Assembly: GCF_900129875.1 (NCBI RefSeq)
Contig: NZ_FQXC01000004.1
Coordinates: 496,001 to 560,000, forward strand
DNA: 64,000 bases
Direction: 5' to 3'
Source of the DNA: Marivita hallyeonensis
GTDB taxonomy: Bacteria > Pseudomonadota > Alphaproteobacteria > Rhodobacterales > Rhodobacteraceae
Positions 1 to 64,000 of this stretch are shown in pieces (the stretch's first letter is position 1; each line of letters begins with the position of its first letter). Under the pieces are notes generated by a model, which saw only the letters and a program-made list of their open reading frames with translations, was not told the DNA's origin and made no database searches. Both the position numbers and the translations under genes were made by a program.

Positions 1-1283
1 TCGCGGACCTGCCGGGCATCGCGCGAGGCAAAGCGGTGCCTGCCTCAAAGTTCGCGCGCCAGAAGTATTTTCATTTGCCGGACTCGATCTTCTTTCAGAC
101 CATCACTGGCGACTGGGGCGAAGCCGCTGACGACGCCGATGGCGGTTTCATTGAACGTGACATGATCCTGAAGCCGGACATGAGCACCGCGACCGCCGCA
201 CCTTGGACGGGCGACTGGACATTGCAGGTCATTCACGATGCCTTTGATCGCAAGGACCGACCCGTGCCCTACGCGCCCCGCAACGTTTTGAAACGAGTGG
301 TTCAACTCTATCGTAATCAGGGATGGGAACCGGTCGTCGCACCCGAAATGGAATTCTTCCTGACCGCCCGCAACCTCGATCCGGCAAAACCGATCGAGCC
401 CATGATGGGGCGTTCGGGCCGCCCCGCGGCGGCGCGCCAGGCATACTCGATGACCGCCGTTGACGAGTTCGGCCCGGTTATCGACGACATCTACGACTTC
501 GCCGAAGCGCAAGGATTCGAGATCGACGGCATCACGCAGGAAGGCGGAGCCGGGCAGCTTGAAATCAACCTGCGCCACGGCGATCCGGTCAAGCTTGCCG
601 ACGAGGTGTTCTACTTCAAGCGACTGATCCGAGAAGCGGCTCTACGGCATGATTGCTTTGCGACCTTCATGGCGAAGCCGATCGAGAACGAACCTGGCAG
701 TGCCATGCATATCCACCATTCGATCATGGACATGGAGACAGGGCGGAACCTGTTCTCGGGCCCGCAGGGTGGCGAGACGGATGCGTTCTTTCATTTCATC
801 GGTGGCCTGCAAACGTATATGCCAGCGGCGATTGCGGTGATCGCGCCATACGTGAACAGCTACCGCCGCTACGTGAAAGAACACGCCGCGCCGATCAATC
901 TGGAATGGGGTCGGGACAACCGGACCACCGGTATCCGCATTCCTCTTTCCGGCCCCGAAAGCCGCCGGGTGGAAAACCGTCTCGCGGGGATGGATTGCAA
1001 TCCGTATCTTGGGATCGCGGCGTCGCTGGCCTGCGGCTATCTCGGCTTGATGGAGGAGCGTCGCCCGTCCAAGCAATTCAAAAGCGATGCGTATGAGGGC
1101 GATGCAGATATCCCTCAGGTTCTTGGACAAGCGCTGCTGTTGTTTGACGAGGCCAAAGCGCTGCACGATGTGCTTGGCCCAGAATTCTGCCGCGTCTACG
1201 CGATCGTCAAACGCGCGGAATACGAGGAATTCCTGCAGGTCATTTCTCCGTGGGAGCGGGAACACCTGTTGTTGAACGTGTGA
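1..1283 (+). CDS. puuA: Glutamine synthetase family ligase, probable gamma-glutamylpolyamine synthetase (5' end outside window)
   Basis: ATP-dependent ligase of the glutamine synthetase superfamily, probably joining glutamate to putrescine or a related amine in polyamine catabolism. The reading frame is open from base 3, so the N-terminus lies upstream. Visible signatures are the metal-binding EMEFFL stretch, GGAGQLEINL, a histidine-rich AMHIHHS segment and the C-terminal NRTTGIRIP and ESRRVENR segments of the catalytic barrel. The downstream gene is a PuuB-like FAD oxidase, as in putrescine-utilisation loci, which is why a Puu-type role is preferred over true glutamine synthesis. The substrate is inferred. 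Family membership is certain; the exact amine is not. Confidence 0.85.
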   Translation, partial: ADLPGIARGKAVPASKFARQKYFHLPDSIFFQTITGDWGEAADDADGGFIERDMILKPDMSTATAAPWTGDWTLQVIHDAFDRKDRPVPYAPRNVLKRVVQLYRNQGWEPVVAPEMEFFLTARNLDPAKPIEPMMGRSGRPAAARQAYSMTAVDEFGPVIDDIYDFAEAQGFEIDGITQEGGAGQLEINLRHGDPVKLADEVFYFKRLIREAALRHDCFATFMAKPIENEPGSAMHIHHSIMDMETGRNLFSGPQGGETDAFFHFIGGLQTYMPAAIAVIAPYVNSYRRYVKEHAAPINLEWGRDNRTTGIRIPLSGPESRRVENRLAGMDCNPYLGIAASLACGYLGLMEERRPSKQFKSDAYEGDADIPQVLGQALLLFDEAKALHDVLGPEFCRVYAIVKRAEYEEFLQVISPWEREHLLLNV

Positions 1284-1286
1284 CAC

Positions 1287-1336
1287 TTGGGGGCTCTGCC
1301 CCCAAACCCCCGAGATATTTTTGAACCAGAGAAGAT
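1287..1336 (+). repeat. Intergenic hairpin-plus-tail element, copy A
   Basis: Three bases after the ligase stop there is a perfect hairpin, TTGGGGGC-TCT-GCCCCCAA (1287-1305). It is followed by a tail containing CCCCCGAGATATTT and GAACCAGAGAAGAT that runs up to the next start codon. Related tails occur at 11888-11920 and, on the other strand, 30928-30957. The GAGAAG at the tail end sits where the Shine-Dalgarno sequence of the next gene should be. Confidence 0.75.
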
Positions 1337-2641
1337 ATGAACCTGCTTTTCAGCAACGACCGGCGCGGTGAATATCCCCAAAGCTGGTACGCAGCGACCG
1401 CGACGCCGCTGGATCCGTTCCCACCATTGGGAGGCGCCACAAAGGCCGATGTCTGCATAATCGGTGCAGGCTTCACCGGTCTCTCGGCAGCGTTGCATCT
1501 GGCTGAGATGGGTGCGGATGTCGTTCTTCTTGACGCGCACCGGGTCGGCTTCGGCGCTTCGGGTCGAAACGGCGGCCAGTTGGGATCGGGTCAGAGGCAG
1601 GACCAGATCACACTCGAGAAGATGGTGGGGAAAGAGGCTGCGCGTCGGCTTTGGGACCTCGGCGAGGATGCGAAAGCGCTTGTGCGCCAACTGGTGCAGA
1701 CCCATCAGATCGACTGCTACCTGAAAGACGGTATTGCCTGGGCCGGATCACGCCGCTCCGAAGTGGACGAGCTACATGGCTATGCCGAGCACCTGCAAAA
1801 ACGCTATGGCTACACCAAGATCAAACCGCTGGATTCCGAGGCTTTTCACGCACTCTGCCCGTCCCCGGACTACAAAGGCGGCACACTCGACATGGGCGCA
1901 GCGCATCTGCATCCGCTGCGGCTTACGCTGGGGCTGGCAAAGGCGGCTCAAACGGCAGGCGTCCGGATTCACGAGCGCAGCCATGTCCACGACATCAAAC
2001 ACGGGCAAAAAGTGACGGTGCGCACGGATGCGGGGCATGTCGAAGCTGATCACGTGATCCTCGCCGCCAATGGCTATCTCGGCTCGCTCGAACGGCGCGT
2101 CGCGTCGCGCGTCATGCCGATCAACAACTACGTTGTCGCGACCGAACCATTGGGCGACGCAGCCAAGAAGGTTCTGACACAGGACGTCGCTGTTGCGGAT
2201 TCGCGTTTCGTTGTGAATTATTTCCGTCTGAGCCATGACAAGCGCCTGATTTTCGGCGGCGGTGAGACCTATGGCTACCGCTTTCCGAAAGGCATTTCGG
2301 CCTTGGTCCGCAAGCCCATGACCACCATCTTCCCGCATTTGCGCGATGTGAAGATTGACTACGCCTGGGGTGGCACACTGGCAATCACCATCAAACGTAT
2401 GCCTTTCCTCACCCGGGTTCGCCCCAACATTCTGTCCGCCTCAGGCTATTCCGGGCACGGTGTCGGCAACGCCATTCAGGCCGGAAAACTTCTTGCCGAG
2501 GCCACCAGAGGACCCTCGGAGGGCTTTGCCGCTTTCAATGACATCCCGCACACGCCGTTTCCCGGCGGCGGCATGTTTCGCACGCCGATCCTGTCTCTGG
2601 CAATGTCATGGTACGCGATGCGGGATCGGCTGGGCGTCTGA
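1337..2641 (+). CDS. puuB: FAD-dependent amine oxidoreductase (DadA/PuuB-like)
   Basis: Flavoprotein oxidase of the DAO family, 434 aa, probably oxidising the gamma-glutamylated amine made by the upstream ligase. The N-terminal third carries the dinucleotide-binding motif IIGAGFTGLSAALHLAEMGADV (interrupted here as IIGAGFTGLS, then AALHLAE, then MGADV) with the acidic residue ending the second strand, followed by GFGASGRNGGQLG, typical of this family. The C-terminal FAD contact is seen in YSGHGVGNAIQAGKLLAEA. The start follows the intergenic element whose GAGAAG acts as ribosome-binding site. Pairing with a glutamine-synthetase-like gene is the main evidence for a polyamine role; the substrate itself is inferred. 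Confidence 0.85.
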   Translation: MNLLFSNDRRGEYPQSWYAATATPLDPFPPLGGATKADVCIIGAGFTGLSAALHLAEMGADVVLLDAHRVGFGASGRNGGQLGSGQRQDQITLEKMVGKEAARRLWDLGEDAKALVRQLVQTHQIDCYLKDGIAWAGSRRSEVDELHGYAEHLQKRYGYTKIKPLDSEAFHALCPSPDYKGGTLDMGAAHLHPLRLTLGLAKAAQTAGVRIHERSHVHDIKHGQKVTVRTDAGHVEADHVILAANGYLGSLERRVASRVMPINNYVVATEPLGDAAKKVLTQDVAVADSRFVVNYFRLSHDKRLIFGGGETYGYRFPKGISALVRKPMTTIFPHLRDVKIDYAWGGTLAITIKRMPFLTRVRPNILSASGYSGHGVGNAIQAGKLLAEATRGPSEGFAAFNDIPHTPFPGGGMFRTPILSLAMSWYAMRDRLGV

Positions 2642-2669
2642 CGGCGACTGTCAGACGCGGCACAAGACC

Positions 2670-3134
2670 TCAGGCGTTCGACAACCGATCTTTCACCATC
2701 GGACCGACCGCGCCGAAATCCATCTGACCGGTGTATCTGGACTTCAAAGCGCCCATGACGCGGCCCATGTCACGGATCGAGGACGCACCGGTCTCGGTCA
2801 CGGCAGCGTCAATTGCGCCCGCCACTTCGTCATCGGAGAGTTTGCGCGGCAGAAATTCCTCGATCACCTCAATTTCCGCCAGTTCCCGCTCGGCAAGATC
2901 AAGCCGCCCACCCTCTTCGTAGGTGGTCGCCGATTCCTTGCGCTGCTTGGCCATTTTATCAAGGATCGCAAGCACTTCGGCGTCAGAGACCCCATCGTCA
3001 TTGCCAGTGCCGCGCGCCGCGATATCGCGGTCCTTGATGGCGGCGTTGACCAGGCGAAGCGTTGAAAGACGCGCGCTGTCCTTGTCGCGCATCGCCTGCT
3101 TGATCGACGTGGTAATCCGTGTGCGAAGGTCCAT
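2670..3134 (-). CDS. GatB/YqeY domain protein
   Basis: Small cytosolic protein of 154 aa in the YqeY family, which shares the C-terminal domain of the GatB amidotransferase subunit. Family members are thought to act around tRNA-dependent amidation, but their role is unsettled. The sequence opens with MDLRTRITTSIKQAMRDKD and contains the family-typical segments STLRLVNAAIKDRDI and EEFLPRKLSDDEV. The start at 3134 is chosen because GAGGATGGG lies just before it; a longer frame begins upstream without such a site. It is divergent from carA. No unusual residues are seen. Confidence 0.9.
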   Translation of the reverse strand: MDLRTRITTSIKQAMRDKDSARLSTLRLVNAAIKDRDIAARGTGNDDGVSDAEVLAILDKMAKQRKESATTYEEGGRLDLAERELAEIEVIEEFLPRKLSDDEVAGAIDAAVTETGASSIRDMGRVMGALKSRYTGQMDFGAVGPMVKDRLSNA

Positions 3135-3253
3135 GACGTCCCATCCTCGGGTTGTTCGAAGGCGCACATTACGAAAAGCCCCGCTGGGACGCAAGCCAAC
3201 ACGCGCCTACCTAAATCTTTGTTTTTATTGAAAATCGCAATTCCTCTGGAACC

Positions 3254-3282
3254 TTGACCACAGGCCTGCGCCCCCGTAGGTT
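3254..3282 (+). promoter_or_regulatory. Candidate sigma70 promoter of carA
   Basis: TTGACC (3254-3259), a 17-base spacer and TAGGTT (3277-3282) lie about 30 bases upstream of the carA start, in the region divergent from the YqeY gene. The spacing is ideal and the -35 hexamer is strong; the -10 hexamer is weak. Confidence 0.45.
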
Positions 3283-3312
3283 CCGGTCGATTTTACCCAG
3301 CGGAGTCGCGCC

Positions 3313-4482
3313 ATGTCCCAGCTTTCGAATGACACACCTACGGCCTGTCTCGCGCTGGCGGACGGGACGATCTTCTACGGTCAGGGCTTTGGTGCAACGG
3401 GCACGGCGGTGGCGGAGCTGTGCTTCAACACCGCGATGACCGGGTATCAGGAAATCATGACAGACCCGTCCTACGCGGGACAGATCGTGACCTTTACCTT
3501 CCCCCATATCGGCAATGTCGGCGTGAACCCGGATGACGATGAAACCGGCGATCCGGTTGCCGAAGGCATGGTTGTCAAATGGATGCCGACGCAAAGCTCG
3601 AACTGGCGCGCGACGCAGGAACTCGGTGAATGGTTGTCCGCGCGCGGGCGTATTGCAATTGGGGGTGTCGATACACGGCGCCTGACCCGCGCGATCCGCC
3701 AGCAAGGTGCGCCCCATGTCGCGCTGGAGCATAACCCAGAGGGCAAGTTCGATCTGGAAGCGCTGGTCGAGAAAGCCCGAGCATTCCCCGGCCTTGAAGG
3801 TCTCGACCTCGCCAAGGATGTCACATGCGCGCAATCCTACCGTTGGGACGAGATGCGCTGGGCGTGGCCTGACGGTTATGCACGGCAGACCGATCCGAAG
3901 CACAAGGTCGTGGCAATCGACTATGGCGCGAAGCGTAACATTCTGCGGTGTCTGGCGAGCGCGGGCTGCGATGTAACGGTGCTGCCTGCAACCGCAACGG
4001 CAGAGGACGTGCTGTCGCATTCCCCGGATGGCGTGTTTCTATCCAACGGTCCTGGTGATCCTGCCGCGACAGGGAAATACGCCGTGCCAATGATCCAACA
4101 GATTTTGAACGAGACGGATTTGCCGATGTTCGGAATCTGCCTTGGTCATCAGATGCTTGCGCTGGCGCTCGGTGCGAAAACAGTAAAGATGAACCACGGG
4201 CATCACGGGGCGAACCATCCGGTGAAGGAAATCGAGACCGGCAAGGTCGAGATCACCTCGATGAACCACGGGTTTGCGGTGGACAGCCAGACCCTGCCGA
4301 CCGGAGTGCTGGAAACACATGTGTCCCTTTTCGACGGATCGAACTGCGGTATTCGGATGGAGGATCGGCCGGTTTTCTCGGTCCAGCAGCACCCCGAGGC
4401 CAGCCCTGGTCCACAGGACAGCTTCTATCTTTTCGAACGTTTCGCGGCTTCGATGGACCGCGAAAAGGCATCCAGCGCTTGA
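3313..4482 (+). CDS. carA: Carbamoyl-phosphate synthase small subunit
   Basis: Glutaminase subunit of carbamoyl-phosphate synthetase, which supplies ammonia to CarB for pyrimidine and arginine synthesis. The 389-aa length is normal. The N-terminal CarA domain contains the CFNTAMTGYQEIMTDPSYAGQ signature. The C-terminal class I amidotransferase domain has the nucleophile region GICLGHQMLALALG, with Cys as nucleophile, and HPEASPGP supplying the catalytic His and Glu. Start ATG at 3313. carB is not in the window, so the subunits are encoded apart, as is common in this group. Confidence 0.97.
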   Translation: MSQLSNDTPTACLALADGTIFYGQGFGATGTAVAELCFNTAMTGYQEIMTDPSYAGQIVTFTFPHIGNVGVNPDDDETGDPVAEGMVVKWMPTQSSNWRATQELGEWLSARGRIAIGGVDTRRLTRAIRQQGAPHVALEHNPEGKFDLEALVEKARAFPGLEGLDLAKDVTCAQSYRWDEMRWAWPDGYARQTDPKHKVVAIDYGAKRNILRCLASAGCDVTVLPATATAEDVLSHSPDGVFLSNGPGDPAATGKYAVPMIQQILNETDLPMFGICLGHQMLALALGAKTVKMNHGHHGANHPVKEIETGKVEITSMNHGFAVDSQTLPTGVLETHVSLFDGSNCGIRMEDRPVFSVQQHPEASPGPQDSFYLFERFAASMDREKASSA

Positions 4483-4487
4483 CGGCA

Positions 4488-4503
4488 TTAACGGTCATTT
4501 AAC
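4488..4503. promoter_or_regulatory. Candidate CtrA-binding site
   Basis: TTAACGGTCATTTAAC is an exact match to the alphaproteobacterial CtrA full site TTAA-N7-TTAAC. It lies between carA and the glycosyltransferase gene, about 43 bases before the latter's start. The same bases include the inverted pair AACGGT/ACCGTT. Confidence 0.5.
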
Positions 4504-4519
4504 CGTTTAACGTCTTGAT

Positions 4520-4542
4520 ACCCCCGAGCTGCTCCCGGGGGT
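4520..4542 (+). promoter_or_regulatory. Hairpin covering the ribosome-binding site of the glycosyltransferase
   Basis: ACCCCCG (4520-4526) can pair with CGGGGGT (4536-4542). The right arm is also the purine-rich sequence just upstream of the ATG at 4546, so the hairpin would hide the ribosome-binding site. Confidence 0.4.
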
Positions 4543-4545
4543 GAC

Positions 4546-6342
4546 ATGGTCCTGTCCGCACCAGAAAAATCGGCTTCGCCATTTGTGATGAAGCCAAGTG
4601 ACCGGTTCGCCACCGAACCGCGTGAGACAGTGTCGCGTGAAGATCGCGTGATCGATCGCGCGACAGCGCTGGCATCGGCGCGGCGGCAACTCGATCCGGT
4701 GGATCATCCGCCAACACGCGATCTCGATCACGCCCTGTCACCGGAATTCTGCCTCGAAAACCTTGTGCTGCCCTGGGACAAGGTCGGCAGTGCGACACTT
4801 GTCGCCACGGCACATCGCGACTTTCCGGGACAGCTGCGCCATGTCGTGGAAGACGCGATCGGTCCGATCGTCTTTGCCTATCTGCCCGAAGCCGAACTTC
4901 AAAACGCGATCAGCGACGTCTTCGGCGAAGACCTTGTCGAACACGCGGAGTCACGCGTCGACAAGGACCTGAGCTGCCGCGACATCAACAAGATGACACT
5001 GCGAAGGGCCATTGCGGCAAGCCTGTTCTTCGGGGTCAGCCTCGCGTTGATCTTTCTGTTTCCACGTGCCTTCTTCATCGGGATCACGACAGTTGCGATC
5101 ACCAATGTCGTGGCCTGTTCGCTGTTCAAGGTCGTGATGTTGTTCGTCGGCTACCGCAAACCCATCAAGAACCCGCAGGCCATTCCACTTGATGAACACC
5201 CAGTCGTCAGCATCATGGTACCGATGTATCGCGAGGAGAGGATCGCAAACGAACTGATCGCGCGGTTGAACCGGCTCACTTATCCCAAGGCGCTCATGGA
5301 CGTGGTGCTGATTGTCGAGAAATTCGACAAGCACACCAAGCGTATGATCGAGGACCAGTCGCTGCCCAGTTGGATGCGGATGATCGAGGTTCCCGACGGG
5401 CGCATTCGGACCAAGCCACGCGCGCTGAACTACGCGTTCAAGTTCACGCGCGGCGACATTGTCGGCATTCTGGACGCTGAGGATGCGCCGGCGACAGATC
5501 AGATCGAGCGTGTGGTGGAAGCGTTCCACGCAGCGCCGAAAGAGGTCGCATGCGTGCAGGGCATCCTGGATTTCTACAACACCAGATCCAACTGGATTGC
5601 CCGGTGCTTCACTATCGAATACGCCACCTGGTTCCGTGTGATCCTCGCCGGTGCCGCGCGGATTGGTCTGCAGATTCCGCTCGGCGGCACCACGGTCTAC
5701 CTGCGCCGCCACGCGCTGCAGGAGGTCGGCGCGTGGGATGCCCACAATGTCACCGAAGATGCTGATCTCGGCGTCCGCCTCGCCCGGTTCGGCTACCAGA
5801 CAATCCTCTTGCCGACGGTCACCCGAGAGGAAGCGAACAACCGGATGATCCCGTGGATCAAGCAGCGATCGCGCTGGCTCAAGGGTTACATGATCACTTA
5901 CATCGTCCACATGCGCAGACCTTTCCGCCATTGGCGCGAGGTCGGAACGAAGAAATTCGTGGGCTTTCAGCTGTTCTTCCTGACCAGCATCCTGCAATTC
6001 ACCCTGGCCCCGGCACTCTGGTCCTTCTGGTTGGTGTTTTTCGGGCTATCGACGCCCTTCATGGACGTCTTCCCAAGCGACTGGATGAAGGGCCTTCTGG
6101 CCCTTTTTTTGATGACGGAACTCATCTCGCTGATGATTGGCTTCGCGGCAGTCGCGCGCACACAGCATGAAAAGCTGATGCAATGGGTGCCGATGATGAT
6201 GTTCTACCACCCAATGGGTGTGTTCGCAGCGTACAAGGCGCTGGCAGAGTTGGTCATGAACCCGTTTTACTGGGACAAGACGAAACACGGCATGTCGTCA
6301 CCCGACACGCCCGGTGGCGACATCCACAGTTCGGTCAACTAG
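4546..6342 (+). CDS. Membrane glycosyltransferase family 2 with N-terminal MshEN-like region
   Basis: Processive-type GT2 enzyme of 598 aa at the inner membrane. Residues ~65-145 resemble the MshEN / type II secretion ATPase N-terminal domain, with the phrases LVLPWDKVG, YLPEAELQNAI and DVFGEDLVE. Two membrane helices follow (~155-200), then the GT-A domain with an aspartate-rich LDAEDAP (~308), TED (~402) and the QRSRW acceptor/product motif (~443), then further helices from ~475. The layout resembles cellulose-synthase-like and N4 adsorption protein B-like enzymes. The polymer or acceptor is unknown. A CtrA-type site and a hairpin over the ribosome-binding site precede it, suggesting regulated expression. 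It converges with the GntR gene, overlapping by four bases. Confidence 0.88.
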   Translation: MVLSAPEKSASPFVMKPSDRFATEPRETVSREDRVIDRATALASARRQLDPVDHPPTRDLDHALSPEFCLENLVLPWDKVGSATLVATAHRDFPGQLRHVVEDAIGPIVFAYLPEAELQNAISDVFGEDLVEHAESRVDKDLSCRDINKMTLRRAIAASLFFGVSLALIFLFPRAFFIGITTVAITNVVACSLFKVVMLFVGYRKPIKNPQAIPLDEHPVVSIMVPMYREERIANELIARLNRLTYPKALMDVVLIVEKFDKHTKRMIEDQSLPSWMRMIEVPDGRIRTKPRALNYAFKFTRGDIVGILDAEDAPATDQIERVVEAFHAAPKEVACVQGILDFYNTRSNWIARCFTIEYATWFRVILAGAARIGLQIPLGGTTVYLRRHALQEVGAWDAHNVTEDADLGVRLARFGYQTILLPTVTREEANNRMIPWIKQRSRWLKGYMITYIVHMRRPFRHWREVGTKKFVGFQLFFLTSILQFTLAPALWSFWLVFFGLSTPFMDVFPSDWMKGLLALFLMTELISLMIGFAAVARTQHEKLMQWVPMMMFYHPMGVFAAYKALAELVMNPFYWDKTKHGMSSPDTPGGDIHSSVN

Positions 6343-6989
6343 CTGTTTTCGTGCGCCAGCGAGTCGAGCTTGAGGCGGGTCACGAAGGCCACCGAAATGT
6401 GGTCCCGCAGCGCCTGGTACGCCGCGTCCTCATCCCGTGCACTGATGGCATCGACGATGGCCTGGTGTTCGGCAAGGGCAATCTCTCCCCTACCCTGAGC
6501 GGCCAGAGATGTCGTGGCCATGAGCGCCATCGACCGATGCACAAGGTCGAGTTGCTGAACCAGAAAGCGGTTGTGCGAGGCGAGGTGAATTTGCTTGTGA
6601 AACCGTCGGTTGGCCCGTGCGAGCGCTGACGGGTCTTCCAGCAAGGCGCGGTCGGCTTCGACCATGTCGCGCAGGACTTGCACCTCTTCATCCGTGGCGT
6701 GGCGTGCCGCCAGCCGTGCGGCAAGGCCCTCAAGCTCTGTCCGAACGACATAAAGCTCTGCCATCTGGTTGTGATCAAGCGACGCCACGATAAGGGACCG
6801 CCCGTCTCGCGTCAGCAAGGACTGCGTCTCAAGCCGTTGTAAGGCTTCCCGGATCGGCGTCCGCGACATGCCAAAGCGCTCGGCCAGATCGCTTTCGACA
6901 AGGCGATCGCCGGGGCGGTACACGCCGACGTCAATCGCCTCAAGGATCGAGGTATACGCGTCCTTCTGCGGTGGCTTTGCATCTTTCAT
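6339..6989 (-). CDS. GntR family transcriptional regulator (FadR/FCD subfamily)
   Basis: DNA-binding regulator of 216 aa. Residues ~10-75 form the winged-helix domain with the hallmark GDRLVESDLAERFGMSRTPIREALQRLE. The rest is an all-helical FCD ligand domain with the metal-ligand pattern of the FadR group (histidines in FHKQIHLASHNRF and in LAEHQAIVDAI). The start at 6989 is preceded by GGGAGGATACGTGAC, a strong ribosome-binding site; a longer frame upstream lacks one. The target cannot be told from position: the plus-strand neighbours are a nucleotidase and a glycosyltransferase. Such regulators usually sense carboxylic acids. Confidence 0.92.
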   Translation of the reverse strand: MKDAKPPQKDAYTSILEAIDVGVYRPGDRLVESDLAERFGMSRTPIREALQRLETQSLLTRDGRSLIVASLDHNQMAELYVVRTELEGLAARLAARHATDEEVQVLRDMVEADRALLEDPSALARANRRFHKQIHLASHNRFLVQQLDLVHRSMALMATTSLAAQGRGEIALAEHQAIVDAISARDEDAAYQALRDHISVAFVTRLKLDSLAHENS

Positions 6990-7091
6990 GTCACGTATCC
7001 TCCCAACGTCTTCAGAAGGATAGCGCCCTGACCCCAAAAGAGGCAAGCAGAGCCATTGCGCGCGGCACTGCCGGGCCCTACGTTCCGCAAC

Positions 7092-7736
7092 ATGGTGAAA
7101 TCAGCCTTCAAACATGTGCGGCACTGGGTGTTCGATCTGGACAACACCCTTTACCCGCCAGCCATCCGCCTCTTCGATCAGATCGAAGTGCGTATGACCA
7201 AATTCGTGATGGATGCGTTGAACGTGACGCGGGCAGAGGCAGATCACCTCCGGGTCAAGTACTGGAAGCAGTACGGCACAACACTCAGCGGGCTGATGCA
7301 GGAACATGATGTCGATCCCGGACCATACCTTTACGAGGTGCACGATATCGACTTTTCGGTACTGCCCGAAGACCCTTACCTCGCCGATCTCATCAAGCAG
7401 CTTCCCGGCCGCAAGATCGTGTATACGAACGGCTCGGCCCCCTACGCCGAACGCGTGCTCGCAGCGCGCGGGTTGAACGGGATCTTCGACGCGATTTATG
7501 GGGTCGAACATGCAGACTTCAAACCAAAACCCGAGCGCGCCGCGTTCGAGCGCGTGTTTGGCCGCGATGGCGTGGATACGACAACCGCAGCGATGTTCGA
7601 AGATGAGCCGCGCAACCTGGCAGCACCGCATGACATGGGCATGCAGACGGTCCATGTCGCCGACGAACCGCATGATGCGCCGCATATCCATCACCATACC
7701 AATGACCTGGCCGCGTTTCTTGCGCGCTTGACGTGA
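7092..7736 (+). CDS. Pyrimidine 5'-nucleotidase (HAD superfamily)
   Basis: Predicted phosphatase of 214 aa related to yeast SDT1/PHM8, dephosphorylating nucleoside or similar monophosphates in the cytosol. HAD motif I is FDLDNTLYPP, with the Asp nucleophile and acid/base Asp. Motif II is the KIVYTNGS Thr, and motif III/IV is KPKPERAAF followed by MFEDEPRNL. The ATG at 7092 gives the length usual for the family; a TTG at 7056 in the same frame is an alternative. Divergent from the GntR gene with about 100 bases between them. Substrate inferred from family only. Confidence 0.88.
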   Translation: MVKSAFKHVRHWVFDLDNTLYPPAIRLFDQIEVRMTKFVMDALNVTRAEADHLRVKYWKQYGTTLSGLMQEHDVDPGPYLYEVHDIDFSVLPEDPYLADLIKQLPGRKIVYTNGSAPYAERVLAARGLNGIFDAIYGVEHADFKPKPERAAFERVFGRDGVDTTTAAMFEDEPRNLAAPHDMGMQTVHVADEPHDAPHIHHHTNDLAAFLARLT

Positions 7737-7823
7737 GACCCGGAATTCGCGCTTGCGGCAATTTGACAGTTTTAGTCAGGCAATCGCCGACTATGTCCTC
7801 AATCAGAAAAAGAGGAGTATCAA

Positions 7824-8054
7824 ATGTCTGTTTCCGATCCCGGGTTTTCCCGTGGCACCGCATCCGCGTTCGAACCCGTTATCGAGGCCATCAAAGAGGG
7901 CAAGCCGCAGGCAGTCTTCCTTTTGCTCGCTGTCCTGATAGCCGCGCTGGCATTCGCTGTTTCGCAATGGGGTCTTGTCGCGCTTAGCCTGACCGCGCTT
8001 GCGCTTGTGCCTGTGATCATGGTGGTACTTGTCCTCATAACCGTCGGGAAATAG
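7824..8054 (+). CDS. Small two-helix membrane protein of unknown function
   Basis: A 76-aa protein I do not recognise. Residues 1-30 are polar. Two hydrophobic stretches follow, roughly 31-49 and 50-73, joined by a very short turn, so it is probably a hairpin in the inner membrane. The start has a clear ribosome-binding site, GAGGAG, seven to eight bases upstream. It stands alone between the nucleotidase and the UbiH-like gene, both on the same strand. A TTGACA at 7763-7768 could be a -35 box, but no convincing -10 follows at normal spacing. Confidence 0.7.
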   Translation: MSVSDPGFSRGTASAFEPVIEAIKEGKPQAVFLLLAVLIAALAFAVSQWGLVALSLTALALVPVIMVVLVLITVGK

Positions 8055-8135
8055 ACGCAACGGCACTCCTGACGCATCGCGCTTTGCCGGGTCTCGCGTT
8101 AAGCAGATACCGGACCACAGGTGAAGGATCTCGGC

Positions 8136-9332
8136 ATGCAGTATGACATCGTCGTATCTGGCGGCGGCATTGCCGGTCTCGCAGCCGCCGCAGCGTTTGG
8201 TACTGAAGGCTACTCGGTCCTTTGTGTCGATCCGACACCGCCGGTCACAGACCGCGACGCGGATGGCGCGGACCTTCGCACGACAGCATTTCTGCAGCCC
8301 GCTCAAGCGTTTCTCGAAGAAATCGGACTGTGGTCGCATCTTGCAGACCATGCGATGCCGCTTCAGATTATGCGCATTGTGGATGCGGGGGGCGATACAC
8401 CCACACCGCGGGTCAACAAGTCCTTTGACGCGTCTGATATCTCTGACCTCCCGTTCGGATGGAACTTGCCGAACTGGCTCCTACGACGGGAATTCGTCAA
8501 ACACCTCGAACGCGTGCCCAATGTTGCTTTCAGGCCTGGCACATCGACAACATCGCTTTTCACCCGTGAGGCCGAGGCGCGCGTCGGGCTGAGCGATGGG
8601 ACGAAAGTTCGCTGCAAACTGGTGATCGCCGCGGATGGGCGCGGGTCGCCAATGCGGCAGGCGGCGGGCATCGGGGTCCAGACCACACGGTTCGGCCAGA
8701 AAGCATTGGCCTTTGCTGTAACGCATCCGATCCCGCACGAGAATGTCTCGACCGAGATCCACCGGACGGGGGGGCCCTTCACCTTCGTACCGCTGCCCGA
8801 CTTAGACGGTCGCCCGTCGTCCGCCATCGTCTGGATGGAGGAAGGCCCCAAGGCGCAGGCGCTGGCCGAGCTTGACGAGGCCGCATTCGAAGACGCGATG
8901 ACAACACGGTCATGCAGCCTGTTCGGCCCGTTGAAACTGGCCTCGCGTCGCAGCATCTGGCCCATCATCAGTCAGCAGGCGGATCGATTGAGTGGTGAGC
9001 GGATCGCACTTGTCGCCGAAGCTGCACATGTTGTGCCGCCGATCGGGGCGCAGGGGCTGAACATGAGCCTGACCGACCTGCGTGTGCTGCGCGACCTGGC
9101 CCGCACACATGGCGACGACATCGGCAGCCGCAAGATGCTCGACGCATACCACAACAAGCGGATTGCCGACGTGCGGGCGCGCGTCGCGGGGATCACGCTG
9201 CTCAACCGGACATCGATGCTCAGCGCACAACCGCTGCGGGACTTGCGCGCCAAGGGATTGGACGCGCTCTACACCCTCAAACCGGTGCGCACATCGGTGA
9301 TGCAGCTGGGACTGGGCGCGCGAGGCGCTTAG
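8136..9332 (+). CDS. UbiH/UbiF family FAD-dependent hydroxylase
   Basis: Aromatic-ring hydroxylase of 398 aa of the ubiquinone-biosynthesis type. Motifs: N-terminal dinucleotide fold VVSGGGIAGLAAAAAFG, the second FAD motif VIAADGRGSPMRQAAGI (~165) and ALVAEAAHVVPPIGAQGLNMSLTD (given here in parts: ALVAEAAHVVPP, GAQGLNMSL) near 290, where the usual GDAAH is EAAH. The start at 8136 follows AAGGATCTCGGC. It most likely hydroxylates a ubiquinone precursor at the membrane, but which carbon cannot be told from sequence. It ends four bases into the convergent msrB gene. Confidence 0.88.
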   Translation: MQYDIVVSGGGIAGLAAAAAFGTEGYSVLCVDPTPPVTDRDADGADLRTTAFLQPAQAFLEEIGLWSHLADHAMPLQIMRIVDAGGDTPTPRVNKSFDASDISDLPFGWNLPNWLLRREFVKHLERVPNVAFRPGTSTTSLFTREAEARVGLSDGTKVRCKLVIAADGRGSPMRQAAGIGVQTTRFGQKALAFAVTHPIPHENVSTEIHRTGGPFTFVPLPDLDGRPSSAIVWMEEGPKAQALAELDEAAFEDAMTTRSCSLFGPLKLASRRSIWPIISQQADRLSGERIALVAEAAHVVPPIGAQGLNMSLTDLRVLRDLARTHGDDIGSRKMLDAYHNKRIADVRARVAGITLLNRTSMLSAQPLRDLRAKGLDALYTLKPVRTSVMQLGLGARGA

Positions 9333-9802
9333 GCTGCGCGGAACGTCAGGCTCACCCCATTGATGCAATGCCGCTTGCCGGTAGTTTGCGGCCCATCGTC
9401 AAAGATGTGACCCAGATGACTGCCACAGCGCCGGCAGTGGCATTCCGTGCGCACCATAAAGAACGACCGGTCAGGCTTGGTTCCGATGGCATTACTCCGC
9501 GCCTGCCAGAAACTCGGCCATCCTGTGCCGCTGTCATATTTGTGCTCCGAGGAATAGAGCGGCAGGTCGCACCCTTTGCAGTGAAATATGCCAGCGCGCT
9601 TTTCATCGTTGAGCGGGGATGTGAATGCACGTTCAGTCCCCTCTTCCCGCATCACACGGTACTCAAGAGACGTCAGCATCGCCTTCCATTCGGCCTCGGA
9701 TCGCGTCACTTCGAAATTGCCTTCCGCCGCGGCGATGGCTTTCGGTGACGCCGACAGCCCCAAAAAGGCCGCTGCACCTTGGAAAAAATTGCGCCTCAAC
9801 AT
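9329..9802 (-). CDS. msrB: Peptide-methionine (R)-S-oxide reductase, probably exported
   Basis: Reduces methionine-R-sulfoxide in proteins. From the ATG at 9802, preceded by the strong site GTGAAGGAGG, the protein has 157 aa. It begins MLRRNFFQGAAAFLG, a twin-arginine-like signal with a short hydrophobic stretch and an Ala-rich cleavage region near residue 25. The MsrB domain follows with zinc cysteines C75/C78 (FHCKGC) and C123/C126 (CHCRRC), the GHIFDDGP motif and catalytic C146 in RHCINGVSL. Location in the periplasm is inferred from the signal. It is next to, and codirectional with, the sigma/anti-sigma-like gene. Confidence 0.93.
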   Translation of the reverse strand: MLRRNFFQGAAAFLGLSASPKAIAAAEGNFEVTRSEAEWKAMLTSLEYRVMREEGTERAFTSPLNDEKRAGIFHCKGCDLPLYSSEHKYDSGTGWPSFWQARSNAIGTKPDRSFFMVRTECHCRRCGSHLGHIFDDGPQTTGKRHCINGVSLTFRAA

Positions 9803-9900
9803 CGCATCCTCCTTCACTTGCCTTCAACATGGGGTCTCCAATGGGCAACGCGCAAGCAAAAGGCAGACACGATTGCGCGAGTCCCAACCGCATTCAAGGG

Positions 9901-10740
9901 TCAAAGCGGCAGCAAAATCCCCGCCCGCATGGCCAGCCATAAAACGCCGGCGGCCAGAGCGCCTGCCACCGCATATGGCCAAATCTGCGCCCAGATCGTT
10001 TCCTGGTCGGGCGGAACCACGCGCGACGTGATGCGGCGCAAGACCTGCTCGGGCACGGGAATCGGGTCGGTTTCAGACAGCATCAGATGCGCAATCTGAC
10101 TTTGCCAGAACGCGAGCACGTCAGATATGTCGGCGGGTTGCCCGTTTTCCTCGTGACCACCAACACCAAGCGCTGCCTCGGCAGCACTTATCGTGTCCTC
10201 GACGCTGAAATCCGAGCCCGAGATCATGCATGCACGCAACGCGACAATCGCCCCCTGCACCGAGGCACGCACTGTCTCCACATCCACGTCCGCCGCCTGT
10301 GCCAGATCGTCATAGCTTTCGCCATCTAGAATGATCCGCCGCATCAGCGTGGCTCGCGCTTTTGGCAGCGTCTCCAGACATCCGGCCAGAGTTGCCGCCT
10401 CATCGACGGTGTGATGGCCCGGTTGCGACAGAAGATCGCTGGTCCGCAGCTCTGGAGGTCGGTTCGCGCGGCTGCGCTTCCGGGTTATGGCGCGGTCGCG
10501 AATGGTGAGCGCCAGTTCATCGATTGCCGGCAGCGGACCGTCGCGAAAGTGGTCCGCCTGATCCCAAAGATCGACATAGAGCTGCTCGAGAATCTCTTCC
10601 GCCTCGACCAGATCTCCAGTGATCCGTTGGGCGATAGCCAGAAACGTCCCCGACGCCTGATGGAAGACCGTCTCGAACGCGACCCGATCCGCCATCGCGA
10701 TGCGTGCGATCAGGCTGTCTGTCTCCTCAGGCCCTGTCAT
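9901..10740 (-). CDS. Fused ECF sigma-like and membrane-anchored anti-sigma-like protein
   Basis: A 279-aa protein. Residues 20-68 look like sigma region 2 ([19 protein letters not shown]). Residues 122-171 look like sigma region 4 ([12 protein letters not shown], then [20 protein letters not shown], then ALRA). Residues 180-240 resemble the N-terminal part of RskA-type anti-sigma factors ([30 protein letters not shown]). A single helix follows at 254-276 with the C-terminus immediately after it. Sigma factor and its membrane inhibitor thus appear joined in one chain. The gene is upstream of, and codirectional with, the exported msrB. Sigma-like identity is well supported; the anti-sigma assignment of the C-terminal part is weaker. 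Confidence 0.7.
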
Positions 10741-10831
10741 CGACCGATTCCCGCGCCCTTTCCCTTGCTCCTCCCGCCATTATGTTGCACCACACACGCC
10801 AACACGCCCAGCTGAGAAGGATGTCCGCAAC

Positions 10832-11818
10832 ATGGCCGACGGGACAATCGACATCAACGCCAAACCGACCGAAGAGATTCTGGTCCGCGAGGTTTTTGGC
10901 ATCGATACGGATATGGTTGTGCACGGGTTTCCGGAGCGCACGGAGCGTGTGCCGGATATCGACAGCACCTACAAGTTCGACCCGGACACGACGCTCGCCA
11001 TCCTGGCCGGCTTTCGCAACAACCGTCGCGTAATGATCCAGGGCTATCACGGCACCGGCAAATCAACCCATATCGAGCAGACCGCGGCGCGGCTCAACTG
11101 GCCCTGCGTGCGGGTGAACCTCGACAGCCATATCAGCCGGATCGACCTCATCGGCAAGGACGCGATCAAGCTGGTGGATGGCAAGCAGGTGACACAGTTC
11201 CAGGAAGGAATTCTGCCCTGGGCGTTGCGGAACCCGACGGCCATCGTGTTCGACGAATACGACGCGGGCCGGGCCGACGTGATGTTCGTCATTCAGCGCG
11301 TGCTTGAAACCGACGGCAAACTGACCCTGCTCGACCAGAACGAGGTTATTACACCGCACAAATATTTCCGGATTTTCGCGACGGCCAACACAGTCGGCCT
11401 TGGCGACACGACGGGTCTTTACCACGGCACGCAACAGATCAACCAGGGACAGATGGACCGCTGGTCACTCGTGGCGACACTGAATTACCTGTCGATCGAC
11501 GCAGAGACTTCGATCGTTCTGTCGAAGGCGCCGCATTACAACACCGAAAAGGGCCGCAAGACCGTGCGCCAGATGGTGACCGTGGCTGACCTGAGCCGCA
11601 CCGCCTTCATGTCGGGCGATCTGTCGACCGTGATGAGCCCGCGCACCGTGATTGCCTGGGCACAAAACGCAGAGATCTTCCGAGACGTGGGCTATGCCTT
11701 CCGCGTGTCGTTCCTCAACAAATGCGACGAGCTGGAGCGGCAGACGGTGGCGGAGTTCTATCAGCGTTGCTTTGACGAAGAGCTGCCGGAAAGCGCGGCC
11801 AGCCTGAGCATTGCCTGA
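10832..11818 (+). CDS. cobS: Cobaltochelatase subunit CobS
   Basis: AAA+ ATPase of the aerobic cobaltochelatase CobNST, which inserts cobalt into hydrogenobyrinate diamide during cobalamin synthesis. The 328-aa length is standard. It has Walker [10 protein letters not shown] (~72), Walker [14 protein letters not shown] (~135) and the sensor-like [14 protein letters not shown]. The start ATG at 10832 begins [15 protein letters not shown], the family-typical N-terminus; an in-frame extension upstream has no family resemblance. cobT follows after a 117-base intergenic element. cobN is not in the window. Confidence 0.96.
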
Positions 11819-11825
11819 TGGTTTC

Positions 11826-11920
11826 GGATCGGTTTCACCGATCCAACCGGAGCGCGCCTGCGGCGCGCGTGAGGGCGCTGCCCTCACACTCCCGAGGTGT
11901 ATTTGAAACAGAGAAGATGA
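11826..11920 (+). repeat. Intergenic triple-hairpin-plus-tail element, copy B
   Basis: Between cobS and cobT there are three perfect hairpins: GGATCGGT-TTC-ACCGATCC (11826-11844), GCGCGCC-TGC-GGCGCGC (11852-11868) and GTGAGGGC-GCT-GCCCTCAC (11869-11887). The last two abut with no base between them. They are followed by the tail CCCGAGGTGTATTT and GAAACAGAGAAGATGA, shared with copies A and C. Confidence 0.75.
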
Positions 11921-11935
11921 AGAGGCGGGTCAGTC

Positions 11936-13813
11936 TTGAGCAAACCATCTGACAATCCCGCCGATCCGTTCAAGAAAGCGCTGGCCGAGGCGACGAAGGT
12001 CCTGGCGAATGACCCCGAGCTGACGGTCAGCTATTCTGTCGACCCCGCCGGCATGTCCGGAGACGCGATGCGTCTTCCGCAAGTCAGCCGGCGACTGACG
12101 CGCGACGAGGTGATGCTCGCCCGCGGTACGGCGGATGCGATGGCCATGTACCGGCGCTACCACGATGCGGGCACGCATCAGCGCTACGTGCCGCAAGGCG
12201 ATATGGCGCGCGAGTTGTACGAAGCGATGGAGACCGCGCGCTGCGAAGCGATGGGCGCGCGCGACATGCCCGGCACGGCGGGCAATATCGACGCGAAGAT
12301 CGGTCACGACGCGATGCGCAGGGGCTATGACCAGATCCGGGAAGCGTCCGAAGCGCCCCTTCCCGCCGCCGCCGGGTACCTCGTGCGTCATCTGGCGACA
12401 GGGCGCGACCTGCCTGAAGGCGCGCAGAACGTCATGGAGCTCTGGCGCGGGTTCATCGAGCAGCAATGCGGCGGCACGCTCGACGGGCTGGACGACGTTC
12501 TGAACGATCAGGCCGCCTTTGCGCGGTTTGCGCGGGCGATGATCACCGATCTCGGCTACGGCGACCAGTTGGGCGACGACCCGGACGAGATCGACGAAGA
12601 CGCCGAAGATCAGGGTGAGGAAGGCGCGGACGAGGATCAGGAACCCGACAGCACCGGTCAGGACGACGATCAGGAGCAGGACGCCGAGGCCAGCCCCGAA
12701 CAGAGCCAGGACGAGACACAGGACCCGAGCCAGGCTCAGGTGTCCATGGACGAGATGGCCGACCAGGAGATGGGCGAAGAGGCCGAAATGCCTGAAGGCG
12801 AAGCCCCTTTGGAGCCGCCGCCCCCTGCCCCGATCTCGGAAGCGGACCCGGACTACAAGGTGTTCGACACAGCGCATGACGAAGAAATTCTGGCGGAAGA
12901 ACTGGCGGAGCCGGTCGAACTGGAACGGTTGCGCGCCTATCTCGATCAGCAGCTTGAGCCGCTGAAGGGCGCTGTGAGCCGCCTCGCCAATAAGCTGCAG
13001 CGGCGCCTTCAGGCGCAGCAGAACCGCTCGTGGGAATTCGATCTGGAGGAAGGCATCCTCGATGCCGGGCGTCTGGCGCGTGTCGTGGCCAACCCGACGA
13101 CGCCGCTTTCCTTCAAAGTGGAGAAAGACACCGAGTTCCGGGACACGGTGGTGACCCTGCTTTTGGACAATTCAGGGTCGATGCGCGGGCGACCCATTTC
13201 GATTGCCGCGATTTGCGCAGATGTTCTGGCGCGAACCTTGGAGCGGTGTTCGGTCAAGGTGGAGATTCTCGGTTTCACCACACGCGCCTGGAAAGGTGGG
13301 CAGGCGCGGGAGAAATGGCTGAACGAAGGCCGCGAACAGCAGCCCGGTCGCCTCAACGATCTGCGGCACATCATATACAAGGGGGCCGATGCGCCGTGGC
13401 GGCGCACGCGGGCCAATCTTGGTCTGATGATGAAGGAAGGCCTTCTGAAAGAGAATATCGACGGTGAGGCGCTGGAATGGGCGCACCGGCGCATGATCAT
13501 GCGGCCTGAGGCGCGCAAGATCCTGATGGTGATCTCGGACGGGGCGCCGGTCGATGACAGCACCTTGTCGGTGAACCCGGCGAATTACCTCGAGAAACAC
13601 CTACGTGATGTGATCGCGATGGTGGAGCGCCGCAAGCAGGTGGAGCTTCTGGCCATCGGGATCGGGCATGACGTGACGCGCTATTACGAACGCGCGGTGA
13701 CGATCACGGATGTGGAACAGTTGGCGGGTGCGATGACCGAACAGTTGGCATCGCTCTTTGACAGCGATCCACGGGCGCGGGCACGGCTCATCGGGATCAA
13801 GCGCGCGAGTTGA
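11936..13813 (+). CDS. cobT: Cobaltochelatase subunit CobT
   Basis: Partner of CobS in the aerobic cobalt chelatase, 625 aa. The N-terminal ~220 residues form the CobT-specific region. An extremely acidic low-complexity linker follows (~215-300, rich in Asp, Glu and Gln). The C-terminal von Willebrand A domain has the MIDAS motif [13 protein letters not shown] (~410). The start is a TTG at 11936 giving [14 protein letters not shown], the usual N-terminus of the family, with GAAGAGG upstream. It shares a transcription unit with cobS. Confidence 0.95.
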
Positions 13814-13823
13814 GCCACATGTA

Positions 13824-13855
13824 TGCCCCTTGGCACTTGGGGTGCAGGCCTTTTT
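13824..13855 (+). terminator. Probable terminator after cobT
   Basis: TGCCCC (13824-13829) pairs imperfectly with GGGGTGCA (13839-13846) around TTGGCACTT, and TTTTT follows at 13851-13855. The pairing contains a bulge, so confidence is moderate. Confidence 0.4.
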
Positions 13856-13902
13856 AAAGAAAAGAAGGGGCGGCGAGTGCGCTCCGATCCAAGGACGTCG
13901 CG

Positions 13903-15684
13903 ATGTTTCAAAGCTTTCATGAGACCTCGAATCCGGAACAAGGCCCGCCCCGGTTGGCCGCCCTGCGCGAGGCGATGGCGGCGGAAGGGCTGGATGGGTT
14001 CATCGTTCCACGCGCCGATGCACATCAGGGAGAATACGTCGCGGCGCGGGACGAACGGCTGTCCTGGTTGACCGGCTTTACCGGATCGGCCGGGTTCTGT
14101 GTCGCCCTGCGCGAAAAGGCCGGGGTCTTCATCGACGGTCGCTACCGGGTGCAGGTGCGCGCGCAGGTGGCGGAATGTTTCACACCGGTTTCCTGGCCGG
14201 AAACCTCTCTCGGAGACTGGATCGCAGAGCATGTGGACGAGGGTGGTGTCGTAGGTTTCGATCCCTGGCTGCACACAGTGGGCCAATTGCGAGACCTGGA
14301 GAAAGCATCCGCGGGAGTCACCCTGCGCCGCACAGAAAACCTTGTGGATCGTATCTGGGACGATCAGCCGGAGCCACCATCGGCGCCCGCCTTCGTGCAA
14401 CCGGTGGAATTGACCGGCGAAGCACACAACGCCAAGATCGCGCGCCTTGCGGAAAGCCTTGGTGAAGCGTCCTGCGCCGTCATCACGCTTCCCGACAGCT
14501 TGTGCTGGCTGTTGAACATTCGCGGCGACGACGTTCCCCGCACGCCTTTCATGCACGGATTCGCTCTGCTGCATGCCGACGGCACAGTGTCCCTTTTCGC
14601 GGACCCGGCGAAACTGACCGGGCTGGGCGACCATCTGGGTGAGCGCGTACACACGGCGCCAGTGGACGCATTTTTACAGACCCTGTCGAAGCAAAAGGGT
14701 CCGGTGCAAATCGACCCGGCCTCATGTCCGGTAATCGTGGCCGATACGCTGATTGCCGCCGGGGTCGAGATCGTCGAGGCATCTGATCCCTGTGCCTTGC
14801 CGAAAGCCTGCAAAACGGCGGCCGAGTTGGACGGCGCCCGCGCGGCGCAGTTGCGGGACGGCGCGGCAATAGCGCGGTTTCTGTGCTGGCTCGATGCGCA
14901 ACCTGCGGGCAGCCTGACCGAGATCGGTGTTGTGAAGCGGCTCGAAGCCGAACGGTCGGCTACGAACGCACTGCGGGATATCAGTTTCGACACGATTTCC
15001 GGCGCCGGCCCGAACGGGGCAATCGTACACTACCGGGTGACGGACCGTACCAATCGGACGGTTGAGCCGGGTTTGCTGTTGGTGGACAGCGGCGGTCAAT
15101 ACGTGGATGGCACCACCGATATCACACGTACGGTTGTGATTGGTGAGGCCGGCGAAGAAGAGCGGCGCGCGTTTACTCTGGTCCTCAAGGGCATGATCGC
15201 CATATCGCGGTTGCGCTGGCCGAAGGGTCTGGCCGGACGCGATATGGATGCGCTCGCCCGCGTTGCGCTTTGGGAGCATGGTATGGATTACGCCCACGGC
15301 ACCGGGCATGGCGTGGGGTCCTACCTGAGCGTGCACGAGGGCCCGCAAAGGCTGGCACGCGTCGGCACCGTGCCGTTCGAGCCAGGCATGATCCTGTCGA
15401 ACGAACCCGGCTTCTACAAGGAAGGCGCGTTCGGCATCCGGATCGAGAACCTGATCGTGGTGCAGGAGGCCGAACCGCTGCCGGAGCAAACCGTGGCCGA
15501 GATGCTATCCTTCGAAACGCTGACATGGGCGCCCATTGATACAAGACTGGTGGATGTCGCCCTTCTGACGGAAAAAGAACGGGACTGGCTCAACAGCTAT
15601 CATGCGCAGGTTCGCGAAAAGATCGGACCTCTGGTCGATGGCGAAGTGTCTGAGTGGCTTTCTAAGGCTTGCGCCCCAATTTGA
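13903..15684 (+). CDS. Xaa-Pro aminopeptidase P-type M24 peptidase
   Basis: Cytosolic metallo-aminopeptidase of 593 aa that removes N-terminal residues before proline. Two creatinase-like N-terminal domains (~1-310) precede the pita-bread catalytic domain. The metal ligands are visible as the two Asp in LLVDSGGQYVDGTTDITRT, the His in GTGHGVGSYLSVHEGP, and the Glu residues in NEPGFYKEGAFGIRIEN. The C-terminal extension with LNSYHAQVREKI is typical of the long APP1-like class. The start at 13903 has AAGGACGT upstream. It is preceded by the terminator-like structure after cobT, so it is probably transcribed separately. Confidence 0.94.
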   Translation: MFQSFHETSNPEQGPPRLAALREAMAAEGLDGFIVPRADAHQGEYVAARDERLSWLTGFTGSAGFCVALREKAGVFIDGRYRVQVRAQVAECFTPVSWPETSLGDWIAEHVDEGGVVGFDPWLHTVGQLRDLEKASAGVTLRRTENLVDRIWDDQPEPPSAPAFVQPVELTGEAHNAKIARLAESLGEASCAVITLPDSLCWLLNIRGDDVPRTPFMHGFALLHADGTVSLFADPAKLTGLGDHLGERVHTAPVDAFLQTLSKQKGPVQIDPASCPVIVADTLIAAGVEIVEASDPCALPKACKTAAELDGARAAQLRDGAAIARFLCWLDAQPAGSLTEIGVVKRLEAERSATNALRDISFDTISGAGPNGAIVHYRVTDRTNRTVEPGLLLVDSGGQYVDGTTDITRTVVIGEAGEEERRAFTLVLKGMIAISRLRWPKGLAGRDMDALARVALWEHGMDYAHGTGHGVGSYLSVHEGPQRLARVGTVPFEPGMILSNEPGFYKEGAFGIRIENLIVVQEAEPLPEQTVAEMLSFETLTWAPIDTRLVDVALLTEKERDWLNSYHAQVREKIGPLVDGEVSEWLSKACAPI

Positions 15685-15744
15685 TCCAAAACGTTTACAT
15701 TCCACCGCTAAGCCCGCTACATCGCGGGCAAAAGGGAGACCGCT

Positions 15745-16089
15745 ATGCAGAAACACATCACAATTACACCGGCCGCGGGAACTTGGTCTGTGCGCGCTGG
15801 CGGTGCCGTCCTGGCGGAAAGCAAAAACGCGCTTGAACTGCAGGAAGGCGATCTGCCCTTAGTGATCTACTTTCCGCGATCCGATGTGGCGATGGCGTTT
15901 CTTGATGCCAGCGATCACACCACAACTTGCCCGCACAAAGGCACGGCAAGCTATTTCGATATCGTGTCGAAAAGCACCACCCTCAAGAACGCGGTCTGGA
16001 GCTACGAGGAGCCAAAGGCTGACGTCGCCGAGATCAAGGGTTACCTTGCCTTCATGGCGCAGGATGGCGTGACCGTCGAACAGGTCTGA
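15745..16089 (+). CDS. DUF427 domain protein
   Basis: Compact 114-aa cytosolic protein of the DUF427 family, whose biochemical role is not established. Family features seen are a beta-rich N-terminal half with VRAGGAVLAESKNALEL, the YFPRSDVAM segment and the conserved CPHKGTASYFDI, followed by AVWSYEEPK. Start ATG at 15745 with AAAGGGAGA upstream. A small GC hairpin, GCCCGC/GCGGGC, lies in the 60-base gap after the peptidase gene. No partner gene suggests a function. Confidence 0.9.
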   Translation: MQKHITITPAAGTWSVRAGGAVLAESKNALELQEGDLPLVIYFPRSDVAMAFLDASDHTTTCPHKGTASYFDIVSKSTTLKNAVWSYEEPKADVAEIKGYLAFMAQDGVTVEQV

Positions 16090-16103
16090 TCCCCGACCGA
16101 CTA

Positions 16104-17780
16104 TTAGCTATGCTCTTCTTCGGCCGTCGCTGCCAAAGCGCGGTTGTAGGCTTTCAATGCATCAACATGGAACAACGCGCCTTGCAAGACGGGTGCATTG
16201 TCCGGACCTGTGAGGGTGACGACGGGAAGGAAAGCCACGCCCGACTTGTCGAAGAGCGGCAGGGCCGTCTCGAGCGTCGCTTGCGCCTGCACATACAGGC
16301 CCTGCTCGATCATTGTGAGACACGCGTCTTCATCGGCCGAGTTCGGGTCGTTGGGCTTACGCATCACGCCCTGCACGCGGAATATTGCCAGCAGATAGGC
16401 CTGCGGCCCGGCGGCGAGGTGGACGTTGCGGCGCTCCAATTGCGTGAGAAAGAAAGAGCGGTCGACAAGACGCGCCGCCACGGCTGTCGACATCGAAACC
16501 GAGACCATCACAGCGAGCCCGGTCTGCCAGTCCCCGGTCAGTTCAAACACGATGAGCGTTGTGGAGATCGGCGCGCCCAGAACCGCAGCTGCCACCGCGC
16601 CCATACCGGCCAGAGCATAGAGTGTGGATGCGCCGGAGTTCTCCGGGAAAAGTCCGGTTGCGATGAGGCCGAACGCCAAACCGGTCAGAGCGCCGAGCAT
16701 CAGCGACGGAGAGAACACGCCACCGCCCATACGTCCGCCCATCGTGATCGCCACTGCGACCACCTTGAGCACGGCAAAGACCATCGCTTCGTGCCAGAGC
16801 AAGGCGCCCGTCAGCGCACGCGACGTGGTCTCGTAACCCACACCGATGATGTGCGGATACCAAATCGCCAACCCGCCAAGCATGACCCCTGCAATAGCGG
16901 GCCTCAAGAGATGTGGCAGCCTCAGGCGCTGCTGAAAGCTTGTGCCAAGGTCATCGGCAAGGAACACCGCCCGCATCATGATCACCGCCACCAGCCCACA
17001 GACAAGCCCGAGGATGAAAAAGGCCGGAAGTTCGAGGTAGAACTCCACCGTGGTCGTGCCTGGCAACGCGAATTCGGTCACGTCGCCGAACATCAATCGG
17101 TTGATGACCGTTCCGGCTGCGCTTGCCACCACAATGGGCGCAAAGGCGTGCAGCGCGAAATGCCTCAGGATCACCTCCATCGCGAACAAAGCTCCGGCGA
17201 TGGGGGCGTTGAAGCTGGCCGAGACCGCCGCAGCCACGGCACAGCCCAACAGGTCGCGACCGGTGATCCCATCGGCCCGGATGGTATTCGACACCCACGA
17301 CGAAATCATTGCCGCGATGTGGACAACCGGACCTTCCCGTCCGGTGCTGCCCCCGGTCGACAAGGTGATCCAGGAACAGATGGCAGAGGCGATACCTGCC
17401 TTCTTCTCGACCCGCCCGTCATTCAGGGCCGCGCCTTCAATCACATCGGCAACGGATCGCACTCGTCCATCCGGCGTGAAGAAATGGACGATGATCCCCA
17501 CGACCAATCCGCCAATTGTCGGGATCGTCAGCAGCATCCACCACGGCAGATTGGCGGCATAGCTGTGAATGGTCGTGACGCTTGGCGTGCCATAGACTGT
17601 TGTCTGCAGGAACGTGATCGCCAAACGAAAGACCGTCGCCGCGAGACCTGCTGCGATCCCAATCATCAGGGCGATCAACCAGAACTGAAATTGCGACGGT
17701 CCTTTATGGCGCAGCAAATCCCAGCCGCGCCCGCACTGCCGCCTCATTTCCAGCAATTGACCACGCAAAGCCGACGCCAT
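16104..17780 (-). CDS. ClC family chloride channel or Cl-/H+ exchanger
   Basis: Polytopic inner-membrane protein of 558 aa. ClC signatures are present: GSTGREGPVVHIAA (~148) with the gating Glu, GGRMGGGVFSPSLMLGALTG (~345) and GAPISTTLIVFELTGDW (~390). The last ~85 residues form a soluble tail resembling a degenerate CBS region. The gating glutamate being kept fits either a channel or an exchanger; I cannot decide which. It converges with the DUF427 gene, and an intergenic stretch of 117 bases separates it from the codirectional tetR gene upstream. Confidence 0.94.
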   Translation of the reverse strand: MASALRGQLLEMRRQCGRGWDLLRHKGPSQFQFWLIALMIGIAAGLAATVFRLAITFLQTTVYGTPSVTTIHSYAANLPWWMLLTIPTIGGLVVGIIVHFFTPDGRVRSVADVIEGAALNDGRVEKKAGIASAICSWITLSTGGSTGREGPVVHIAAMISSWVSNTIRADGITGRDLLGCAVAAAVSASFNAPIAGALFAMEVILRHFALHAFAPIVVASAAGTVINRLMFGDVTEFALPGTTTVEFYLELPAFFILGLVCGLVAVIMMRAVFLADDLGTSFQQRLRLPHLLRPAIAGVMLGGLAIWYPHIIGVGYETTSRALTGALLWHEAMVFAVLKVVAVAITMGGRMGGGVFSPSLMLGALTGLAFGLIATGLFPENSGASTLYALAGMGAVAAAVLGAPISTTLIVFELTGDWQTGLAVMVSVSMSTAVAARLVDRSFFLTQLERRNVHLAAGPQAYLLAIFRVQGVMRKPNDPNSADEDACLTMIEQGLYVQAQATLETALPLFDKSGVAFLPVVTLTGPDNAPVLQGALFHVDALKAYNRALAATAEEEHS

Positions 17781-17897
17781 GCCAAGCGGTCCTTTCGGTG
17801 ACGGGGAGAGCCGTCAAAAATCTCCTGATTATCAACGGTTAACCGAAGCGGCCTCGGTGTCCACCCCTTCGAACATCAAACTGTGTGACGGTCGGTG

Positions 17898-18497
17898 TCA
17901 GGACACAGTCGCCAGCGCGATCAGACGTCGTTCGGCACGTCGCGCCCGTTCAGCGATCACCTCCGGTGATACGGGGCCCAAAGCCCCCGTGGCCCGGCGG
18001 ATTTGCAGGTCACCAACCAACAGATCGACGTAGAGCGAGGCAAGGTCCGCCGGATCTTCCGTCCACCCGTAAGCGTCCCGCAGTAGCGAAAACAGGTCCA
18101 CCATCAGCGGGAAGACACGCCCACGTCCGGCCTCGGCCAGCGTCTTGCCCAAAGTGCCCGTCGCGTCAGCGGCCGCAGCACGGTTCAACGCAATAGCTCT
18201 GTCCCCCAGCAGCATGGTCAAAAGCACGCGTCCAATGTCGGACAATGCCGACTCCTGAATGTCGGATGCCTGAATCTGGTGCCGCAAGCGTTTTGCGACC
18301 TCCTCGGCGTTGCTGTCGATCAGCGCCGTAAAAAGGCCGAGCTTGTCCCCGTACCAGCGATAAAGCGTCTCGTTCGACGCCTTCGCCGCCTTCGCCACGG
18401 CCAGCATCGACATGTTCTGAAAGCCTTTTTCGGCAAGAATGTCATAGGCCGCCGCCTCAATCTGGGCACGACGCAAAGCCTTTGCTTCGTCTCTCAT
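17898..18497 (-). CDS. TetR family transcriptional regulator
   Basis: Repressor-type regulator of 199 aa. Residues ~8-55 form the TetR helix-turn-helix (AYDILAEKGFQNMSMLAVAKA and SNETLYRWYGDKLGLF), and the remainder is a helical ligand domain ending in a region resembling the TetR C-terminal AefR-like domain. It is divergent from a DUF1772 gene. The 98-base gap carries a long inverted repeat that is the obvious operator candidate, so it most likely controls itself and the DUF1772 gene. The ligand is unknown. Confidence 0.92.
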   Translation of the reverse strand: MRDEAKALRRAQIEAAAYDILAEKGFQNMSMLAVAKAAKASNETLYRWYGDKLGLFTALIDSNAEEVAKRLRHQIQASDIQESALSDIGRVLLTMLLGDRAIALNRAAAADATGTLGKTLAEAGRGRVFPLMVDLFSLLRDAYGWTEDPADLASLYVDLLVGDLQIRRATGALGPVSPEVIAERARRAERRLIALATVS

Positions 18498-18527
18498 GTC
18501 GCCTCGTGAAATTCCGGGTTGACTAAA

Positions 18528-18577
18528 ATCCGTAACACAGTGTACGGAATTGTAAAGGCGTACACTGCGTTACGGAT
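18528..18577. promoter_or_regulatory. Long inverted repeat, candidate TetR operator
   Basis: ATCCGTAACACAGTGTACG (18528-18546) and CGTACACTGCGTTACGGAT (18559-18577) are inverted copies with one mismatch in 19 and a 12-base spacer. Each arm is itself close to palindromic (CCGTA...TACGG), so two repressor dimers may bind. It sits midway between the divergent tetR and DUF1772 genes. Confidence 0.75.
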
Positions 18578-18595
18578 ATTGAAAGTGAGACAGCT

Positions 18596-19138
18596 ATGAC
18601 CCCTCTTCCCCTGGCCTACTCGGCCCCACCACAGGACATCACCGATGCGATGCGCGTTGCCGCACAAATCTCAGGCTTGGCGGCGGTGCTCTTCAGCGGC
18701 GCCATCTTCGGATTTTTCTACGCATGGATTTGTTCGACCATGTGGGGTCTGGATTCTACGGACCCCCGCATCGCAATTCAGGCAATGCAGGCTATGAATG
18801 GTTCTGTCCGCAACATGGTCTTCGCACCCGCATTTTTCGGCACGCCCTTCGTTCTTGGGATCGCCGCTTTGCTTGCGCTGAAGGTCGACAATACGCAGGC
18901 CGCAGTCGCCTTCGGGCTGGGTGGCGTGATCTACGCGCTTGGCGGAGTGTTCTTGACCATGACCGTCAACGTTCCGATGAACGAAGCGCTTGGCGCTCTG
19001 CCGGTGCCCACCGACATCGACGCGGCGCGAGAGATCTGGGTGGCCTATTCCGATGAATGGCAGCTCTACAACACCATCCGCACCGTGTTCAGCGGCATTG
19101 CCCTCGCACTTGCGGGCTTTGGAATGATGCGTCTTTAG
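18596..19138 (+). CDS. DUF1772 (anthrone oxygenase-like) membrane protein
   Basis: Integral membrane protein of 180 aa with four predicted helices (~22-45, 75-98, 104-125, 157-178). Family features include the FFYAWICSTMWGLD segment after the first helix, TMTVNVPMNEAL (a polar NxPxN-type motif) and WVAYSDEWQLYNTIRTV. Related proteins are annotated as anthrone oxygenases, but no activity is demonstrated for bacterial members of this type. It is divergent from a tetR gene and shares the long palindrome with it, so it is probably the repressed target. Confidence 0.85.
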   Translation: MTPLPLAYSAPPQDITDAMRVAAQISGLAAVLFSGAIFGFFYAWICSTMWGLDSTDPRIAIQAMQAMNGSVRNMVFAPAFFGTPFVLGIAALLALKVDNTQAAVAFGLGGVIYALGGVFLTMTVNVPMNEALGALPVPTDIDAAREIWVAYSDEWQLYNTIRTVFSGIALALAGFGMMRL

Positions 19139-20787
19139 CCGGCCAGTAGGGCCCGCGCCGCGGCACGGGCCTCGTCCGTCACGGTATCCCCAGACAACAT
19201 GCGCGCGATTTCACCTTCGCGCGCCGACGCATCCAGCGGAATCACGGTCGAGGTCGTCTGCGCCTCGGCCACCCGCTTTTCCACTCTCCAGTGATGCGCC
19301 CCAAGAGCCGCGACCTGAGGCGAATGCGTGACCACCAGAACCTGTCCGCCCTCCGCCAACGCCGCGAGTCGACGCCCGACCGCTGCCGCCGTGGCTCCAC
19401 CGACCCCGCGATCGATCTCGTCGAAGATCATCGTCAGACCTGCATTGCTTTGCTCGGCCAAGCAAACCTTGAGCGCCAAAAGAAAGCGGCTCAGTTCGCC
19501 ACCAGAGGCGATCTTTCCTATAGGCCCTGCTGGCGCTCCCGGGTTTGTGGCAACGGTGAACGCCACCTGGTCGACCCCGTCAGGGCCTGCTGCAGCCGTG
19601 CTGAGTTCAGTCGAAAACACAGCCCGTTCCATCTTCAACGGAGCCAGTTCTTCACAGACAGCGGTGTCGAGTCGTTTTGCGGCTTTCGCACGGCTCTCTG
19701 ACAACGCCTTCGCCGCCTTTTGAAAAATCGCTTCCCTAGTGCGCAAATCCGCGGTCAGTTCACTAAGCCGACCCGCGCCCTGATCCAACGCGTCCAGCCT
19801 GCCCCGTAGCGTCTCTGCCAACCCGGCAAGGTCATCCGGCGCAACCGCATGTTTTCGTGCCAGCCCGCGCAGGGCAAACAGCCGTTCTTCGGTTGCTTCC
19901 AATTCGTGTGGGTCGAAATCCAGCGCATCCAGAACTTCGGCCACGCCGCGCCCAGCCTCGTCCAGTTCTGCCATCGCCCGGGCCAGTGCGGAAAGCGGGT
20001 CGTCCAAGCGCCCCTCTGCAGCATCGCTCGCGCCTTCGAGCCACCGCAACGCGTCGCCCATCGCACCTTCGGCCCCATCTAGTCCCATCGCCTGCGCCGC
20101 CCGTGCGATGTCGTCGCGGATTCGCTCTGCACCCTGCATCATCCGGCGGCGGGCATCGAGCTCGGCATCCTCGCCCGGCTCTGGGGCCAGCTTGTCCAGT
20201 TCGGCAACCGCGTGTCTCAGGAAGTCTTCTTCCGCGCGCGCTTCGGAATAGGCCGTTTCGGCGGCGTTCACGGCTTTGCGCGCTGCTGACATGCCGCTCC
20301 ATGCGGCTCGCGTGTCAGACAGCAAGCCTTCATGCCCTGCGAAATCGTCAAGCAAGGCCCGGTGGCCCTTCGGATCGAGAAGCCCTCTGTCATCGTGCTG
20401 GCCGTGCAACTCGACAAGCGTGTCGGACAAAGCGCGCAGCATTTCACCACTGACCCGACGGTCGTTCACCCACCCGGTCTTGCGACCATCCTTGGCGTTT
20501 ACACGCCGCAGGATCAACTCGTCAGCATCGTCGAACCCGGCTTCGATGAGGACCTTATGCGCCGCATGATCCTTCGGCAGTTCGAAAACAGCGATGACTT
20601 CCCCTTGCTCGGCCCCGGACCGTACCAGTTCGGCCCGACCCCGCCAGCCAAGAACGAAACCGAGACTATCCAAAAGGATCGACTTGCCGGCGCCGGTTTC
20701 CCCGGTCAGCACATTGAGACCCGGCTGGAACTCAAGCTCCAGCCGGTCAATGATCAACATGTCCCGTATTTCAAGCGTGCGCAGCAT
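19135..20787 (-). CDS. recN: DNA repair protein RecN
   Basis: SMC-like ATPase of 550 aa for double-strand-break repair. Walker A GETGAGKSI (~30) opens the head domain, and a long coiled-coil-prone middle (~150-370) with many Ala, Glu and Arg follows. The ABC signature GGELSRFLLALKV, Walker B TMIFDEIDRGVGG and the His-switch region VVTHSPQVAALG complete the head. It overlaps the DUF1772 gene tail by four bases in convergent orientation. It is the last gene of the lpxC-bamD-recN series, as in other Rhodobacteraceae. Confidence 0.96.
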   Translation of the reverse strand: MLRTLEIRDMLIIDRLELEFQPGLNVLTGETGAGKSILLDSLGFVLGWRGRAELVRSGAEQGEVIAVFELPKDHAAHKVLIEAGFDDADELILRRVNAKDGRKTGWVNDRRVSGEMLRALSDTLVELHGQHDDRGLLDPKGHRALLDDFAGHEGLLSDTRAAWSGMSAARKAVNAAETAYSEARAEEDFLRHAVAELDKLAPEPGEDAELDARRRMMQGAERIRDDIARAAQAMGLDGAEGAMGDALRWLEGASDAAEGRLDDPLSALARAMAELDEAGRGVAEVLDALDFDPHELEATEERLFALRGLARKHAVAPDDLAGLAETLRGRLDALDQGAGRLSELTADLRTREAIFQKAAKALSESRAKAAKRLDTAVCEELAPLKMERAVFSTELSTAAAGPDGVDQVAFTVATNPGAPAGPIGKIASGGELSRFLLALKVCLAEQSNAGLTMIFDEIDRGVGGATAAAVGRRLAALAEGGQVLVVTHSPQVAALGAHHWRVEKRVAEAQTTSTVIPLDASAREGEIARMLSGDTVTDEARAAARALLAG

Positions 20788-20820
20788 GTCTTGCAGAATG
20801 GGTGCGATGCCCCATCGCCC

Positions 20821-21675
20821 TTACAACCACTGCCCTCTGACCATCTGGCGATAGACCTGACGCAGCCAGTTGTCGCCAGTCGCTGTCAGTTCGAGGCCAC
20901 GGCCGGTCAAAAGCTTGAAGCTGTCCTCGTACCAGTCGGTCGACTGGAAATTATACCCAAGGATAGCGCCAGCGGTCTGCGCCTCGTCCGTCAGGCCAAG
21001 AGACAAATAGGCTTCGACCAAGCGATGCAGCGCTTCTGCGGTGTGCGTTGTGGTCTGGAAATCCTCGACAACCACCCGGAACCGGTTGATCGCGGCAGCG
21101 TAATGGTCGCGGCGCAGGTAATAACGCCCGATTTCCATTTCCTTGCCCGCAAGGTGGTCGAACGCCAGATCGAACTTGAGAACGGACGACCGCGCGTATT
21201 CGCTATCCGGGTAACGTTCGATGACCGTGCGCAGCGCCTGGAGCGCTTGGAAGGTCAGGCCTTGGTCGCGACCGACCTCCTCGATCTGGTCGTAATAGCT
21301 GAGGGCAAGAAGGTATTGCGCGTAGGCTGCGTCTTCGTCGGTCGGGTAGAAGTCGATATATCGCTGCGCCGCGCTTCGGCTGTTTTCATAGTCCTTGTTC
21401 TGATGATAGGCGAAGGCCTGCATGATGACCGCGCGCTTGGCCCATTCGGAATACGGATAAAGTCGTTCGACTTCAGAGAAAAAGAACGCCGCATCTCTGG
21501 GATCGCTGCGATCCAGTTCGAACTCTCCGCGTTCGAAGATCTGTTCCGCAGTGAAATTCTCGATCGGCACACCACCGGGACCAAAACCGGGGCGTTCCCC
21601 ATTGCCGCACGCGGTCAGCGTCACAACCAAGAGCCCTGCTCCGATCACAGCTTTTGCGTATCTGCCCGCTGCCAT
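20821..21675 (-). CDS. bamD: Outer membrane assembly lipoprotein BamD
   Basis: Periplasmic lipoprotein of the BAM complex that inserts beta-barrel proteins into the outer membrane; 284 aa. The N-terminus MAAGRYAKAVIGAGLLVV followed by TLTACGNG is a lipoprotein signal with the lipobox cysteine at about residue 23. TPR repeats follow, with family-typical AFFFSEVERLYPYSEWAKRA and YAQYLLALSYYDQI. The ATG at 21675 is chosen because GAAGGTGA precedes it and because it places the signal at the very start; a longer frame lacks that. It lies between lpxC and recN, the usual order. Confidence 0.95.
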   Translation of the reverse strand: MAAGRYAKAVIGAGLLVVTLTACGNGERPGFGPGGVPIENFTAEQIFERGEFELDRSDPRDAAFFFSEVERLYPYSEWAKRAVIMQAFAYHQNKDYENSRSAAQRYIDFYPTDEDAAYAQYLLALSYYDQIEEVGRDQGLTFQALQALRTVIERYPDSEYARSSVLKFDLAFDHLAGKEMEIGRYYLRRDHYAAAINRFRVVVEDFQTTTHTAEALHRLVEAYLSLGLTDEAQTAGAILGYNFQSTDWYEDSFKLLTGRGLELTATGDNWLRQVYRQMVRGQWL

Positions 21676-21834
21676 GCCCGTCACCTTCGTTAAGCCGTCG
21701 TGGCTATATGTGCCACTTGTCTGCATTTGGTCCTAGCACAATAAATCACAAGGCAAAACGCCTTAAGGGACCGTTGCAAAGGACCACCGGTCGAACACAT
21801 TCGCTCGACCTTGGGATGGGTCCACAAAATGGGA

Positions 21835-22755
21835 TTACGCGACGGCGGGAACTTCGTGTTCCTCGACACCGGCACCGGGAAGCTGCGCCGCCTCGGCAGG
21901 GTCACAATCGCGGATGCGGAACCCGTCCGGCGTTGCGAACAGCGCGCAGAGCAGCATGTTCGTCAATGCGTGCCCGGCCTTGTGACCCTCGTAATGTCCA
22001 AGGATCGGCGCGCCAGCCAAGGCAAGATCGCCAAGCGCATCAAGCATTTTGTGGCGCACAGCCTCGTCGTGATGGCGCAAACCGCCGGGCGTCAGCACGG
22101 TATCGCCGTCCACCACGACTGCATTTTCAAGCGTCCCACCCAAAGCCTTACCTGCCGCGCGCATCGCGTCCACGTCCGAAGCCCGACAAAACGTGCGGCT
22201 GTCGCAGAGTTCACGCACAAATGTGCCGTTGGCCAGGTTCAGCGACTTGCTCTGCCGACCGATGGCCGCATCGGCGAAATCGATGTGAAAGTCCATCGTC
22301 AGACCAGTTCCCGGTCCAAGACGCGCCCAACCTTGGGCGGTATGGACTTCGACCGTGCTGAGCACCTCGATCACGCGGATCGGCGCGTTCAGGCGTTTGA
22401 CGCCAGTTGCCATGATGGCACGCACAAAGGGGGCCGCGCTGCCATCCAGAACAGGAACTTCCGGCCCATCGATCTTGATCAGCGCGTTATGGACACCGCA
22501 ACCGGCCAAAGCGGCCATCACATGTTCGATGGTCGACACGGACACGCCGGCATCGTTCTTGATCAGAGTACACAACGGCGACTGCTCAGCCTTGTCCCAC
22601 AGCGCCGGAATAGTTGCGTCGCCCAACCGGATATCGCTGCGCAGAAAGACGATTCCATGATCTGCCGGCGCCGGACACACGACCATCTTCACCGGCTGAC
22701 CAGTGTGAAGACCCGTGCCGTGAAACCGCACCGTTGATTGAACCGTTGTCTGCAA
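21835..22755 (-). CDS. lpxC: UDP-3-O-acyl-N-acetylglucosamine deacetylase
   Basis: Zinc amidase catalysing the committed step of lipid A synthesis, 306 aa. Zinc ligands and catalytic residues are visible in TIEHVMAALAG, HKMLDALGDLALAG and GHKAGHALTN; GTGLHTG near the N-terminus is the conserved loop. The start is a TTG at 22755, with GAGGGTCAT just upstream, so initiation is probably inefficient. That could matter for an enzyme whose level is tightly controlled. It lies between ftsZ and bamD. A perfect inverted repeat, AGGTCA-N7-TGACCT, is found 50-70 bases upstream. Confidence 0.96.
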   Translation of the reverse strand: MQTTVQSTVRFHGTGLHTGQPVKMVVCPAPADHGIVFLRSDIRLGDATIPALWDKAEQSPLCTLIKNDAGVSVSTIEHVMAALAGCGVHNALIKIDGPEVPVLDGSAAPFVRAIMATGVKRLNAPIRVIEVLSTVEVHTAQGWARLGPGTGLTMDFHIDFADAAIGRQSKSLNLANGTFVRELCDSRTFCRASDVDAMRAAGKALGGTLENAVVVDGDTVLTPGGLRHHDEAVRHKMLDALGDLALAGAPILGHYEGHKAGHALTNMLLCALFATPDGFRIRDCDPAEAAQLPGAGVEEHEVPAVA

Positions 22756-22803
22756 ATGACCCTCGGATTGCTACGCGCACACCCCCATGCCGCGCTTCGA
22801 GGT

Positions 22804-22822
22804 AGGTCATATAGAGTGACCT
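22804..22822. promoter_or_regulatory. Inverted repeat upstream of lpxC
   Basis: AGGTCA-TATAGAG-TGACCT is perfectly symmetrical with a 7-base spacer. On the minus strand it contains TATATG, a plausible -10 hexamer for lpxC, so a protein bound here would block transcription. Confidence 0.4.
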
Positions 22823-22919
22823 GTTTGGTCTCAAATCAAAGATTGTAACGGCGTGAAACACAGGCCCGATGAATATCGGCGGATTTTTGCCGTGATAAAT
22901 AATAGGCTGATCTTAAACG

Positions 22920-22944
22920 AAAAACGCCCCCGGAATTGGGGGCG
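22920..22944 (-). terminator. Rho-independent terminator after ftsZ
   Basis: Read on the minus strand, CGCCCCC-AATTCC-GGGGGCG is a perfect 7-bp stem with a 6-base loop followed by TTTTT. It starts about 25 bases after the ftsZ stop codon. Confidence 0.85.
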
Positions 22945-22968
22945 CTCCGCTAGAATTGTGTCGCCGAC

Positions 22969-24597
22969 TTAGTTTGCCTGACGGCGCAGGAAGGCCGGAA
23001 TTTCAATCCGCTCCTGATCGGCATCCGCTTCAGGCTCGGGCGCCGGGGCTGCCGCGGCGGACCGCACAGGTGGCTGCGTCGAGCGGCGCACAGGGGCGTC
23101 TGGTGCCTGTCCATGGCCGGTCATGCGGTTGATGAGGGAGTTGATCCCGAAACGCGGGCGATCCGCATCAGCGGGCTCTGCTTCGGTCGCGGCGGCGGGT
23201 TTCGCTGCTGCCTCGGGACGGGCGCGAGAGGCTGCTGCCTGCAGGCGGGCCAGCGCTTCTGCGCTCGGTGTGCCCGGTGCCGGAGCACGCGGGGCCACAA
23301 ACTGCTCCGGATCCGCTTCGATGCTATCTTCACGCGGGCTGAATTCCGCAACCTGCGGTCGATATGCCGGCGCTGGCAGTCCGTCGTCGTCAAGCGCATC
23401 CTGAGCGCTGTCATCCTCAAAGATGGTTTCCATCTGCTCTTCGGCTGCGACACGCTCTGTCTCGGTCGGTCCGAAGAGCGACGGCTCTTCTGATGTCTCG
23501 GCGGCGCGGGCTGCGACGCGCTCGGGCGAGACCTCTTCACGCTCGGATTTCGCGTGCTCTTCAACCTGGGTCATCTGGGTAAGAGGCGTGGCCAACGACC
23601 GGCGCGGGACCGGGATTTCGGTGTGTACGTCGGTTGCATCAATGCCGGTTGCCACAACGCTCACGCGCATCGCGCCCTGCATCGCATCGTCGAGGGTCGA
23701 GCCGACGATGATGTTGGCATCTGCATCGACTTCCTCGCGGATACGGTTCGCCGCTTCGTCCAGTTCGAACAGCGTCAGGTCGTGCCCGCCGGTGATATTG
23801 ATAAGAACACCCTTGGCGCCACGCAGACTGATTTCGTCCAGAAGCGGGTTCGCAATGGCCTTCTCGGCCGCTTGAATGGCGCGATCTTCGCCTTCCGCTT
23901 CGCCTGTGCCCATCATCGCTTTGCCCATCTCGTCCATCACGGCACGAACGTCGGCGAAGTCGAGGTTGATAAGACCCGGGCGCACCATCAGGTCGGTTAC
24001 ACCCTTCACACCCTGATACAGCACATCGTCGGCCATCGAGAACGCTTCGGTGAAGGTGGTCTTCTCGTTGGCAAGGCGGAACAGGTTCTGGTTCGGAATG
24101 ATGATCAGCGTGTCCACGACCTTCTGCAGCGCCTCGACGCCATCTTCGGCCTGCTTCATCCGCTTGCCGCCCTCGAACTGGAACGGCTTCGTCACGACCC
24201 CAACCGTCAGAACGCCAAGCTCGCGGGCGGCCTGCGCGATGATCGGGGCAGCGCCGGTTCCGGTGCCGCCACCCATGCCCGCGGTGATGAAGCACATGTG
24301 CGCCCCGGCAAGGTGATCGACGATCTGTTCGATGCTTTCTTCGGCAGCGGCGGCCCCAACAGACGCACGCGCCCCGGCACCCAATCCTTCGGTGACCTTG
24401 ACCCCGAGTTGAATACGGCTGTTCGATTGGCTTTGTTGCAACGCCTGCGCGTCCGTGTTCGCCACCACGAAATCGACGCCATCAAGCGCCTTTTCGATCA
24501 TGTTGTTCACGGCGTTGCCGCCTGCACCTCCGACACCGAACACGGTGATGCGGGGTTTCAATTCTTCCTGTCCGGGCACCGAAAGGTTCAAAGTCAT
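22969..24597 (-). CDS. ftsZ: Cell division protein FtsZ
   Basis: Tubulin-like GTPase forming the Z ring; 542 aa, longer than enterobacterial FtsZ because of a linker of about 200 residues. The GTP-binding fold has [14 protein letters not shown] at the N-terminus and the tubulin signature [10 protein letters not shown] (~107). The T7 region DFADVRAVM and the globular core end near residue 320. A long Glu/Ala/Pro-rich linker follows, and the conserved C-terminal peptide [12 protein letters not shown] binds FtsA and other partners. A strong terminator follows, and a DnaA-box match lies ~100 bases upstream, so it probably has its own promoter besides read-through from ftsA. Confidence 0.98.
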
Positions 24598-24699
24598 TTG
24601 ATTGTCCGCCTGCTACTACAGCCCGATTCCGGGCATTTTCTGCACCTATTCCGCCAATTATTACCGGGCAAGTACCCGAAGGTCACGTAAAAACCTTTG

Positions 24700-24708
24700 T
24701 TATCCACA
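24700..24708. promoter_or_regulatory. DnaA-box match upstream of ftsZ
   Basis: TTATCCACA, an exact match to the consensus DnaA box, lies between ftsA and ftsZ, about 103 bases before the ftsZ start. DnaA is known to control ftsZ in Caulobacter; regulation here is inferred. Confidence 0.5.
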
Positions 24709-24780
24709 GTTTCGACACTAAATCTGCCTATCGCCGAAAACCGCAAAACCGGATTTTGTCGAAACCTCAACATCTTGCGA

Positions 24781-26115
24781 TCACCAGTTATCGCGGAACC
24801 ATTTCACCGCTCGCTTCAAGGACCGGGCGGGATACCGGTCTACGGGGATTTCGAAATCCCACCATTCATCCTGTGGATGTGCCGCAAACAGGCACAAACC
24901 CACGGCGCTTGCGAATCCCGGACCGGTCGCGGCCTGTGGCAATCCGTGTACGCGCATGGGGCGGCCCAGACGCACTTGCTGGCCCAGGATCTTTGTCGCC
25001 AAGCCATCAAGTCCGGGGATTTGGCTCGCGCCACCCGTCAGCACGATCTGCTGGCTTGGCAAGTGTTCAAACCCCGCCGCATCCAACCGAGCACGTACCT
25101 CTTCAAGGATTTCCTCAACGCGTGGTCTCATGATGCCGATCAGTTCCGCGCGGCTGACGGAACGCCGATCATGGTGCCAATCGCCGGTATCGCCACCGAT
25201 CTCGATCATGTCGCGGTCGTCCATGCCGGTGGCCACGACACCACCGTGAAAGGTCTTGATCCGCTCGGCCACCGCCATCGGGACCTGAAGTCCCATCGAG
25301 ATGTCGCTTGTCACATGATCCCCGCCCATGCGCACAGCATCGGCGTAAATCATGTGCTTTTTCATGAAGATAGAAAGCCCAGTTGATCCACCACCCATGT
25401 CGATACAGGCGGCCCCTAGCTCTTGCTCATCCTCCACCAGCGCGGCAACGCCTGACACATAGGCCGAACTCGCGATGCCCGCGAGTTCCAGATCACACCG
25501 CTTCATGCAATGGGCGAGGTTCTGGATCGCCATCGCGTCCACCGTCAGCATATGCATGTCGGTAGCGAGTTCCTGCCCGATCTGCCCGCGCGGGTCGATC
25601 AAACCCGACCGGTGATCCAGCGCAAAGTTCACGGGCTGCGCGTGCAGCACCTCGCGCCCGTGGCCGAAATCCGGCACGTCACAGGCCGACAGCACCCGCG
25701 CCACATCCTGTTCGTCAACGGTGGTCCCGGCAACTTCGACCTTGCCCGCCAGACCATAGCTGCGCGGATCGGCGCCGCCGAAACAGGCGATCACGTGATC
25801 CACCCGGATCTGCGCCATCTTCTGCGCCGCCTGGACCGCCGTCCGGATCGCGCGTTCGGTCTCGCTCATCGAATCGATCTCGCCGAAACGCACGCCGCGC
25901 GACCGGGTTGTGGCCGCTCCGATCACCCGGAACCCGGACTGCCCCGCCAAGGACCCGATCGAATCGCTTTCAAGTCCCCGGTCCGTGCCATCGAACCGCA
26001 GGACAAGGCAGGCGATCTTCGAGCTTCCGATGTCGAGGATCGCGATAACCCCACGCTGCATCGCCGCCTTGCGCATATTGCGCATCGCCCGTTGAGACTC
26101 GTAAAGCTCGATCAT
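24781..26115 (-). CDS. ftsA: Cell division protein FtsA
   Basis: Actin-like ATPase tethering FtsZ to the membrane, 444 aa. Actin-fold signatures are seen: phosphate 1 ILDIGSSKIACLVLRF, the inserted 1C (SHS2-type) domain (~100-200), phosphate 2 CIDMGGGSTGLSIF and the adenosine motif VLTGGASQIPGL. The C-terminal RSLKRAVKWFRDNW is a short amphipathic helix, as expected for the membrane anchor. The start overlaps the ftsQ stop (ATGA), implying coupled translation. Confidence 0.97.
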   Translation of the reverse strand: MIELYESQRAMRNMRKAAMQRGVIAILDIGSSKIACLVLRFDGTDRGLESDSIGSLAGQSGFRVIGAATTRSRGVRFGEIDSMSETERAIRTAVQAAQKMAQIRVDHVIACFGGADPRSYGLAGKVEVAGTTVDEQDVARVLSACDVPDFGHGREVLHAQPVNFALDHRSGLIDPRGQIGQELATDMHMLTVDAMAIQNLAHCMKRCDLELAGIASSAYVSGVAALVEDEQELGAACIDMGGGSTGLSIFMKKHMIYADAVRMGGDHVTSDISMGLQVPMAVAERIKTFHGGVVATGMDDRDMIEIGGDTGDWHHDRRSVSRAELIGIMRPRVEEILEEVRARLDAAGFEHLPSQQIVLTGGASQIPGLDGLATKILGQQVRLGRPMRVHGLPQAATGPGFASAVGLCLFAAHPQDEWWDFEIPVDRYPARSLKRAVKWFRDNW

Positions 26116-26987
26116 TCCACTGGTTCCCCTGCCTCAATCGCCCGGATGCGGATCAATTCCTGCACCGCTCCGTCTGTCATTCTGAGCGTCGGTCTGTGCG
26201 GTAACCGCAGGTCGACCGTGACCAGATCGCGCTCCAGCATGTCCACCGCCTGATCCATCGCAATCACACGCTCCAGTGCCTGCGCCGCATCGGCCTCGGG
26301 CAGCAGGATGCGTTGGTCGCGGTCAAGCACGACGTCCCAGCGTCGCTCGCCCATACGCACAAAGCCACGCAACCGGTCGGCCAAAGGCTCTGCCGCCTGC
26401 ATCAGGTTGAGCGCTTCTTCGACGTAGCCATTCGCACCGTCGCCCACGATGAGCGGCAATTCCGGCCAATCGGACCGTACGAAGGCCGGGCCGACCAGTA
26501 CGCCTTCGTCGTCGAGAAGCTGCAACCCCCGATCGTTCCGCCAAAGCACGACCGGAACGCGCTCGACCACGTCGACCTGAAGAACATTGCCCTGCCGCAC
26601 GTAGAGCCGTGCCGATTTCACCGGATCGAGAGACACGACCGTCTCGCGCATCGCCTCGAGGTCCAGATCAAAAGAGCTGATCGGGAAATCAACCGGAAGC
26701 ATCTCGCGCACGCCTTCGGCCACAAGATCGCTCGCACCATCGACAGCCATCATGTTGACCATGAACTCCGGACGGCTTTCCACCTGCGACCGCAGGTCAG
26801 CGTAGGTGTCGACCACCATCTGCCGATTTCCTTCGACCGACAGCCACCATGTGGCGACACTGAAGGTCAGCAGACAGGGCAGTCCAAACCGGAGAAGCAA
26901 CCGGAACAGCGGCGTCAGCATCAGCCGCTCCATTCGGTATTTCAGCCGCGACGGGGCCGGATCGGGACGCGCGTTCATCTGTGACAT
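26112..26987 (-). CDS. ftsQ: Cell division protein FtsQ
   Basis: Bitopic divisome protein of 291 aa. A cytoplasmic N-terminus of about 35 residues precedes one membrane helix ([18 protein letters not shown], ~38-56). The periplasmic part has a POTRA domain ([20 protein letters not shown]) and the beta domain with [20 protein letters not shown]. The start at 26987 is selected for the GGAGG seven bases upstream. It overlaps the end of ddl by 13 bases and the start of ftsA by four, so the three are translated from one message. Confidence 0.95.
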
Positions 26988-27889
26988 GACGCGTCCTCCA
27001 CCATCCAGCGGCACAGCGCCCCAAAGCTCATGCCTGCGTGCTGCGCCTGCTCCGGAGTGAGGGATGTGGGCGTCATACCGGGTTGCGTGTTGGTTTCGAG
27101 GAGGATCAGGCCATCCACACCTCGCGCCTCATCCCAGCGGAAATCTGTCCGCGTGACACCGCGACAGCCCAGCGCTTTGTGCGCCCGCACCGCGTAGTCC
27201 AGACAGGCTTCGGTGATTTCGGAGGGCAAATCCGCGGGCACCACATGCCGAGACCCGCCCGCCTTGTACTTGGCGTCGTAGTCATACCACCCGTCGGTCA
27301 GGATATCCGTCACGCACAGCGCCCGGTCGCCGACGACGGTGGTCGTGAGCTCCCGCCCGGGCGCAAAGGTTTCCACCATCACGGTCTCGGGCATATCATC
27401 AGACAAGTGCGGCGGACCGTTCGCGGCGTCATGTACGAGATACACGCCGACAGACGAGCCTTCGTTGTTCGGCTTCACGACGTAGGGCGGTGCCATCACA
27501 TGGCGCATCCGAACTTCGTCGCGCGGCGCCAGAACGCTCTCGACCACGGGAAGACCTGCGCGCCGGTAGACCTCTTTCGACCGTTCCTTGTCCATCGCAA
27601 GGGCCGACGCCAACACACCGGAATGCGTATAGGGCAACTGCATCCATTCCAGCAGGCCCTGAACACACCCATCTTCCCCCCAACGACCGTGGAGCGCGTT
27701 GAAACAGACGTCCGGCGAAAGGGCGGTCAGAACAGCAGCAAGGTCACGGCCCGCATCGACCTCGTGAACCTCAAAACTTTCACCCCGCAAAGCGGCCGCG
27801 CATTCGCGCCCCGTCGACAGCGACACCTCGCGTTCGGCCGAGGGGCCACCCATCAACACTGCCACTTTCGGGTTTGCCCTGCTCGACAT
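26975..27889 (-). CDS. ddl: D-alanine--D-alanine ligase
   Basis: ATP-grasp ligase making the D-Ala-D-Ala dipeptide for peptidoglycan; 304 aa. It has the N-terminal [19 protein letters not shown], the ATP-grasp loop [16 protein letters not shown] and the C-terminal metal-binding segment [20 protein letters not shown] at 27889 is preferred over a TTG two codons earlier. It is part of the murB-ddl-ftsQ-ftsA series. Confidence 0.97.
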
Positions 27890-27995
27890 ACCCAAAATCG
27901 CCTCAAATCAGGGGTTTACCCCCATTTCTGCCTGGGGCCATGCCCCTTATGATTTTGTGCAACCTGCTCGCTGCACCGCCTCAATTCGCAAGGGT

Positions 27996-28931
27996 TTATC
28001 CCTTGTCAGAAGACACCGGTTCACCGATGCGCTTGATTTCCCATACTAACTCTATTCCAGACTGTTGGAAAACCCTTTTTCTCACTTCCTCGCCCAATCC
28101 CTCAAGGTCCGCCGCCGTCGCTGACCCGGTGTTGACCAGGAAGTTGGAATGCTTGGGTGACATCTGCGCCCCGCCCCGTGTCGCACCGCGCAAACCGGCG
28201 TCATCGATGACCTTCCACGCTTTCAGATCATGCACGTCATCCGCCCGTCCCGTAGACGAAAACCCCGCCGGGTTTCGAAAGGTACTTCCCGCCGATCGGT
28301 CCTTGGTCGGTTGCGTCTCGTCGCGTCGCTTGAGCTGTGCCTCCATATGCGCGTGCAACTGCTCAGCGTCGGCGACGTGTCCCTCGAACACGGCCTCCAC
28401 AATCACGGCCCCCTCGGGGACCTCGGATGACCGGTAGGCAAAGCTCAGATCAGATGGGGTGAGGGTCACCAATTCACCGGACCGCAGCACCGCGCGCACC
28501 TCTAACAGATGATCGGCCACGTAAGACCCGTAGCACCCGGCATTCATGCAGACCGCGCCACCAATCGCGCCCGGAATGGTGCGCAGGAAGGTGAGATCAA
28601 CACCGGCATCAGCCGCCTTTCGTGCAACATGCGCATCGAGCGCGGCGGCGCCTGCCGTAACCCGCGCGCCCTCAACCGAAATGGAGTTGAAACCCCGGCC
28701 CAGCCGGACCACCACAGCGCGCAAACCCCCGTCGCGCACGATCAGGTTCGATCCCACTCCCATGGGAAAGACCGGCACCTCTAGTGGCAAATCGCGGAGA
28801 AAGTCCTGAAGATCCGCAAGATCGGCAGGTTGGAACAGCCAATCGGCAGGTCCCCCCACGCGCAGCCAGGTCAGATCTGACAGCGGTTTGTTCGGGGTCA
28901 GTTTGCCCCGTACTTTCGGTAGCTCAGTCAT
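27996..28931 (-). CDS. murB: UDP-N-acetylenolpyruvoylglucosamine reductase
   Basis: FAD enzyme reducing the enolpyruvyl group to give UDP-MurNAc; 311 aa. It shows the FAD-binding [20 protein letters not shown] (19 residues around GVGSN), [20 protein letters not shown] and the catalytic Ser in [11 protein letters not shown]. The C-terminal acid/base Glu is in the VWEIKRIG region. About 106 bases separate it from ddl. Upstream lie the DUF2484 gene and the permease that interrupt the link to murC. Confidence 0.96.
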
Positions 28932-28970
28932 GCTCCGCGTAATGCAACGCCACGCAAAGCCCGTAAAGCC

Positions 28971-29228
28971 TCATTCCGGCCGGCGCGCGAACTGCCTGAC
29001 GATCCACGCCCAGAGATACCGCAACGGCCACCGAAAAACGCTCGCCGCCGCCGCGGTGAAGGCCAACCCGAACAGGATACCATCATTCCAATAGACCATG
29101 ACTAGGATCGGAGCCCCGATCAGCATCAGGAAATAGGCGCGACGCCAGTGATTGTCATTCGACGGGATCGCCGCAAGGATGGCGGCAAGGATGATCCAAC
29201 AACACGCGGCGCTTAACGTCAGGCTCAT
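28971..29228 (-). CDS. DUF2484 family small membrane protein (copy 1)
   Basis: An 85-aa protein of a Rhodobacteraceae-typical family found next to murB/murC. Three hydrophobic segments are visible (~4-22, 30-47, 50-62), ending in a basic tail RWPLRYLWAWIVRQFARR. Shared features with the second copy at 30575-30826 are a W near the N-terminus, LMLIGAPIL, and FRWPLRYLW matching YRNPLKFFW. Function is unknown; the position suggests a cell-envelope role. Confidence 0.8.
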   Translation of the reverse strand: MSLTLSAACCWIILAAILAAIPSNDNHWRRAYFLMLIGAPILVMVYWNDGILFGLAFTAAAASVFRWPLRYLWAWIVRQFARRPE

Positions 29229-29307
29229 CGCGGTTCTCCCTCAGGCACTGCTCTTCTCGAACTGGGAAACACCAAATCAAATTGACCAAAAATTGGCACA
29301 GCCATGG

Positions 29308-30495
29308 TCATCCCGCGAAAAGAGCGGTCAACAAAGCGGCAAGGCTCAGCACACACCCGAGAACCGGAACAGCAATCGGCACCGTGAAGCCCTCACCCGT
29401 GCCACCTCTCAATTTTACCAGAATGAGGGCTCCGTTGACCAGCACGAAGACGCTTAACAACACTATCGACGTGACCTCGGCGAGCGTGGAGATCGGCAAC
29501 AGCAAAGCACCGAGTATCACGCAAACGCCGACAAGAACCGTCGCCAGTACGGGTGTGCCGAAACGTGGATGTGCGTGATGAAACCCTTTGAAAACCGCAG
29601 TCCGACGGCCCAACCCGAACAACACCCGCGCCGCCATCACGTTTTGCGCCAGAACACCGTTCAACGCCGCGAAGACGGCCACGACCGAAAGGAAGTCCGC
29701 GCCACGGCCAAGCGCCGTCTCCCAAACCAGTGCAAGCGGTTGCTCGGATGCGGCCAGCGCTCCGACAGGTGCCACCCGCACGGCGGCGTAGGCCACAAGC
29801 GCATAGATCGCACTGGTGATCATGAGCGCAAGCAGGATGGCTCTTGGCATCGTCCGGCGCGGGTCGCGCACTTCTTCGGCCATGTTCACGATGTCTTCGA
29901 ACCCGATGAAAGCAAAGAAGGCCAACAGTGCACCAGCGGCCACACCACCCCAGATCGGCGCAGGCGGTGCCGCCATCTCCGCCACAGGGGACGCGGTCAA
30001 TCCCACCCAGATCACAAGCGCCAACCCACCGATCTCGATGACCGTGAAGACCGCCGCGACGCTCAGGCTTTCCAACGCACCGAGCACAGCGATTCCGACC
30101 AACGCCAGGCCAAGACCGATGATGAGATACGCGGGTGCGACATCCACGAGCGCACCCAGATACCCGACACCCCCGCGCAGAACGGCGGCCGCCGACACCG
30201 TTCCGGCGATCACGATCGCCACTCCGACGATCACGCCCAGCCAATTCGCACTGTAGCCTTCCGCGACAAACGCCGCCTCGCCCGCGGCATCCGGCAGACG
30301 AGCGGAGAACTCGCCGTAACTTAACGCCGTTGGCGCGGCGACGATGCCCGCAAAGACAAAAGCAAGCGGAGCCCAGACACCGGCTTCGGCCGCCACTGCC
30401 CCGATCAACACGTAGATGCCCGCGCCGACCATGACCCCAACGCCGTAGGCGGTCAGCAGCGGCAGACCGATGCGTCGTTTCAAGTGCTCCGCCAT
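29308..30495 (-). CDS. APC superfamily amino acid permease
   Basis: Inner-membrane transporter of 395 aa with about 12 predicted helices. The N-terminal GVGVMVGAGIYVLIGAVAAEAG is the unwound helix-1 substrate/Na-site motif of APC transporters (GAGIY). PTALSYGEFSARLPDAAGEA matches the helix-2/3 region, and FFAFIGFEDIVNMAEEVRDP is typical of helix 6. The start at 30495 has GAGAAAGGGCGG upstream; an in-frame extension lacks a site. It lies inside the dcw cluster between two DUF2484 genes, where other Rhodobacteraceae usually run from murC to murB directly or with DUF2484 only. Substrate not predictable. Confidence 0.9.
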   Translation of the reverse strand: MAEHLKRRIGLPLLTAYGVGVMVGAGIYVLIGAVAAEAGVWAPLAFVFAGIVAAPTALSYGEFSARLPDAAGEAAFVAEGYSANWLGVIVGVAIVIAGTVSAAAVLRGGVGYLGALVDVAPAYLIIGLGLALVGIAVLGALESLSVAAVFTVIEIGGLALVIWVGLTASPVAEMAAPPAPIWGGVAAGALLAFFAFIGFEDIVNMAEEVRDPRRTMPRAILLALMITSAIYALVAYAAVRVAPVGALAASEQPLALVWETALGRGADFLSVVAVFAALNGVLAQNVMAARVLFGLGRRTAVFKGFHHAHPRFGTPVLATVLVGVCVILGALLLPISTLAEVTSIVLLSVFVLVNGALILVKLRGGTGEGFTVPIAVPVLGCVLSLAALLTALFAG

Positions 30496-30574
30496 GCCGC
30501 CCTTTCTCGCCTCATCGCAAGGCGCAGCTAACCGAAATCGGGCAGGTGCATCCATGCGATGGGTCAAACGCGCT

Positions 30575-30826
30575 TCAGCGCCGCAAATTCACCGGCCAAC
30601 CCGTCACTTTCTTCCAGAAGAACTTCAGCGGATTGCGATACATCGACAAAAACGCCGCCATCGCGGCAAATCCGGCCCAGAGCGCGACCTCGACGGCGAT
30701 GACATAAATCAGCATCGGAGCCGCCAACAATAAAAGCACCCCCGGCACATACTGCCGCCGCATCGGCAACATCGCGACCAGAACGGACGCGAAGACCCAG
30801 CCGATACTGAGCCAGAGAAGAAGCAT
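30575..30826 (-). CDS. DUF2484 family small membrane protein (copy 2)
   Basis: An 83-aa paralogue of the protein at 28971-29228. It has hydrophobic segments ~2-20, 29-46 and 48-62 and a basic end (YRNPLKFFWKKVTGWPVNLRR, shown in full length as separate parts YRNPLKFFW and KKVTGWPVNLRR). The shared pattern is a Trp, then a PM/PS turn, then LAAPML/LIGAPIL and the RNPLKFFW/RWPLRYLW ending. It follows murC after the intergenic hairpin element C. Start at 30826 chosen to begin at the first hydrophobic helix. Confidence 0.75.
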   Translation of the reverse strand: MLLLWLSIGWVFASVLVAMLPMRRQYVPGVLLLLAAPMLIYVIAVEVALWAGFAAMAAFLSMYRNPLKFFWKKVTGWPVNLRR

Positions 30827-30927
30827 GTCGATTTGTTCCTTCGCTATTCGGGGACCGCTGCGATTGTCACCACGTTCAGGGCGAAAGCGCGGCACGAAGA
30901 CGATCATCCGGTGGCAACGTGATCCTC

Positions 30928-31018
30928 ATCTTCTCTGTTTCGGAAATACCTCGGGGTGTGGGGCAGAGCCCCACCGTTTCCGGACCCGGAAACGCCAAAA
31001 TGCGGAGACGCATTTTGG
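30928..31018 (-). repeat. Intergenic triple-hairpin-plus-tail element, copy C
   Basis: Directly after the murC stop, on its strand, come three perfect hairpins with no bases between them: 31018-30995 (10-bp stem CCAAAATGCG, loop TCTC), 30994-30975 (9-bp stem CGTTTCCGG, loop GT) and 30974-30958 (7-bp stem GTGGGGC, loop TCT). The tail then reads ACCCCGAGGTATTT and GAAACAGAGAAGATGA, as in copies A and B. Confidence 0.85.
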
Positions 31019-31019
31019 T

Positions 31020-32417
31020 CTACGCGGTCAACCGCGCCGGCAACCCGTTGGCCCAGGCCGAGATCGTGCCGGCGCCAAGGCAGACCACCATATCGCCGGG
31101 ACGGGCCTGTTCCCGGACCAGCCGTTCCAGGTCGTCCTCGGACAGAATCGCCCGCGCATGGCGGTGACCGTGACGGATCAGCCCCGCCACCAGATCATCG
31201 CGCGACGCCCCTTCGATCGGGTTCTCTCCAGCCGAAAACACCTCGGCAATCGCCACCACATCCGCCTCGTTGAAACAGGCGCAGAAATCGTCGAACAAGT
31301 GCGCAAGCCGCGAATACCGGTGCGGCTGGTGCACCGCAATGACCCGACCTTCCGAGGCCTGTCGCGCGGCCTTGAGAACGGCGGCGATCTCGACCGGGTG
31401 ATGGCCGTAATCGTCGATGATGGTGACCCCGTTCCATTCGCCCACCTTGGTGAAGCGCCGGTTCACCCCGCCGAAAGCCGCCAGAGCCGCGCGGATCTCG
31501 GATTTCTTCATCCCCAAATGCCGCGCCACAGCGACGGCAGATAGCGCGTTCGATACGTTGTGATCGCCAGGCATGGGCAGGGTGCAGCCCTCGATCACCC
31601 CGTCCTCGGCCTGCAGCGCAATGTCGAAATGCGCGACACCCTTCTCGTACCGCAAGTTCACTGCGCGGACGTCTGCCTGTGCGTTGAAGCCATAGGTCAC
31701 CACCCGACGATCCGTGACCTTTCCGACAAGCCGCTGCACTTCCTCATGGTCGGTGCAGCACACGGCCAGCCCATAGAACGGGATGTTTGAGACGAAGTCC
31801 TGAAAACCTTGGCGCAACCGGTCGAAATCGCCCCAGTGCTCCATATGCTCGGGGTCGATATTGGTAACGATCCCGATGGTCGCGGGCAAGCGGTTGAATG
31901 ACCCGTCGCTCTCGTCTGCCTCCACGACCATCCATTCGCCCTGCCCCATCCGCGCGTTTGAGCCATAGGCGTGGATGATCCCACCATTGATCACGGTCGG
32001 ATCGAAACCGCCTGCCACCATCAGTTCGGCCATCATCGTTGTGGTCGTGGTTTTCCCGTGGGTCCCCGCAATCGCAATGTTGGACTTGAGCCGCATCAGC
32101 TCTGCCAACATGTCCGCCCGCCGCACCACAGGCAGGCCACGGGCGCGTGCCTCGTCAAGTTCCGGATTGCCCGGCTTGATCGCGGTGGACACGACAACCA
32201 CCTCGGCCCCGTCGAGGTTTTCGGCGCGCTGTCCTTCGAAGATACGTGCGCCAAGATCCGCAAGGCGATTGGTGATCTTCGACGCCTTCAGGTCGGACCC
32301 CTGTACCGTGTAGCCGAGGTTCACCAAGACCTCTGCAATCCCGGACATGCCTATCCCGCCGATGCCCACAAAATGAATGGCCCCGATATCGACCGGGAGT
32401 TTCGTGGCGGCGTTCAT
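31020..32417 (-). CDS. murC: UDP-N-acetylmuramate--L-alanine ligase
   Basis: Adds L-Ala to UDP-MurNAc; 465 aa. It shows [18 protein letters not shown] at the N-terminus, the ATP-binding [16 protein letters not shown] (~110), the central-domain [12 protein letters not shown] and the C-terminal [14 protein letters not shown]. The start overlaps the murG stop (ATGA at 32414-32417), so translation is coupled. A triple-hairpin element follows the stop codon. Confidence 0.97.
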
Positions 32418-33532
32418 GCGGGTTGTCCTTCTTGGTCTTCGGGCGCCTGTCCGGCGAGCATCTCGACAAGCGCGGCCAACTCTTCGGCGGCGTTGGGCTT
32501 CGATTGTCTGACGGCGGCAATGGACATCTGCAAGGCGCCATCGGGATTGTCCAGAACCGCCGCTATCTGTTCCCCAAGGCTGTCCACCGTGAGTTTGCTT
32601 TCCGGAATTCGGATCGCCGCACCGGCCTCGACCAGACCTTTGGCATTGGCGGTCTGATGGTCCGCCGTCGCAGCCGCGTATGGGATCAGAATCGCGGGCC
32701 GTCCGATGACCGAGATATCGGCGACACTCGAGGCGCCCGAACGCGAAATGACCAGTTGCGCTTCACTCATCCGTTTCGGCACATCGTTGAAGAACGGTTG
32801 CACCTCGGCGGTGATCCCGTGCTCTTCATAAAACTGCGCAACGCGCTCGCCGTCCTCGTCGCGCGCCTGATGACTGACCCGCAGCCGCTGCAGTGTCTCT
32901 AAAGGCAAGGCGGCAATGGCAGGCGGCACGACATCCGACAGGATGCGCGCGCCCTGGCTGCCGCCGATGACAAGGATCGACATCGGGTAATCCCCCGGCG
33001 GGATGAAGGGTGCCGCCGCACGCTCTTTCACGGCAAGCCGGACAGGGTTGCCCACATGGATCGCCTCGACGCCTTCGGGAACTTTGGTCGGCCACGTGCC
33101 GCATGCGACAAGGTCCACCCGCTTGGCAAAAAGATCATTGACACGGCCCAGCACACCGTTTTGTTCGTGGATCATGCGCGGCCTGCGCAACAGCGTCGCC
33201 GCGCCCAGCGCCGGAATCGACGGGTAGCCGCCAAAACCAACGACGACATCAGGTTTGTCGCGCAGCATGCGGCTCGCCATGGAGAGCACGCCCCCGGCAA
33301 TGCGCAAGGGCACAAGTGCTTTGGACAAAAGACCGCCGCGTGCGAAGGTTGCGCTGCTTACCTCTTCGATCTCGGTCGAATGCGGGAAACCGCCGGTGTA
33401 GCGCGCGCCGCGCGCGTCAGTGGACAGCTTCACGCGCCATCCTCGACGAAGCATGACCTCGGCCAGCGCCTGCGCCGGGAACATATGCCCGCCCGTGCCG
33501 CCTGCCGCGATGACCAGATATGGTTTGCTCAT
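32414..33532 (-). CDS. murG: Lipid II synthase MurG
   Basis: Peripheral inner-membrane GT28 enzyme transferring GlcNAc to lipid I; 372 aa. The N-terminal glycine-rich loop [17 protein letters not shown] and the [13 protein letters not shown] segment bind the lipid diphosphate. The C-terminal donor-binding half has [13 protein letters not shown] and [16 protein letters not shown] at 33532 begins [12 protein letters not shown], giving standard length; upstream in-frame codons lack resemblance to the family. It lies between ftsW and murC. Confidence 0.97.
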
Positions 33533-33622
33533 GAATGCCCCGCCCGAAGGTTGAAGGCACACAGACCCATCCACGACCGGTTTGTCAACAAACCAGGGCG
33601 TAAATCACCCCAGATGATGACG

Positions 33623-34789
33623 CTATCGCAACCGTCCTCGCAAGATATCGCCGATTTCGCCTTGCGGTCGTGTTCGCGTGAAGGCCAACAACATACCCAC
33701 AGCAATCCCGCCTGCAATCAAGGACGACCCGCCATAGCTAACGAAGGGAAGCGTCATGCCCTTGGCAGGCAGAAGGCGGACCGCCACACCCATGTTGATC
33801 ATCGCCTGAACGCCAAACATGCAGGCAAGCCCCGTCCCGGCCAGTCGGATAAACGGATCCCTCTCGCGCATCAGCCGCAGCAGGGACCGCACCACGATCG
33901 TGGCGTACAAAGCGATGATGATAAGAACCAGAACAAGCCCGTATTCCTCGGCAGCCACTGCAATAATGAAATCCGTGTGCGCGTCCGGCAGGGACCACTT
34001 CACCTGCCCCTCTCCCACGCCAACGCCGAAGAAGCCGCCTTCGCGGATGGCGTTGGTGGCGTAGCCCAGCTGCGTCGTGGGATCGACCTCGGGGCTCAGA
34101 AACCCATCGATGCGCCGCGCAAAATGTTCAGAGTTCTGGTACGCGACCGTGCCCGCAAAGATCACCAGACCTGCCATGCCAATGAGCAAGAGCATCGGTG
34201 CACCGGCCACGAAATACATCACGCCCCATCCGAAAAGCACCAGACAGGCCTGTCCAAAGTCCGGTTGCAGCGCAAGCATGAGGACGATGCTTACCGTCAA
34301 CGCGAAGGACAATGTTTTACCCGGCGGTCCGCCAAGCTCCTGACTGGCCGCAAGAAGCCACGCGGCGACGATGACGAAGGTCGGTTTCAGAAACTCGGAT
34401 GGCTGCAGGGACCCGAACCCGATGGAATACCAGCGCACCGCGCCTTTGCCGAAGTCAGTGCCAAAGAACGGCAACAGGGCCAAAGCAATAAAGGCGAAGA
34501 CAAATCCGATGACCGCAAAGCGCCGGACAACGATCGGGCTGAGCATCGACGTCACGATCAGGACGATCAGCGCCGTGCCTCCGAAAAACGCCTGACGCTG
34601 CACATAGTGGAACGGCGCAAAGCCATTGCGTTCCGCCAAGGGCGGCGACGCGGCCAGCCCAAGCAAAAGCCCGATGCCGAACAGAATGAAGATGCAGGAC
34701 AACGACCACTTGTCGACCGTGCGCCACCACTTTGGCAACACAGGTTCACCCGCGCGCGAGGGCACCGCGCCATAGACCATCTCTGTCAT
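33623..34789 (-). CDS. ftsW: Peptidoglycan glycosyltransferase FtsW
   Basis: SEDS-family septal glycosyltransferase with about ten membrane helices, 388 aa. SEDS signatures include GFGSLQPSEFLKPTFVIVAAW (core QPSEFLKP), the large periplasmic loop GVGEGQVKWSLPDAHTDF and EEYGLV, and the C-terminal ATGLAC-like MFGVQAMINMGVAVRLLPAKG followed by LPFVSYGGSSLI (each shorter than the full stretch). Normal length. Upstream on the other strand is the flavoprotein gene, so ftsW probably has its own promoter in the ~140-base gap; I see no clear one. Confidence 0.97.
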   Translation of the reverse strand: MTEMVYGAVPSRAGEPVLPKWWRTVDKWSLSCIFILFGIGLLLGLAASPPLAERNGFAPFHYVQRQAFFGGTALIVLIVTSMLSPIVVRRFAVIGFVFAFIALALLPFFGTDFGKGAVRWYSIGFGSLQPSEFLKPTFVIVAAWLLAASQELGGPPGKTLSFALTVSIVLMLALQPDFGQACLVLFGWGVMYFVAGAPMLLLIGMAGLVIFAGTVAYQNSEHFARRIDGFLSPEVDPTTQLGYATNAIREGGFFGVGVGEGQVKWSLPDAHTDFIIAVAAEEYGLVLVLIIIALYATIVVRSLLRLMRERDPFIRLAGTGLACMFGVQAMINMGVAVRLLPAKGMTLPFVSYGGSSLIAGGIAVGMLLAFTRTRPQGEIGDILRGRLR

Positions 34790-34931
34790 GGTTTCACCGC
34801 TAACTCTGCCTCAACCGCCCGGGTTCTCCCGGGTCTCTGAGCGCACCCTAACGCATATGATTCGCCCGATCCAGAGGAATGATTCGCACCTTGCCTCTTG
34901 CGACGCTCCGCGATCCATGATGGGTGCCGAT

Positions 34932-36113
34932 ATGGACGTGAACACCCTTATCCTTGGCGCTGGCGCCGCCGGCATGATGTGTGCGGCGCATGCCGGACCT
35001 TCGACACTGGTCATCGACCACGCCAAGGCTCCGGGTGAAAAGATCCGTATCTCGGGCGGCGGGCGTTGCAATTTCACCAACCTGCACACCGATCCGGCGC
35101 GCTTTCTTGGGCAGAACCCGCATTTCCACAAATCCGCGCTCAGCCGGTACACCCAGTGGGACTTTCTCGACCTCGTCGACCGCCACAAGATCGCGTGGCA
35201 TGAAAAGACCCTTGGCCAGCTCTTCTGCGACGACAAAGCCACGCAGATCATCGAAATGCTGCGCGCCGAACTCTTGCAGACAGGTGCAGAGCTTTGGTTG
35301 AAAACGACGCTCACCGATCTCGCCCACGATGGCGATCAGTACGAGGCGACGCTTGAACGGGACGGAACACGCCACGTTTTGCGGGCGCGCAACCTCGTGC
35401 TTGCGACCGGCGGGAAATCCATTCCCAAGATGGGCGCAACCGGGCTGGCGTACGACATCGCACGCAAGTTCGGCCACACGGTCACTGAAACGCGCCCTGC
35501 CCTCGTTCCACTGACCTTCAGTGACAAGCGCTTTGCCGACATCTCGGGCGTTTCGACCCCAGTCGCGGCCTGCGCCAATGGCACCACCTTCGAGGAAGCA
35601 ATGCTGTTCACCCATCGTGGTCTGAGCGGCCCGGCGGTGCTTCAGGTGTCCAGCTATTGGCACGAAGGCGACAGTATTTCCGTCAACCTTTTGCCGAACC
35701 ATGATCTTCAGTCCAGCTTACGCAGCGCGCGCACCATCCAAGGGAAGCGAAACGTCACCACGGCCTTGGCCGAAGTCCTGCCGGAACGGCTGGTATCGCA
35801 TCTCGCAACCCAGTTGCCTTTGCAAGGCAATGTCGGAGATCTGTCCGACAAACGGATCGACGAGATTACCGACGGGCTGCGGCAGTGGACACTGACACCG
35901 ACGGGCAGTGAAGGCTACCGTACCGCGGAAGTGACGCTTGGCGGTATCTCAACCGACCGGATCGACAGCAAGACCATGATGTCTCGCAAGGTTCCGGGGC
36001 TTTTCATGATCGGAGAGGCCGTGGACGTGACCGGCTGGCTGGGTGGCTACAACTTCCAATGGGCGTGGAGTTCCGGCGTCGCAGCCGGGCGTGCGATCAC
36101 GGCTCGGACTTGA
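34932..36113 (+). CDS. HI0933-family NAD(P)/FAD-dependent oxidoreductase
   Basis: Flavoprotein of 393 aa in the HI0933/BaiN-like family, whose physiological substrate is generally unknown. FAD-binding motifs are LILGAGAAGMMCAA at the N-terminus, GEKIRISGGGRCNFTN (~36), the central LVLATGGKSIPKMGATG and the C-terminal GEAVDVTGWLGGYNFQWAWSSG (core DVTGWLGGYN). The start at 34932 is chosen because the fold begins there; several in-frame ATG codons upstream (34857, 34917, 34920) are possible and none has a strong ribosome-binding site. It runs against the dcw cluster and directly abuts the following gene. Confidence 0.88.
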   Translation: MDVNTLILGAGAAGMMCAAHAGPSTLVIDHAKAPGEKIRISGGGRCNFTNLHTDPARFLGQNPHFHKSALSRYTQWDFLDLVDRHKIAWHEKTLGQLFCDDKATQIIEMLRAELLQTGAELWLKTTLTDLAHDGDQYEATLERDGTRHVLRARNLVLATGGKSIPKMGATGLAYDIARKFGHTVTETRPALVPLTFSDKRFADISGVSTPVAACANGTTFEEAMLFTHRGLSGPAVLQVSSYWHEGDSISVNLLPNHDLQSSLRSARTIQGKRNVTTALAEVLPERLVSHLATQLPLQGNVGDLSDKRIDEITDGLRQWTLTPTGSEGYRTAEVTLGGISTDRIDSKTMMSRKVPGLFMIGEAVDVTGWLGGYNFQWAWSSGVAAGRAITART

Positions 36114-36809
36114 ATGCGATTGAAAACTGTTTCACATCTGCCGCTCATGTCGGATGTTGCCATGTCTGTTCCCAAAGCACCTTTTCCGGTTCTGCGCGGC
36201 GTCTTGCGCGATCTGGCGAACCGCTTGGCGGAAGGGCAAAACGCGCCGCATGCGCAGGAACGCATCTGGATCAACCCTTCGCGCATCACTCGCATCTACA
36301 CCCGCAACCCGTTGGAAACGCCGGATTTCAAACGTCGGCACTCCGGCATGATCGTGGCTGGCGACTGGGATCAACGCACCGAACCCATTGACCAATCCTG
36401 GAAGATCGCCGCGTGTCTGGCGCATTTCCGGGACGGTGTGCCATGGGAGCAAACCGGCGTCTTCGAGAGGATGCAGGACGTGATCGCGCGTCGTGGCACA
36501 TTTGACGGATGCCGGACTCAACAGGATATTGAAGCGCGATACCGCCGGATCGATGCGCTTTATGCCAACATCAAAGCCAGCGGTTACCGGAACGAAACGG
36601 TGATCCGGCGCGCCGTGCCGCGCCTGCCCGAAGGGGTGTTTGTCCATATCGACCGTGATGGGACGCCCGTTTTTGGGGCCATTGGCAACCACCGCATGGG
36701 TATTGCACGCGCTCTGGGTCTGACCCGCATCCCGGCGCAACTTGGCGTCGTGCACCCCAAAGCACTGTCTCAAGGCGCGCTGCAGGGGTTTCGGGATCCA
36801 CGTCCATGA
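36114..36809 (+). CDS. ParB/sulfiredoxin-fold-like protein, tandem paralogue 1
   Basis: A 231-aa protein I recognise only by fold-like motifs. The C-terminal part, VFVHIDRDGTPVFG followed by GNHRMGIARALGLTRIPAQL and VVHP (~176-214), matches the pattern of ParB/sulfiredoxin-like domains (basic HR after a glycine turn). Similar proteins in archaea accompany glycan-biosynthesis genes. Shared with its neighbour are IWINP, RRHSGM (74-79), GDWD, GVPWE (~108), DGCR (131) and RYRRID. The start is uncertain: 36114 directly follows the previous stop; 36147 and 36162 are alternatives, and 36162 has GGATG upstream. Its end overlaps the next start by four bases. Function unknown. Confidence 0.75.
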   Translation: MRLKTVSHLPLMSDVAMSVPKAPFPVLRGVLRDLANRLAEGQNAPHAQERIWINPSRITRIYTRNPLETPDFKRRHSGMIVAGDWDQRTEPIDQSWKIAACLAHFRDGVPWEQTGVFERMQDVIARRGTFDGCRTQQDIEARYRRIDALYANIKASGYRNETVIRRAVPRLPEGVFVHIDRDGTPVFGAIGNHRMGIARALGLTRIPAQLGVVHPKALSQGALQGFRDPRP

Positions 36810-37462
36810 ACAAGATTCGAAAGACCATCAGTGCGGGCGTACCGCTCAAGGCTTTGCGTGATGTCACCAATCGGCTGCGCTTTGGCCCTGACGCCCCTCA
36901 AAGCGACGAGTTGATCTGGATCCGGCCGCGCGACGTTGAGAATTGGTACAAACCCGACCCTAAGAATGGCGCGCCACGGTTTCGCCGACGACATTCGGGC
37001 ATGGTGGCACCGGGCAATTGGGATCGCTCCACCTCGCCGTTCGGCAGCCACCTCAAACTCAACAGCATCAGGCAGCACTTTGAAAACGGTGTTCCGTGGG
37101 AAGAAACCAAGCTCTTTGGCTGGATGCTGCAACAGATCGAGGAGAAAGGCCGCATCGACGGCTGCCGCAACCGGGAAGAGCTGTTGGACCGCTATAGGCG
37201 GCTGGACCGGATCTACGACGAAACAAAGCGTACCGGTCGGTTGCGCCCGCACGGGTCAGTCAATGAGACGCGGCGCGAGCATGGGGGTATCCTCGTGCAT
37301 ATCAACCGCAACGGAACGCCCTTGCGCGACGGCGGCGGCATGCACCGTTTCGCCATCGCCTATAGTCTCGATCTTGAAAAGGTCCCGGCGCAACTGGGCG
37401 TGATCCACCCCGATGCGGTACGCTCGGGTGTATTAAAGAACCTGCGACAAGCGCCGGACTAA
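36806..37462 (+). CDS. ParB/sulfiredoxin-fold-like protein, tandem paralogue 2
   Basis: A 218-aa paralogue of the preceding protein, translationally coupled to it (ATGA overlap). It keeps every shared block: IWIRP, RRHSGM (61-66), NWD, GVPWEET (~95), DGCR (118-121), RYRRLDRIYDE and the C-terminal ILVHINRNGTP, GGGMHRFAIA (176-185) and VPAQLGVIHPDA. The glycine-His-Arg turn is the putative nucleotide- or phosphate-binding loop by analogy with ParB-like folds; this is inference. It converges with murD across an 11-base gap. No transmembrane or signal segment is seen, so it should be cytosolic. Confidence 0.78.
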   Translation: MNKIRKTISAGVPLKALRDVTNRLRFGPDAPQSDELIWIRPRDVENWYKPDPKNGAPRFRRRHSGMVAPGNWDRSTSPFGSHLKLNSIRQHFENGVPWEETKLFGWMLQQIEEKGRIDGCRNREELLDRYRRLDRIYDETKRTGRLRPHGSVNETRREHGGILVHINRNGTPLRDGGGMHRFAIAYSLDLEKVPAQLGVIHPDAVRSGVLKNLRQAPD

Positions 37463-37473
37463 GCCCACAAGCG

Positions 37474-38877
37474 TCAGTTCCCGAGCTGTGCCGTGACCCG
37501 CGCCACAAAGTCCTCTCCACGCTTTTCGAAGCTGTCATACTGATCGAAACTCGCCGCCGCCGGGGCCAGCAGGACAACGTCGCCCGCCTCCGCATCGGCA
37601 ACCGCCCGCGCGACGGCCACATCCATCGTCCCGCACGCCTCGGTTTCCAACCCGGTCAGTTGCACCGCAAACGCATCCGCCTCGCGCCCGATCACATAGG
37701 CCTTGCGCACATGGCCAAATCCGGCGCTTAAGGCCTCCAATCCGCCTTCCTTCTGCAAGCCGCCGCAAATCCAACGGATGTTCTTGAAGGCCAGCAGGGC
37801 TTTCAGCGCCGAATCCACGTTCGTTGCCTTGCTGTCGTTCACGTAGGTCACACCGTCTTTTTCGCCCACGATCTGGCTTCGATGCGGGAGACCGGCAAAT
37901 GTGCCCAAGGCAGCTTCGATGGCCCGTGGCGCAACGCCCAGCGCGCGTACGGCGGCGTAAGCCGCGCAAGCGTTCTGGTGGTTATGCGCCCCCGGAAGAC
38001 CCTTGATCGGACGCAGATCAATCGAGGCGACCTGCCGCCCCTTGCGCCACTCGGCCAGAAACCCCTTCCGGGCGAAGACGGACCAGCCCGGACCAGAGAG
38101 CTTTTGTCCGGACGAGATTTGGATCACGCGATCATCCGTTGCGCCTTCGGACAGCTGATTGGCGATGTACCGTCCCTCGTTTTCGTCGACGCCGATCACC
38201 GCGCGATCCGGGCCGCCTTCGGCAAACAGCCTGCGCTTCGCCGCGAAGTAGCCGCCAAGGCCAGCGTGGCGGTCAAGGTGGTCCGGCGACAGGTTGGTGA
38301 ACACCGCCACATCTGGCGTCAGCGCCCGCGCAAGGTCTGTCTGGTAGCTCGACAGTTCAAGCACGATCACATCCCCATCGCCTGGCGGATCAATGTCGAG
38401 CACGCCGCGCCCGATATTGCCCGCCAGCTGGCTACGGAACCCTGCCTCTTCAAGGATATGATGGATCAGGGCCGACGTGGTGGACTTGCCGTTCGATCCC
38501 GTCACCGCGATCACGCGCGGTGCGGTGTCGAACCTGTCCCAATCACCTGTGGCGAGCGACCGGAAGAACAGGCCGATGTCATTGTCGACCGGAACGCCTG
38601 CGTCCCAGGCCTTGGCGATCACGGGGTTGGGTGCGGGATAAAGATGCGGGATGCCGGGACTGATGATGAGCCGTGAAATGTGGTCAAACGCGCTGTCCTT
38701 GGACAGGTCGCGAATGTCAAAACCTTCGCCCTCGGCGGTTTCACGGGCCTTCGGGTTGTCATCCCAGCAAATCGCGGTTGCGCCACCTTCGCGCAACGCC
38801 CGTGCCGCTGACAGGCCAGAACGCCCCAAGCCCAGAACTGCTACTTGCTGCCCATCGAAACCCTGAACCGGGATCAT
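37474..38877 (-). CDS. murD: UDP-N-acetylmuramoylalanine--D-glutamate ligase
   Basis: Adds D-Glu to UDP-MurNAc-L-Ala; 467 aa. It has the N-terminal Rossmann-like [21 protein letters not shown] (core [11 protein letters not shown]), the ATP loop [15 protein letters not shown] (~124), the [12 protein letters not shown] central motif and the C-terminal [12 protein letters not shown]. Standard length and all Mur-ligase motifs are intact. It lies downstream of hisD on the same strand and is separated from ftsW by three opposing genes; mraY is not between them. Confidence 0.96.
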
Positions 38878-38934
38878 CGCACCCCTCCCCTTCGCTTCGC
38901 CAATCGCTAGCGCATCTGACAGGGCGGGGAAAGA

Positions 38935-40236
38935 TCAGCCGTTCAGCTTCCGCAAGCGCGCCGTAACGGACAGGCCGTGCGCCTCCAGCGACTCCGACGT
39001 TGCCAGCACTTCAGCCGCAGGTCCTATCGCCCGCAACGCTTCGGGCGACATTTTGGCCAAGGTCGTGCGTTTCAGGAAGTCGAGCACGGACAACCCGGAA
39101 GAGAACCGCGCCGACCGTGCCGTGGGCAAAACGTGGTTTGGGCCGCCGACGTAATCGCCAATCGCTTCGGGCGTCCACTGGCCCAGGAAGATGGCTCCGG
39201 CATGGGTGATCTTGTCGGACAGCGCTTCAGGGTCAGCGACACACAGTTCCAGATGCTCGGGCGCAATCCGGTCGCACAGCCTTGCCGCCTCGTCCAGATC
39301 CCGCACCGTGATGATCGCACCAAAATCGCGCCAGCTCGCCCCCGCAATCTCGCGCCGTTCCAGTGTCTCAAGACGCACCGTGACCGCATCTGCTACAGCC
39401 TGTCCGAAAGCCGCGTCCGTCGTAATCAAAAGCGACTGCGCGCTTTCGTCGTGTTCGGCCTGGCTCATCAGATCAAGCGCGATCCAGTCGGCATCATTGT
39501 CCCCGTCCGCAATGACAAGGATCTCGGACGGCCCCGCGATCATGTCGATCCCGACCTTGCCGAACACCCGCCGTTTGGCGGCTGCGACGAACGCGTTTCC
39601 CGGACCGGTGATCTTGTCCACGGGTGCAATGGTTTCGGTCCCATAGGCCAGCGCGGCCACAGCCTGCGCCCCGCCAATGCGGTACACTTCGTCGACGCCG
39701 GCCACCCGCGCCGCCATCATCACCAAAGGATTGATGATTCCGTCCGGTGTCGGCACCACCATCGCCAACCGCTCCACACCGGCCACCTTGGCCGGAACCG
39801 CGTTCATCAGGACCGACGACGGATAGCTGGCCAATCCACCCGGCACGTAAAGCCCCGCCGCCGAAACCGGTGTCCACCGCCAGCCAAGCGTCGCGCCATC
39901 CGGATCGGTCCACATCTCATCCGAGGGCATCTGGCGCGTGTGATAGGCGCGAATGCGTTCCGCCGCCAACTCGAGCGCATGTTGCTCCTCGTCGGACACC
40001 TTGGCGATCTCCGCGTCGATCTCGGCATCGGACAGACGTATCTGGTCCGCATCGATCTGCATCCGGTCGAACTTCGCCGTCAACTCCAGGACTGCCACGT
40101 CACCGCGCGCGCGAACATCGGCGATGATGCCAGACACCACGTCATCCACATCCGGGCTGTCTTCGCGTTTCGCGGCCAGCACCGCGGAAAAACGCTGCTC
40201 GAAATCGGCGTCCGTCGTTGACAGAAACTGTGGCAT
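38935..40236 (-). CDS. hisD: Histidinol dehydrogenase
   Basis: NAD- and zinc-dependent enzyme of the last two steps of histidine synthesis; 433 aa. It shows YVPGGLASYPSSVLM, the VDKITGPGNAFVAAAKR NAD-binding segment, IDMIAGPSEILV, the SQAEHDESAQS metal/substrate site with Gln and His, and the catalytic acid/base region IAPEHLEL. ATG at 40236 follows GGGAGAGG. It stands apart from other his genes, downstream of murA, DUF2948 and GNAT in one apparent transcription unit. Confidence 0.97.
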   Translation of the reverse strand: MPQFLSTTDADFEQRFSAVLAAKREDSPDVDDVVSGIIADVRARGDVAVLELTAKFDRMQIDADQIRLSDAEIDAEIAKVSDEEQHALELAAERIRAYHTRQMPSDEMWTDPDGATLGWRWTPVSAAGLYVPGGLASYPSSVLMNAVPAKVAGVERLAMVVPTPDGIINPLVMMAARVAGVDEVYRIGGAQAVAALAYGTETIAPVDKITGPGNAFVAAAKRRVFGKVGIDMIAGPSEILVIADGDNDADWIALDLMSQAEHDESAQSLLITTDAAFGQAVADAVTVRLETLERREIAGASWRDFGAIITVRDLDEAARLCDRIAPEHLELCVADPEALSDKITHAGAIFLGQWTPEAIGDYVGGPNHVLPTARSARFSSGLSVLDFLKRTTLAKMSPEALRAIGPAAEVLATSESLEAHGLSVTARLRKLNG

Positions 40237-40289
40237 CAACCTCTCCCGGTTTGGCAACGCCGGACACTTAGACCGAGCCGCCCGAACCC

Positions 40290-40808
40290 TCAAGCGTCCC
40301 GGGTCAAATCCGTTTCATCGAGAGCCCGGATCATGAGAAAGTCATCGCGCGGACCCCCATCGACAAGCACCGATCTCGGGCGCCGTCCGAACACATGAAA
40401 TCCCATTGACTTGTAAAGCGCCTGCGCGCGTGTGTTCTCCACGTCGACACAAAGCTCGGCCTGCAGCACGCCGTTCCGCGCCAGTTCCTGCAACATCGCC
40501 TCAACCAGTGCGCGACCGAGCCCCTGTCCCTGTGCCGTGTCCCGCACGTAAAGCGGACCGATATCCGCCATATGCCGCATGCGCCGCGGGCCACCGCGCC
40601 GTGCCGAAATGAACCCCTGAATGCGCGACGCCTCGTCAAACGCGCCGAAAGTCAAATGCGTCTGCAGCGCCTTCTCGATGTCCTTGTTCGGAATCGCGCG
40701 CACTTCTTCCGCACCAAAAAGAAAGGCCGTGGGTACACGCATCAGGCCTTCGGCCCAGATGGCACGGTAGGCAGACAGGTCCTTCGGCGTCAGCCTGCGG
40801 ATCGTCAT
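40290..40808 (-). CDS. GNAT family N-acetyltransferase
   Basis: Acetyl-CoA-dependent acyltransferase of 172 aa. The acetyl-CoA loop is seen in VRDTAQGQGLGRALVEAML (Q/RxxGxG/A type), and the C-terminal beta-bulge region is NTRAQALYKSMGFHVFG. Substrate unknown; a role in modifying small molecules or proteins cannot be separated. Its start overlaps the DUF2948 stop (ATGA), so the two are translationally coupled. hisD follows after a 53-base gap. Confidence 0.9.
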   Translation of the reverse strand: MTIRRLTPKDLSAYRAIWAEGLMRVPTAFLFGAEEVRAIPNKDIEKALQTHLTFGAFDEASRIQGFISARRGGPRRMRHMADIGPLYVRDTAQGQGLGRALVEAMLQELARNGVLQAELCVDVENTRAQALYKSMGFHVFGRRPRSVLVDGGPRDDFLMIRALDETDLTRDA

Positions 40809-41275
40809 TCGGGGTGATCGGGTACCTTGCCGGATACCGCCACATAAGGCCGCGTCACATCGCGCAAAGCAACTTCAAGCTCGTCCACCTGCAGCCGCAA
40901 GGCGCCGTCTCCGGCCAAGGTTAACTCTAACGCCGAGCCGCCTTCGTCAAAGCTGACAGACAGCAAGGACAAGATCGTATCCGTGTCAGACCGGTCGACG
41001 CCCTGGCTGGAGACGCGGACCACATTCTCCACCGCGAGAACGGACTGAACCCGCTCGGGTTTATGTGTCCCACGCTGGGCCGCCGGAATGTCCTCCCAGC
41101 GGAAACGGTTGATGAGAAGGCCGAACCGTTTCTGGCGCGGTTGCCATTGCATCTCCGTCGCGGGAAATACAGCGTCCTGGCACAGCGCCGAGAGGATTTG
41201 CAGGTCCTCCGTGTCCATCGCAACCAGCCGCAGCGGCCGTTCCGCACCGCTTTCGAATGTGGCGTCTTCTGTCAC
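40805..41275 (-). CDS. DUF2948 family protein
   Basis: A 156-aa protein of a family largely confined to Rhodobacteraceae relatives and usually found between murA and hisD. Recognised by [21 protein letters not shown] near the N-terminus (core [15 protein letters not shown]), [13 protein letters not shown] and the C-terminal [13 protein letters not shown]. It has no signal or membrane segment and no known activity. Four-base overlaps with murA upstream and with the GNAT gene downstream place all three on one message. Confidence 0.85.
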
Positions 41276-42543
41276 TGTTCCTTCACCCGCTCAATCTTGG
41301 CGCCCACACCTTCCAGTTTGCGGACGACGTGCTCATATCCCCGGTCCAAATGGTAGACGCGGCTCACAATCGTTTCTCCTTGGGCCGCCAGCCCGGCAAG
41401 GATCAACGACACCGATGCGCGCAAATCCGTCGCCATCACCGGCGCGCCTTTCATGCGGTCCACCCCGGTGACCGTCGCCGTCCCGCCATGCACATCGATC
41501 TGCGCACCCATGCGGATCAGTTCCGGCGCGTGCATGAAGCGGTTCTCGAAGATTTTCTCTTCCAGAACGCTTGTGCCCTCTGCCGTACATAAGAGCGCCA
41601 TCATCTGCGCCTGCAGATCGGTCGGGAACCCCGGGAAAGGTTCGGTGGTCACATTCACCGCCCCAACACGCCCATTCTTGCGCGCCACCTTAAGCCCCGC
41701 CTCGGTCTCCTCAACCGAAATCCCGGCCTCGTCCAGCTTCTCGCAAAACGCCGACAAAAGGTCGATCCGTCCGCCCAGACACTCGACTTCCCCACCGCAA
41801 ATGGCGGGTGCCAACATATAGGTCCCCAACTCGATACGGTCTGTCACCACCCGGTGCGTTGCACCCCCAAGACGGTCGACCCCCTCGACCGTGATCTCGG
41901 ACGTGCCCGCCCCGTCGATCTGAGCGCCCATCTTCTGGAGGCATTCGGCCAGATCCACGATCTCCGGCTCCCGTGCTGCGTTCCTGAGTACGGTTGTCCC
42001 CTTCGCAAGCGTCGCCGCCATGAGCGCGTTCTCTGTCGCGCCCACGGACGCAAACGGGAAGTCGACCTGCCCGCCATGCAGCCCGCCCGAGGGTGCCTTG
42101 GCATGCACATAGCCGTCCCGCAGGTCCAGCTCTGCGCCCATCGCTTCCAACGCCTTCAGATGAAGGTCGACGGGACGCGCCCCGATCGCACAGCCCCCTG
42201 GCAAAGACACTTCCGCATGTCCGAAGCGCGCGAGCAGCGGCCCCAGAACGAGGATCGACGCGCGCATCTTGCGAACAATGTCGTATTCCGCGCGCTGGGA
42301 CGTCAGGTCATGGCTCGACATTGCCAACACCTGCCCATCTTGCAGCGCCTGAACCTCGGCACCTAGCGACTGCAGCAAGAGTGTCATGGTGCGAATGTCA
42401 CTTAGCCGCGGCGCATTGGTCAGCGTCAAAGGCTCATCGCTCAGAAGCGTCGCCGGCATCAATGTCAGGCAGGCGTTCTTTGCGCCTGCAATCGGAATCT
42501 GCCCGCTGAGCGGTCCGTTCCCCGTCACGATAATCTGATCCAT
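41272..42543 (-). CDS. murA: UDP-N-acetylglucosamine 1-carboxyvinyltransferase
   Basis: First committed step of peptidoglycan synthesis, transferring enolpyruvate to UDP-GlcNAc; 423 aa. The active-site Cys is present in the loop [15 protein letters not shown] (~115-129), so the enzyme should be fosfomycin-sensitive by that criterion. Other motifs are [15 protein letters not shown] and the C-terminal [15 protein letters not shown]. It is preceded five bases upstream by a 53-codon gene and overlaps the DUF2948 gene. Confidence 0.97.
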
Positions 42544-42548
42544 ACCTG

Positions 42549-42710
42549 CTAACTGCCCTCGCTCGCGTTCGATTTTTTCTTGTCGTTGTCCTCGCCCGAC
42601 CGCGCCCGCGCCTGCGCTTTGCGCCGCGCCAGATTGGCCTTCAACGCCGCCTTGAGGCGATCTTCACGCTCGGCAGCCGCGCTTTTCCCGGATGAGGATT
42701 TCTGCACCAT
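42549..42710 (-). CDS. Small highly charged protein upstream of murA
   Basis: A 53-aa frame beginning [17 protein letters not shown] and continuing [20 protein letters not shown] to an acidic/basic end [16 protein letters not shown]. The ATG at 42710 has GGAAGG six bases upstream, and the stop lies five bases before the murA start, so it looks like the first gene of the murA operon. The sequence predicts one basic amphipathic helix flanked by disordered ends. Similar short lysine/arginine-rich proteins precede murA in related genomes, to my recollection. Function unknown. Confidence 0.6.
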
Positions 42711-42753
42711 GCCGCCTTCCTATCCCAGAGCCCAAAAAGGGTCCAGATTGCCC

Positions 42754-42782
42754 TTGCACCGATTCTCGTTTGCGTCTAATCA
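42754..42782 (+). promoter_or_regulatory. Candidate promoter of tRNA-Thr
   Basis: TTGCAC (42754-42759), a 17-base spacer and TAATCA (42777-42782) end 27 bases before the tRNA gene. Confidence 0.45.
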
Positions 42783-42809
42783 CCCGCCACGCTGACCCCA
42801 GCGCCCGGC

Positions 42810-42884
<75 letters not shown>

Positions 42885-43026
42885 TCCATTCGAATGTGCA
42901 TCGAGTTACTGTCAGGCTACCGCAGTGGTCGACTTGGACCTCTTCGTGTGCCAGCATAGTTGCGGCACAATTCAATATTCAGAGCATAGCGATTTTTTGA
43001 GGTATCAAACTGGGGAGGCCAGAGAC

Positions 43027-44334
43027 GTGAGCAAAAACTCTGCGAACCAAACCTGCTCCACAAACCACGGTGACCCAGAACTCGAGAAGTTTGCGTTCAT
43101 CGACGCTCAACTCGAAAAAGCCCGGGACCTGGTCACCGAAGGCAAACAGGAAGAAGCGCTTCGAACCTGCACTGATGTTTTGAAGCAGGGTGATCTTCCA
43201 ATCCAAAGCGCATCAACGCTTGCGCGCATCGTGCGACACCTCGGTCAGGATGAAATGGCTGACCAAATCACATCGGTCTTGATCGAAGGGATCCGCAAGA
43301 ATTTGGAGAGCTTATCGCAATCCACACCGAACCTGATCATCGCGGCGCAGTCACTTGCCGACCTCGAAAAGTTCGACGACGCCAAACAGCTTTCCGATCT
43401 TGCACGACCGACCGTAATTAATGATGTGCACCTGACAACCTCGTACTGCTCGTTGATGGTCAGCATGGATTACGAGAAAGATGCTTTTTCTGCAGCAACA
43501 GAATTCATCAAGGGCAAGCCGGACCAATTCGAAATTGCCATCCATTTTGCAATGGTTTTTGCCCATTTGGACTGCCGGGAGAGCGCAAGGCACTTTTTGT
43601 TTCATGCTCGGGAACACGTCACGTCCAAATCGCAACGTGCGCAGCTCAACTACCAGTTAGCCGCGCATGGCTATCCGGTTGATGACCTTGATCAGCATGC
43701 TATGGCCGTCGAGCTTTTTGACAATTTCGCGGACACCTACGACGAGCAACTCAAACTTCTGGAGAACAACGGCCCGAGCCTGCTCTACAGCGTATTGGAA
43801 GATTTGAATATTCCCAAGAACGGAACACGGCGCATCTTGGACGCAGGATGCGGAACCGGCCTCTGCGCACCGTTCCTGAGACCTTACGCGAATGAGGTGT
43901 TCGGCGTCGATTTGTCGGTCAGCATGCTCGAGAAAGCCAAGTCGAAAAGCGTTTACGACTACCTCGCGCGCACGGATTTGTCGGTCGCTGCAACTTACCC
44001 TGAAGGCACATTCGACATGATTGTCAGCTCGGACGTGCTCGTTTATGTGGGCGCACTTGATACCGTTTTCGACAACTTCCAGACCATTTTGAAACCCGGT
44101 GGTTGGCTCTTGATTACCGTCGAGACAGAAACCGATCCAAAGCGCGCAAACGGTTTCCGGCTCTACAGCAGCGGTCGCTACAAACACTCCGACGGGTATT
44201 TGTTGGACACTCTGGCGCAGACCGGATTTCCCAAACCGAAAATTCTGACACACGCCCGCTTGCGAGATGAAATGGCAAAACCCATCCTCGGCACTGTACT
44301 CGCGGTACAAAAACCTGCGTTTCTGACGGGCTGA
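43027..44334 (+). CDS. TPR-like plus class I SAM-dependent methyltransferase
   Basis: A 435-aa protein. Residues ~20-235 are helical and repeat-like (TPR style, e.g. AFIDAQLEKARDLVTEGKQE). Residues ~240-430 form a methyltransferase domain with LFDNFADTYDEQL, the AdoMet motif RILDAGCGTGLCAPFL (~268), VFGVDLSVSMLEKAK and the late motif LKPGGWLLITVE. This matches the predicted TPR-methyltransferase group (COG4976-like); the substrate is unknown. The GTG at 43027 is preceded by GGGGAGG. Base composition is visibly less GC-rich than that of the surrounding genes and the gene lies 140 bases after a tRNA, suggesting acquisition by transfer. Confidence 0.85.
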   Translation: MSKNSANQTCSTNHGDPELEKFAFIDAQLEKARDLVTEGKQEEALRTCTDVLKQGDLPIQSASTLARIVRHLGQDEMADQITSVLIEGIRKNLESLSQSTPNLIIAAQSLADLEKFDDAKQLSDLARPTVINDVHLTTSYCSLMVSMDYEKDAFSAATEFIKGKPDQFEIAIHFAMVFAHLDCRESARHFLFHAREHVTSKSQRAQLNYQLAAHGYPVDDLDQHAMAVELFDNFADTYDEQLKLLENNGPSLLYSVLEDLNIPKNGTRRILDAGCGTGLCAPFLRPYANEVFGVDLSVSMLEKAKSKSVYDYLARTDLSVAATYPEGTFDMIVSSDVLVYVGALDTVFDNFQTILKPGGWLLITVETETDPKRANGFRLYSSGRYKHSDGYLLDTLAQTGFPKPKILTHARLRDEMAKPILGTVLAVQKPAFLTG

Positions 44335-44455
44335 ACACGTTAAATTTGGTCAGAGTGACATGCCGTCGCTCATTTCCACGTCGCCCGAGGCCTTTGCCTT
44401 GCTGGTGTTTCTCTGCACTGCTACCTAACAGTCTGTTATCTACCCGGACACTCAC

Positions 44456-45598
44456 ATGCGCGCTGCAATCGCGACTGGCGAATATCATCTGGGCGGTGAG
44501 ACCTTCATCAACCGCCACATCGAACACTTGTTCGGTGGCAATACCGTTGTAGTCTGTGGGCGGTTTCATGGGGACAATCCCTACGGCAAATCCTATTTCG
44601 TCCGGCGCGATGGTTTATCCGGCAAGGATATTCTGATTGCACCCTGGTGGCTCCTGCGCAATCGCATCCGGCATGGGACATCGCGATTGCCATTTGGAGA
44701 GGCGAAAGTGGCGCTGACCAAGTTCGTGCGCGATGAGGGGGTGGAGGTCATCCTGGCCGAGTTCGGCACTCAGGCCTTGGCTCTTGCGCCGCTCGCGAAT
44801 GATCTTGGCATTCCGATCTTCACCTATTTCCGTGGCACCGACGCCTCCAAAGCTATTCGGACCGAGCGTATGCGGGCGGCGTATCGGAAGATGATGCCGC
44901 GTTTGGCGGGTGTGTTTTCGGTGTCGCAGTTTCTGCTCAACAACCTCAAAAGACACAACATCACGCACCCGAACAGCCATGTCATCCCTTCCGGCGTCGA
45001 TGTCCGCCGGTTTGCGCCTCAGGACAAGGTGCCGCTGAGCTTCATGGCGGTGGGGCGGTTCGTCGAAAAGAAGGCGCCGCTCATCACCCTGCGCGCGTTT
45101 GCCGACGCGACACAGGGTTTTCCGGCGGCTAAGCTCGACTTCATCGGCGACGGCCCTCTGCTCGAGGCGACACGTGCGTTGGCCGAAGAGATCGGCGTGA
45201 CTGGCAAGGTCCGGTTCCACGGTGCGCAGCCTCACGACACCGTGCGCGACCGGTTGATGAGCACGCAATTCTTCCTGCAGCATTCCGTCACCGCGCGGGA
45301 TGGCAACACCGAAGGCCTGCCCACCGCCATTCAGGAAGCCATGGCTTGCGGCTGTATCACCATATCAACCCGCCATGCGGGCATTCCCGAGGCCATCGAC
45401 GAAGGCGATACCGGCTTTCTCGTCGATGAACACGATGACGTTGGTTTCACCGCAGCGGTCTCCACCGCGATTGCGGTCGACGACCCGGCAGCCATGTCGC
45501 AGCGTGCGCGCAAGGTGGCGGAAGACCGGTTCGACAATCATACCCTGCTGAAGGTGCTCGAACGCCGGATTCAGGACACGCTCGCCGACCGCGACTGA
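44456..45598 (+). CDS. Glycosyltransferase family 4
   Basis: GT-B retaining glycosyltransferase of 380 aa. The donor domain has VIPSGVDVRRFAP (~165), FMAVGRFVEKKAPLITLRAF (core GRFVEKKAP), KLDFIGDGPLLE and the nucleotide-sugar contact EGLPTAIQEAMACGC (E-x7-E). It stands immediately upstream of a Kdo transferase gene with only 11 bases between them, so the product probably builds lipopolysaccharide or a related surface glycan. The sugar is not predictable. Start at 44456; no strong ribosome-binding site is visible. Confidence 0.9.
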   Translation: MRAAIATGEYHLGGETFINRHIEHLFGGNTVVVCGRFHGDNPYGKSYFVRRDGLSGKDILIAPWWLLRNRIRHGTSRLPFGEAKVALTKFVRDEGVEVILAEFGTQALALAPLANDLGIPIFTYFRGTDASKAIRTERMRAAYRKMMPRLAGVFSVSQFLLNNLKRHNITHPNSHVIPSGVDVRRFAPQDKVPLSFMAVGRFVEKKAPLITLRAFADATQGFPAAKLDFIGDGPLLEATRALAEEIGVTGKVRFHGAQPHDTVRDRLMSTQFFLQHSVTARDGNTEGLPTAIQEAMACGCITISTRHAGIPEAIDEGDTGFLVDEHDDVGFTAAVSTAIAVDDPAAMSQRARKVAEDRFDNHTLLKVLERRIQDTLADRD

Positions 45599-45609
45599 TC
45601 GGGCCGGGC

Positions 45610-46824
45610 GTGCTGCTGTACCATATCCTTTTGCGTGTGCTGGCCGCCAAAGAGCTCGCGGCGCGCGCGGCGAAAGCGGACTGGTCGGGGATCAAAGCCA
45701 GGCTTGGCCGGGTAGACGCGGCACCGGAGGGCGCCACGATTTGGCTTCACGCCGCGTCGAACGGTGAAATCGCGTCTGCGAAGCCGGTGATCCGCCACCT
45801 TCTGGACCAGGGGCACCGGCTCCTTGTCACCCTGAACACCGATACCGGCGTCGCGTTGGCGAAAAGCTGGGCGCTCCCGAACCTTTTTGCACAGTTGGCG
45901 CCACTCGATCTGCCCGGGCCAACAAGACGCATCTATCGCGATTGGGGTATCACCGCCCACATCACCCTGGAATCCGACCTCTGGCCGCATCGCATTCTGG
46001 CCTGCCCCGGGCCGGTCATCGTCCTCGGCGGACGGTTGACCGAGCGGTCGGCAAAAGGTTGGCGTCGGTTCCCCAAGCTCGTGGGCCGCGTCATGAAAAA
46101 GATCACCTTCCTGTCCGCCCAGGACACAGGGTCGATGAGGCGTTTTGAAGAGTTCGGGCTTTCGGATGCTGCCAAAGGTCCGGTGTTCGATCTGAAAGCG
46201 CTTTACGAGCCGCCAGACGCTCCGATGAATGCCACCTTGAAAAGCGCATTTGACCGCGACACCACGTGGTTGGCCGCATCCACCCACGAAGGGGACGAGG
46301 ACATTGTTCTAGAGGCCCACAAGCGTTTGCTGAACGTCCACCCGACCGCGCGCCTGATCCTTGCGCCACGCCATCCCAGACGCGCGGACGTGATCATCAA
46401 CCTGATCCGGCAGCACGGCCTGAGCTTTGCCCAGCGCTCGAAGGGCGAAAACCCGGAGACCGCGCAAGTGTATCTCGCCGATACGATGGGCGACATGCAC
46501 CTCTGGTACGCGCTGGCCGGGATTACCCTTGTCGCAGGGTCCTTTTCAGACCGTGGCGGGCACACACCTTATGAACCGGCGCATTTTCGGTCAGCCATCC
46601 TTCACGGCACGGATACGGCGAATTTCGAAGCCGCTTACGAGAAACTGGCACGGTTGAACGGTGCGATTTGCGTAGACGATGCGGCATCGCTTGCGGACGC
46701 CCTCGAGTCCCTGATGACGTCCAAAACCCATACCAGACTGGGTGCTGCGGCGCATGATGCGCTCTTGCAAGACGTCAAAATTGACACATTGATGCAGCAC
46801 GTGATTGCCGCGCTGAACGCTTGA
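45610..46824 (+). CDS. waaA: 3-deoxy-D-manno-octulosonic acid transferase
   Basis: Adds Kdo to the lipid A precursor at the inner membrane; 404 aa from a GTG start. Recognised from WLHAASNGEIASAKPVI, LTLESDLWPH-like ITLESDLWPHRI, GGRLTERSAKGW, the ASTHEGDEDIVLEAH donor region, ILAPRHPRR, LADTMGDMHLWYALA and GSFSDRGGHTPYEPAHF, which carry the GT30 signature with small substitutions. The N-terminal membrane helix is short. The number of Kdo residues it adds cannot be judged. It is linked to lpxC only by pathway, about 23 kb away. Confidence 0.94.
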   Translation: MLLYHILLRVLAAKELAARAAKADWSGIKARLGRVDAAPEGATIWLHAASNGEIASAKPVIRHLLDQGHRLLVTLNTDTGVALAKSWALPNLFAQLAPLDLPGPTRRIYRDWGITAHITLESDLWPHRILACPGPVIVLGGRLTERSAKGWRRFPKLVGRVMKKITFLSAQDTGSMRRFEEFGLSDAAKGPVFDLKALYEPPDAPMNATLKSAFDRDTTWLAASTHEGDEDIVLEAHKRLLNVHPTARLILAPRHPRRADVIINLIRQHGLSFAQRSKGENPETAQVYLADTMGDMHLWYALAGITLVAGSFSDRGGHTPYEPAHFRSAILHGTDTANFEAAYEKLARLNGAICVDDAASLADALESLMTSKTHTRLGAAAHDALLQDVKIDTLMQHVIAALNA

Positions 46825-46899
46825 TGTCGTCGAGCCTATGCTTATTTGTTAAACAGAAAGACAAATTGGCAACATGGTGCAACTAACCACGGTCACCTC

Positions 46900-47334
46900 A
46901 TGATTCAGTACACTCTAAAATGTGCACAAGATCACCAGTTCGACAGCTGGTTTCAGTCCGGGTCGGCATTCGACAAGCTCCACGCCGCCGGGATGGTGAA
47001 TTGCGTGGTTTGCGGATCGAATGATGTGAGCAAGGCGATGATGGCTCCGCGCGTCAGCACCAAGGACGCGCCAGATGCGGTGCCTGCCAAGCCAAAGCTC
47101 AGCACTCCGGCAAGCCCGGCAGAACAGGCCTTGGCCGAGTTGAAGGCCTATGTCGAAAAGAACTCCGACTACGTCGGCAAAAACTTCGCCACCGAAGCCC
47201 GCGCGATCCACGATGGTGTTTCGCCAGATCGTCCCATCTGGGGCGAAACACGCGGCGATGAAGCCAAAAAGCTGATCGAGGATGGCATTCCGGTTGCGCC
47301 ATTGCCGTTCACGCCGACGCGAAAGTCCAACTGA
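46900..47334 (+). CDS. DUF1178 family protein
   Basis: A 144-aa protein beginning MIQYTLKCAQDHQFDSWFQS and containing CVVCGSNDVSKAMMAPRVS. The spaced Cys residues (Cys8 and the CVVCG pair) look like a zinc ribbon. The C-terminal half, from LAELKAYVEKNSDYVGKNF onward, with EARAIHDGV and RPIWGETRGDEAKKL, is conserved in the family. Role unknown. Start at 46900 is the family-typical N-terminus; upstream codons are probably untranslated. Its stop overlaps the next start by one base. Confidence 0.88.
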   Translation: MIQYTLKCAQDHQFDSWFQSGSAFDKLHAAGMVNCVVCGSNDVSKAMMAPRVSTKDAPDAVPAKPKLSTPASPAEQALAELKAYVEKNSDYVGKNFATEARAIHDGVSPDRPIWGETRGDEAKKLIEDGIPVAPLPFTPTRKSN

Positions 47335-47984
47335 TGGTTACTCTCATCACCGGTGCCAATCGCGGGATCGGAGCTGCATTGTTGGAGGCTGCTTCGGCCC
47401 GGGGCGACACGGTGATCGGCACGACACGGACCTCGGATCATCCCACGCTCCTGCCGTTGGACGTTCGTGACCCCGATAGCTGCGCGGCACTGGCGGACCG
47501 TCTGAAAGACACGCAGATCGACACGCTCGTCTGCAACGCGGGCGTCTACCTGGAAAAAGGCCTTCCTACGGAGGGTCTGACCGAGACGCAGCTTTGGAAC
47601 GACACATTTGCCACCAACGTTACGGGCATCTATCTGACCGCAATGGCCTTTCTGCCGCACTTGGCAATGTCCAAATCCCCGAAGATCGCGATCATCTCAT
47701 CCCAGATGGGGTCCAGCGAACGGGCCGGCGGCAGTGCATACATCTACCGCGCTTCAAAAGCGGCAGCCGTGAACCTGGGCCGTAACCTCGCCGTTGACCT
47801 CAAGCCGAAGGGCATTGCGGTCGGCATCTACCATCCCGGCTGGGTCCGTACCGATATGGGCGGCAGTGCCGCCGCCATCGGAACGGACGACTCCGCCGCT
47901 GGCCTGCTTGCCCGCTTCGACGCGCTGTCGCTCGACACCACAGGCTGTTTCGAGATGTGGGACGGCGCGCCGATGCCGTTTTGA
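47334..47984 (+). CDS. Short-chain dehydrogenase/reductase
   Basis: NAD(P)-dependent SDR of 216 aa. It shows the cofactor motif LITGANRGIGAALLEAA, NAGVYL in place of NNAG, the catalytic Ser in ISSQMGSSERAGGSA and the YxxxK-type pair in YRASKAA, followed by PGWVRTDMGG. The substrate is unknown. It is translationally coupled to the DUF1178 gene upstream (TGATG) and to the next gene downstream, where the stop overlaps the probable TTG start. Confidence 0.92.
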   Translation: MVTLITGANRGIGAALLEAASARGDTVIGTTRTSDHPTLLPLDVRDPDSCAALADRLKDTQIDTLVCNAGVYLEKGLPTEGLTETQLWNDTFATNVTGIYLTAMAFLPHLAMSKSPKIAIISSQMGSSERAGGSAYIYRASKAAAVNLGRNLAVDLKPKGIAVGIYHPGWVRTDMGGSAAAIGTDDSAAGLLARFDALSLDTTGCFEMWDGAPMPF

Positions 47985-48430
47985 CGGTCACCAATCCCGC
48001 CGATTTCCCGCATGCTTTCGCAGAGGCGTGGCACAGCCGGGACGGGCACCGGATCGCCGCACTTTTCGCAGAGGATGCTGATTTCGTGAATGTCACAGGG
48101 CTTTGGTGGCGCAACCGCGCCGCCATCGCAAAGGCGCATGATTACGCGCTCAAATCGTTCTTCGCGGAAACGGTTCTGAAGCCGGGCACGATCACCACAC
48201 GCACATTGGGCGACGACCATGCAGTCGTGCATTGCCGGTTCCACCTGTCCGGCCAGACAGCCCCGGATGGCAGCGCGGCGGGCGACCGTAAAACCATTCT
48301 GGTTTTCGTGCTTCGCCGCACCGACACAGGCTGGCACGCCGTCACCGCACAGAACACGGATGTGGTACCCGGAAAGGAAACCCATCTGAACACTGGCACC
48401 CTTGGTGCTGTGGACTATCGCAACACCTGA
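47981..48430 (+). CDS. NTF2-like (SgcJ/EcaC, DUF4440-type) protein
   Basis: A small alpha+beta barrel protein of about 149 aa. The family pattern is FAEAWHSRDGHRIAALFAEDADFVNVTGLWWRNRAAI (given here by its cores AEAWHSRDG, LFAEDADFVNVTG and WWRNRAAI), VHCRFHLSG and TAQNTDVVPG. Members include enzymes and binding proteins without common activity. Start: TTG at 47981, overlapping the SDR stop, gives the family-like N-terminus; a GTG at 47957 is an alternative that extends it by eight codons. It follows the SDR in the same unit. Confidence 0.8.
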   Translation: MTVTNPADFPHAFAEAWHSRDGHRIAALFAEDADFVNVTGLWWRNRAAIAKAHDYALKSFFAETVLKPGTITTRTLGDDHAVVHCRFHLSGQTAPDGSAAGDRKTILVFVLRRTDTGWHAVTAQNTDVVPGKETHLNTGTLGAVDYRNT

Positions 48431-48453
48431 CCCGGCCGCGACATCCACCGCCC

Positions 48454-48482
48454 TTGCACCGTCGTGCCACCCCACGTAAAGG
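48454..48482 (+). promoter_or_regulatory. Candidate promoter of lysC
   Basis: TTGCAC (48454-48459), a 17-base spacer and TAAAGG (48477-48482) lie about 30 bases upstream of the lysC start. It has the same arrangement as the tRNA-Thr candidate. Confidence 0.4.
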
Positions 48483-48512
48483 ACCGCTGACATTTAGCCG
48501 GGGAGGCCACGT

Positions 48513-49751
48513 ATGCCCGTTCTCGTGATGAAATTCGGCGGAACCTCCGTCGCCACACTGGACCGCATCAAGCGTGCGGCCAAGCGTGTCGGCGTCGAGG
48601 TGGCCAAGGGGTACGACGTGATCGTCATCGTCTCGGCCATGTCGGGAGAGACGAACAAACTGGTCGGCTATGTGAACGAAACCTCGCCTCTTTTCGATGC
48701 GCGCGAATACGATGCGGTCGTCTCTTCAGGTGAGAACGTGACTGCGGGCCTTATGGCCTTGACCCTGCAGGAAATGGACGTGCCCGCACGCAGCTGGCAA
48801 GGCTGGCAGGTTCCGGTGAAAACCACCGCCGCTCACGCGGCTGCGCGGATTGAAGAGATCCCGACCGACAACATCACGAAGAAGTTCAACGAAGGCATGA
48901 AAGTCGCTGTCGTCGCGGGCTTTCAGGGCATCGGGCCGGATGGTCGCATCACCACGCTGGGGCGCGGTGGATCGGACACCACCGCTGTGGCCTTCGCCGC
49001 CGCCTTCGGCGCAGAACGCTGCGATATCTACACGGACGTCGACGGCGTCTACACCACCGACCCGCGCATTTGCGACAAGGCCCGCAAGCTGGACAAGATC
49101 GCGTTTGAAGAAATGCTGGAACTCGCGTCCCTTGGCGCGAAAGTATTGCAGACCCGCTCTGTCGAACTGGCCATGCGCTATAAGGTGAAGCTGCGCGTGC
49201 TCAGCAGTTTCGAGGAACAATCAGACAATGCAGGCACCCTGGTCTGCGACGAGGAGGACATCATGGAAAGCAATGTTGTGGCCGGTGTGGCCCATTCCCG
49301 CGACGAGGCCAAGATGACGCTCGTCTCCGTCGCCGACCGCCCCGGCATCGCCGCTGCGATCTTCATGCCCCTGTCAGAGGCCGGCGTGAACGTCGACATG
49401 ATCGTGCAGAACATCTCGGAAGAGGGCCGCACAGACATGACTTTCTCCTGCCCCACTGATCAGGTGAAGCGGGCAGAAAAAGCGATGATCGAGGCAAAAT
49501 CGGCGGGAAAGATCAACTTCCATGACATCGTCGCCGACACCGACGTCGCGAAAGTCTCCGTCGTCGGGATCGGCATGCGCAGCCACACAGGCGTCGCGGC
49601 CAAAATGTTCGACGTACTGGCCAAGGAAGGCATCAACATCAAGGTCATCACCACGTCAGAGATCAAGATCTCGGTGCTGATCGACCGCAAGTACATGGAA
49701 CTTGCCGTGCAGGCACTGCACGACGCGTTTGAGCTGGAGAAGGCGGCCTGA
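48513..49751 (+). CDS. lysC: Aspartate kinase
   Basis: Phosphorylates aspartate at the head of the lysine, threonine and methionine pathways; 412 aa. It shows the N-terminal VMKFGGTSVATLDRIK, the GRGGSDTTAVAFAAAFGAERC motif (cores GRGGSDTTA and FGAERC) and YTDVDGVYTTDPR. Two ACT domains from ~265 (VSVADRPGIAAAIF, VSVVGIGMRSHTGVAAKMF with EGINIKVI) mark the allosteric region. The start has GGGGAGG upstream. A terminator follows the stop. Confidence 0.97.
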   Translation: MPVLVMKFGGTSVATLDRIKRAAKRVGVEVAKGYDVIVIVSAMSGETNKLVGYVNETSPLFDAREYDAVVSSGENVTAGLMALTLQEMDVPARSWQGWQVPVKTTAAHAAARIEEIPTDNITKKFNEGMKVAVVAGFQGIGPDGRITTLGRGGSDTTAVAFAAAFGAERCDIYTDVDGVYTTDPRICDKARKLDKIAFEEMLELASLGAKVLQTRSVELAMRYKVKLRVLSSFEEQSDNAGTLVCDEEDIMESNVVAGVAHSRDEAKMTLVSVADRPGIAAAIFMPLSEAGVNVDMIVQNISEEGRTDMTFSCPTDQVKRAEKAMIEAKSAGKINFHDIVADTDVAKVSVVGIGMRSHTGVAAKMFDVLAKEGINIKVITTSEIKISVLIDRKYMELAVQALHDAFELEKAA

Positions 49752-49801
49752 CCGCAACCATCGCGACGCCGCAGCCTTAAATTAAGCAGAAACAACAGGT
49801 C

Positions 49802-49830
49802 AAAGCGCCAGGTTGCCCGGCGCTTTCTTC
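49802..49830 (+). terminator. Rho-independent terminator after lysC
   Basis: AAAGCGCC (49802-49809) and GGCGCTTT (49819-49826) form a perfect 8-bp stem with a 9-base loop, followed by a T-rich stretch (TTTCTTC). Confidence 0.75.
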
Positions 49831-49868
49831 ATTCGCGCGCGCTGTTCCTCCAGGCAGTTGCAATTCCC

Positions 49869-49916
49869 TTGACGTGATACCAAACAGTATCCTATTAAAT
49901 GAAACCATTCGGTATC
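49869..49916 (+). promoter_or_regulatory. Promoter with two ArsR-type operator palindromes
   Basis: TTGACG (49869-49874), an 18-base spacer and TATTAA (49893-49898) form the promoter. Two 16-base near-palindromes of the form GATACC-N4-GGTATC flank the -10 box: 49876-49891 (GATACCAAACAGTATC) and 49901-49916 (GAAACCATTCGGTATC), 25 bases apart. The ArsR gene in the same operon is the likely binder. Confidence 0.65.
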
Positions 49917-49929
49917 ACATGGAGTTTCC

Positions 49930-50352
49930 ATGAAACACGTACTACCTGCCCTCCTCCTCGCCGCGGCCTTACCCGGCATTGAAGAGGCTGACACGATCAC
50001 TCTTCTCGACTCGTCCGATTTCGCATGGCAACGCACGCCCGAAGGTGTGTCTTTCGCTCCCTTGCACGGTGACCGCTTTGTCGACACCTATCAGGCGCTC
50101 GTCGAATTGCCCGCCGGAACGGTCAGCCCACCACATGTCAAATCGGCCAACATGTTCGGCGTCCTTTTGCGTGGCGAGATGATCCACTACGCCGCAACTG
50201 ATGATCCGCATACCGCACGACGGGTCGGAGCCGGATCGTACTACAGCATCCCGGCAGGGCTTCCTCACATCTCGGCCTGTGTCTCTGACACGCCCTGCCT
50301 CGCCTATCTCTATCAGGACGGTGCGTTCGATTTCGTTCCGGTTTCACCATGA
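49930..50352 (+). CDS. Secreted cupin-like protein
   Basis: A 140-aa protein starting MKHVLPALLLAAALPGIEEA, a probable signal peptide. A cupin-type beta barrel follows, with PPHVKSANMFGVLLRGEM and PAGLPHISACV supplying the conserved His positions, and the ending CLAYLYQDGAFDFVPV as in DUF4437-like cupins. Function unknown; metal binding is likely from the two His. First gene of a three-gene operon with ArsR and SRPBCC proteins, driven by a promoter overlapped by two palindromes. Its end overlaps the ArsR gene by four bases. Confidence 0.82.
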   Translation: MKHVLPALLLAAALPGIEEADTITLLDSSDFAWQRTPEGVSFAPLHGDRFVDTYQALVELPAGTVSPPHVKSANMFGVLLRGEMIHYAATDDPHTARRVGAGSYYSIPAGLPHISACVSDTPCLAYLYQDGAFDFVPVSP

Positions 50353-50669
50353 CCGACGCACAACAGCTTGGCTTCCGCGCGCTCTCCGACCCGACACGCC
50401 GACGCATCCTGCAACTGCTCGCCCGCGAGGACCTCACAATCGCCGAGGTCGCCGAGAACTTCCAGATGACCCGCGCGGCAGTCAAAAAGCACCTCGCAAT
50501 CCTAAACGAAGGCCATCTCATTAAGGTCGAAACCGTCGGACGGACCCGCCGGAATTCGCTCGATCCGGACGGGTTACGCCGGGTCTACGACTGGTTCGGC
50601 TTCTTCGACCAGTTCTGGGATGACCGCCTCAATGCCCTCAAATCCGAAATCGAAAAGGATGTCCAATGA
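50349..50669 (+). CDS. ArsR/SmtB family regulator
   Basis: Winged-helix regulator of 106 aa: LGFRALSDPTRRRILQLLARED, then IAEVAENFQMTRAAVKKHLAIL as the recognition helices (cores SDPTRRRILQLLA and MTRAAVKKHLA). No cysteine cluster for metal binding is present, so it belongs to the metal-independent type commonly found beside AHSA1/SRPBCC genes. It overlaps both neighbours by four bases. The two palindromes in front of the operon are the expected target, giving autoregulation. Confidence 0.92.
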   Translation: MTDAQQLGFRALSDPTRRRILQLLAREDLTIAEVAENFQMTRAAVKKHLAILNEGHLIKVETVGRTRRNSLDPDGLRRVYDWFGFFDQFWDDRLNALKSEIEKDVQ

Positions 50670-51079
50670 CCAAACGCGTTTTGACAAAGTCGATTTACCT
50701 AAAGGCCACGCCAGCGCAGGTCTGGGCTTATCTGACCGAACCGGAAAAACTCGCCAAATGGTTTCACAAGCCGAACACACCCCTGACCGATGGCGATTAC
50801 GAGATGCGCAGCGCTGAGACCGGAGATCGATTCATGTGGGGCACGGTTTTGTCGGCCAAACCATTCGAGACGCTCGAATATACGTTCATCATCACCCCAT
50901 TGGCAGACACGCCTACAACCGTCCGATGGACCCTGCAGGACGTCCCTGGCGGCACGCACCTGTCGCTCCGCCACGAAGGCGTGCCGGACGGGGCTGACGC
51001 CTTCGACCTCACGCTCGCGATGGACGCAGGCTGGGACGAGCATCTTGGCCGTCTGCGCGGGGACATCCACGACACCTGA
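50666..51079 (+). CDS. SRPBCC/AHSA1 family protein
   Basis: START-fold protein of 137 aa, recognised from ATPAQVWAYLTEPEKLAKWF, DRFMWGTVLSAKPFETLEY and the C-terminal LTLAMDAGWDEHLGRLR helix that closes the ligand cavity. Members of this family bind hydrophobic ligands; bacterial ones paired with ArsR are of unknown role. It is translationally coupled to the ArsR gene and ends the operon. Confidence 0.9.
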   Translation: MTKRVLTKSIYLKATPAQVWAYLTEPEKLAKWFHKPNTPLTDGDYEMRSAETGDRFMWGTVLSAKPFETLEYTFIITPLADTPTTVRWTLQDVPGGTHLSLRHEGVPDGADAFDLTLAMDAGWDEHLGRLRGDIHDT

Positions 51080-51258
51080 GCCGGGGCCAACCGCATCAGG
51101 GCGCAGTGGGCCGTTCGGTTGCGTTGCAAGCGTTTCGCCTCCCCCGCCCGCACTGCACAAACACGCGCCGAAGCGACGTAAGATGCTCAAAGGAACAGCT
51201 TTCCCCACCTGCGCACTAAGCCTATAGTTGACCCCGGACCGACAAGGCAGTGGGGCGG

Positions 51259-53499
51259 ATGCCAGAGAGATTCGAAAGCGAAAGCCGCAAGCTGCTGGGC
51301 CGCCTGCGCGACACGATGGCCAGCAAGGCTGCGGGTCAGGAACGCCTTGATCGCATCACACATCTGACCGCGGACTCCATGGGCACCGAAGTGTGCTCGA
51401 TCTACCTGTTCCGCGACGATGAAACGCTTGAGCTCTGCGCCACGCAGGGTCTCAACCCCGAAGCCGTGCACCAGACCCGCATGAAGCTTGGCGAAGGCCT
51501 TGTCGGACGCGTCGCGCGCACCGGCAAAACGGTCAATACCGCCGACGCCCCCGCCGCACCCGGTTTCCGATACATGCCAGAGACCGGGGAAGAAATTTAC
51601 TCCAGCTTCCTTGGCGTCCCGATTCAACGTCTGGGTGAAAAACTCGGTGTCCTCGTGGTCCAGTCCAAGCAGGCCCGCAAATACAGCGCCGACGAGGTCT
51701 ACGCACTTGAAGTCGTCGCCATGGTGCTGGCCGAAATGACGGAACTAGGCGCGTTCGTCGGCGAAGGGGCCGCCCTGCGTGCCCGCCACACCGAACCGGT
51801 GCTTCTGCGCGGTGTGACGGGACAGGAAGGCACCGCCGAAGGCCACGTCTGGCTGCACGAACCGCGCGTCGTGGTCACGAACCTCGTCGGCGACGACCCC
51901 GATGTCGAACGCAAACGCCTCACCGACGCTGTGGAAAACCTGCGCATCAGCGTGGACCAGCTTCTGGCGGGTGCGCACGGGGACAGCGAGCAGGTCCAGG
52001 TGCTCGAAGCCTACCGCATGTTCGCCAACTCCAAGGGCTGGCTGCGACGGATGGAAGAAAGCATCGACCGCGGCCTGAGCGCCGAGGCCGCCGTGGAAAA
52101 GGAACAGTCCGACGTGCGCGCGCGCATGTCCCAGGCCAATGACGCGTACCTGCGCGAACGTCTGCAAGACCTCGACGACCTCTCGAACCGCCTGCTGCGT
52201 ATCCTCACCGGACAGGGCGCACAAACCGGCGCCGAACTGCCCGATGACCCGATCCTCGTGGCTCGCAATATCGGACCCGGCGAACTGCTCGAATACGGGC
52301 GCAAACTGCGCGGCATCATCCTCGAAGAGGGCTCGGTCGGCAGCCATGCGGCCATCGTCGCCCGCGCCCTTGCCATCCCGCTGGTCATCAGCACCAAACG
52401 CATCCAGAACGAAGCGTTGAACGGCGATCACGTCATGATCGATGGCGATCAAGGCATCGTGCATCTGCGTCCCGACGACACGGTCGTCAGCGCGTTCCGG
52501 GACAAGATGGCGATGCAGGCCAAGGCACAGGAGCGTTACGCCTCGATCCGGGAAAAACCGGCACTCACGCTCTGCGGCAAAACCATCCGGCTGGACATGA
52601 ACGCTGGTCTGATGGCCGATCTGCCGTCGCTTGAAAACTCCGGCGCCGAGGGCGTCGGCCTTTTCCGGACCGAGCTTCAGTTCCTTGTCCGCAACCAGAT
52701 GCCGCGACGGACCGAACTCGCCGCTCTTTACGCCCGCGTGCTCGACGCGGCCAAGGGCAAGCGCGTTGTCTTCCGTACCCTCGACATCGGCTCGGACAAG
52801 GTCCTGCCCTACATGACGCCACAGGACGAACCGAACCCCGCGCTTGGTTGGCGCGCCATTCGCGTGGGCCTCGACAAGCCGGGCGTGATGCGCATGCAGT
52901 TGCAGGCGCTTCTGCGCGCTGCCAACGGGCGCTCCCTGACGATCATGTTCCCCTTCATCGCCCAATACGACGAGTACACCCAGGCCCGCGCCGAAGTGGA
53001 CAAGGCCATCGCACGCGAGATCAAGCTCGGCCATGCCATCCCGGAAAGCCTTGAAATCGGCGCGATGCTGGAAACCCCTTCACTCGCCTTCGCCTGCAAG
53101 AAATTCTACGAAGAAGTCGATTTCCTCTCGATCGGCGGCAACGACCTCAAACAGTTTTTCTTCGCAGCCGACCGCGAAAACGAACGCGTGCGGCGGCGCT
53201 ACGACACGCTGAACGTGAGCTATCTGACCTTCCTTGAAAACATCGTGGACCGCTGCGCATCGACCAACACTCGCGTGTCGTTCTGCGGCGAAGACGCAGG
53301 CCGCCCCGTCGAAGCGCTCTGCATGGCCGCCATCGGCCTGCACTCCCTGTCGATGCGACCGGCCTCCATCGGCCCGGTGAAACACCTGCTGCGCCGGTGC
53401 AATCTGGACGACGTCCGCAACGTCATCCACACCGCGCGCGACGCCGGCGAACAATCCGTCCGTCCAGCCGTGATGGAGTATTTGCGGGGACTAAGCTGA
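51259..53499 (+). CDS. ptsP: PTS-Ntr phosphoenolpyruvate--protein phosphotransferase (EI-Ntr)
   Basis: First enzyme of the nitrogen-related phosphotransferase system, 746 aa. An N-terminal GAF domain (~20-160: SIYLFRDDETLELCA, GLVGRVARTGKTVN) senses a small molecule. The EI part follows, with the phosphorylated His in GSVGSHAAIVARALAIPLV (~361). The TIM-barrel PEP-binding domain contains EGVGLFRTELQFL, FRTLDIGSDKVLPY, GGNDLKQFFFAADREN and the acid/base Cys in VSFCGEDAGRP (~673). ATG at 51259 gives the family-typical MPERFESESRKLL. It probably phosphorylates NPr and EIIA-Ntr encoded elsewhere. A terminator-like palindrome follows. Confidence 0.95.
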   Translation: MPERFESESRKLLGRLRDTMASKAAGQERLDRITHLTADSMGTEVCSIYLFRDDETLELCATQGLNPEAVHQTRMKLGEGLVGRVARTGKTVNTADAPAAPGFRYMPETGEEIYSSFLGVPIQRLGEKLGVLVVQSKQARKYSADEVYALEVVAMVLAEMTELGAFVGEGAALRARHTEPVLLRGVTGQEGTAEGHVWLHEPRVVVTNLVGDDPDVERKRLTDAVENLRISVDQLLAGAHGDSEQVQVLEAYRMFANSKGWLRRMEESIDRGLSAEAAVEKEQSDVRARMSQANDAYLRERLQDLDDLSNRLLRILTGQGAQTGAELPDDPILVARNIGPGELLEYGRKLRGIILEEGSVGSHAAIVARALAIPLVISTKRIQNEALNGDHVMIDGDQGIVHLRPDDTVVSAFRDKMAMQAKAQERYASIREKPALTLCGKTIRLDMNAGLMADLPSLENSGAEGVGLFRTELQFLVRNQMPRRTELAALYARVLDAAKGKRVVFRTLDIGSDKVLPYMTPQDEPNPALGWRAIRVGLDKPGVMRMQLQALLRAANGRSLTIMFPFIAQYDEYTQARAEVDKAIAREIKLGHAIPESLEIGAMLETPSLAFACKKFYEEVDFLSIGGNDLKQFFFAADRENERVRRRYDTLNVSYLTFLENIVDRCASTNTRVSFCGEDAGRPVEALCMAAIGLHSLSMRPASIGPVKHLLRRCNLDDVRNVIHTARDAGEQSVRPAVMEYLRGLS

Positions 53500-53575
53500 C
53501 CTCGGAACAGGTCGGATCAGATGTCTGGAGCTCGAAACCTTGCTACCATTTACGGTAAGCCGCGTGGTGCCCGAC

Positions 53576-53602
53576 AGGGCGCGCGCGCCCTTCCGATTTT
53601 TT
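53576..53602 (+). terminator. Probable ptsP terminator
   Basis: AGGGCGCGCGCGCCCT (53576-53591) is a perfect palindrome, followed closely by six T at 53597-53602. It begins 76 bases after the ptsP stop. Confidence 0.6.
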
Positions 53603-53723
53603 GGTGCAGTTTGAGGAGCCCCTTGATCCCCGCGGGGATAGTCTTCAGCAGAGCCGTCAAAACTTGCTTTTGCACAAGTCCGGCAGGGATTTGCGGGTGC
53701 CAGCGCAATTCACACCAAGGCAC

Positions 53724-53787
53724 CTGACAGCACGCTTCAGCCGTTTTGGCTGGTCTCATCCGGGTTTTCCGGCGTGCGTGCTGTCAG
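53724..53787. ncRNA. Candidate structured element with three-way junction
   Basis: An outer 12-bp perfect stem, CTGACAGCACGC (53724-53735) with GCGTGCTGTCAG (53776-53787), encloses two hairpins: CAGCC-GTTTT-GGCTG (53738-53752) and CCGG-GTTTT-CCGG (53760-53772). Both inner loops are the same pentamer. Strand and function are unknown; it could be an RNA or a DNA cruciform. Confidence 0.5.
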
Positions 53788-53936
53788 AGCTTTGTGAGCG
53801 AACGGGTCAACCCGGGTCCAGTGCCGGATCATGTAACGGTCCAAGGTGACCCGTCCGCTATCGTCCCGGGATGCCCCCGAAGAACACCGACAATGTGATC
53901 TATTAACGTTAAGATATCGTGAAGCGTGCGGGGGAT

Positions 53937-54695
53937 TTACCGAGATTTCTCGGATTTGATCGCGCGGCGGAGTTCCTCGACCAGCAGCGTCTCCGGCTGT
54001 CCGCTGTCCCGCGCCAGACGCCGCAGGCCGAAATGCACATGCGCCATTTCCTGATAATAGCTCGTGAAGGCATAGTTCGTCGCCGCCCCGGCCGCCGCGC
54101 CAAGAATTGGCACGGTCTGCGCCGCCAGCTTCTGACCCAGCACAGTCGCCAGTCGGGGTGCCACGGATTTCATGATCCCGTGAACCGCCGTGCCGGTCAG
54201 CGTCACGCGTGTCGTGAGGAACGCCATATTGGCGCCGTCATCGTCCTCCAGTGGGCCGGCACTGGCGAAGACGGTCATGCAATCGGCCAGCATGTCCGGG
54301 TCGTTAGCGTCGAACCCGTATTCCGCCGCGATCCCCTGAATCGTGCGCAGGAGAACAGTTGTGGTTACCGGCAGCTCGGCCAGCGCGGTGGGAAGGCCAC
54401 CTGCCCCACCGACCGCGCCCATGGCGGTGGTCAGGGCGGTGTTGAGCCAGCCTTTTTGATCCGGCACCACGCCACGCGATTGTTTCGCTGCGTGCAGGGC
54501 GACGGTCAGCGCGCGCTCCGTGGCGCTTTCCAAACCCAGTTTCACGGGGTCAGGCAGACGTTCGAGAAGGTTCTCCGCCCGTCCGCCGATCATGTTGAGA
54601 ACCTGCAGGCCAACCCCACCCGCTGCCCTGTGGCGGCGCGCGAGCTCGGCGATGGTTTTGTTGGTGTCCAGCGGGACAAGGTCAGTACCGGTCAT
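53937..54695 (-). CDS. EcsC family protein
   Basis: A 252-aa protein of the EcsC family, named for a Bacillus ABC-transporter-linked protein of unknown function. It shows AAKQSRGVVPDQKGWLNTALT, an Ala/Gly-rich amphipathic middle (TTAMGAVGGAGGLPTALAEL, ~95-115) that probably associates with membrane, and VPILGAAAGAATNYAFTSYY with AHVHFGLRRLA near the end. No transporter genes are adjacent. The last codons form a short perfect hairpin (CCGAGA/TCTCGG). Start at 54695. Confidence 0.88.
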   Translation of the reverse strand: MTGTDLVPLDTNKTIAELARRHRAAGGVGLQVLNMIGGRAENLLERLPDPVKLGLESATERALTVALHAAKQSRGVVPDQKGWLNTALTTAMGAVGGAGGLPTALAELPVTTTVLLRTIQGIAAEYGFDANDPDMLADCMTVFASAGPLEDDDGANMAFLTTRVTLTGTAVHGIMKSVAPRLATVLGQKLAAQTVPILGAAAGAATNYAFTSYYQEMAHVHFGLRRLARDSGQPETLLVEELRRAIKSEKSR

Positions 54696-54726
54696 GTTTC
54701 ATAGATTGGGTCATTCCGCCGCCGCT

Positions 54727-55212
54727 TCAAGCGTCCCCGGTCACTTCGCCTGCGACACCGTCCCACGCATGCTCGGCCAGAGGCAGTCCCAGGACCCGGT
54801 CCGGGTTGGTCGGCGGCGGCATGATCACATGCGGCAAGCGCTCGAACCCGAAGCGCCCGTAATAGGGTGCGTCGCCCACGAGGAGAACCCGCAACCAGCC
54901 ATCGCTGCGCGCCTGTTCGACCGAGTCGCGGATCATTGCGCCGCCCAAGCCTTCACCCTGCGCCGTCGGATGAACGGCAATGGGGCCCAGCAGAAGCGTC
55001 CGGTGGCCACTCACCCGCACTGGCCAGTACCGGATCGCACCGCCAAGGATGCCCGCCTCGTCCCGCGCAACACGGGACAGTGCCGCGATCGGGGCCACAC
55101 CGTCGCGCAGGCGGTAGGAACTCAGCGCCTCGCGTCCGGGCGCGAAACACAGGTCGTAAAGCGCTTCGACCTCCCACCAATCTTCTTTGGTTTCCGGGCT
55201 CAGGGTGAACAT
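54727..55212 (-). CDS. GNAT family N-acetyltransferase (YhbS-like)
   Basis: Acetyltransferase of 161 aa. It shows LLGPIAVHPTAQGEGLGGAMI (acetyl-CoA loop QGEGLG), VLLVGDAPYYGRFGFER and the C-terminal proline-rich PPPTNPDRVLGLPLAEHA, all typical of the YhbS group. The ATG at 55212 begins MFTLSPETKED with GAGCGG upstream; a longer in-frame extension is cysteine-rich and unlike the family. It is divergent from the flavin reductase gene. Confidence 0.9.
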   Translation of the reverse strand: MFTLSPETKEDWWEVEALYDLCFAPGREALSSYRLRDGVAPIAALSRVARDEAGILGGAIRYWPVRVSGHRTLLLGPIAVHPTAQGEGLGGAMIRDSVEQARSDGWLRVLLVGDAPYYGRFGFERLPHVIMPPPTNPDRVLGLPLAEHAWDGVAGEVTGDA

Positions 55213-55312
55213 GACACCGCTCTTCGTTGACGCGCGGCACACCCCCGTGCATTCCGCTGCGAAACGGCCTATCACGCAGGGAAATTTTCGGCAAACAGGG
55301 AAGCTCACCCGT

Positions 55313-55921
55313 ATGTTCTACCGCCCAGAGGACGGCCACGGCCTGCCGCACAATCCGTTCAACGCCATCGTCACACCCCGCCCCATCGGCTGGATCGCGA
55401 CGCGTGGAAAAGACGGGCACGACAACCTCGCACCCTATTCGTTTTTCAACGCCGTCGCCTACGTGCCGCCGCAGGTGATGTTCGCCTCCACCTCCACCAA
55501 ACCGGATCGCGGCGACACGAAAGACAGCGTTGCGCAGATCCGGGAAACCGGAGTGTTTGCCGTGAATATCGTGGAATACGCCATGCGGGACGTGATGAAC
55601 CAATCCTCGGGCGCGTGGGACAAGGATGTGGACGAGTTCGAGCTGGCCGGGATCGAGAAGGCCGAGTGCGAGACCATCGACTGCCCGCGCGTGGCAAAAG
55701 CCCCGGCGACGCTGGAGTGCAAGCTGACGCAGATCCTGCAGCTGGAGGGCGCGTCGAACTTCGCGGTGTTCGGAGAGGTCACCGGTGTGCATATGCGGGA
55801 CGACTGCTTGAAGGACGGCATGTTCGACGTGCTGAGCTTCAACCCGCTGACCCGGATGGGGTATCGCGATTATTCGGTGATCCGCGAAAAGTTCAGCCTC
55901 AAACGCCCCGGCGAGGAATAG
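55313..55921 (+). CDS. Flavin reductase family protein
   Basis: FMN-binding protein of 202 aa. The split-barrel fold signatures are VTPRPIGWIATRGKDGHDNLAPYSFFNAV (cores TPRPIGWIAT and NLAPYSFFNA), DTKDSVAQIRETGVFAVN and the C-terminal FNPLTRMGYRDYSVI. Such proteins reduce flavins or act as small oxidoreductases; the partner is unknown. ATG at 55313 is the family-typical start (MFYRPEDG). It is followed by a 146-base gap with tandem hairpins, then the Lin0512 pair. Confidence 0.9.
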   Translation: MFYRPEDGHGLPHNPFNAIVTPRPIGWIATRGKDGHDNLAPYSFFNAVAYVPPQVMFASTSTKPDRGDTKDSVAQIRETGVFAVNIVEYAMRDVMNQSSGAWDKDVDEFELAGIEKAECETIDCPRVAKAPATLECKLTQILQLEGASNFAVFGEVTGVHMRDDCLKDGMFDVLSFNPLTRMGYRDYSVIREKFSLKRPGEE

Positions 55922-55959
55922 GTCACCATGCATATCCAGGGCTCCGCCCATTCTCACCT

Positions 55960-56027
55960 CAAACCTTCCCCCGGATGGTTTGTGTGCCGGAGGCACAACC
56001 GGTTCGAATTGTTTCGCGCGCGAAACA
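55960..56027. repeat. Tandem hairpins between flavin reductase and Lin0512 genes
   Basis: CAAACC-N11-GGTTTG (55960-55982) abuts TGTGCC-GGA-GGCACA (55983-55997). After 12 bases comes the 18-base perfect palindrome TGTTTCGCGCGCGAAACA (56010-56027). The design is like elements B and C, without their conserved tail. Confidence 0.6.
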
Positions 56028-56067
56028 TTGGGTCCGATCCGGTCCTTTAAGAAAAGGTAAATAAGAC

Positions 56068-56418
56068 ATGGCTCTGAAACGTCTGCTGACCGAATTCGGC
56101 ATGGGCAGTTCGCTGCGGCGGCAGGACTATACCGAGGCCGCGTCGCGCGCCGTGCGGGACGCTCTGTGGCACAACTCGATCAATCTCGCCGAGCTTTACG
56201 GCAAGGAGAAATCCGAGATGCAGATCACGGTCGAGGTGGGCGTGCAGCAGCCCGATCAGATCGACACCCGTACGATCCGTACGCTGTTTCCGTACGGTCA
56301 GATCGAGGTCATCGCCCGCAAGGGTGGTCTGGACGTGCCGCGTTCGGATGGCGGCAAGCCAACGGTTATCGCCAATGTCGCGATCTCGGTCGCGCTGGAT
56401 GTGGAGGGCACGGCATGA
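56068..56418 (+). CDS. Lin0512 family protein (copy 1)
   Basis: A 116-aa protein of a small conserved family without established function. It begins MALKRLLTEFGMGSSLRRQDYTEAASRAVRDAL (cores EFGMGSSLRRQDYTEAA and RAVRDAL), the GMG...QDYTKA pattern of the family, and continues with ITVEVGVQQPDQIDTRTI and KPTVIANVAISVAL. It overlaps the second copy by four bases, so the two may form a heteromeric complex. Ribosome-binding site AAAGGTAA upstream. Confidence 0.88.
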   Translation: MALKRLLTEFGMGSSLRRQDYTEAASRAVRDALWHNSINLAELYGKEKSEMQITVEVGVQQPDQIDTRTIRTLFPYGQIEVIARKGGLDVPRSDGGKPTVIANVAISVALDVEGTA

Positions 56419-56759
56419 GCGATCAGCGCTTCATCATCGAAATGGGCATGGGCAATGACCAATACGGGATGGACTACACCAAGGCCGCCGCCCGCGCGAT
56501 CGAGGACGCGATCCGGCATTCCTCGATCCCGCTCTTCGACGCCACCGGCCTGTCCCACGACGCGATGCGGGTTCAGGTCACTGTGGGCGTTGCTGAGCCG
56601 GACAAGGTGGATTGTGCCGCGCTCATTGCCTCCCTCCCCCGTGGCCGGGCCGAGGTCAAAGCCGTCGAAGGAGGCTTGAATGTGGTCAATCCTGACAGCG
56701 GCAATACGCTTGTGATTGCAACCGCGGCGGTGGAGGCGTTTTTGCCGAAGCAAACTTGA
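56415..56759 (+). CDS. Lin0512 family protein (copy 2)
   Basis: A 114-aa paralogue of the preceding gene: IEMGMGNDQYGMDYTKAAARAIEDAI (cores EMGMGND and DYTKAAARAIEDAI), VQVTVGVAEPDKVDCAAL and NTLVIATAAVEAFL. It starts within the end of copy 1 (ATGA), implying coupled translation and a fixed ratio. Both copies retain the N-terminal GMG and DYTxAA blocks, so neither looks degenerate. Function unknown. Confidence 0.88.
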   Translation: MSDQRFIIEMGMGNDQYGMDYTKAAARAIEDAIRHSSIPLFDATGLSHDAMRVQVTVGVAEPDKVDCAALIASLPRGRAEVKAVEGGLNVVNPDSGNTLVIATAAVEAFLPKQT

Positions 56760-56820
56760 TCGCGAAGTATTGTCACTTTGCGACGATTCCATCCTAAGGT
56801 ATCGACGCGGAGGATCGGCG

Positions 56821-57210
56821 ATGTCAGAGCGACTGCTTGGTGGATGCAAATGTGGGGCGGTGCGCTACGAAGGCACCCGTTTGGATGCTCCGATGTTTCG
56901 TTGCCACTGTCGGGATTGCCAACACCTGACAGGCTCGGGTCATTCAGAGATGATGCCTCTCGCACTCGAAGATTTCACGATTACCGAGACCTGCAAAACC
57001 TAAAGAATGGTGGGTGGTTCGGGGCAGTTCACCTTCAGCGGATTCTGTCCGACTTGCGGGTCTCAGATCACGCGGAACAGCCAAAGGATAAGTGATCGGA
57101 TATACGTTCACGCGTCTTCACTGGACGACCCCGGAAAATATGAACCAGAGAAATCGATTTACCCGAACTCTGCGCAGGCGTGGGATGAAGTTGCGATCAT
57201 AAAGGGGTAA
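56821..57210 (+). pseudogene. GFA family (glutathione-dependent formaldehyde-activating-like) gene with in-frame stop
   Basis: The frame encodes the normal GFA zinc-protein layout over 130 codons: GGCKCGAVRYEG, FRCHCRDCQHLTG, then FSGFCPTCGSQITRN and LDDPGKYEPEKSIYP. It is broken by one TAA at 57001-57003, right after FTITETCKT. The frame is the same on both sides, so a single substitution explains it, or a real stop gives a 60-aa fragment. All zinc cysteines are otherwise intact, so the lesion looks recent. Confidence 0.8.
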
Positions 57211-57222
57211 CCAGGGCTCGGA

Positions 57223-57288
57223 GCGGTCACTCGGCAGATTTGGGTCAGCGGCTGCTCAGCGGACAAACCGCCCTTTCGCTGCGGCTGC
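57223..57288 (+). repeat. Dispersed direct repeat, copy 1
   Basis: The 40-base core at 57223-57262 (GCGGTCACTCGGCAGATTT...GCTCAGCGG) matches 59130-59169 in 38 of 40 positions, and a second shared block TTCGCTGCGGCTGC follows. The two copies bracket the YwqG-like and VOC genes. Confidence 0.75.
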
Positions 57289-57345
57289 CTGAATGGCTGC
57301 TTTTGGAGTGGATCGGCTGTGGAAGCGGATTGGCCCCAAGGTGGC

Positions 57346-58257
57346 TTAGGCGCAGTCCCATGTAAGGTAAGCCTTCTGAAAATCTCTTTGCAAAAGGGCT
57401 TCACGACTGATCATCACATTCAACTCGCCGCCGTCACCTAGATTGATTTCGTCGTCGCAGCCCATGTGGAACAAGATGCGGTTGAGATTCTGGCACTCAG
57501 GACAGCTGGCCCTAACGTCTTGCTGCACAAATCTTGGATGTCCTCCTACCCAATGGTCGCCATACCCATTGACGATCTGCTCGGTCCTGGCTTCCCAATT
57601 ATCCATAAAGGCAGCAACCTCTTCACTTTCAGGGAGCCTATTTTCCATTGACGGATCGCTCTCTTCAAATGGCCAGTTGTACGGATTTCCCGGTGCGACA
57701 TCTGGTTCAAAAATCAAGGGTAGTCCTACCCGTCGTGCCTTTTCACTGAAATCTCTTGTCTGACGGGTGGTCTTCTGAATTTCATCAGGAACAACAAGAA
57801 GCTGATCAGTTTGCGGATCGGGCTCCCATCTTATCACCCGGTCACATTCACCTGTATCGTCAATCATCTCGAAAGACGAAAAGATTTGAAGAACTCCACG
57901 CGTGGGGAAGCCTTCCAAGCGAGGCAACTCTGAGAAGTTTACTTGAGCAACGAAGGCCATGGGAAAGTCGTTGTGCGGATTTCTCGGCCATGACGTGTCC
58001 TGACCTATTGCGAGCGGTGCACCGCCGATCCGGCTCTCTTGTGGCGAGCTTGGAGGCCTCGACTGGACGATGGCTTTTGCGATGGGCAATGCACATTCTT
58101 CAATCGCGTTCCAGAACGATTGTGCTTCAGCAAGCGTGATGCGAGGTGCCCCCTCCGCTTCACGTCTGAGCCTAGGTTGCCATACGAGTCTATTCATCAG
58201 CCATGGGGCTGCAAACAGAGTAGCTATGACCGCTGCATAGAAGAGAACTGTGTCCAT
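57346..58257 (-). CDS. DUF1963 / YwqG-like protein with N-terminal membrane anchor
   Basis: A 303-aa protein. Residues ~4-22 form one hydrophobic helix (LFYAAVIATLFAAPWLM). The rest is a soluble YwqG-like domain with SRIGGAPLAIGQDTSWP, MAFVAQVNFSELPRLEGFP, GVLQIFSSFEM and the C-terminal Cys pair in ASCPECQNLN preceding ILFHMGCDDEINLGDGG. Function unknown. Base composition is clearly lower in GC than in the core genes, and it lies between two copies of a dispersed repeat, so recent acquisition is likely. Confidence 0.8.
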   Translation of the reverse strand: MDTVLFYAAVIATLFAAPWLMNRLVWQPRLRREAEGAPRITLAEAQSFWNAIEECALPIAKAIVQSRPPSSPQESRIGGAPLAIGQDTSWPRNPHNDFPMAFVAQVNFSELPRLEGFPTRGVLQIFSSFEMIDDTGECDRVIRWEPDPQTDQLLVVPDEIQKTTRQTRDFSEKARRVGLPLIFEPDVAPGNPYNWPFEESDPSMENRLPESEEVAAFMDNWEARTEQIVNGYGDHWVGGHPRFVQQDVRASCPECQNLNRILFHMGCDDEINLGDGGELNVMISREALLQRDFQKAYLTWDCA

Positions 58258-58680
58258 AGGTAAGCTTCCGAAAATCTCTGCACATTTTGGAAATGAAAAC
58301 TGTCAACATTGTGTCTGCTACTGGCATCATTCACGACGGCTAAGCAGACCTTAGCGGCGCCGCAGAAATCCGGTCACTCTGGTCTCCAAGCAGCCGTTGC
58401 CTCGAAAACGCTGGATGCAACACGAACTGTGCCAGCGCCGAGCCGAGGGGTGGCGCTGCAACCCAAGTTCGTGGCGCTATGTGGCCACCAAGTCATTTCT
58501 CGGATGCTCTGCGCGCTGACGGGAGCCAAAGCGCCTTCCCGTGGCATCGGGCCGGCGCTGGCACGGCGGCCTTCGGCCTTGAGTCGTGCCGGGTGAGGTG
58601 AAAGGATGACGGCTACGCGGGACGTAGCTGCCTTTTGCAGTGTTTCGCCCAATGACTGCGTTGTGTTTTACTGACCGCGA
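58258..58680. other. Gene-free region with an inverted repeat
   Basis: No supported gene. It contains inverted arms GTGCCAGCGCCGAGCCGA (58429-58446) and TCGGGCCGGCGCTGGCAC (58547-58564), matching in 16 of 18 positions around 100 bases. The rest looks like eroded sequence; short frames here have no recognisable product. Confidence 0.5.
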
Positions 58681-59025
58681 TCAGGCATCATGAAAGAAGT
58701 AAAACTTGTTGGCGCAGTGATCCTCGACGGTAAATTGCCTTAGACCCCATGGCTTGAGCTCCAGTTCGTCAGTGATATTCGCGCCGCGTCGAGCCAAATC
58801 CGTCTGCATGGCTTCCAAGTCTTCGCAAAACACCCAGAAAGTGCTACCCGGCCGTCCTTCAATCGTTTCTCTGAAGAATATTGAGCAATCGCCGTGTGAG
58901 ACGGCTCCAATCTTGCCCGCTTCATTGTACCATCTGATCTCAAAGCCAAGTCTGTCGCGATAGTATTCTTGCGCAGTTCGCACATTGGGGACCGGTAGTT
59001 CTGGCGTTGGCTGCGAAAAACCCAT
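58681..59025 (-). CDS. VOC (glyoxalase/bleomycin-resistance) family protein
   Basis: A single-domain VOC protein of 114 aa: ELPVPNVRTAQEYYRDRLGFEI, FRETIEGRPGSTFWVFCEDL and WGLRQFTVEDHCANKFYFF. The pattern is typical of bleomycin-resistance-like binding proteins that dimerise to form the ligand site. The metal-ligand His of true glyoxalase I is not evident at the first position. Start at 59025 with TGAGG upstream. It lies alone in the accessory stretch between repeat copies. Confidence 0.85.
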   Translation of the reverse strand: MGFSQPTPELPVPNVRTAQEYYRDRLGFEIRWYNEAGKIGAVSHGDCSIFFRETIEGRPGSTFWVFCEDLEAMQTDLARRGANITDELELKPWGLRQFTVEDHCANKFYFFHDA

Positions 59026-59129
59026 CAAAAAACCTCAGTTCGCTTGTGATTCACAGAGTGTAGCACGTGGGCGATCTGCCCGGAGGGGACATTCGTGAAC
59101 ACCGCAGCATCAGGCAGTCTGGGCCCACA

Positions 59130-59196
59130 GCGGTCACTCGGCAGATTTCGGTCAGCGGCAGCTCAGCGGGACGGAGGGGAGTTTCGCTACGGCTGC
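59130..59196 (+). repeat. Dispersed direct repeat, copy 2
   Basis: Second copy of the repeat at 57223-57288, with 38 of 40 core positions identical (59130-59169) and the block TTCGCTACGGCTGC at its end. It lies in the ~200-base gap before the SDR gene's stop. Confidence 0.75.
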
Positions 59197-59224
59197 GCGA
59201 AGGTCTGCTTCGTCGGCTGGTCGT

Positions 59225-59824
59225 TTATTCCACGATCACCACCTGCCCGGTCAGAGCGCCCTCAACGCATTTTGCATACGCCAGCCCGACATCATGTGAT
59301 GCCACAGGCTTATGACCATGAAACCAAGCGCCATAGCGCGCTGCGGAGACGTCCAGCATTCCAGGACTGACGACATTCACTCTCAACCCGCGCGGCATCT
59401 CTATTGCCGCTCCTTTGACGAAGCCAGCCAGCGCCCCATTGGCGGTCGCGGCATTTGACCCCATACGGATCGGATCGCGATCAAGCACGCCGCTAGTCAG
59501 TGTGAAGGAGCCGCCATCCGATACGACATCCAGCCCGGCGAGGACGAGGTTCACCTGCCCCATCACCTTTTGCCGTAGCCCGACCATGAACTTCTCTTGG
59601 TCCATATCTGACAAGGGCGCGAAGGTTGCATCGCCTGCGCAAGATACGACAGCATCAACGGTGCCGACCTTGTCATAGAGTGACTTCACCGCATTCAGGT
59701 CGCCAACATCGACCTGAAAGTCTCCGGAGGAACGGCCTACAGTGACGATTTCATGTCTCTGTTCAAGTTCTTTGCAGGCGGCTCGCCCGATATCGCCAAA
59801 CGCGCCGACGACGATTATCCTCAT
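59225..59824 (-). CDS. Atypical short-chain dehydrogenase
   Basis: A 199-aa SDR-fold protein with the cofactor motif IIVVGAFGDIGRAACKEL, VSCAGDATFAPL in place of the usual NNAG, the Ser region FTLTSGVLDRDP and INVVSP-like LRVNVVSPGML. The catalytic Tyr-x3-Lys is not present: the equivalent stretch reads NAATANGALAGFVKGAA. It belongs to the group of short SDRs lacking that Tyr, whose activity is unclear. It overlaps the merR gene by four bases and is expressed with it from a MerR-type promoter. Confidence 0.87.
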   Translation of the reverse strand: MRIIVVGAFGDIGRAACKELEQRHEIVTVGRSSGDFQVDVGDLNAVKSLYDKVGTVDAVVSCAGDATFAPLSDMDQEKFMVGLRQKVMGQVNLVLAGLDVVSDGGSFTLTSGVLDRDPIRMGSNAATANGALAGFVKGAAIEMPRGLRVNVVSPGMLDVSAARYGAWFHGHKPVASHDVGLAYAKCVEGALTGQVVIVE

Positions 59825-60183
59825 ATCTGATCCTTCATTATCTCATCGTACTTTTGCAGCTTTCGGTCGAGGATTGTTCGGCAGCGCTCCAACTCCACTA
59901 GTCGAGCCTTAAGGCTCTGTCGGTGTGCTAGAAGCGCCGTCCTGCGTATTGGGATTGTTGTATCGCCTGATGCATACAAGTCGGCGAACCTGCGCATCTC
60001 CGACATCGACATCCCAGTCGCGCGCAGTGATGCCAGCAACTCCAGCCAGTCGGCATCCGTCTTTGAAAACCGGCGGTTTCCATCCGCCCCGCGTTGGACT
60101 AACGGACAGAGTCCGGATTTCTCATAAAAGCGTATCGTTGAAACGCTGAGCCCGGTCAGCTCAGCTACTTCTGAAATCTTCAT
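59821..60183 (-). CDS. MerR family transcriptional regulator
   Basis: Regulator of 120 aa beginning MKISEVAELTGLSVSTIRFYEKSGL (winged helix; cores VAELTGLSVSTIRFYE), followed by DGNRRFSKTDADWLELL and a coiled-coil dimerisation helix (HRQSLKARLVELERCRTIL). No conserved metal cysteines are seen, so it probably senses an organic ligand or stress. ATG at 60183 follows AAAGGGTGTGACCGC. It controls itself and the SDR gene, judging from the 19-base-spacer promoter just upstream. Confidence 0.92.
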   Translation of the reverse strand: MKISEVAELTGLSVSTIRFYEKSGLCPLVQRGADGNRRFSKTDADWLELLASLRATGMSMSEMRRFADLYASGDTTIPIRRTALLAHRQSLKARLVELERCRTILDRKLQKYDEIMKDQI

Positions 60184-60206
60184 GCGGTCACACCCTTTCA
60201 CTCAGG

Positions 60207-60237
60207 TTCATACCGACCTGAAGCTACTTTAGGTCAA
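60207..60237 (-). promoter_or_regulatory. MerR-type promoter with 19-base spacer and operator
   Basis: On the minus strand, TTGACC (60237-60232) and TATGAA (60212-60207) are separated by 19 bases, the over-long spacing used by MerR activators. A 21-base near-palindrome (60215-60235; GACCT...AGGTC, 8 of 10 half-site matches) fills the spacer. Confidence 0.7.
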
Positions 60238-60364
60238 GCATCTTCATCAGACTTGATCGTGAAAGCTACCGTTCGTGCGCTGCGCAACATCGGTCAAAAT
60301 GAGCTCTTTTCTGCCGTTCGGAACGCTGCGTTGCAGCGCGGCATGACGTGCCGTCTGCGCAGGT

Positions 60365-60952
60365 CTAACGAGGCACCGCGTAACGCTCCCATTGGCCGTC
60401 GGTGCGTTCGCGGTAGGTGATCGTGTAGGGCGCGGTGGTCCAGCAGAGGAGGTCCTCCTGCAGGTTGTCGAGGACCCAGGTTCCGTGTGTTGTCTCGACC
60501 AGCAGAAGCGCGTGTGGGACGGGGGGTGCGTTCTTCAGGGCAAGCGCAAGGGTGAAAGCCGCGCTGGGGAGACCCGCTTCGGTCAGTTGCCTGCGCTTTT
60601 CGAGCGCGATGTCTTCGCAATCCCCCTGGCAGTTGAAGGGGTAGTCCCAGACGTCTTCGAGGCCGTGAAACTGCCAATCGGGGACAACCGTGATCTCTGC
60701 ATTCACCTTGGCGTTGATCTGCGCGATCTTGGCATGAGTGTCAGATGTCCACTCCAGCACCTCAGGCCCGGTGAGCTCACACGCGCCGTCGTATTGCAGG
60801 CAGAACTCGACGTAGGTCTCTGGCGGGGCGATGACGCGATCCACAGGCAGGTGCATTTGGAGACACGTATCCTGAGCCTGCACTTCGTCGGGCGCGGCAA
60901 GCCCAGCGACGCAGGCCAAGACACAAAGGCTCAGGCAGGTTTTGACGTTCAC
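60365..60952 (-). CDS. Bacterial transglutaminase-like cysteine peptidase (BTLCP)
   Basis: Periplasmic protein of 195 aa with a signal peptide (CLSLCVLACVAGLAA, ~6-20) and a papain/transglutaminase-like domain. The catalytic triad is visible as C112 in GDCEDIALEKR, H147 in VPHALLLVET and D162 in WVLDNL. Related proteins (LapG class) cut surface adhesins, but members without a nearby adhesin and LapD-like sensor are of unknown target; none is in the window. Start GTG at 60952; ribosome-binding site weak. Confidence 0.9.
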   Translation of the reverse strand: MNVKTCLSLCVLACVAGLAAPDEVQAQDTCLQMHLPVDRVIAPPETYVEFCLQYDGACELTGPEVLEWTSDTHAKIAQINAKVNAEITVVPDWQFHGLEDVWDYPFNCQGDCEDIALEKRRQLTEAGLPSAAFTLALALKNAPPVPHALLLVETTHGTWVLDNLQEDLLCWTTAPYTITYRERTDGQWERYAVPR

Positions 60953-60987
60953 GTCAGAAGTCTAGCACGGCCCAGCGGTTTTGCCGA

Positions 60988-62622
60988 TCAGTGATCGCCG
61001 AGGATGCCCGTCCGCACGCCGTAATCCACCGCCAGCGCATAGTCGGGATCGTCATCGTTTTCGACCACGAGGTGTCCCGCCTTCGACAAGAGCTTGTGGC
61101 AGTCTCGGCTGAGGTGGCGGAGTTGCAGCTGCTTGCCCGCGGCCTCGTATTTGCCTGCAACGGCTTCGATGGCTTGCAGGGCGGACTGATCGACGACGCG
61201 GCTTTGGGCGAAATCGGCAATGACCAGATCGGGATCGGTCTCGACATCGAAAAGCTCGGTGAACCCGTCGGAGGAGCCAAAGAACAGCGGGCCCTGGATT
61301 TCGTAGACCTTTGCGCCCTCGGCCGTGCGGCTTTCGCGCGTGATGGCATGGATGCGGCGGGCGTTGTTCCATGCGTAGGCAAGCGCCGAGACGATCACGC
61401 CGACGACCACCGCGACGGCAAGATCTTCGAGCACGGTTACGACCGTCACCAGGAGGATCACGAAGGCATCGGTCAGCGGCACCTTGCGCAGGATGGTCAG
61501 CGAGTTCCACGCGAAGGTGCCGATCACCACCATGAACATCACGCCGACAAGCGCTGCCAGCGGGATGAGTTCGATCATGGGTGCGGCGAAGAGGATGAAG
61601 ATCAGCAGAAAGAGCGCTGCGGCGATGCCGGCGATGCGGGTGCGGCCGCCGGATTTCACGTTGATCATCGACTGGCCGATCATCGCGCAACCGCCCATGC
61701 CGCCGAAGAAGCCGGTGACGGTATTGGCGACGCCCTGCGCGATGCACTCCTGGCTCGCGCCGCCGCGTTCGCCGGTGATCTCGCCCACGAGGTTGAGGGT
61801 GAGCAGCGATTCAATCAGGCCGATGGCGGCGAGGATGACCGCGTAGGGCAGAATGATCTCGAACGTCTCCCATGTCAGCGGGACCGTGGGAATATGGAAG
61901 CTGGGCAAGCCGCCCTGGATCGAGGCGAGGTCACCAACGCGTGGGACATCGAGGTTGAAGCCGATCACCAGCGCAGCGACGACCCCAATGCCAACAAGCG
62001 GCGCAGGCACGACGCGGCTGATGCGCGGCATGACCCAGATGATCGCCATGGTGAGGGCAGTCAGGCCCAGCATCAGGTAAAGCGGCATGCCGGACAGCCA
62101 TTCGCCGCCGCCCATGCCGTGGCCCGTGTTCTCGACCGATCCGGGCACCTTGAACTGGCTGAGCTGAGCGAGAAAGATCACAATGGCAAGGCCGTTGACG
62201 AAGCCGAGCATCACGGGGTGCGGCACCAACCGGATGAATTTCCCCCAACGAAGCGCGCCCGCGATGATCTGCAGAACGCCCATCAGGACCACGGTCGCAA
62301 AGAGATACTCCACCCCGTGTTGCGCCACGAGCGCCACCATGACCACGGCCAGCGCACCGGTTGCCCCAGAGATCATGCCCGGCCGCCCCCCGATCAGCGC
62401 GGTGATGAGGCCGACGAGAAACGCGGCATAGAGGCCCACCAGCGGATGCACTCCGGCGACGAAGGCAAAGGCCACCGCTTCGGGCACCAGAGCGAGGGCC
62501 ACGGTCAGGCCCGAGAGGAGTTCGATGCGGATGCGCGCCGGGGTCAGGCGCTCTTTCGGCATGAGGCTCAGATCGGGAATGGCAAGACGGTTGGCAAAAG
62601 ATGCCAGCAAACCTCTGGACAT
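60988..62622 (-). CDS. SulP family anion transporter
   Basis: Inner-membrane transporter of 544 aa with an N-terminal SLC26-like domain of 12-14 helices (LVPEAVAFAFVAGVHPLVGLYAA opens it; cores VPEAVAFAF and HPLVGLYAAF) and a C-terminal STAS domain from ~435 (YEIQGPLFFGSSDGFTELF, SRVVDQSALQAIEAV). The GGMGGCAMIGQSMINVKSGGRTR motif (core GGCAMIGQS) is typical of bacterial SulP. Substrates may be sulfate, bicarbonate or dicarboxylates. The ATG at 62622 is preferred; one at 62562 is an alternative. Confidence 0.92.
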   Translation of the reverse strand: MSRGLLASFANRLAIPDLSLMPKERLTPARIRIELLSGLTVALALVPEAVAFAFVAGVHPLVGLYAAFLVGLITALIGGRPGMISGATGALAVVMVALVAQHGVEYLFATVVLMGVLQIIAGALRWGKFIRLVPHPVMLGFVNGLAIVIFLAQLSQFKVPGSVENTGHGMGGGEWLSGMPLYLMLGLTALTMAIIWVMPRISRVVPAPLVGIGVVAALVIGFNLDVPRVGDLASIQGGLPSFHIPTVPLTWETFEIILPYAVILAAIGLIESLLTLNLVGEITGERGGASQECIAQGVANTVTGFFGGMGGCAMIGQSMINVKSGGRTRIAGIAAALFLLIFILFAAPMIELIPLAALVGVMFMVVIGTFAWNSLTILRKVPLTDAFVILLVTVVTVLEDLAVAVVVGVIVSALAYAWNNARRIHAITRESRTAEGAKVYEIQGPLFFGSSDGFTELFDVETDPDLVIADFAQSRVVDQSALQAIEAVAGKYEAAGKQLQLRHLSRDCHKLLSKAGHLVVENDDDPDYALAVDYGVRTGILGDH

Positions 62623-62784
62623 GTGCGCTCTCGATGGCTTTGGGATTGAAGCGCACCGAATAGTGGGTGCAGCGGCAAATGACCATCGTGTCTTGCGGGT
62701 GACGGCCATGCGTTGCGCGCATGTCACGGTTGAAGCGCTGCCTTAGCGCTGCAAAAGTGGCAGTGAATGTCGGAAGGATGCAAC

Positions 62785-63672
62785 ATGGCACGGCGCAAAC
62801 TCGGGGTGATCGGTGGATCGGGTCTTTATGCGGTGGACGGCTTGACGGAGGCCGCGTGGCACCGGGTCGAGACGCCGTGGGGCGCGCCGTCGGATGATCT
62901 CTTCTGCGGTCTGCTGGACGAGCTTGAAATGGTGTTCTTGCCGCGCCACGGGCGCGGTCACGTGCACAGCCCATCCGATGTGCCCTATCGCGCGAATATC
63001 GACGCGCTGAAGCGGCTGGGGGTGACGGATGTCATCAGTGTCAGCGCCTGTGGGTCGTTTCGGGAAGAGATGAAACCGGGGGACTTCGTGATCGTCGATC
63101 AGTTCATCGACCGGACGATTGCGCGCGACAAAAGCTTCTTTGGCGCGGGCTGCGTCGCACATGTGTCGATGGCACATCCGGTCTGCGGCACGCTGGGGTC
63201 GGTCTGTGCAACCGCGGCGCAGGCAGCCGGGGTCACAGTGCATGAAGGCGGCACCTATCTGGCCATGGAGGGTCCGCAATTCTCGACGCTCGCGGAATCG
63301 GTGATGTACCGCGATCAGTGGGGATGTTCGGTCATCGGGATGACGAACATGCCCGAAGCCAAGCTCGCCCGGGAGGCGGAGCTGTGCTACGCGAGCGTGG
63401 CGATGGTGACGGATTATGATTGCTGGCATCCGGACCACGATGCGGTGGAAGTGGCCGATATCCTCCGCGTTTTGACCGCAAACGCAGAGGCGGCGCGCGC
63501 CATGATCACGGAGTTGCCGACACTTTTGGGACCGGAGCATGCGCCCTGCCCGCAGGGCTGTGGCACCGCGCTGGAATACGCGCTCATCACCGCACCCGAC
63601 GCGCGTGACCCGGAGGTGCTCAAGAAGCTGGACGCGGTGGCGGGACGCGTGCTTTCTGGGCCAAGTGATTGA
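62785..63672 (+). CDS. mtnP: S-methyl-5'-thioadenosine phosphorylase
   Basis: Phosphorolysis of methylthioadenosine in methionine salvage; 295 aa. It shows LGVIGGSGLYAVDGL at the N-terminus, FLPRHGRGHVHSPSDVPYRAN (phosphate- and sugar-binding; core RHGRGHVHSPSDVPYRA), EGPQFSTLAES, GMTNMPEAKLAREAEL and TDYDCWHPDHDAV. The ATG at 62785 follows GGAAGGATGCAAC; an ATG at 62767 six codons earlier lacks such a site. It is divergent from the SulP gene and followed by a LysE-type exporter. Confidence 0.96.
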   Translation: MARRKLGVIGGSGLYAVDGLTEAAWHRVETPWGAPSDDLFCGLLDELEMVFLPRHGRGHVHSPSDVPYRANIDALKRLGVTDVISVSACGSFREEMKPGDFVIVDQFIDRTIARDKSFFGAGCVAHVSMAHPVCGTLGSVCATAAQAAGVTVHEGGTYLAMEGPQFSTLAESVMYRDQWGCSVIGMTNMPEAKLAREAELCYASVAMVTDYDCWHPDHDAVEVADILRVLTANAEAARAMITELPTLLGPEHAPCPQGCGTALEYALITAPDARDPEVLKKLDAVAGRVLSGPSD

Positions 63673-63686
63673 TCTGGAGCCTCTTC

Positions 63687-64000
63687 ATGCCGCTTGACCT
63701 TTGGCTGACCTTCGTTGCGGCCTCGACCGCCTTGCTGCTCATTCCGGGGCCGACCGTGCTTCTGGTGCTGTCCTATGCGCTGAGCCAGGGGCGGCGCGTT
63801 GCCGTCGCGTCAGCCAGCGGCGTGGCGTTAGGCGATTTCATCGCGATTAGCCTGTCTCTGGCGGGCCTGGGCGCGTTGGTCATGGCCTCAGCCACCCTCT
63901 TCACCGTGCTCAAATGGGTGGGCGCGGCCTACCTCGTGTGGCTCGGGATCAAACTGTTGCGCTCCGCGCCAAGCGCAGGGCTGCCCATGACGCCGGACGT
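63687..64000 (+). CDS. LysE/RhtB family exporter (3' end outside window)
   Basis: N-terminal 104 residues of an amino-acid exporter. The family motif LLLIPGPTVLLVLSYALSQG lies in the first helix, with GVALGDFIAISLSLAGLGALV and VGAAYLVWLGIKLLRS following, as in LysE/RhtB proteins (about 205 aa in full). The gene runs off the right edge. Ribosome-binding site CTGGAG upstream; 14 bases after mtnP. Confidence 0.9.
   Translation, partial: MPLDLWLTFVAASTALLLIPGPTVLLVLSYALSQGRRVAVASASGVALGDFIAISLSLAGLGALVMASATLFTVLKWVGAAYLVWLGIKLLRSAPSAGLPMTPD

Follow-up and report, generated by a model that had tools for sequence, protein, structure and literature searches.

Two small genes of Marivita hallyeonensis, embedded in the dcw cell-wall cluster and pointing against it, raise the question of what a pair of ParB/sulfiredoxin-like paralogues does among the genes of peptidoglycan synthesis. 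We studied the pair, here termed A and B, in a window of 64,000 nucleotides (the whole stretch of DNA analyzed; contig NZ_FQXC01000004.1, positions 496,001 to 560,000), in which the following features are relevant (positions are those of the window):

33623..34789, minus strand: ftsW (FTSW_RODA_SPOVE, 7.5e-70)
34788..36113, plus strand: HI0933-like flavoprotein gene, a neighbor outside the system (Pfam HI0933_like, 1.9e-83)
36114-36809, plus strand: open frame of gene A, 231 aa from the ATG at 36114
36147..36809, plus strand: gene A from its likelier start, 220 aa; predicted ParB/sulfiredoxin-like core with an inserted segment
36684..36695, plus strand: GNHR of gene A, assigned by sequence and alignment to the GxxR P motif (Box II)
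36806..36809, plus strand: ATGA shared by the stop codon of A and the start codon of B; probable translational coupling
36806-37462, plus strand: gene B, 218 aa; paralogue of A with the same predicted fold
36950..37168, plus strand: inserted segment of gene B, residues 49-121 (approximate; from predicted secondary structure, limits estimated)
37337..37348, plus strand: GMHR of gene B, residues 178-181, assigned by sequence and alignment to the GxxR P motif
37474..38877, minus strand: murD, convergent with gene B (Mur_ligase_M, 3.8e-26; MurD-like_N, 2.2e-05, under its cut-off)

Two Overlapping Genes That Run against the dcw Cluster

The two open reading frames of 231 and 218 aa and their four-base overlap (ATGA at 36806-36809) were present as the original prediction had described them, with A and B on the plus strand and ftsW and murD on the minus strand. 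The pair had also been placed between ftsW and murD: murD does adjoin it on the right, but its immediate left neighbor is the flavoprotein gene, not ftsW. A and B share 41% identity over 199 aa (BLASTP, E 3e-55), which is far beyond chance, and all eight motif blocks that had been named for the pair could be read in both proteins: WIxP (WINP/WIRP), RRHSGM, GxWD, GVPWE, DGCR, RYRRxD, G-x-HR-x3-A and PAQLGVxHP. Gene A more likely starts at 36147 than at 36114, the ATG that abuts the flavoprotein stop, because an ATG 30-48 nt past that stop fits the alignment in the nine genus loci examined (the window included). In a scripted check, A and B were both found by motif in 13 of 18 loci (the motif pattern missed A in L003, L065 and L076 and gave no B from L079 and L080), and B started 4 nt inside the end of A in 11 of these 13 (10 with ATG, one with GTG); the overlap was longer in L073, and for L075 the script gave no B start, though the letters read ATGA. 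This arrangement suggests, as had been proposed, that A and B are translationally coupled and that the coupling is conserved within the genus. The ratio of median pN to median pS within the genus was 0.355 for A and 0.268 for B, compared with 0.200 for the flavoprotein gene, 0.158 for murD and 0.089 for ftsW, so both genes seem to be constrained yet faster-evolving than their neighbors. A scan for promoters and terminators returned numbers close to the shuffled means.

The flavoprotein had been mentioned as a possible partner of the pair. It is co-directional with A, at a distance of 30-48 nt, in the nine genus loci examined, which makes co-transcription plausible. However, the flavoprotein was present in 12 of 12 own-family genomes that lack an A/B-type gene, adjoining ftsW in four of them (short flanks were available), and the gene-free locus L151 reads ftsW-flavoprotein-murD with nothing between; conversely, three loci have the gene adjoining murD and no flavoprotein detected beside it (L032, L034, L051). 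An obligate partnership was therefore rejected, and a specific link between the pair and the flavoprotein is not supported. The listed start of the flavoprotein gene (34788-36113) shares two bases with the start of ftsW on the opposite strand, and the Pfam matches of the flavoprotein do not set in until about residue 51; its true start is therefore probably some 140 nt downstream. Elsewhere in the window, about 7 kb from gene B and beyond hisD-like and murA-like genes (identified by eye) and a tRNA-Thr, a GT4-type glycosyltransferase gene with a Pfam match (44456-45598) is followed by a Kdo-transferase-type gene (45610-46824, PF04413), both lipopolysaccharide-core genes; this GT4 clusters with the GT4 beside a relative of the pair in another genome of the family (L053).

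A Predicted ParB/Sulfiredoxin Core with an Inserted Segment

The structures of A and B were predicted singly, with a pLDDT of 93.7 and a pTM of 0.88 for B and of 90.9 and 0.83 for A (231-aa frame). Foldseek against the PDB returned only Srx, ParB, Noc, KorB, PadC and 1vk1 at places 1-28 for B, and only Srx, ParB, Noc, KorB and PadC at places 1-29 for A; Srx structures were the top matches of both models, SbnI and SerK were among the matches of both in a second look, and individual scores were weak. The predicted core, strand-helix-strand-strand-helix-strand in the order of ParB, is present in both models: the elements of B are E36-39, H123-143, E163-166, E172-174, H179-187 and E193-200, those of A follow the same order, and both models could be aligned to Srx and ParB chains. 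An inserted segment of about 75 residues separates the first strand of the core from its long helix and in B carries RRHSGM, GxWD and PWExT; residues 34-207 of the B model cover only 85 aligned residues of Arabidopsis sulfiredoxin. At the profile level, hhalign aligned the family profile A1 with ParB_N in the expected register at a score of 34.7 (profile A3: 32.4), whereas 60 column-shuffled controls against A1 reached at most 15.9 and the reversed control 12.0; the ParB_N side comprised 12 of 18 ParB_N stretches, near-copies and one short stretch being omitted. Sequence searches of the PDB led to no significant match; one of them listed Spo0J (6sdk) in the expected region at E 0.76. Because the confident models, the fold searches and the profile comparison with its shuffled controls agree, A and B appear to have a ParB/sulfiredoxin core into which some 75 residues are inserted, and the fold proposed for them is supported by prediction for each protein, as is the assignment of the motif discussed below.

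Conservation was scored over 78 aligned sequences. No two of these strings are identical, but some distant members are represented by both a partial and a full version and many of the sequences are closely related, so that they do not count as independent. G170, G178 and R181 (numbering of B) were found in 77 sequences, H201 and A185 in 75, H180 in 74 (Asn in three), W72 in 73, D73 in 72, T101 in 71 and R168 in 70. W98, R129 and D134 occurred in 10, 9 and 7 of 24 distant members, respectively, which indicates that these three residues belong to closer relatives. GxxR was present in 77 of the 78 sequences, the exception (L079) being a fragment that does not reach the motif, and the GxHR of the family fits the GxxR P motif (Box II). 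ParB proteins have in addition a Box III with the consensus ENxxR; none of the 78 sequences had a Box III-like stretch EN-[ILV]-x-R after the P motif. PF02195 (ParB_N) matched neither A nor B, nor any of 30 aligned and 10 distant members; a search of the own genome with it gave five ParB_N matches, all on other contigs. The catalytic cysteine of Srx directly precedes His-Arg, and at this position A has Asn and B has Met, with Cys in one of 77 sequences (L095).

Distribution and Phylogeny

The own genome contains these two copies only. All 17 genus genomes searched (own included) possess the gene, and 15 of them have two copies. G681 has one copy, A, with B missing between A and murD (L121), and in G690 A is accompanied by a B that is split over two contigs; copy B thus seems lost or broken in L121 and L079 (G690), with A kept, although the split B of G690 may reflect assembly or interruption. 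Each of the 24 loci examined in the family outside the genus had a single gene, never a tandem pair. The conserved pairing that had been expected therefore holds within the genus (15 of 17 genomes) but not elsewhere in the family (0 of 24 loci), and the two-copy pairing is a genus trait.

Matches were obtained in 21 of 295 genomes drawn from the own family (own included), in 8 of 385 drawn from the class (own-family genomes included, other families of the class also represented) and in 11 of 398 drawn from the phylum, with members elsewhere in the phylum; the three draws overlap. A single-protein query of genome contigs, which found one relative, says little on distribution, for which the genome draws are the better guide. 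In addition, 16 records matched among haloarchaeal plasmids, the sole archaeal collection searched. With B as the query, a phage collection gave no match, and a scan of viral contigs gave 24 pattern matches but no relative; a phage origin is thus disfavored.

A tree of 49 rows was reconstructed, for which near-duplicate genus sequences had been thinned (as for profile A3); two weak or partial matches (L054, L055) were left out of alignments and tree. The genus A copies, including A itself, formed one clade (100/99) and the B copies another (100/100). A branch (96/87) joined B with 20 other rows, namely eight genus B copies, five sequences from S10 loci, three from dcw loci, two from glycan loci and two others, and left A outside; many deep branches of this tree were weakly supported and five rows were long-branched. 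A recent tandem duplication was rejected, because the 96/87 branch groups B with non-genus rows and excludes A; the two genes are not sister copies, suggesting either that the duplication is older or that two copies were acquired at the same site.

Gene Places within the Family

We compared the 24 own-family loci outside the genus, judging by eye those neighbors that had no Pfam test. Genes were called with a simple codon-score script, which produced shadow frames in L034, L037, L042, L046, L053 and L054, so that L037 and L054 reveal little on neighbors. In eight loci the gene adjoins murD convergently (L032, L034, L036, L038, L039, L040, L041, L051), and five of these eight have the flavoprotein on the other side. 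Five further loci lie inside the S10 ribosomal operon, in the gap between rplP and rpmC (L044, L046-L049). Three are beside a glycosyltransferase: L042 and L043 have GT8-like and sulfotransferase-like neighbors, L043 also a GT4, and a GT4 is adjacent in L053. A Gfo/Idh/MocA oxidoreductase gene adjoins the relative in L050, and a tRNA-Tyr gene is the neighbor in L035, likewise in L105 from another family. No glycan neighbor was recognized in L033, L037, L045, L052, L054 and L055 (gene calls unreliable in L037 and L054).

Two of these places deserve a comment of their own. The rplP/rpmC gap carries a PF13759 2OG-Fe(II) oxygenase, on either strand and with or without the ParB-fold gene (L044, L046-L049, also L175 and L177-L184), and the genome from which the window was taken likewise has such an oxygenase in its S10 gap (G000 C20); the gap thus looks like a cargo site in a conserved operon. 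In L035 (5814-7990) and L105 (8475-10735), which belong to different bacterial families, the neighbors of the gene are tRNA-Tyr and what by eye is an rlmB-like RNA methyltransferase gene, an arrangement that would fit integration at the tRNA gene.

Linkage to Surface-Glycan Genes in Bacteria and Haloarchaea

Outside the own family, 12 loci were fetched from 14 matching genomes (G457 and G630 omitted), and the called genes flanking the family gene, at most three per side, were scored. These 66 neighbors comprised nine glycosyltransferases of group 1, five of group 2, two lipid A acyltransferases, two O-antigen ligases and two sulfotransferases. The 72 control genes came from 12 regions in 10 of these genomes; no glycosyltransferase was among the 25 listed of their 116 families, although a family with just one control gene could be absent from the list. 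A homologous GT4 (35-89% pairwise identity, full length) was linked to the gene in 6 of the 12 loci, adjacent in L102, L103, L106, L107 and L108 and about 2.7 kb off, with three genes between, in L109; since the six come from two families and four genera, they do not amount to six independent cases. The relative in L104 is a 485-aa protein in which the family domain is followed by a methyltransferase (Pfam TehB over the cut-off, Methyltransf_11 at the cut-off), and a GT4 is three genes away; this class I methyltransferase fusion (L104:8820-10277) occurs in a glycan locus whose other genes include sulfotransferase-like and deacetylase-like ones (by eye).

The original prediction had placed archaeal proteins of the same layout in glycan loci, and 10 of the 13 records opened (of 16) look like glycan clusters. 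In Halobaculum, an NAD-dependent epimerase gene is nearby in eight of eight records and a Gfo/Idh/MocA oxidoreductase is immediately upstream in six (L028, L030, L122, L171, L172, L173), while none is annotated immediately upstream in L123 and L174; six records show a flippase, which is not seen within the short stretches of L172 and L173, records which by synteny probably belong to the same kind of cluster. The records from Halobellus and Natronorubrum likewise come from glycan loci, unlike those of Natrononativus, Natrarchaeobaculum and Halorubrum. In the Natrarchaeobaculum record (L031:10660-13467), an IS4 transposase separates two segments that are annotated as SelO-like adenylyltransferase, near the archaeal relative.

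Discussion

No family of Pfam, NCBIfam or PHROGs fits A or B, PADLOC gave no match for either at E up to 1 (a known anti-phage defense protein was accordingly rejected), and no family of Pfam or NCBIfam describes the ten distant members tested. No paper on these proteins was recognized among the titles and abstract openings of the open-licence papers searched, although superfamily-level entries (e.g., in InterPro) may exist. In these four collections the pair thus has no described family, in keeping with its earlier proposal as a candidate for an undescribed system. A 2025 survey of the ParB-type fold took PF02195 as its query (PMC12704722), and this query misses the members tested here. The survey describes fusions of the ParB fold with SAM-dependent methyltransferases, of which the L104 protein is an example, differing by its place in a glycan locus; it also reports binding of ATP, CTP or GTP by proteins of the fold that act elsewhere than in chromosome segregation (PMC12704722).

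The relatives are often found among surface-sugar genes, and outside the own family mainly there, suggesting that A and B are nucleotide-using enzymes of a sugar pathway rather than DNA-partition proteins. Our preferred reading, to which we assign a probability of roughly 0.4, is that they are cytosolic, NTP-dependent, perhaps kinase-like enzymes of envelope-glycan synthesis on a ParB/Srx core. The lack of Box III, the retention of Box II and an insertion with conserved residues favor an NTP-dependent enzyme. Other NTP-binding proteins of the ParB fold require the Box II arginine for this purpose, a SerK-like protein bound CTP (PMC12704722), and fold members without the DNA-clamp parts, i.e., Srx, SerK and SbnI, are enzymes using ATP or ADP (PMC12704722; PMC5120207). 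By this reading, the core would bind a nucleoside di- or triphosphate via GxHR, the large insertion, with GxWD and W-x2-T, would probably shape the pocket for a second substrate, and a phosphoryl group would probably be transferred, or used as activation, in envelope-glycan synthesis. In their mode of action, A and B would resemble SerK and SbnI, kinases of free serine that use the same fold to transfer phosphate to small molecules, and not a DNA clamp. In the genus pair, two diverged versions would be co-translated beside peptidoglycan genes, and since each version keeps its own motif, they may act on two substrates or form one two-subunit enzyme, the heterodimer suggested in the original prediction. 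Sequence, gene overlap, conservation and gene context are observed directly and fold and motif are supported by prediction, whereas the cytosolic place, the nucleotide binding, an enzymatic rather than a switching role, phosphotransfer and the glycan substrate are all properties that we infer. A and B differ from SerK and SbnI (PDB 5x0b series, 5ujd, 6nr6) in the about 75 inserted core residues and the glycan context, and no link to serine or cysteine metabolism genes was noticed; the catalytic glutamate of SerK is probably E30, judging from the PDB titles of its E30A and E30Q mutants.

Somewhat less likely is that A and B are NTP-controlled switches or accessory subunits, in which the core binds NTP and regulates a glycosyltransferase or another envelope enzyme without catalysis of its own. 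ParB works as a switch under NTP control, many proteins of the fold are nucleotide binders for which no chemistry is known (PMC12704722), and a conserved link to one GT4 family and the methyltransferase fusion would fit a regulatory domain. However, D73, T101, R168, H180, R181 and H201, conserved across bacteria and archaea, look like an active site, and in the dcw and S10 settings no glycosyltransferase is adjacent. We consider it unlikely that the proteins belong to a glycan pathway but that their ParB/Srx pocket now binds a phosphate-bearing sugar or a nucleotide sugar instead of an NTP cofactor. Such a pocket would be compatible with the residues conserved within the insertion and P motif, with the Gfo/Idh/MocA oxidoreductases and sugar epimerases linked in Halobaculum and with the Gfo/Idh/MocA gene in L050, but Box II is fully kept, as in the NTP-binding members of the fold.

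A ParB-type DNA-binding clamp, whether a partition protein or a ParB-like nuclease, that came to lie in the dcw cluster by chance is improbable. Like the CTPase clamps ParB, Noc and KorB (PF02195), A and B have the core fold, the GxxR Box II and profile similarity, and the archaeal members were found on plasmids, the only archaeal collection searched; unlike them, they have no PF02195 score, no Box III-like stretch and no Pfam match to an HTH or dimer domain, and the ParB_N proteins of the own genome are encoded on other contigs. Least of all do we expect a sulfiredoxin-like repair enzyme working with the flavoprotein: the top fold matches (e.g., PDB 3cyi, 6ky4) and the upstream, co-directional flavoprotein gene of the genus loci examined would suggest it, but the catalytic cysteine is replaced, the inserted segment sets A and B apart, no link to a peroxiredoxin was noticed, and flavoprotein and gene each occur without the other.

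If the enzymatic reading is extended from the pair to its relatives, they might even constitute an unrecognized class of NTP-dependent, ParB-fold glycan kinases, common to Proteobacteria and haloarchaea and acting on a sugar or a lipid-linked intermediate of envelope glycans, with a coupled two-subunit version in the dcw cluster of this genus, a broader proposal that we regard as speculative and doubtful. The members tested here evade PF02195, have an insertion in their core and are tied to surface-glycan genes in both bacteria and archaea. The family offers a small, well-conserved target in the Box II arginine and GxWD, and if its members are enzymes, they would bring new chemistry to glycan assembly and add a function to the ParB fold.
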